This document shows positions 1 to 18,131 of a DNA stretch of 18,131 nucleotides, piece by piece. Source of the stretch: Clostridia bacterium (GTDB taxonomy: Bacteria; Bacillota_A; Clostridia; Oscillospirales; CAG-272); the NCBI GenBank assembly GCA_017472105.1, contig JAFUQY010000107.1:1-18131 (forward strand). The letters are read 5' to 3'. The notes beneath the pieces are model-generated. The model was not told where the DNA came from, ran no database searches, and worked only from the letters and a program-made list of their open reading frames with translations. The position numbers and the translations under genes were made by a program. The first letter of the stretch is position 1. Each line of letters opens with the position of its first letter.

Positions 1-285
1 CAGTCCGCGCTCATCGAAGCGTACGAAAACACCTACGGCAGATTCGAGCCGCTGACGGAGAAGCCGGAATCCTCACCGTACCCCGGGGACGAAATCATGC
101 TCCGCTGGCAGATTCCGAATCTGACAATCACGTCCGAGAACGACCGCTTCTGGATCGCGGAATTCATGGGCGAGATGTTCATCGACAAATACACCGGCGA
201 GATTTTCCGGTATTACCGCGGTCTCGCGCAGTTCTTCTCCGAATTTGACCCGGACGATCCCGGTGCGCTCATGTTCGCCGGATGA
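1..285 (+). CDS. C-terminal end of an unrecognised protein (5' truncated by window)
   Basis: Frame 1 is open from the first base to a TGA at 283-285 and gives 94 residues of the C-terminus of a longer protein. The fragment is acidic and aromatic-rich, with a run of Trp, Phe and Tyr residues in its second half and the ending Leu-Met-Phe-Ala-Gly. I do not recognise a family and see no membrane segment, metal motif or repeat. An internal ATG at 97 has no ribosome binding site, and the reading frame continues upstream of it, so it is not taken as the start. The gene converges on the Gfo/Idh/MocA operon and shares a terminator with it. That this is real coding sequence is supported by the uninterrupted frame and the terminator placed right after the stop. 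Confidence 0.7.
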   Translation, partial: QSALIEAYENTYGRFEPLTEKPESSPYPGDEIMLRWQIPNLTITSENDRFWIAEFMGEMFIDKYTGEIFRYYRGLAQFFSEFDPDDPGALMFAG

Positions 286-290
286 CGCAA

Positions 291-323
291 AAAAGCTCCT
301 TACCGTTATGGCAGGGAGCTTTT
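291..323. terminator. Bidirectional intrinsic terminator between convergent genes
   Basis: AAAAGCTCC (291-299) pairs with GGAGCTTTT (315-323) around a 15-base loop. It is A-rich on the left and T-rich on the right, so it can end transcription from both sides. It lies 5 bases after the plus-strand stop and 35 bases beyond the minus-strand stop at 359. Confidence 0.8.
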
Positions 324-358
324 CTTCGTTGTTCGGATTGCTTCGGATTCCGACCGCA

Positions 359-1597
359 TCAGCCCGGTTCACCGGCAATCCAGCGGCGCCTGACTTCCTC
401 GTAAACCTCGTCGGGAATGGTGACTTCCTCCTGAACGTTGTTGGAAGCATACTGATCTCCGGCGATTTTCGGGAAGGAGCAGAAGGTATCGTTGCGGTAA
501 GCGTCGCGTTCTTCCCTGTTGCGGAGATTCGGCACCTTCACGGAGTTGTTGTCATTCACAATGGACTTGTAAGCGAGAATGCCCGGGATGCACATGTCGA
601 CTGCGGTGTAAACGTCAATTGCGCGTTCCTTCGCCACCGGGTCGCCCAGAATCGAGCGGATGAAGTAGTGGGTGGTGAAGAAGTCCCCGCCGCCGTGTCC
701 GGAATTTTCGGATCCGACTACGACGGGAGACGGCGTGTAGATCTCGTGCTTGCCGCGGCAGTTTTCGTTTTCGCCTTCGATGTAGACCGCAAGCCGTCCG
801 TCCGCGAGATCCTTCATGCCGCCGCGGTCACCGTTGAGCTGGTAATTGGAGTGGCTGGTGTGCTTGAGTCCGCCGTGCAGGGATTTGAGGATCGCACCGT
901 TGCTCAGCGTAATCAGCTCCATACCGGCACATGCAGTTTTCGTTCCGAGATTGCGCATAAAGGGCATGTTCTGCGTCTCAAAGCCGGATACCTTCACGGG
1001 ACGGAGCCCGGTCATGGAGAGAATCGGCCCGATGGAATGCGTGCAGTAGAACGTGGAATAGTTGATGTTGCGCCAGTGATCGCGTTCACCGTAAGTAATC
1101 TGCGGCCAGATGGACGAGCAGTCGTGGACGTATTCGCCTTCCGCGTACATGAGTTCCCCGATATCCCCGCGGCGGTAGCGTTCCCGCATCTCCCAGCGCA
1201 CGGGAGTATAGCAGTAGTTTTCCGCGTAGGTGTAGGTTTTGCCGGTTCTCTCCACGGCTTCGATCAGCTCGACGGCTTCCTTCATCGTCGCGCAGGTCAG
1301 GCATTCGGTCATGATATGCCGCCCGGATTCGAGCAGACGGATGCCGTAGGGCGCGTGTTCGTTCGCATAATTCGCCAGCACAACGGCGTCCATGTCGTGC
1401 TGAATGAATTCGTCGAAGCTCGTGTAGTACGCAACCTTCGTCAGTCCCGCGTCATCGGCGGTCTTTTTGCAGTTATCCAGCAGCGGCTTGTACTTGTCGC
1501 AGACCGCAACCAGCTCCGCATCGGGATTGCCGAGAATCTGATGCACCATCGTCATGCCGCGGCCCGCACCGAATACGCCGATTTTCAGTTTTGCCAT
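359..1597 (-). CDS. Gfo/Idh/MocA-fold protein (NAD(P)-binding), second gene of pair
   Basis: 412-residue cytoplasmic protein of the Gfo/Idh/MocA family, which binds NAD(P) and acts on sugars or glycosides. The Rossmann loop GVFGAGRG is at residues 7-14. Family features follow: AENY (125-128), EGEY (153-156), HWRN (174-177), CTHS (185-188) and GHGGGD (300-305). The usual catalytic Glu-Lys-Pro is replaced by Glu98-Cys99-Leu100, so a plain Lys-dependent dehydrogenase is not certain. The GHGG-x-D motif recalls GH109-type NAD-dependent glycosidases, but that is inference. The ATG at 1597 is chosen over an upstream start at 1657 because an AGGAGG lies just before it and the Rossmann fold begins at once. 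It follows its paralogue by 32 bp in one operon. Substrate unknown. Confidence 0.88.
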   Translation of the reverse strand: MAKLKIGVFGAGRGMTMVHQILGNPDAELVAVCDKYKPLLDNCKKTADDAGLTKVAYYTSFDEFIQHDMDAVVLANYANEHAPYGIRLLESGRHIMTECLTCATMKEAVELIEAVERTGKTYTYAENYCYTPVRWEMRERYRRGDIGELMYAEGEYVHDCSSIWPQITYGERDHWRNINYSTFYCTHSIGPILSMTGLRPVKVSGFETQNMPFMRNLGTKTACAGMELITLSNGAILKSLHGGLKHTSHSNYQLNGDRGGMKDLADGRLAVYIEGENENCRGKHEIYTPSPVVVGSENSGHGGGDFFTTHYFIRSILGDPVAKERAIDVYTAVDMCIPGILAYKSIVNDNNSVKVPNLRNREERDAYRNDTFCSFPKIAGDQYASNNVQEEVTIPDEVYEEVRRRWIAGEPG

Positions 1598-1629
1598 AGG
1601 GATTCCTCCTGTTATGATATCGTATTGAT

Positions 1630-2886
1630 TTATCCGATCAGTCCGGCTTCCTTCCATTCCCGCTCGGCATTTGCGTAACTTTCTTCCGAGGGTTCGAAGT
1701 CGGGATGGCTGCAGCAGGGCATATCCGCATTGCCGTTTTCATCCGGGAAGGGAGATTCAGTATCGTTTTCCCACAGTTTCCGTTCGTCTTCGTTCGTGAA
1801 GTCGGGAATTTTGTATTCCGCGCCGCCGTTGTACGAGCTTCTGAGCGCGAGAATTGCCGCCGCCGAGAGAGACACGGAGCGATACACGTTGAAGAAGGGC
1901 TCCTCATCCTCGAGAATGTACTTCGCAAAGTGGTATGCCACCCAGTAGTCGCCGCCGCCGTGACCTGCACTTCCGGGCAGTGAGTTCATTTCGTCGTCCT
2001 CATACCAGCGCGCGTCAACAATCTGGACTTCCTGTTCGCCCTCGGGTACGTTCCAGCCGTTGTACTGAATCCGCACCTGCTGAAGCGTTCCGCGGACGTT
2101 TTCCATCGAGCCTTTTTCCGCGCAGATCCGGTACCAGTTTCCGTGACCGCCCCATGCCGCACATCCGGTGACACGCGCGAGCGATCCGTCTTCCATTTCG
2201 CACAGCATAATCGCCGCAAGATCACCTACCCGGCACGCGGTTCCTTCAAGGGTCTCCGGCGCGAACACGGATTTGCAGTTGACTGCCTTGAGCCGGTTGC
2301 CGGTGATGAAGAGAATCGGCGCGAGCGAATGCGTGATGTAGTACGACCGCGGCAGCCAGTTCCGCCAGTGCAGACGTCCGGGTGCGAGCATGTTTTTGTC
2401 GTGCGGCGTGACGGGATGGTTGTATTCGCCTTCGCAGTACAGCGCTTTTCCGAAGTGTCCGGTGTCATAGCGCCGCTTCATCTCCATGTTGCACGCGAAG
2501 AACGGGTAATTTTCCGCCAGCATGTACTTGCATCCGGTTCTCTCCACAGTCCGGCACAGCTCAACGCATTCCGCCATCGTCAGTGCGGGTGTGCATTCGC
2601 TGAGGACGTGGATGCCGCGCTCCATTGCCTTCACCGCAAACGGTACGTGCTCCATGAAGTAGTTGGCGAGCAGTACCGCGTCGAACAGTCCGCTGTCGAT
2701 GAAGTCATCGAAATTGTCGTACACCGCGATGCTGCCGTCGAGATGATGACGGATCGTCTCGATGGATTTGGGATTGAAGTCACAGACCGCTGTCACTTTC
2801 ACATTGTCCAGCCGTTTGAAGATGCCGACGTAGTGTCCGCCGCGCAGGGTACCCATTACGCCGAGCCGCATGATTTTTTCAGCCAT
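1630..2886 (-). CDS. Gfo/Idh/MocA-fold protein (NAD(P)-binding), first gene of pair
   Basis: 418-residue protein of the Gfo/Idh/MocA family and a clear paralogue of the gene downstream. The nucleotide-binding loop is GVMGTLRGG (9-17). Shared blocks are AENY (124-127), EGEY (152-155), HWRN (173-176), THS (185-187) and GHGGGD (308-313). The Glu-Lys-Pro motif is again changed, to Glu97-Cys98-Thr99-Pro100, so both members have lost the Lys. The ATG at 2886 is preferred to the earlier codon at 2910 because AAGGAGAAA precedes it. A promoter with 17-bp spacing lies just upstream, and the leader is about 30 bases. The two proteins may act in sequence or as partners on one modified sugar; the sequence does not say which. 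Confidence 0.88.
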   Translation of the reverse strand: MAEKIMRLGVMGTLRGGHYVGIFKRLDNVKVTAVCDFNPKSIETIRHHLDGSIAVYDNFDDFIDSGLFDAVLLANYFMEHVPFAVKAMERGIHVLSECTPALTMAECVELCRTVERTGCKYMLAENYPFFACNMEMKRRYDTGHFGKALYCEGEYNHPVTPHDKNMLAPGRLHWRNWLPRSYYITHSLAPILFITGNRLKAVNCKSVFAPETLEGTACRVGDLAAIMLCEMEDGSLARVTGCAAWGGHGNWYRICAEKGSMENVRGTLQQVRIQYNGWNVPEGEQEVQIVDARWYEDDEMNSLPGSAGHGGGDYWVAYHFAKYILEDEEPFFNVYRSVSLSAAAILALRSSYNGGAEYKIPDFTNEDERKLWENDTESPFPDENGNADMPCCSHPDFEPSEESYANAEREWKEAGLIG

Positions 2887-2924
2887 GATGTTTCTCCTTG
2901 TGGAAATCAAAATCTGTTATTATG

Positions 2925-2953
2925 ATTTTATCACAACGGACGTCATCCGCCAA
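2925..2953 (-). promoter_or_regulatory. Promoter of the Gfo/Idh/MocA operon with overlapping dyad
   Basis: On the minus strand, TTGGCG (2953-2948), a 17-bp spacer and TAAAAT (2930-2925), with an extended -10 TG. The dyad TTGTGAT-AAA-ATCATAA (2936-2920, one mismatch) covers the -10 box and would suit a repressor. A second TTGTGAT half-site lies 33 bp upstream (2969-2963). Confidence 0.6.
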
Positions 2954-3021
2954 TGCACGGATATCACAATCATTCGGATTTTTTCTGTGCACATTCCACA
3001 ATTTCTACGGAGAAGTTGGTA

Positions 3022-3786
3022 TTATTCGGATGAAAAAAACACCCTCGGACTGCCGGTTTCATCCGTGCCGCAGTAGCGCCGCAGACCGAAGACGTCCTCG
3101 ATCAGTGACGTTTCCAGAAGCTGTGCCGGAGATCCCGCAAAACGCACGGTTCCGCCGTCGAGAAGCACCGCCTGATCCGAGAACCGGAGCGCGTTTTCCA
3201 TGGAATGCATGACGGTGACGACGGTTTTGTTCCGTCTGACGCACAGCTCCCGGAGAAGCGTGAGAAAATGCCCTTCGTGATCCGCGTCCATGAATGCCGT
3301 CGATTCGTCGAGCAGCATGACGGGTGTATCCTGCGCAAGCTGCATGCCGAGATGTGCCCGACGCTGTTCTCCGCCGGAGATCCGGTCGACATAGCAGTGC
3401 CGCAGATCGGTCAGCTCCGCGTCGCGTATGGCATTTTGGGTGGCTTCCCGGTCAGCTTCGGTCATGGATTCGCCGGTATTCCTCCACGGATGCCGACCGA
3501 ACGCGACGAGCTCTTCTACCGTCACATGCGGAGACCGGAGCATCTGAAGCATGAGCGAAATTTTCCGTGCCCTCTCCCGCGGCGTCATTGCGGACAGCTC
3601 ATTCCCGTCGAGCGTCACGGAGCCGGTGTACGGCAGAATCCCGCCGATTGCGGAGAGAAGCGTCGATTTCCCGCATCCGTTCCGACCGATGACGGTGGTA
3701 AACGTTCCGGGAGATGCGGTGAATGCGACGTCGTGCAGGATCACCCTCCTGCGATGGGATATGGTATGGATCCGGATTGTAAGCAT
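3022..3786 (-). CDS. ABC transporter ATP-binding protein, iron-siderophore/heme/cobalamin type
   Basis: 254-residue cytoplasmic ATPase of the FecE/FepC/BtuD type that powers import through the FecCD-like permease encoded upstream. Motifs in order: Walker A GRNGCGKST (34-42), Q-loop Gln81, signature ISGGEQRR (136-143), Walker B VMLLDE (156-161) and H-loop His194. The length is normal for the family. The ATG at 3786 is chosen because AGGAG lies about 8 bases before it; the upstream in-frame codon at 3807 is TTG with no site. In related operons this gene directly follows the permease. Here about 730 bp with a GIY-YIG gene and an inverted repeat lie between, so expression may be reduced or may depend on a local promoter (3816-3843). 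The ligand cannot be read from the ATPase. Confidence 0.93.
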   Translation of the reverse strand: MLTIRIHTISHRRRVILHDVAFTASPGTFTTVIGRNGCGKSTLLSAIGGILPYTGSVTLDGNELSAMTPRERARKISLMLQMLRSPHVTVEELVAFGRHPWRNTGESMTEADREATQNAIRDAELTDLRHCYVDRISGGEQRRAHLGMQLAQDTPVMLLDESTAFMDADHEGHFLTLLRELCVRRNKTVVTVMHSMENALRFSDQAVLLDGGTVRFAGSPAQLLETSLIEDVFGLRRYCGTDETGSPRVFFSSE

Positions 3787-3815
3787 GGCAAAACTCCTGT
3801 ACTCCAAAATTTTCT

Positions 3816-3843
3816 GTAATACTTCCCTCTGTCAGCCTGACAA
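3816..3843 (-). promoter_or_regulatory. Possible local promoter for the displaced ATPase gene
   Basis: On the minus strand, TTGTCA (3843-3838), a 16-bp spacer and TATTAC (3821-3816). The -35 box overlaps a perfect 13-bp dyad TGTCAG-C-CTGACA (3830-3842). It lies between the large inverted repeat and the ATPase start, where a new promoter would be useful. The -10 is a weak match. Confidence 0.35.
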
Positions 3844-3850
3844 ACATCTC

Positions 3851-4165
3851 TGTCATTCAGAGGGCGAGTTATCCGTAAAAATAAAACCCAATATCCTGCC
3901 CGAAGAATCTGCGCATGTCCTGCTGCAATCGCTGTATGTCTGTGGTTATCTTACGTATTCAGCTGAAGGGTACTCACTTTGTTTTCATGTAAAGTCTGCT
4001 GATTCATTATTGGTATCAATCGCATTTTACAGACGTTCGTGAGTAACCTTCACTCGGATAATCAGGAATGCCACAGACATCTGCCGATCTGAACAGGACA
4101 TGCACGGATTCTTCGGGCACGAGATACAGCCGATATTGTTAGCAATTTTCGCCCTCTGAATGACA
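3851..4165. repeat. Large imperfect inverted repeat, 127-bp arms and 61-bp loop
   Basis: This fills most of the gene-free stretch 3787-4208. The left arm (3851-3977) and right arm (4039-4165) are inverted copies aligned without gaps, about two thirds identical by hand count. Identity is in four blocks: 3851-3867 with 4149-4165 (17/17), 3897-3922 with 4094-4119 (24/26), 3936-3945 with 4071-4080 (10/10) and 3965-3977 with 4039-4051 (12/13). The segments between blocks (29, 13 and 19 bases) have equal length on both sides but little identity. Each arm has a GGGC...GCCC pair between CATTCAGAG and CGAAGAATC. From memory, this resembles dispersed repeats of the CATTCTGAG...GAAGAATC kind in many genomes. 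G+C is about 44%. A weak 6-bp hairpin (4168-4191) lies between this repeat and the GIY-YIG stop. Confidence 0.9.
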
Positions 4166-4208
4166 AAATTTCACGTTTAGTCGATTGAAATGTAGAATTA
4201 CTGTATTT

Positions 4209-4517
4209 TTATATTTTCGTTATAGATGATTTATCATCCAAATCAGCCGCCAGATCACGCCATGCTGGATTCATTCCATTCACTAATGCATACTTCTTTT
4301 CGCGTGACAGTCCCTTCAACTCTTTTTCGCGCCTGATAGCAGTCATGACCTGATGTGTTTTTTCAAAATATACCAGCTTGTTCACATGATATCGGCTTGT
4401 GAATCCATCATTCCGTCCGGTTTTATGTTCCAGCACACGGCGTTTTAGGTCATTTGTCACACCAATATAAAGTACGGTATGTTTCCAGTTACTCAAAATA
4501 TATACCCAATACATCAT
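4209..4517 (-). CDS. Small single-domain GIY-YIG endonuclease family protein
   Basis: 102-residue protein of the UPF0213/YhbQ-like GIY-YIG family, a stand-alone nuclease fold. The first strand carries Tyr6 (VYIL), YIG is at 17-19, the likely catalytic Arg is Arg27, a metal-binding Glu is Glu64 or Glu66, and the family ending MNPAWRDL is at 82-89. The domain is complete, so it is probably active on DNA. The tail after residue 92 is short and polar. Its ATG directly follows the permease TGA, and the ribosome binding site (AAAGGGGTGG) is the permease's own last codons, so translation is probably coupled. A second ATG follows at 4514. G+C is about 40%, far below its neighbours, which suggests recent acquisition. 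Its target is unknown; the adjacent inverted repeat is the obvious candidate. Confidence 0.88.
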   Translation of the reverse strand: MMYWVYILSNWKHTVLYIGVTNDLKRRVLEHKTGRNDGFTSRYHVNKLVYFEKTHQVMTAIRREKELKGLSREKKYALVNGMNPAWRDLAADLDDKSSITKI

Positions 4518-5510
4518 TCACCACCCCTTTCGCCGTCGGAGCAGCCACAGGAAGAACGGTGCGCCGAGGAAGGACATCATAATTCCGACGGGGATTTCCG
4601 ACGGTGCGGCAAGAATCCTGCCGGCGAGGTCTGCGGATACGGTGAGAATCCCGCCGAGCAGTGCGGAGACCGCGATCGTGTACCCGGTGTTGTGTCCCGT
4701 CAGCTTCCTTGCCATGTGCGGCACAATCAGTCCGATGAATCCGAGCAGTCCCGCGTAGCTCACGACAGCCGCAGCCGACGCCGATGCGCACAGAATCGCC
4801 GCAAGACGCACCCGCTTCACGTTCACGCCGAGCAGAGATGCACCGCTCTCGCCGAGACACAAGAGATCCAGTTTGCGCGAAAGAATCAGGCTCACCGTCA
4901 GGCACACCGCGATGATGCACGACGGCAGAATGAGCTGTTTTGTCTGCACACCGCGGAATCCGCCGACGGAAAACGCATTGTACGAGGTCAGCACATCCGT
5001 GTCGATCAGCGTGATGCCGGAAATCGCCGCGTTCAGGAGTGCCGTCACCGCAACACCGGCGAGAATCACCGATCCGTGGGATTCCCCTGCGCCCGATGCG
5101 ATGGAAACGATCAGCAAAGTCGCGAGAAATGCGCCTGCGAACGCGGAAAACGGCAGGATCAGATACGACACCGACCCGAACGCCAGCGTCAGAACCACGG
5201 CAAATCCCGCGCCTGCGTTGACGCCGATGATGTTCGGAGCCGCCAGCGGATTGTCCGTCACGCACTGTAAGAGCACGCCGGAAAGAGACAGTCCGACTCC
5301 CGCCGCAATTCCGGCAAGAACCCGCGGAAACCGCACCGACCACAGGATCACCGATTCCGTTTCGTACCCGTCCGCGCGGATGACTGCACAAATAAACTCA
5401 CGCCAGCCGAGCTGTGCACTGCCGAACCGGATTCCCGCCGATGCTGTCAGAATCAGCAGAATCACGAGCAGAGCAAGCCCGACCGGACGCCGGAAAAATT
5501 TAGTTTTCAT
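4518..5510 (-). CDS. ABC transporter permease, FecCD/BtuC family
   Basis: 330-residue multi-pass membrane protein of the FecCD/BtuC family, which forms the channel for import of ferric siderophore, heme or cobalamin. Family blocks are visible: RFPRVLAGIAAG, NPLAAPNIIG and NAGAG in the first half, GLLGFIGLIVPHMAR (coupling and cytoplasmic loop) in the second, and the ending EIPVGIMMSFLGAPFF. The N-terminus has a Lys/Arg patch and then a hydrophobic helix. Its ATG overlaps the last 11 bases of the binding-protein gene (5500-5510), so the two are translationally coupled. The stop abuts the GIY-YIG start codon, and the C-terminus Arg-Arg-Arg-Lys-Gly-Trp looks natural, so the insertion did not damage the gene. 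Confidence 0.95.
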   Translation of the reverse strand: MKTKFFRRPVGLALLVILLILTASAGIRFGSAQLGWREFICAVIRADGYETESVILWSVRFPRVLAGIAAGVGLSLSGVLLQCVTDNPLAAPNIIGVNAGAGFAVVLTLAFGSVSYLILPFSAFAGAFLATLLIVSIASGAGESHGSVILAGVAVTALLNAAISGITLIDTDVLTSYNAFSVGGFRGVQTKQLILPSCIIAVCLTVSLILSRKLDLLCLGESGASLLGVNVKRVRLAAILCASASAAAVVSYAGLLGFIGLIVPHMARKLTGHNTGYTIAVSALLGGILTVSADLAGRILAAPSEIPVGIMMSFLGAPFFLWLLRRRKGW

Positions 5511-6420
5511 ACAGCAGCTCCGTCAGCATCCGGTAGGCGTCCGCCCAGCGATGGTTCGGCTTGAACTGGAACAGTGCCTTCGGCAGATAGTACACCCGTC
5601 CGGATTTCACGGCGTCAAGCGTCTGCCACTCGTGAGAATCAAGCTGAGTATTCATGTATCCGACGGCGGCACTCTCGTCTCCCATCGTCGTGATGAAGAC
5701 GGCGTCCGGATTTTCCGTCATGATTTCCTCCATGCTCAGACCGTCGATGAGCACCGGGGCGTTGTCCGCGATGTTGTATGCGCCCAGCTCCTCAAGCATT
5801 GCCGCCGCGAAGTGCTGATCCGCCGTTTTCGCCTTGGTCGACCGGACAGACGATCCCGCGCGGATGAAGAGAATCCGTTTTTCCGCCTTTTCGCGCACGG
5901 ATGCGAGGACTTCGTCAATCTCCGCCTGAACGGACGTGCCGTATGTCTCGTATGCGTCCGCGTTTCCGGTGATGTCACAGCAGATCTCCAGCATCCGCAG
6001 GTAATCCCCGAACGACTCCACGCGGAAGGACGCGCACGGGATCCCGGCATTGTTCAGAAGCTGTGCCGCATCCGCCTGCGCTTCGATATCCGCCGACGCA
6101 ATGACGAAATCCGGTTCCGCCGCGATCAGGGTTTCGATATTCACCGTCTTCCCTGCCCCTTCATCCGCGAGCGTCACGCCGTCCGGTGCAAATCCGCGCT
6201 CCACGGCTTCTCCGACCGTGATTTCGACATCCCCGCCAGCGAGCGTCCAGATTTCCGCGTACGACGAAAACAGCACCGCGGTCTTCTCCGGCTTTTCCGC
6301 AAGCGAAACCGTCACGCCGCAGTCGTCAGTGAAGGTATAGTATGCGCCGCCGTCCGGTTCAACTTCCGTACAGGAGGTCAAAAAAAGCAGGACAGCGGTC
6401 AGAATTGTCAGAATTTTCAT
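5500..6420 (-). CDS. Periplasmic-binding-protein-like lipoprotein of iron/cobalamin importer
   Basis: 306-residue substrate-binding lipoprotein of the FepB/BtuF/FhuD class, which captures a metal chelate outside the membrane and hands it to the permease. It has a short Lys-containing hydrophobic signal peptide and lipobox LTSC with the lipidated Cys at residue 17. The mature part shows the usual two lobes: an early strand with DDCGVTVSLAEKPEKTAVL, a middle segment EPDFVIAS, and the late LSMEEIMTENPDAVFI. The ATG at 6420 is preferred to the one at 6432 because GGAG lies 6-7 bases before 6420 and nothing usable precedes 6432. It is the first gene of the importer operon, under the promoter at 6464-6492. 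The ligand cannot be decided. A Fur-like iron box was not evident. Confidence 0.92.
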   Translation of the reverse strand: MKILTILTAVLLFLTSCTEVEPDGGAYYTFTDDCGVTVSLAEKPEKTAVLFSSYAEIWTLAGGDVEITVGEAVERGFAPDGVTLADEGAGKTVNIETLIAAEPDFVIASADIEAQADAAQLLNNAGIPCASFRVESFGDYLRMLEICCDITGNADAYETYGTSVQAEIDEVLASVREKAEKRILFIRAGSSVRSTKAKTADQHFAAAMLEELGAYNIADNAPVLIDGLSMEEIMTENPDAVFITTMGDESAAVGYMNTQLDSHEWQTLDAVKSGRVYYLPKALFQFKPNHRWADAYRMLTELLYEN

Positions 6421-6439
6421 GTGTTTCTCCATTAAAAAA

Positions 6440-6473
6440 GTGCCATACCATGGTGTTGCCCATAGTATAGCAC
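6440..6473 (-). terminator. Intrinsic terminator of nitroreductase operon, minus-strand specific
   Basis: On the minus strand, GTGCTATACTATGG (6473-6460), a 6-base loop and CCATGGTATGGCAC (6453-6440), followed directly by TTTTTT. The only two non-Watson-Crick positions become G-U pairs in the minus-strand RNA, giving a full 14-bp stem. In plus-strand RNA the same positions are C-A mismatches. It lies 27 bases after the nitroreductase stop. Confidence 0.8.
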
Positions 6474-6492
6474 AAGTTTACCCGGTTGTCAA
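6464..6492 (-). promoter_or_regulatory. Promoter of the metal-chelate importer operon
   Basis: On the minus strand, a consensus -35 TTGACA (6492-6487), a 17-bp spacer and -10 TATACT (6469-6464). The predicted start, near 6457, falls in the loop of the overlapping terminator, so transcripts begun here lack the 5' arm and escape it. Confidence 0.8.
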
Positions 6493-6499
6493 AAGGGAT

Positions 6500-7024
6500 T
6501 CACACCCGAACGATCCAGCCGTCCTTGCGTTCACGCTTTTCGGGATAATCGCAGTCGCGGTAGCCGAGGATGCAGTGACCGATGCCGATCCATTCGCCTT
6601 CGATGCCCCACTTTTTCAGCAGCGCCTTCCCTTCTTCGGAGGCAAATTCCTCTCTCGCCCGGTGAATCCAGCAGGAATCCACGCCGACAGCATGCGCCGC
6701 GTTCATGAGGTTGCCCATGACGAGCGAGCCGTCTTCCACTGCGGTGCGGACGTTCGGGTCTGCGAGAACGATCACAATCGTCGGTGCGCCGTAGAAAGGA
6801 TCACTGTCGGGATTTCCCATGACGGATGCGTTCATTTTCCGCAGGGTTTCGCGGGTTTGGGGATCCTGCACGACCACCATCATCGGCGACTGGCGGTTCA
6901 TTCCCGTGGGAGCGTAGGTTCCGGCGCGGAGAATTGCGGCGAGCTTGTCTTCCTCCACCTGCTTCGGGAGGTATTTGCGCACGCTCCGGCGTTCTTCGAG
7001 GGATGTGAGTACAATGTTTTCCAT
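6500..7024 (-). CDS. Nitroreductase family FMN protein
   Basis: 174-residue cytoplasmic flavoprotein of the nitroreductase family, which uses FMN and NAD(P)H to reduce nitroaromatic or related compounds. Signature features: ERRSVRKY (11-18) for FMN phosphate binding, APTGMNRQS near residue 38, GNLMNAAHAVGVDSCW in the middle, and GIGHCILGY near the end. The length is typical of the short subfamily. The ATG at 7024 has AAAGGAG 7 bases upstream. It follows the split-barrel flavoprotein gene by 22 bp, with no promoter between, so the two form one operon. The natural substrate is unknown; a role in redox balance or detoxification is usual for the family. Transcription ends at the hairpin 6440-6473. 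Confidence 0.92.
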   Translation of the reverse strand: MENIVLTSLEERRSVRKYLPKQVEEDKLAAILRAGTYAPTGMNRQSPMMVVVQDPQTRETLRKMNASVMGNPDSDPFYGAPTIVIVLADPNVRTAVEDGSLVMGNLMNAAHAVGVDSCWIHRAREEFASEEGKALLKKWGIEGEWIGIGHCILGYRDCDYPEKRERKDGWIVRV

Positions 7025-7046
7025 GGATTTTCTCCTTTACACCTGT

Positions 7047-7544
7047 TTATTCCTGATTTTTCTTCCGCTGTGCAGTCAGTTCGACGGCTTCCTTGCCGGT
7101 GACATGCTCCACCTGTATCCCGACGACGCAGACGTGATCCCACGACCCGCGGATTTCCTCGTCGGCTTTCGGCACACCGGGGCTGTATTTTTCCGCGAGC
7201 TTCATCAGTGCCGTGCGCTTTTCGCCGTCATCGGTGACGATCTCCGCTTTTCCGAACGCAATCACGCTCGCAAAACGCGTGGTGAATTTCTCCGGAAAAA
7301 CATCGTCCTTAGCGATCACGCAGAACGAAACCTTAGGCTCACGGCGGATGGCATCGATTTTATGCCCGGTCATGGCGCAGTGGAAGTAAATCCTCCCGCC
7401 GTCGTACACGTAGGACAGCGGCACCGCGTATGGGTACCCGTCGTCACCTGACACCGCCAGCACACCGGACGTGGCTTTCGTCAGAATCTCCGCCGTTTCG
7501 TCCGCCGGGAGCATCTGACCGTGCCGCCGCATTTCTCTGAACAT
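7047..7544 (-). CDS. Pyridoxamine 5'-phosphate oxidase-like (Nim-type) FMN split-barrel protein
   Basis: 165-residue protein of the FMN-binding split-barrel fold, close to the 5-nitroimidazole reductase (Nim)/PNPOx-like group common in anaerobes. The N-terminus MFREMRRHGQ, the block GVLAVSGDDGYPYAVPLSYV (27-46) and FHCAMTGHKIDAI (54-66) are characteristic. The ATG at 7544 is chosen over the codon at 7577 because AGGAGG is correctly spaced and the family N-terminus begins there. It is the first gene of a two-gene operon with the nitroreductase, behind a strong promoter at 7580-7608. It is not a true PdxH on length and motifs. Whether it affects nitroimidazole drugs cannot be told from sequence. 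Confidence 0.9.
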   Translation of the reverse strand: MFREMRRHGQMLPADETAEILTKATSGVLAVSGDDGYPYAVPLSYVYDGGRIYFHCAMTGHKIDAIRREPKVSFCVIAKDDVFPEKFTTRFASVIAFGKAEIVTDDGEKRTALMKLAEKYSPGVPKADEEIRGSWDHVCVVGIQVEHVTGKEAVELTAQRKKNQE

Positions 7545-7579
7545 AACAGACCTCCTGCCAAAATGGATTGCTTGCAACT

Positions 7580-7608
7580 ATTATACCGCATTTTCGCAGG
7601 GTTGTAAA
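7580..7608 (-). promoter_or_regulatory. Promoter of the flavoprotein operon
   Basis: On the minus strand, TTTACA (7608-7603), a 17-bp spacer and a perfect TATAAT (7585-7580). It lies in the 89-bp gap after the sigma-factor gene and gives a leader of about 30 bases. Confidence 0.85.
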
Positions 7609-7633
7609 GGCATCCGCGGAAATCCCGGAAATT

Positions 7634-9160
7634 TTATACGAGAACGCCCGTGCAGTCCGCCGGCATTTTTTCATTGATGAATACGGCGACAGGACCGTCA
7701 TACTCGGGAACCGTCAGCGCACCGGATTCGACCGCCAGCTTGCCGAGAAGACCCACGGTCCGGTACAAAATACTCCCGCGCACAACGGTTTCGGCTTCCT
7801 CCGTCAGGAATTTCGGCGCGTGATTCTTCGTGCATGCCGCCGCAAGATCCGCGAGATGCCTGTACAGGTTTCCGAATCCGTCGATTTCCTCTGCGAGCAG
7901 TCCGAATACGGCTTTGCGTTCCTCCGGTTTCAGGACAATCAGCGGCGAATCCTCTCTTTTCATCAGATTCAGAATCTGTGCCTCATTTTCAAGGGAAAGC
8001 AGGCGGTTCTTCTCCGGGAGCACGCCGAAATCCGCCATGGTACCGGAATACACATCATCCAGACGGAAATATCCGGCAAAGCAGGAACAGCCGAAATCCC
8101 CCGTCATGCTGTGATCCACGCCGTACAGGATGCCCTTTTCTTCCCGATACAGATTCCGGAGCGAGGTGGTGTATCCGGTTCTTTCTGCGTAACGGTCGTG
8201 TCCGCGGCGCATCAGCTCAAACAGGAACGCCCACAGCATCCGGTTGTCATCCATCGCCGAGCCGGTGAAGCCGATTTTCCGTACCTCCGGCAGTTTGTTT
8301 TTCGCATCTGCAAGAAGAGCCGCCGTCATTTTCGACAGTTTTTCCAGCGCGGTTTTGTAAAATTCGTCCTCGAACGCTTCGGTGAAGACAAAAATCGCCG
8401 TCTGCACCCGTCCGTCCGGAAGTTTTTTCAGAAGCCCATATTCCTCCAGCACCCGGCATTCGTCCTCCATGTAGACCGCCGAAATTCCCAGTTCCACTGC
8501 CAGCTCGCCAATCGTCATAGGCGTGTAGTAAGCGGAATAGAGGATGTTCGCGGGCAGTTTCCGATCCAGAAGCTTTGTATATTCCCGGTTGAATTCGCCG
8601 GCGAAAATCGTGCTGACATGAAATTCCGCGGGCTTGTAGCTTTTTTCACCAAATTCTCTTGTCATCTGCATACCCTCTCTGATAATTCGTCGTGTTTTGT
8701 AGAGATAATACTTCACCATCTCGACGGAAATTCCGTATTTTTCCGAAATCTCCCGGCAGCTCATGCCGTCGAAGTAGTACGCCACCGTGCATGTCCGGTA
8801 TCCGCCCGACAGCAGTGCCAGCTCACGCCGCAGAAGCATGATCTCCTCCTGCGCTTCGATTTCTTCCGTGAAGTCGGCGGGATCGGGGATTTCCTCGTAC
8901 GCATCGGGCATGTCCGCCTGTCTGTCCGCTTTTTTCCGGCGGCGGTCGTAGAACTTCCGGGTCTGATTTGCCGCAACCGACCAGATAAAACCGTAAACGG
9001 CGCGCTCGTCACGGATTTTATGGGCGGATTCCAGAAATGCGGCGATGATGTCCCCGGCAAGATCCTCAGCGTCAGCCGGATCGGACACGCGGCTCAGGGC
9101 GTAGGCGAATATGGTTTTCACGTTTTCTTCGGCAATTGCCGCGGCGGTTTTCGGATCCAT
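7634..9160 (-). CDS. ECF-like sigma-70 family factor with long C-terminal extension
   Basis: 508-residue regulatory protein. Residues 11-75 match sigma region 2 (YALSRVSDPADAEDLAGDII, then VYGFIWSVAANQTRKFYDRR). Residues 108-162 match region 4, with the helix-turn-helix around CREISEKYGISVEMVKYYLYK. Typical ECF factors stop near residue 170-200; this one continues for about 340 residues. The first part of the extension (about 208-262) looks like a winged helix (MTIGELAVELGISAVYMEDE, then LLKKLPDG). The rest is unrecognised and contains GCSCFAGYF near residue 370. No membrane segment is seen and no anti-sigma gene is adjacent. The ATG at 9160 is preceded by GGAGAGG. It is divergent from the glycoside hydrolase operon, with -35 boxes 18 bp apart. 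The extension may replace an anti-sigma factor as the sensor (inference). Confidence 0.85.
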   Translation of the reverse strand: MDPKTAAAIAEENVKTIFAYALSRVSDPADAEDLAGDIIAAFLESAHKIRDERAVYGFIWSVAANQTRKFYDRRRKKADRQADMPDAYEEIPDPADFTEEIEAQEEIMLLRRELALLSGGYRTCTVAYYFDGMSCREISEKYGISVEMVKYYLYKTRRIIREGMQMTREFGEKSYKPAEFHVSTIFAGEFNREYTKLLDRKLPANILYSAYYTPMTIGELAVELGISAVYMEDECRVLEEYGLLKKLPDGRVQTAIFVFTEAFEDEFYKTALEKLSKMTAALLADAKNKLPEVRKIGFTGSAMDDNRMLWAFLFELMRRGHDRYAERTGYTTSLRNLYREEKGILYGVDHSMTGDFGCSCFAGYFRLDDVYSGTMADFGVLPEKNRLLSLENEAQILNLMKREDSPLIVLKPEERKAVFGLLAEEIDGFGNLYRHLADLAAACTKNHAPKFLTEEAETVVRGSILYRTVGLLGKLAVESGALTVPEYDGPVAVFINEKMPADCTGVLV

Positions 9161-9244
9161 GGGTTTCCTCTCCGGTAAATTTATCTCTCACCAATACAGT
9201 ACGCGCAGAGTTGCATCGGTTAAGGGGTACAGCAGATTTTTTCT

Positions 9245-9273
9245 ATTTTATCACAATTTTTCTTTCTCCGCAA
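9245..9273 (-). promoter_or_regulatory. Promoter of the sigma-factor gene
   Basis: On the minus strand, TTGCGG (9273-9268), a 17-bp spacer and TAAAAT (9250-9245) with an extended -10 TG. The 12-mer TTGTGATAAAAT here is identical to that in the Gfo/Idh/MocA promoter. The predicted leader is about 78 bases. Confidence 0.55.
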
Positions 9274-9291
9274 CGGATTCCGTCCGCATTC

Positions 9292-9320
9292 TTGACATCC
9301 ACGCCCGCATCGGGTATAAT
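9292..9320 (+). promoter_or_regulatory. Perfect consensus promoter of the glycoside hydrolase operon
   Basis: TTGACA (9292-9297), a 17-bp spacer and TATAAT (9315-9320), an exact match to the housekeeping consensus. The leader is about 70 bases and includes TGTG (9365-9368) facing CACA (9375-9378), a possible operator. A promoter this strong usually needs a repressor. Confidence 0.9.
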
Positions 9321-9395
9321 ACAGACAGAACCACCGAACAATTTCGCATTCACACATCCGTTTTTGTGCAGTGTCACACATACAAGGAGGATACC

Positions 9396-10712
9396 ATGCC
9401 AGCCATTACCGTAAATTTTGCCGATATCACCGGTGCCGTCAAGCCCATGCACGCGATCAACAACGGCCCGCTGAAGAAACGCGACGACCAGACCCGCCAC
9501 AATTTCGACACCTACAAAGCGTCAGGGATTCCGTTTGCGCGCAACCACGACGCGGCGTTCTGTGATGCCTACGGCGGCGAGCATTCCGTGGACGTTCACA
9601 ACATTTTCCCGGATTTTGACGCCGATCCCACCGATCCCGCGAATTACGACTTCGTTCTTACCGACGAATACATCGACCGCACCTTTGCGGCAGGAGCGGA
9701 AACCTACTACCGGCTCGGCGCGAAGATTGAACACAACATCAAAAAATACGGCACTCTGCCGCCGAAGGATTTTCACAAATGGGCGGTCATCTGCGAGCAC
9801 ATCATCCGCCACATGAACGAAGGCTGGGCGGACGGGCATCACTACGGCATCCGCTACTGGGAAATCTGGAACGAGCCCGACCTTGACGCCGACGACAGTC
9901 CGAACAAACGCTGCTGGGGCGGTACGGAAGCGGAATTTTTCACCTTCTACGAAACCGCGGCACGGCATCTCAAGTCCTGCTTCCCTGAACTGAAAATCGG
10001 CGGACCCGCACTTGCGCACAACCTCGGCTGGGGTGAACGCTTCCTGAAATACATGTCCGAGAGAGCCGTTCCGCTGGACTTCTTCTCGTGGCACATCTAC
10101 ACCACATCCCCCGACAAGCTGCTCGGCAAGTGCGCCGCCGTGCGGAATCTGCTCGACAAATACGGCTACGCATCCGCCGAAAGCATCCTCAACGAATGGA
10201 ACTACATCCGCAACTGGGGAGACGCATTTATTTACTCGATCAAAACCATCATCGGCATGAAGGGTGCGGCTTTCACGGCGGCATGCATGCTCGGATGCCA
10301 GAACGCGCCGCTCGACATGCTCATGTACTACGATGCACAGCCATCGTGCTTCTGCGGACTCTGGGATTACTACACCATGGAGCCGCTCAAGGGGTACTAT
10401 CCCTTCCCGATGTTCGACAAGCTGTACAAGCTCGGCAAGTCCGCCGCGATGGTGAATCCCGTCCCGGATGTGAAAGCCGCGGCTGCGGTCGGAGAGGACG
10501 GCGGTGCAGTGATGCTCGCGTACTACAACGATGATGACGCTTCCGACGAGGTGCGCGAATTTGATCTCGTACTCACCGGAACGGACGCGGAAACTGCGGT
10601 GATCTCCTTGCTCGATGAGGAGCATGACTGCACAGAAACCACAGTGAAGCTCGAGAACAGCGCGGTGCATCTTGTGATGAAGAAAAATTCCGTCGTGCTG
10701 GTAAGGGTGTGA
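9396..10712 (+). CDS. Clan GH-A glycoside hydrolase, GH39-like
   Basis: 438-residue hydrolase with the (beta/alpha)8-barrel signature of clan GH-A, closest in style to GH39 beta-xylosidase/iduronidase-type enzymes, which cleave glycosides with retention. The likely acid/base is Glu160 in WEIWNEPD (155-162); the likely nucleophile is Glu267 in LNEWNY (265-270). A small beta-domain follows the barrel near residue 365. There is no signal peptide, so the substrate is probably an imported oligosaccharide. The open frame extends to 9111, but the ATG at 9396 has AGGAGGATACC just before it and follows a consensus promoter. The nucleoside hydrolase gene starts one base after its stop, so the two are co-expressed. 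The family number and the substrate are not certain. Confidence 0.8.
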   Translation: MPAITVNFADITGAVKPMHAINNGPLKKRDDQTRHNFDTYKASGIPFARNHDAAFCDAYGGEHSVDVHNIFPDFDADPTDPANYDFVLTDEYIDRTFAAGAETYYRLGAKIEHNIKKYGTLPPKDFHKWAVICEHIIRHMNEGWADGHHYGIRYWEIWNEPDLDADDSPNKRCWGGTEAEFFTFYETAARHLKSCFPELKIGGPALAHNLGWGERFLKYMSERAVPLDFFSWHIYTTSPDKLLGKCAAVRNLLDKYGYASAESILNEWNYIRNWGDAFIYSIKTIIGMKGAAFTAACMLGCQNAPLDMLMYYDAQPSCFCGLWDYYTMEPLKGYYPFPMFDKLYKLGKSAAMVNPVPDVKAAAAVGEDGGAVMLAYYNDDDASDEVREFDLVLTGTDAETAVISLLDEEHDCTETTVKLENSAVHLVMKKNSVVLVRV

Positions 10713-10713
10713 T

Positions 10714-11643
10714 ATGGCTGAGAAATACAAGCTCCTCATGGACATGGACATCGGAGACGACATTGACGACGCAATTGCCCTGTACTGCGCGATGCGGCAG
10801 GGATTTGACATCGTCGGCGTGACCACGGTGTTCCGCAATACAGCAGATCGCGCGAAAATGGCGAAAAAGCTCGTCACGCTCAGCGGGCACGGCGATATTC
10901 CCGTTTACGCAGGATACGGCGTTCCGCTTGCCGAAAAAGAGCGGGACTACGGGCATGTGATCCACTACACACCGGACACCGAAGCCTATGCACCCGACAG
11001 CGTGAATCCCGATGACGCGGCGGATTTCATCATCCATGCCTGCCGCACGTACGGAAAAGAGCTGTGCATCATCGCCATCGGGCCGTTCACGAACATGGCG
11101 CGGGTGATTCAGAAGGATCCGGAGGCACTGAACCTCGCCGGGCGGGTCTGCATCATGGGCGGCGCGTATTTCAAGCAGTACGCGGACTGGAACGTGATGT
11201 GTGACGTCGAGGCGGCGGATCTGATGTTCCGTACCCTTGAGAATCTCGAATGCATCGGTGCCGACGTGACGCATCTGTGCGAAGCGGAGCCTGCTTTATA
11301 CGACGCGCTCGTGAACTACACCGGAGACGATCCGGCGCGGAAATACCTCACGGAAATGTGCGGACTGTGGCGGAAGGATCGGCCCGATGCGAAGCTCCTC
11401 CTGCACGACCCGCTGGTGGTGTATTACGCGGAGGATCCGTCACTCTGCGGCATGCGGGAAATTACGGCGGCTGTACTCACGGACGGATTCGCGCGCGGCA
11501 TGACCGTGAACGTGAACGCCTACGGCAAAAAGTGGATGAACGAGTCCGCCTATGCGGGATACCCCATGAAACTGTGCAGAGCCGCGCAGACGGTGGATCT
11601 GGATGGATTTAATCAGCGGATTCTTGGGGATTATACGATCTGA
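10714..11643 (+). CDS. Nucleoside hydrolase (IUNH/Rih) family protein
   Basis: 309-residue protein of the inosine-uridine nucleoside N-ribohydrolase family, Ca-dependent enzymes that split N-glycosidic bonds. The N-terminal metal and ribose motif is DMDIGDDIDDA (10-20), the variant with two extra residues compared with the classical DTDPGIDDA. GPFTN is at 123-127, MGGAY with WNVMCDVEAA at 148-168, and the late metal ligand is in HDPL (231-234). It begins one base after the glycoside hydrolase stop, with AAGGGTG as ribosome binding site, and ends 9 bases before a strong terminator. The pairing with a GH39-like enzyme suggests that it hydrolyses an unusual glycoside or nucleoside in the same pathway, rather than doing general salvage. 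That is inference. Confidence 0.88.
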   Translation: MAEKYKLLMDMDIGDDIDDAIALYCAMRQGFDIVGVTTVFRNTADRAKMAKKLVTLSGHGDIPVYAGYGVPLAEKERDYGHVIHYTPDTEAYAPDSVNPDDAADFIIHACRTYGKELCIIAIGPFTNMARVIQKDPEALNLAGRVCIMGGAYFKQYADWNVMCDVEAADLMFRTLENLECIGADVTHLCEAEPALYDALVNYTGDDPARKYLTEMCGLWRKDRPDAKLLLHDPLVVYYAEDPSLCGMREITAAVLTDGFARGMTVNVNAYGKKWMNESAYAGYPMKLCRAAQTVDLDGFNQRILGDYTI

Positions 11644-11652
11644 ACACAAAAA

Positions 11653-11692
11653 GAGACTGCCTCACCGGGGATGTACCTCGACGGGCAGTCTC
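11653..11692. terminator. Bidirectional intrinsic terminator
   Basis: GAGACTGCC (11653-11661) pairs with GGCAGTCTC (11684-11692), with A-rich sequence before and AATTTTG after. It lies between the convergent nucleoside hydrolase and lactaldehyde reductase genes and serves both. Confidence 0.9.
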
Positions 11693-11710
11693 AATTTTGT
11701 TATACGAAAA

Positions 11711-12856
11711 TTACATCAGGCTTCTGTACAGAGCTTCGATTTCTTCCACGCTGGTTTCACGGGGATTGCCGGGTCTGCATGCGTCGTTGTAGGCGTCAAC
11801 GGACATCTGATGGACATCCTCTTCCTTTGCAACGCCCTTGAGGGAGCAGGTGATGCCGACGTCTTCCGCGAGCTTTGCGACAGCGTCAACGGCTGCCTTG
11901 CGGTATTCTTCCTGCGTCATGTCATCCACGCCCTTGACACCCATTGCACGTGCGATTTCGCGGTACTTTTCACCGGTGCAGGGAGCGTTGTATGCCATTA
12001 CTGCCGGGAGAAGGGTTGCGCATGCCTTGCCGTGGGGCATATCGTAGTAAGCGGACAGGGTGTGAGCCATGGAGTGGTCAACACCAAGACCTACGTTGGA
12101 GAAGCCCATGCCGGCGATGTACTGACCGAGAGCCATACCGTCGCGTCCTTCGGGAGTGTTTTCGCATGCGCCGCGGAGGGAACGTGCGATCACTTCGATT
12201 GCCTTGATGTGGAACATGTCGGACAGTTCCCATGCGCCGAGGGTGATATAGCCTTCGATTGCGTGGGTGAGCGCGTCCATACCGGTTGCGGCGGTCAGAC
12301 CCTTGGGCATGGTTGCCATCATGTCGGGGTCAACAATTGCGACAACGGGAATGTCGTGAGCGTCAACGCAGACGAACTTGCGCTTCTTTTCCACGTCGGT
12401 GATGACGTAGTTGATGGTAACTTCAGCCGCGGTACCTGCGGTGGTGGGAATAGCGATGATCGGCACGGTGGGATTCTTGGTGGGAGCCACGCCTTCGAGG
12501 GAACGTACATCTTCAGATTCGGGGTTTGCGATGATGATGCCGATAGCCTTGGAGGTGTCGATGGAGGAGCCGCCGCCGATGGCAACGATGCAGTCCGCCT
12601 GAGCAGCCTTGAATGCCGCAACGCCTGCCTGTACGTTTTCAATCGTCGGATTGGGCTTGATGTCGGAGAAGACAGCGTACGCGATACCTGCTTCGTCGAG
12701 AAGATCAGTCACCTTAGCGGTTACGCCGAACTTGATCAGATCGGGGTCGGAGGCAACAAACGCCTTCTTGAAACCGCGCGCGTTGATTTCGGTTACGACA
12801 GCGGAAACGGCACCCGCGCCGTGGTAGGAGGTTTCGTTGAGCATGAAACGATTCAT
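11711..12856 (-). CDS. fucO: Lactaldehyde reductase / 1,2-propanediol oxidoreductase (iron-dependent alcohol dehydrogenase)
   Basis: 381-residue group III iron-dependent alcohol dehydrogenase. It reduces L-lactaldehyde to 1,2-propanediol with NADH, the fermentative last step of fucose or rhamnose breakdown. It matches remembered E. coli FucO over its length, including NRFMLNET at the start, GGGS (94-97) for NAD, PTTAGTAAEVTINYVIT (137-153), KFVCVDAHDIP and GNPRETS at the end. Metal ligands are Asp194, His198, His261 and His275, each two positions before the E. coli residues. The ATG at 12856 matches the FucO N-terminus; a weak AAAGGTG lies upstream. It is a single-gene unit with its own promoter (12890-12918) and a dyad just upstream of that. 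No other fucose gene is in view, so another short aldehyde could be the substrate. Confidence 0.92.
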   Translation of the reverse strand: MNRFMLNETSYHGAGAVSAVVTEINARGFKKAFVASDPDLIKFGVTAKVTDLLDEAGIAYAVFSDIKPNPTIENVQAGVAAFKAAQADCIVAIGGGSSIDTSKAIGIIIANPESEDVRSLEGVAPTKNPTVPIIAIPTTAGTAAEVTINYVITDVEKKRKFVCVDAHDIPVVAIVDPDMMATMPKGLTAATGMDALTHAIEGYITLGAWELSDMFHIKAIEVIARSLRGACENTPEGRDGMALGQYIAGMGFSNVGLGVDHSMAHTLSAYYDMPHGKACATLLPAVMAYNAPCTGEKYREIARAMGVKGVDDMTQEEYRKAAVDAVAKLAEDVGITCSLKGVAKEEDVHQMSVDAYNDACRPGNPRETSVEEIEALYRSLM

Positions 12857-12889
12857 TGGATTCACACACCTTTCAGTTTTGTTGTCTCC

Positions 12890-12918
12890 ATTATACCGCG
12901 GATCTTTGGCAGAATCAA
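12890..12918 (-). promoter_or_regulatory. Promoter of fucO
   Basis: On the minus strand, TTGATT (12918-12913), a 17-bp spacer and a perfect TATAAT (12895-12890). The leader is about 27 bases. An operator-like dyad lies two bases upstream of the -35 box. Confidence 0.8.
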
Positions 12919-12919
12919 T

Positions 12920-12936
12920 GGAATTGTATGAATTCC
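12920..12936. promoter_or_regulatory. Operator-like inverted repeat upstream of fucO
   Basis: GGAATT (12920-12925), 5-bp centre, AATTCC (12931-12936): a perfect 6-bp inverted repeat next to the fucO -35 box, in the region divergent from the serpin gene. Its position fits an activator site for fucO or a shared site. The regulator is unknown. I found no convincing serpin promoter in 12937-13018, only a weak TAATAA near 12984. Confidence 0.5.
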
Positions 12937-13018
12937 GATGAAAATTTTGTAAAAAACGGAACTTTTTGTGCGGCATTTCCGTCTAATAAGCAAACAAAAC
13001 GCCTGAGAGGAGACCGCC

Positions 13019-14302
13019 ATGAAAAAATCCATCGCAATCACCGCAATTCTCGTCTGCATCCTCGCCGGAATCGGTTCCGGGATCATCGGATGCGCAGACC
13101 GGAATGCCAGCGAAACCACAGAAACCACGGAAACCATCGGTGCCATTGCTCCGCTTGCTCCCGTGCCCACGCGGAATCTGACCGCTGAAATCACCGCACA
13201 GACCATTGAGCCCGCCGAAATCACCGACACTGAAGCCGCCGCGCTGACGCAGTTTGCACTCGATCTCGCCGCAGAGCAGGACGGCCAGTTCCTTCTCTCC
13301 CCCGTCTCCATCGCGTCCGCTCTCGCCATGACCGCAAACGGCGCGGACGGAGATACCCTCTCGCAGACAGAAGACGTGCTCGGACTTGACCGGGACAGCC
13401 TCAACCGCGTCATCCACGGCTACATGGCGAAAAACGGGGACGATATCTCCCTCGCGAACTCGATCTGGTTCCGGGACGACGGATTTGAGCCGAACCGAGG
13501 ATTTCTTCAGACCGCCGTGGATCGCTACGGAGCCGATATCTTCACAGCCCCGTTCGACGGGAGTACCCTCGCCGACGTGAACGCGTGGATCAGCGAGAAA
13601 ACCGGCGGCATGATTCCGCAGATGCTGGACAAAATCCGTCCCGACACCGTCATGTATCTCATCAACGCCGTGTACTTTGAGCAGCAATGGAGCACCGTTT
13701 ACGACTTCGTCTCCGAAGGGAAATTCACAACCGCTGACGGCGACACGCAGGATGTGTCCACGCTCCGCTCGGTTGAGGACTGCTATTACGAAGACGAACA
13801 CGCCGTTGGATTTGCAAAAGCGTACAAGTGGTGCGATTATTCCTTCGTCGCTCTCCTGCCCGAGGAAGGGATGACACCCGCCGAATATCTCGCGCAAGTC
13901 ACCGGCGAGGAGCTGCACGAACTTCTGAAACATCCGCAGAACGTGTTTGTGCAGACGGAAACGCCGAAATTCAAGGCGGAATACGGGACGGATCTTGTCA
14001 AAAACCTGACCGCGCTCGGCATGACGGACATTTTTGACGATGCAGAAGCCGATCTCACCGGACTCGGCACGGCATCCGGCAATCTCTACGTCAGCGATGT
14101 CGCGCACAAGGCCGTCATGGAGCTGGACGAAAGCGGAACCAAAGCCGCCGCCGCAACCATTGTCGCTGTCGTTGAGGAATGCGAGATCATCCCGCCGGAG
14201 CCCGAGAAAACCGTCATCCTCGACCGCCCGTTCGTGTACATGATCGTCGACAACACCACCGGAATCCCGCTCTTTCTCGGTACGCTGGAATCGGTGGAAT
14301 AA
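13019..14302 (+). CDS. Serpin (serine/cysteine protease inhibitor), secreted lipoprotein
   Basis: 427-residue serpin, a suicide inhibitor whose exposed loop is cut by a target protease and then traps it. A lipoprotein signal peptide leads (MKKSIAITAI, lipobox IIGC, lipidated Cys25), followed by a Thr/Glu/Pro-rich linker to about residue 65. The serpin core has FLLSPVSIASALAM near residue 91, the breach region NAVYFEQQW, and the ending RPFVYMIVDNTTGIPLFLG. The hinge is Gly373-Thr374-Lys375-Ala(376-379)-Thr380, matching inhibitory serpins. Counting from P15 at Gly373 gives P1-P1' as Glu387-Cys388, with an uncertainty of one or two residues. GAGAGGAG precedes the ATG. It is a single gene with its own terminator. 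It probably guards the cell surface against host or bacterial proteases. Confidence 0.93.
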   Translation: MKKSIAITAILVCILAGIGSGIIGCADRNASETTETTETIGAIAPLAPVPTRNLTAEITAQTIEPAEITDTEAAALTQFALDLAAEQDGQFLLSPVSIASALAMTANGADGDTLSQTEDVLGLDRDSLNRVIHGYMAKNGDDISLANSIWFRDDGFEPNRGFLQTAVDRYGADIFTAPFDGSTLADVNAWISEKTGGMIPQMLDKIRPDTVMYLINAVYFEQQWSTVYDFVSEGKFTTADGDTQDVSTLRSVEDCYYEDEHAVGFAKAYKWCDYSFVALLPEEGMTPAEYLAQVTGEELHELLKHPQNVFVQTETPKFKAEYGTDLVKNLTALGMTDIFDDAEADLTGLGTASGNLYVSDVAHKAVMELDESGTKAAAATIVAVVEECEIIPPEPEKTVILDRPFVYMIVDNTTGIPLFLGTLESVE

Positions 14303-14308
14303 CCCAGG

Positions 14309-14351
14309 AACGACTCTGCGTCACGGTTTCGTGAATGCAAGGGTCGTTTTT
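14309..14351 (+). terminator. Intrinsic terminator of the serpin gene
   Basis: AACGAC (14309-14314) pairs with GTCGTT (14343-14348). The inner pairs TGC/GCA and TCACG/CGTGA close around a GTTT loop. A run of T follows to 14351. Confidence 0.85.
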
Positions 14352-14387
14352 CTCTCCCAATTTCGGAGAACAAATTTTCAAAACCCA

Positions 14388-14417
14388 TTGTCGGATGGCG
14401 GCAGAATATGGTATAAT
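14388..14417 (+). promoter_or_regulatory. Promoter of the helicase gene
   Basis: TTGTCG (14388-14393), an 18-bp spacer and a perfect TATAAT (14412-14417). The start codon follows 29 bases later, so the leader is only about 23 bases. Confidence 0.8.
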
Positions 14418-14446
14418 GATACAAACGACTATTGCGGGAGAACACC

Positions 14447-17400
14447 ATGAACGAGCTATTCGATAAACTGAATGAAGGTCAGCTGGCGGCAGTTACGGCA
14501 ACGGAGGGATACGTGCGCATCATCGCGGGCGCGGGCTCCGGCAAAACCAAAACGCTGACCCATCGCTACGGCTACCTCGTGAAGGCGGCGGGCATCCATC
14601 CGTCAAACGTGCTCTGCGTGACCTTCACCAACAAGGCGGCAGGCGAGATGAAACGTCGGGTGCGCTCCCTCATCGGCGACGGATACGACAATTCCCTGAT
14701 TACGACCTACCACGGCTTCTGTGTGCGGGTGCTCCGGGACGACATCCACCGCCTGTTCTATCCGCGCGGCTTCACGATCCTCGACGAAGGGGATCAGCGG
14801 CGGATTCTGTCGGAAATCTACACGGAGATGGAAATCAAGCTGGACAAAGCGACGTTTGAGAAAATCCTCGACGCAGTGCACCGGCTCAAATCGAACGAAA
14901 GCTACGTGGACGCCATGGTGAAGGGTGATTTTTCCGCCGTGACTGTGCCGCCTGCCTCTCCCGTGAACCCGGTCACACCGCTGGAAACGGAAATCATCCG
15001 GCGGTATCTTGCCAAGCAGAAGAAAATTTTCGGGCTGGACTTCGACGATCTGGTATCCTTCACCTTTGCGATCTTCCAGGCATTCCCCGAAGTGCGCGAA
15101 AAATGGGCAGAACGACTGTACTACATTCAGGTGGACGAGTTTCAGGACTCCTCCAAGCGTGAGCTGCGGCTGATCCAGTCCCTTGCGGCGGTGCATAAAA
15201 ATCTCTTCGTCGTAGGCGATCCCGACCAGAACATTTACGAATGGCGCGGGGCGGACATGTCGATCCTCGTGGATTTTGACAAGACCTTCCCCGGCACGGA
15301 GACGATTCTGCTCAATCAGAACTACCGCTCGACCGAAAACATCCTGCGGTGCGCGAATACCCTGATCGCGAACAACAAAAACCGGATCCCGAAGGATCTG
15401 TTCACCGTGACTTCCGGCGGCGCGGATGTGACCCATCTGCACGCGAAATCCGAGGAAGAGGAAGGCAAGTGGATCGCGGCGGAAATCCGTCGGCTTATCG
15501 CCATGGAGCGTCGGCAGTTCCGGCAGATTGCCATCCTCTACCGCGCGGGATTCGTCTCCCGTTTCGTCGAGCAGGCGCTGATGACGGCGGGAATCCCGTA
15601 CGAGCTCTACGGAAGCGTCCGGTTCTATGAGCGCATGGAAATCCGCGACACGCTGGCGTATCTGACCCTCCTTGTGCGGGACGACGACGAAGCCTTTGAG
15701 CGGATCATCAACACGCCGCGCCGTTCGTTCGGCAAAGCGAAAATGGCGGCACTCAAGGCACTCGCCGAGGAAGAACGCACTTCCCTGTACGAAACCCTGC
15801 GGCGCCACACATCCGATCCCCTGTTTGCGCGGTCCGGTGCGGCGGATTTCTGCACCATGATCGAGGAACTGCGCGCGGATGCGAAGACGAAGCCTGTGTC
15901 CGAGATGATGCAGGAAGTTCTGTCGCGCTCCGGGTACGAAAGCTACATCCGCGAGAACGGCTCGATGGAACGGCTGGACAACCTGACCGAATGCAAGCGT
16001 TCCGTCTGGGAGCGTGAGCAGACATGGGGCGAATTCTACTCCGTCGAGACGTATCTCCAGCAAGTGACGCTCGAATCCGACCGGGATGCCGAGGAAGACG
16101 CGGACAAGGTCAAGCTGATGACGATTCATGCGTCCAAGGGGCTGGAATTCCCCGTTTGCTTCGTGTGCGGCATGAGCGAGGGCATTTTCCCGTCGTCGCG
16201 GACACTGGAAGAACGCAAGGACGCCGGCTTGGAGGAAGAACGCCGCCTGTGCTTTGTCGCGATGACCCGTGCCATGGAGCGGCTGTACCTGACCGAATCC
16301 GAAGGCACCGGCAACGATCACGCGCACAAGCGTCCGTCCCGTTTCCTCTACGACATGGGTGAGAAGAACTACATCCGGCTCGGCATCATCCCGAAGGAGC
16401 TGAGCGAAGCGGCATCCAAGCCTGCGGAATCCGCCGTCAATCCCGATATCCGCGCGATCGGATCGGTCGTCAATCACCCCGTGTTCGGACGCGGGATCAT
16501 CAACGAAATCGACACCGCGAAGGGTGTTTACTATATCTTATTCGACAAAAACGGTGCGCGCCGTCCGGTCAGCATGAACTACGACTTCGACGCATGGGCA
16601 AATCTCGCTGACATGAAGCAGGCCGCCGCCGATGCCGTGAAACCGCCCGAACCACAGCCGGTGGAACTCAAGCCGGAGCCGATCACGGAAGAGATGCCGG
16701 AGCCCGTTGTCACACAGTCCGCGCTTCCCGAGACCATTCCGCTGTTCGATGACGCAGAGGAAGTCCCGTCCGTTCCCGGCGAAATCACGATGGATGACAC
16801 AGCCATGGACGATATTCCCGAACCGGAGCCTGTTCTTTCGGACGAAATACCGGAAATTCCGGCAAAAGCGACAAAATCCGCGGAAATTCCTGTGCAGACT
16901 GCCAAGCCGAAACAGCCGGAGACCATCCCGATGGAGATTGAAATTCCCCAGCCGAAGGAATCCGCCGAAATCCCCGAAAAACAGCCCGGCGAGATGCCGA
17001 AGCGATACCGCAACGCGCCGTGGGCTAAGGCAGAGGACGGTGAGGAAAACCTCTGGAAACGGGACGATGTTCCCCACGAAGGCTGGGTCTGCGTGAACAT
17101 CATCGACCTCGGCGAGCCCGTCGGAACCTGCCGCATGTGCGGACATCAGATCATCCGCTACGTCCACGTCATGCAGCACCCGGACTACTACCGCACAATC
17201 GGCGCGGGATGCGTGTGTGCGGGTCGGATGGAAGGCAATCCCGATGCGGCGCGCGAACGTGAAAATGCGTTCAAAAACCGGCAGGCAAGACGCGAAACCT
17301 TCCTCAGAATGCCGCTCAAGCGGAGCCGGAACGGTCACGAATACCTGAAATACAAGGGCGAGATCATCACGCTGCTCGAGGACAAATTCAAAAAGGGACA

Positions 17401-17509
17401 CTACAAAACCGTCCTGCGGAACAAATACTCCATGTCCTATCCGACCAAAGAAGAAGCACTCGCCGACGCCTACGACATCCTCGATCCGTGGGAATTCGGC
17501 GAAGAATAA
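14447..17509 (+). CDS. UvrD/PcrA-family DNA helicase with added C-terminal Cys4 domain
   Basis: 1020-residue superfamily 1A helicase. Motifs: Q motif (8-16), Walker A GAGSGKT (28-34), FTNKAAGEM (60-68), VDEFQD (229-234), GDPDQNIYEWRG (257-268), LNQNYRS, TIHASKGLEFP, and EEERRLCFVAMTRA (596-609). A PcrA-like C-terminal Tudor-type segment, IGSVVNHPVFGRGIINEI, begins near residue 671. PcrA would end near 730. Here a Pro/Glu-rich linker (about 732-851) leads to a C-terminal domain (852-1020) with Cys895, Cys898, Cys922 and Cys924, a likely zinc site. The ATG at 14447 is chosen because GGGAG precedes it; the earlier frame-opening codon at 14432 is TTG. The helicase half probably unwinds DNA in repair or recombination. 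The tail may bind nucleic acid or a partner. A sulfatase gene starts 10 bases after the stop. Confidence 0.93.
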   Translation: MNELFDKLNEGQLAAVTATEGYVRIIAGAGSGKTKTLTHRYGYLVKAAGIHPSNVLCVTFTNKAAGEMKRRVRSLIGDGYDNSLITTYHGFCVRVLRDDIHRLFYPRGFTILDEGDQRRILSEIYTEMEIKLDKATFEKILDAVHRLKSNESYVDAMVKGDFSAVTVPPASPVNPVTPLETEIIRRYLAKQKKIFGLDFDDLVSFTFAIFQAFPEVREKWAERLYYIQVDEFQDSSKRELRLIQSLAAVHKNLFVVGDPDQNIYEWRGADMSILVDFDKTFPGTETILLNQNYRSTENILRCANTLIANNKNRIPKDLFTVTSGGADVTHLHAKSEEEEGKWIAAEIRRLIAMERRQFRQIAILYRAGFVSRFVEQALMTAGIPYELYGSVRFYERMEIRDTLAYLTLLVRDDDEAFERIINTPRRSFGKAKMAALKALAEEERTSLYETLRRHTSDPLFARSGAADFCTMIEELRADAKTKPVSEMMQEVLSRSGYESYIRENGSMERLDNLTECKRSVWEREQTWGEFYSVETYLQQVTLESDRDAEEDADKVKLMTIHASKGLEFPVCFVCGMSEGIFPSSRTLEERKDAGLEEERRLCFVAMTRAMERLYLTESEGTGNDHAHKRPSRFLYDMGEKNYIRLGIIPKELSEAASKPAESAVNPDIRAIGSVVNHPVFGRGIINEIDTAKGVYYILFDKNGARRPVSMNYDFDAWANLADMKQAAADAVKPPEPQPVELKPEPITEEMPEPVVTQSALPETIPLFDDAEEVPSVPGEITMDDTAMDDIPEPEPVLSDEIPEIPAKATKSAEIPVQTAKPKQPETIPMEIEIPQPKESAEIPEKQPGEMPKRYRNAPWAKAEDGEENLWKRDDVPHEGWVCVNIIDLGEPVGTCRMCGHQIIRYVHVMQHPDYYRTIGAGCVCAGRMEGNPDAARERENAFKNRQARRETFLRMPLKRSRNGHEYLKYKGEIITLLEDKFKKGHYKTVLRNKYSMSYPTKEEALADAYDILDPWEFGEE

Positions 17510-17519
17510 CGGAGGAATC

Positions 17520-18131
17520 ATGAACCACCCGAACGTCATCCTCATCATTGCCGATCAGTGGCGCGGGGACTGTCTGGGAATCGCCGGGCATCCCGATGTG
17601 AAAACGCCGTACCTCGACACCATGGCATCCCGCGGACTCCGGTTTGAGCGGTGCTACTCTGCGACGCCGACCTGCATTCCCGCCCGTGCTGCGCTGTACA
17701 CCGGAATGTCGCAGGAAAATCACCGGCGTGTCGGCTACCGTGACGGCGTCCGCTGGGATTACCCGAACACGCTGGCTTCTGCGCTCTCGGATGCGGGTTA
17801 CCAGTGCCACTGCGCCGGCAAGCTCCACGTGCATCCGCTCCGGAACAGCGTCGGCTATCACTCGGTCGATCTGCATGACGGATTTCTCCACTACTACCGC
17901 CGCCACGACACGCCGTACTACGAGAATCAGAAAATCGCCGACGATTACCAGTACTGGCTGAAAACACAGCTCGGCGCGGATGCTGACCCGACCGAAACCG
18001 GCGTCGAGTGCAATTCGTGGGTCGGACGTCCGTGGATTTACGAGGAAAAATACCATCCGACGCGCTGGGTGACCGACCGCGGACTGGATTTCCTGCGCCG
18101 ACGCGACCGGGACAAGCCGTTTTTCCTGACG
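17520..18131 (+). CDS. Sulfatase (Cys-type), N-terminal part, cut by window end
   Basis: The first 204 residues of a type I sulfatase, which removes sulfate esters from glycans or other compounds. The N-terminal metal-site strand is NVILIIADQWRGD (5-17), with Asp12 as probable calcium ligand. The formylglycine motif is Cys52-Ile-Pro-Ala-Arg56, followed by AALYTG. It therefore needs a maturase (anSME in anaerobes), which is not in this window. CAGKLH near residue 97 fits the family's active-site Lys and His. No signal peptide is seen, so it is probably cytoplasmic and acts on imported sulfated sugars. The ATG has GGAGGAATC just upstream. It follows the helicase by 10 bp and may be read from the helicase promoter. 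The substrate class cannot be assigned from this part. Confidence 0.92.
   Translation, partial: MNHPNVILIIADQWRGDCLGIAGHPDVKTPYLDTMASRGLRFERCYSATPTCIPARAALYTGMSQENHRRVGYRDGVRWDYPNTLASALSDAGYQCHCAGKLHVHPLRNSVGYHSVDLHDGFLHYYRRHDTPYYENQKIADDYQYWLKTQLGADADPTETGVECNSWVGRPWIYEEKYHPTRWVTDRGLDFLRRRDRDKPFFLT

Follow-up and report, generated by a model that had tools for sequence, protein, structure and literature searches.

A GIY-YIG nuclease gene with C/TGTC-tagged palindromic repeats, a candidate REPtron-like mobile element inserted in an importer operon

Results

A low G+C insert between two importer genes

The window analyzed here is the whole 18,131-nt stretch of contig JAFUQY010000107.1 from a Clostridia bacterium (GCA_017472105.1). 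On its minus strand lie the genes of one iron importer: a periplasmic-binding protein (5500-6432; PF01497, E 4.7e-28), a FecCD-type permease (4518-5510; PF01032, E 1.8e-84), and an ABC ATPase (3022-3786), whose reading frame is open to 3807 with a probable ATG at 3786. Between the ATPase start codon and the permease stop is an insert of 731 bp (3787-4517) with 41% G+C. The original prediction had placed a GIY-YIG gene and an inverted repeat between permease and ATPase, and we found both: a single-domain nuclease gene of 102 aa (4209-4517, minus strand), identified by its open reading frame and Pfam, and a repeat at 3851-4165. The low G+C of the insert was also borne out, with 0.395 in the nuclease gene and 0.441 in the palindrome as compared with 0.58-0.61 in four neighbor genes. 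Likewise, GC3 was 0.39 in the nuclease gene versus 0.70-0.75 in four other window genes. The nuclease start abuts the permease stop as described, the TGA (4518-4520) immediately adjoining the ATG (4517), and AAAGGGGTGG lies in the permease end just 5' of that ATG. A second ATG may be the true start.

We compared this site with related operons in 391 genomes of the class of genome G003, taken as Clostridia. A permease relative at E ≤ 1e-60 was present in 23 genomes, and 20 of these loci were compared, all of them distant (39-53% identity to the window permease). The ATPase directly followed the permease in 19 of the 19 loci with an ATPase match, L099 being the sole locus without one, which agrees with the claim that these two genes are normally adjacent. 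None of the 20 distant loci had a GIY-YIG match, so nuclease and repeat are not common to this locus in all relatives. At the protein level, the closest relative of the window nuclease was P0002 (81% identity), and the closest permeases were P0121-P0123 (78-90%). Searching phage and plasmid records with the insert DNA by blastn gave no match, and Rfam had no match in the window.

The window palindrome is a dimer of REP-like units

Repeat search and folding delimit a palindrome of 315 bp (3851-4165). It had been called a giant inverted repeat, and an inverted repeat of that length is present; it is an imperfect head-to-head dimer of two REP-like units rather than a single perfect palindrome. 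Unit 1 (3851-3910, plus strand) begins with the tag TGTC (3851-3854), followed by a stem in which ATTC (3855-3858) pairs with GAAT (3905-3908) and GGGC (3862-3865) with GCCC (3898-3901). Unit 2 (4106-4165, minus strand) is inverted and has the same tag and stem, each unit reading TGTC-ATTC-AGA-GGGC...GCCC-GAA-GAAT-C. The outer arms form a perfect 17-nt pair (3851-3867 and 4149-4165) and the inner arms an 87-nt pair at 72% (3891-3977 and 4039-4125). As single-stranded DNA, positions 3845-4172 fold at -75.6 kcal/mol versus -34.2 ± 4.2 for 100 shuffles (z = -9.9), and either arm alone folds, under RNA parameters, into a hairpin that leaves TGTC unpaired. A further effect could be reduced ATPase expression, through the 315-nt hairpin that the importer transcript would contain.

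The unit nearest the gene begins 44 nt past the gene end and the second closes at 358 nt. Upstream of the nuclease gene, in the permease end, there is no repeat unit; the repeats are on one side only, and this copy is therefore truncated or atypical. The best match to a GIY-YIG remnant within the window palindrome had an E-value of 0.099, which we take as noise.

A conserved single-domain nuclease

GIY-YIG is the only domain of the window nuclease (PF01541, E 3.1e-14), for which we recovered 961 relatives at E ≤ 1e-5. Residues Y6, Y17, R27, E64, and N83 were invariant in 42 aligned proteins, and from their mapping to I-TevI we take these to be the catalytic Tyr, Tyr, Arg, Glu, and Asn. Among solved folds, UPF0213 (1zg2, E 7e-5) was nearest to the predicted structure (pLDDT 89.6), with Slx1 structures next (E about 0.01). 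A nuclease profile matched 1zg2 at E 8e-9, and NCBIfam returned no match. Median dN/dS was 0.084 among the 27 usable of 91 pairs from 14 open Chryseobacterium copies, and 0.20 for a nuclease pair in genome G076, values that show purifying selection on the nuclease gene.

Tagged hairpins cluster beside the nuclease genes

We used the best 80 of 88 genome loci, picked by nuclease similarity alone. Their record labels include Clostridia, Bacteroidota, Spirochaetota, Patescibacteria, Chloroflexota, Fibrobacterota, Omnitrophota, Proteobacteria, and others. The GTCAT motif was first noticed by eye, after which we counted every 9-mer lying no more than 500 nt from the gene, without restriction to that motif. 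The 9-mer TGTCATTCC occurred in the near flanks of 24 of the 80 loci versus the far sequence of 9, with six times more bases in the far set; corresponding counts were 23 and 13 for TGTCATCCT, and 19 and 15 for TCATCCTGA. By our main definition, a repeat is a GTCAT tag with a stem of 5 bp or more 3' of it, no farther than 500 nt from the gene. Such hairpins were found at 76 of 80 loci, whereas 500 random placements within the same loci (skipping those without room for placement) averaged 15.1 loci and never exceeded 26. Hence, repeats do cluster beside GIY-YIG genes, as the original prediction had proposed to check. No GTCAT hairpin was found in the remaining 4 loci, or in 8 of the 80 under a narrower definition. 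Density of tagged hairpins was 5.6 per kb at 0-250 nt from the gene and 0.14-0.40 per kb past 1 kb. Among the 64 trinucleotides 5' of near-gene hairpins, GTC was the most enriched (7.5-fold, median 1.4-fold), and those ranked after it resemble shifted readings of the same hairpins. The base before GTCAT was T or C in 196 of 206 near-gene units.

The order seen most frequently was repeat(+), gene, repeat(-), in which the outer ends carry the tags. Where hairpins were present on both sides, the nearest were + upstream and - downstream in 29 of 47 loci. Under the narrower definition, the 80 loci divided into +/- (29), none/- (12), +/+ (10), +/none (8), none/none (8), -/- (4), -/+ (4), none/+ (3), and -/none (2).

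As a control, a search with the Pfam model yielded 23 GIY-YIG loci in 12 genomes, of which 19 were not of the element type. Seventeen of these, with reading frames 182-669 aa long, are probably UvrC and others; the remaining two, L124 and L125, are small. Within about 0.6-0.85 kb on either side, 14 of the 19 had no tagged hairpin and 5 had one or two. The element-type loci among the 23 had 7 (L127), 3 (L135), and 8 (L142) tagged hairpins, and none at the truncated locus L126.

We also asked whether the type of repeat follows the nuclease. A tree was built from 76 nucleases, omitting five of 81 that were shorter than 75 aa; it has few columns and many open forks. The trait was the commonest near-gene stem 5-mer, and rows with rare stem types (fewer than three) or no repeat were omitted. 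Across the resulting 58 rows, stem type changed 22 times on the tree, whereas 1000 shuffles averaged 34.7 changes and never fell below 26. When shuffling within host phyla, 2 of 1000 shuffles were at or below 22 changes. Repeat type thus tracks nuclease clade beyond host phylum.

Gene-less repeats and their co-occurrence with the gene

Twenty genomes with the gene had 1-8 nuclease matches each (41 total). In the same genomes, TGTCATYCTGAG occurred 0-139 times per genome and was present in 17 of the 20, with 0-2 occurrences of a reversed-pattern control. Repeat-only copies, another proposed check, proved to be many. Genome G001 has 15 regions with dimers alike by eye, 12 of them 118-128 bp and three longer with extra tags, and the element's repeats match 47 places in G076. 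Among the matches listed, many tags pair as +/- at a spacing of roughly 56-240 bp; in G015, for instance, this holds for 8 of 11 and in G006 for 6 of 8. Such gene-less head-to-head dimers would be non-autonomous derivatives of the proposed element.

At least 20 tags were present in 18 of the 391 genomes of G003's class, with up to 264 in one genome, and the nuclease gene was present in 15 of 391 (E ≤ 1e-15). The gene occurred in 9 of the 18 tag-rich genomes versus 6 of the 373 others (Fisher p 4e-10), with both cut-offs set after seeing the data. The E-value cut-off drops four weaker matches, in G051, G075, G083, and G317 (E 4e-12 to 4e-11). None of these genomes has a tag, and including them gives 9 of 18 versus 10 of 373. 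Pfam and similarity searches found no element-type nuclease gene in the other nine repeat-rich genomes; eight of these have other GIY-YIG proteins and G383 has none. The tag-rich G131 has a small GIY-YIG gene with no tagged hairpins beside it. Assembly gaps at repeats or gene loss are possible reasons for the missing gene.

Occupied, empty, and decayed sites

Relatives of the nuclease found by tblastn included 35 plasmid and 11 phage records, from which 12 loci (11 plasmid, 1 phage) were analyzed. GTCAT hairpins lay beside the gene in eight, from records labeled Azospirillum lipoferum, Sinorhizobium meliloti, Neisseria gonorrhoeae, Rhizobium CIAT894, Shinella HZN7, Spirosoma, Photobacterium, and Planktothrix. 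The N. aromaticivorans and Sphingobium loci had terminal repeats, perfect or nearly so, that combine a GTC tag with a different stem, R. tumorigenes had a CTC-tagged dimer, and the one phage locus had no tagged hairpin. In N. gonorrhoeae (L150), the GIY-YIG gene sits inside an array of dRS3-type CGTC-ATTCCCGC hairpins. On a Planktothrix agardhii plasmid (L157, 2492-2776), the repeat-flanked GIY-YIG gene has an MmeI-like restriction enzyme gene on one side and drmA, encoding the DISARM helicase, on the other.

Sites without the element, which the original prediction had suggested seeking, exist in the permease relatives described above, in Azospirillum, in Chryseobacterium, and at the site of a gene-less dimer in A. 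lipoferum. The A. lipoferum repeat-gene-repeat unit lies between sufB and sufC. Three Azospirillum relatives with 94-95% flank identity lack this unit and are 492-531 bp shorter, and A. oryzae and A. ramasamyi have no tagged repeat at the site. Shinella PSBB067 has its own repeat-gene-repeat unit at the same junction. Overall, the sufB/sufC junction (L148, L163, and L164) holds independent GIY-YIG insertions in Azospirillum and Shinella and a DUF559 gene with palindromes in Sphingomonas, which suggests intergenic insertion hot spots. The gene-less dimer of A. lipoferum is missing in three relatives, although the sequence they fail to match extends past the dimer itself.

A record labeled S. 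meliloti Ak57 has a full element beside a second unit that retains both repeats and, by eye, roughly the last 25 codons. At this site, three Sinorhizobium records (95%) are shorter by 696 bp, and the one that was read, K101, holds a short repeat remnant. No exact insertion junction was obtained from the A. lipoferum or Sinorhizobium comparisons. For W01 the Sinorhizobium junction scan took in seven 20-kb stretches and for W02 it took in 13, all chosen by exact CGTCATCCTCGG matches. The five W01 matches outside the nuclease locus look coding and form no hairpin, and one CTC-tagged dimer was seen by eye in W02 and not in W01. In Sphingobium, the element lies between fnrL and a response-regulator gene in 7 of 11 records that span this interval, the other four being 348-355 bp shorter. 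Of three of these four that were read, two retain a single solo palindrome and the third carries a CTCCC palindrome. The latter, TomTYG72 (L305), has its CTCCC palindrome at the fnrL site in place of the GIY-YIG element or solo palindrome.

The L071 site was followed through the genus Chryseobacterium, where an uninterrupted, nearly full-length match was present in at least 28 of 173 genomes (14 of these copies open and 14 broken). Of twenty further genomes, one had a copy with an internal deletion, eight had half copies, six had 17-nt scars, two had inserts of about 1 kb, and three had no trace of the element; L263-L265 show no tagged repeat. The 17-nt scars are the two halves of the outer palindrome. 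We infer the direction of change at this site, which is old and displays decay rather than fresh insertion. In the genus of L055 (titled Flavobacterium), 194 of 199 genomes matched and, among the matches listed, those besides G014 covered the left flank only. Within G076, the one genome of its genus, two nuclease copies are 90.6% identical over a shared 436-bp repeat-gene-repeat unit, and their flanks are unrelated aside from short repeat matches.

No target-site duplication was found in 29 loci: the mean adjacent direct repeat was 1.66 nt versus 1.57 nt when shuffled, with 164 of 500 shuffles as high. Absent target duplications fit single-strand or break-repair insertion.

Discussion

We consider it probable, at roughly 0.7, that the window insert represents a copy, in part atypical or decayed, of a REPtron-like mobile element composed of a GIY-YIG nuclease gene and C/TGTC-tagged palindromic repeats. 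This reading draws on the association across phyla, the tag and its orientation, the gene-less and internally deleted copies, the element-free sites, the purifying selection on the gene, and the repeat-bounded unit shared between G076 copies. The nuclease would be the mobilizer of the repeats. We propose that it could recognize the tag and stem hairpin in single-stranded DNA during replication or in cruciform DNA; Slx1, a nuclease of branched DNA, is among its closest relatives of solved structure. The enzyme might then cut at or near the tag, cutting would drive copying or transfer of the repeat-gene unit, and host repair would complete the insertion. With somewhat less confidence, we lean toward viewing the single-domain GIY-YIG nuclease as a new mechanistic class of autonomous element, acting on GTC-tagged hairpins and spreading itself and its gene-less dimers across many bacterial phyla, and as the missing mobilizer of CGTC/TGTC REPs, including dRS3.

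The main result against the REPtron-like reading is that nine repeat-rich genomes are without the gene. Also counting against it are the 4 of 80 loci without the hairpin, the lack of target-site duplications and of an exact junction, the missing upstream repeat of the window copy, the old and decaying Chryseobacterium site, and the phage relative with no tagged hairpin. Having half of the repeat-rich genomes without it is easier to accommodate if the nuclease is a homing-type parasite that cuts a gene-less dimer and is copied in by recombination, which would keep gene and repeats together, with something else spreading the repeats. GIY-YIG enzymes include homing endonucleases, and such a parasite also predicts both the 436-bp unit shared by the G076 copies and the match between repeat type and protein clade. 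We nevertheless regard homing as unlikely: no other linked enzyme was found (Y1_Tnp alone was sought, with no match in 11 of 20 genomes), the sites of some relatives have no tagged repeat (A. oryzae, A. ramasamyi, and L263-L265), and gene remnants inside dimers show that dimers derive from full elements. Appreciably less probable still is a nuclease that serves the host by processing hairpins or cruciforms and is kept beside the repeats it trims, which would spread through replication errors. The Slx1-like fold among its nearest structures, the purifying selection, and the solo-palindrome scars, which fit trimming or slippage, are all consistent with host service. Opposing it are the patchy presence of the gene (15 of 391 genomes at E ≤ 1e-15), the 14 of 28 Chryseobacterium copies that are broken, and the 1-8 matches per genome across 20 genomes.

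Mobilization of the repeats by RAYT/HUH transposases, with the GIY-YIG gene as a passenger, is favored by Y1_Tnp matches in 9 of the 20 gene-bearing genomes. Short GTCATCCC hairpins occur about 0.1-0.2 kb downstream at two of the 23 Y1 loci, which belong to G012, and one G014 Y1 locus has a tagged hairpin about 1.2 kb off. However, none of the tagged hairpins at the Y1 loci (13 of the 23 have a GTCAT hairpin of some kind within 1.5 kb, mostly with long loops) is of the ATYCTGAG type, and there is no Y1_Tnp match in G001, G002, or G008, which have 67, 81, and 31 tags, respectively. Di Nocera 2013 (PMC3733652) describes CGTC repeats as not associated with transposase genes. With no Y1_Tnp match in 11 of 20 gene-bearing genomes, we judge RAYT unlikely as the driver, and the passenger scenario is very improbable. 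As for chance neighbors, namely an ordinary GIY-YIG gene next to an unrelated palindrome, one locus by itself could not exclude coincidence. Chance is refuted by the association count (76 of 80 loci), and the control GIY-YIG loci, 14 of 19 without a tagged hairpin nearby and 5 of 19 with one or two, leave it a negligible probability.

The preferred reading, in which nuclease and repeats form one mobile element, offers a concrete enzyme candidate for repeats reported without a transposase, linked to them in many phyla. If true, REP-type dispersal has also evolved with an enzyme unrelated to HUH transposases, and GIY-YIG nucleases can be counted among the enzyme classes capable of moving DNA. 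The same reading may account for genes between operon genes that carry the annotation "GIY-YIG nuclease family protein". The GIY-YIG/REP pair may be one case of a wider rule joining small nucleases with REPs, because DUF559 nucleases appear bracketed by a second palindrome family. Inverted CTCCC..GGGAG palindromes bracket DUF559 genes in four of five loci (L164 1143-1573, L310 419-955, L311 463-1050, and L313 521-968), and the fifth (L312) has no bracketing palindromes. These are possibly a second family of nuclease-plus-REP elements. Downstream of two Y1_Tnp genes of G012 (L103 and L119), at about 0.1-0.2 kb, lie short GTC-ATCCC..GGGAT hairpins in pairs; here a GTC-tagged repeat may have become associated with an HUH enzyme independently.

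Comparison with known systems

Other GIY-YIG proteins provide the first point of reference. UPF0213, Slx1, and UvrC-type proteins share the fold and conserved residues, but the 19 other GIY-YIG loci mostly are without flanking tagged hairpins. Homing endonucleases of this superfamily share the catalytic domain and, possibly, selfish spread. They differ in that here no intron or intein was seen, the nuclease has no added DNA-binding domain, and insertion sites are varied rather than one allelic site: in the window and in the annotated loci from the plasmid and phage records the nuclease gene lies between genes, and the flanks of the G076 copies are unrelated. GIY-YIG genes in rRNA insertions of CPR bacteria seem to fall outside homing, with most insertions at stem-loops, according to PMC11270868; these insertions may be the same element in rRNA genes. 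MITEs are similarly short, gene-less, inverted-repeat derivatives of a larger element, but no target-site duplication was found in the 29 loci and the enzyme gene is not a known transposase.

The original comparison with RAYT/REPIN pairs is apt because the window arms are tagged, head-to-head REP-like units. REPtrons, comprising a RAYT with GTAG-tagged REPs and REPINs, likewise have a small enzyme gene flanked by tagged hairpins, dispersed gene-less head-to-head dimers, repeat types matched to enzyme clade, and low enzyme copy number. Flanking tagged hairpins and gene-less dimers are found for the family described here, and the repeats in the window are one-sided. In contrast to the HUH transposase and GTAG tag of REPtrons, we find a GIY-YIG nuclease and a GTC tag: GIY-YIG is the sole Pfam domain in place of the expected HUH/Y1 enzyme, and 11 of 20 genomes have no Y1_Tnp match.

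The closest match for the repeats themselves is with CGTC-tagged REPs, which Di Nocera 2013 (PMC3733652) reports in five phyla, apparently without a dedicated transposase. Among the matches listed in open-access literature, no title or abstract opening linked a GIY-YIG nuclease with REPs. PMC3733652 names A. lipoferum and S. meliloti as CGTC hosts and equates Neisseria CGTC-1 with dRS3, and records of these species are ones in which we observed the repeats beside the nuclease. These REPs (including dRS3 and RPE-4/6) share with our repeats the CGTC/TGTC tag, the AT stem start, and head-to-head dimers. In the window, an unpaired TGTC precedes ATTC..GAAT, in line with an unpaired CGTC, TGTC, or CCTC tag and AT stem, and the dimer is formed by units at 3851(+) and 4165(-). 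Relative to the 8-9 bp stems and 4-5 nt loops given there, the window arms are unlike in having a 4-bp stem, interior mismatches, a second stem, and a longer loop, whereas hairpins at L067, L148, and L150 have 8-bp stems and 4-nt loops. The statement that no system of exactly this form had been described therefore holds in part: the repeat superfamily was already known (PMC3733652), and its pairing with a GIY-YIG enzyme is new.
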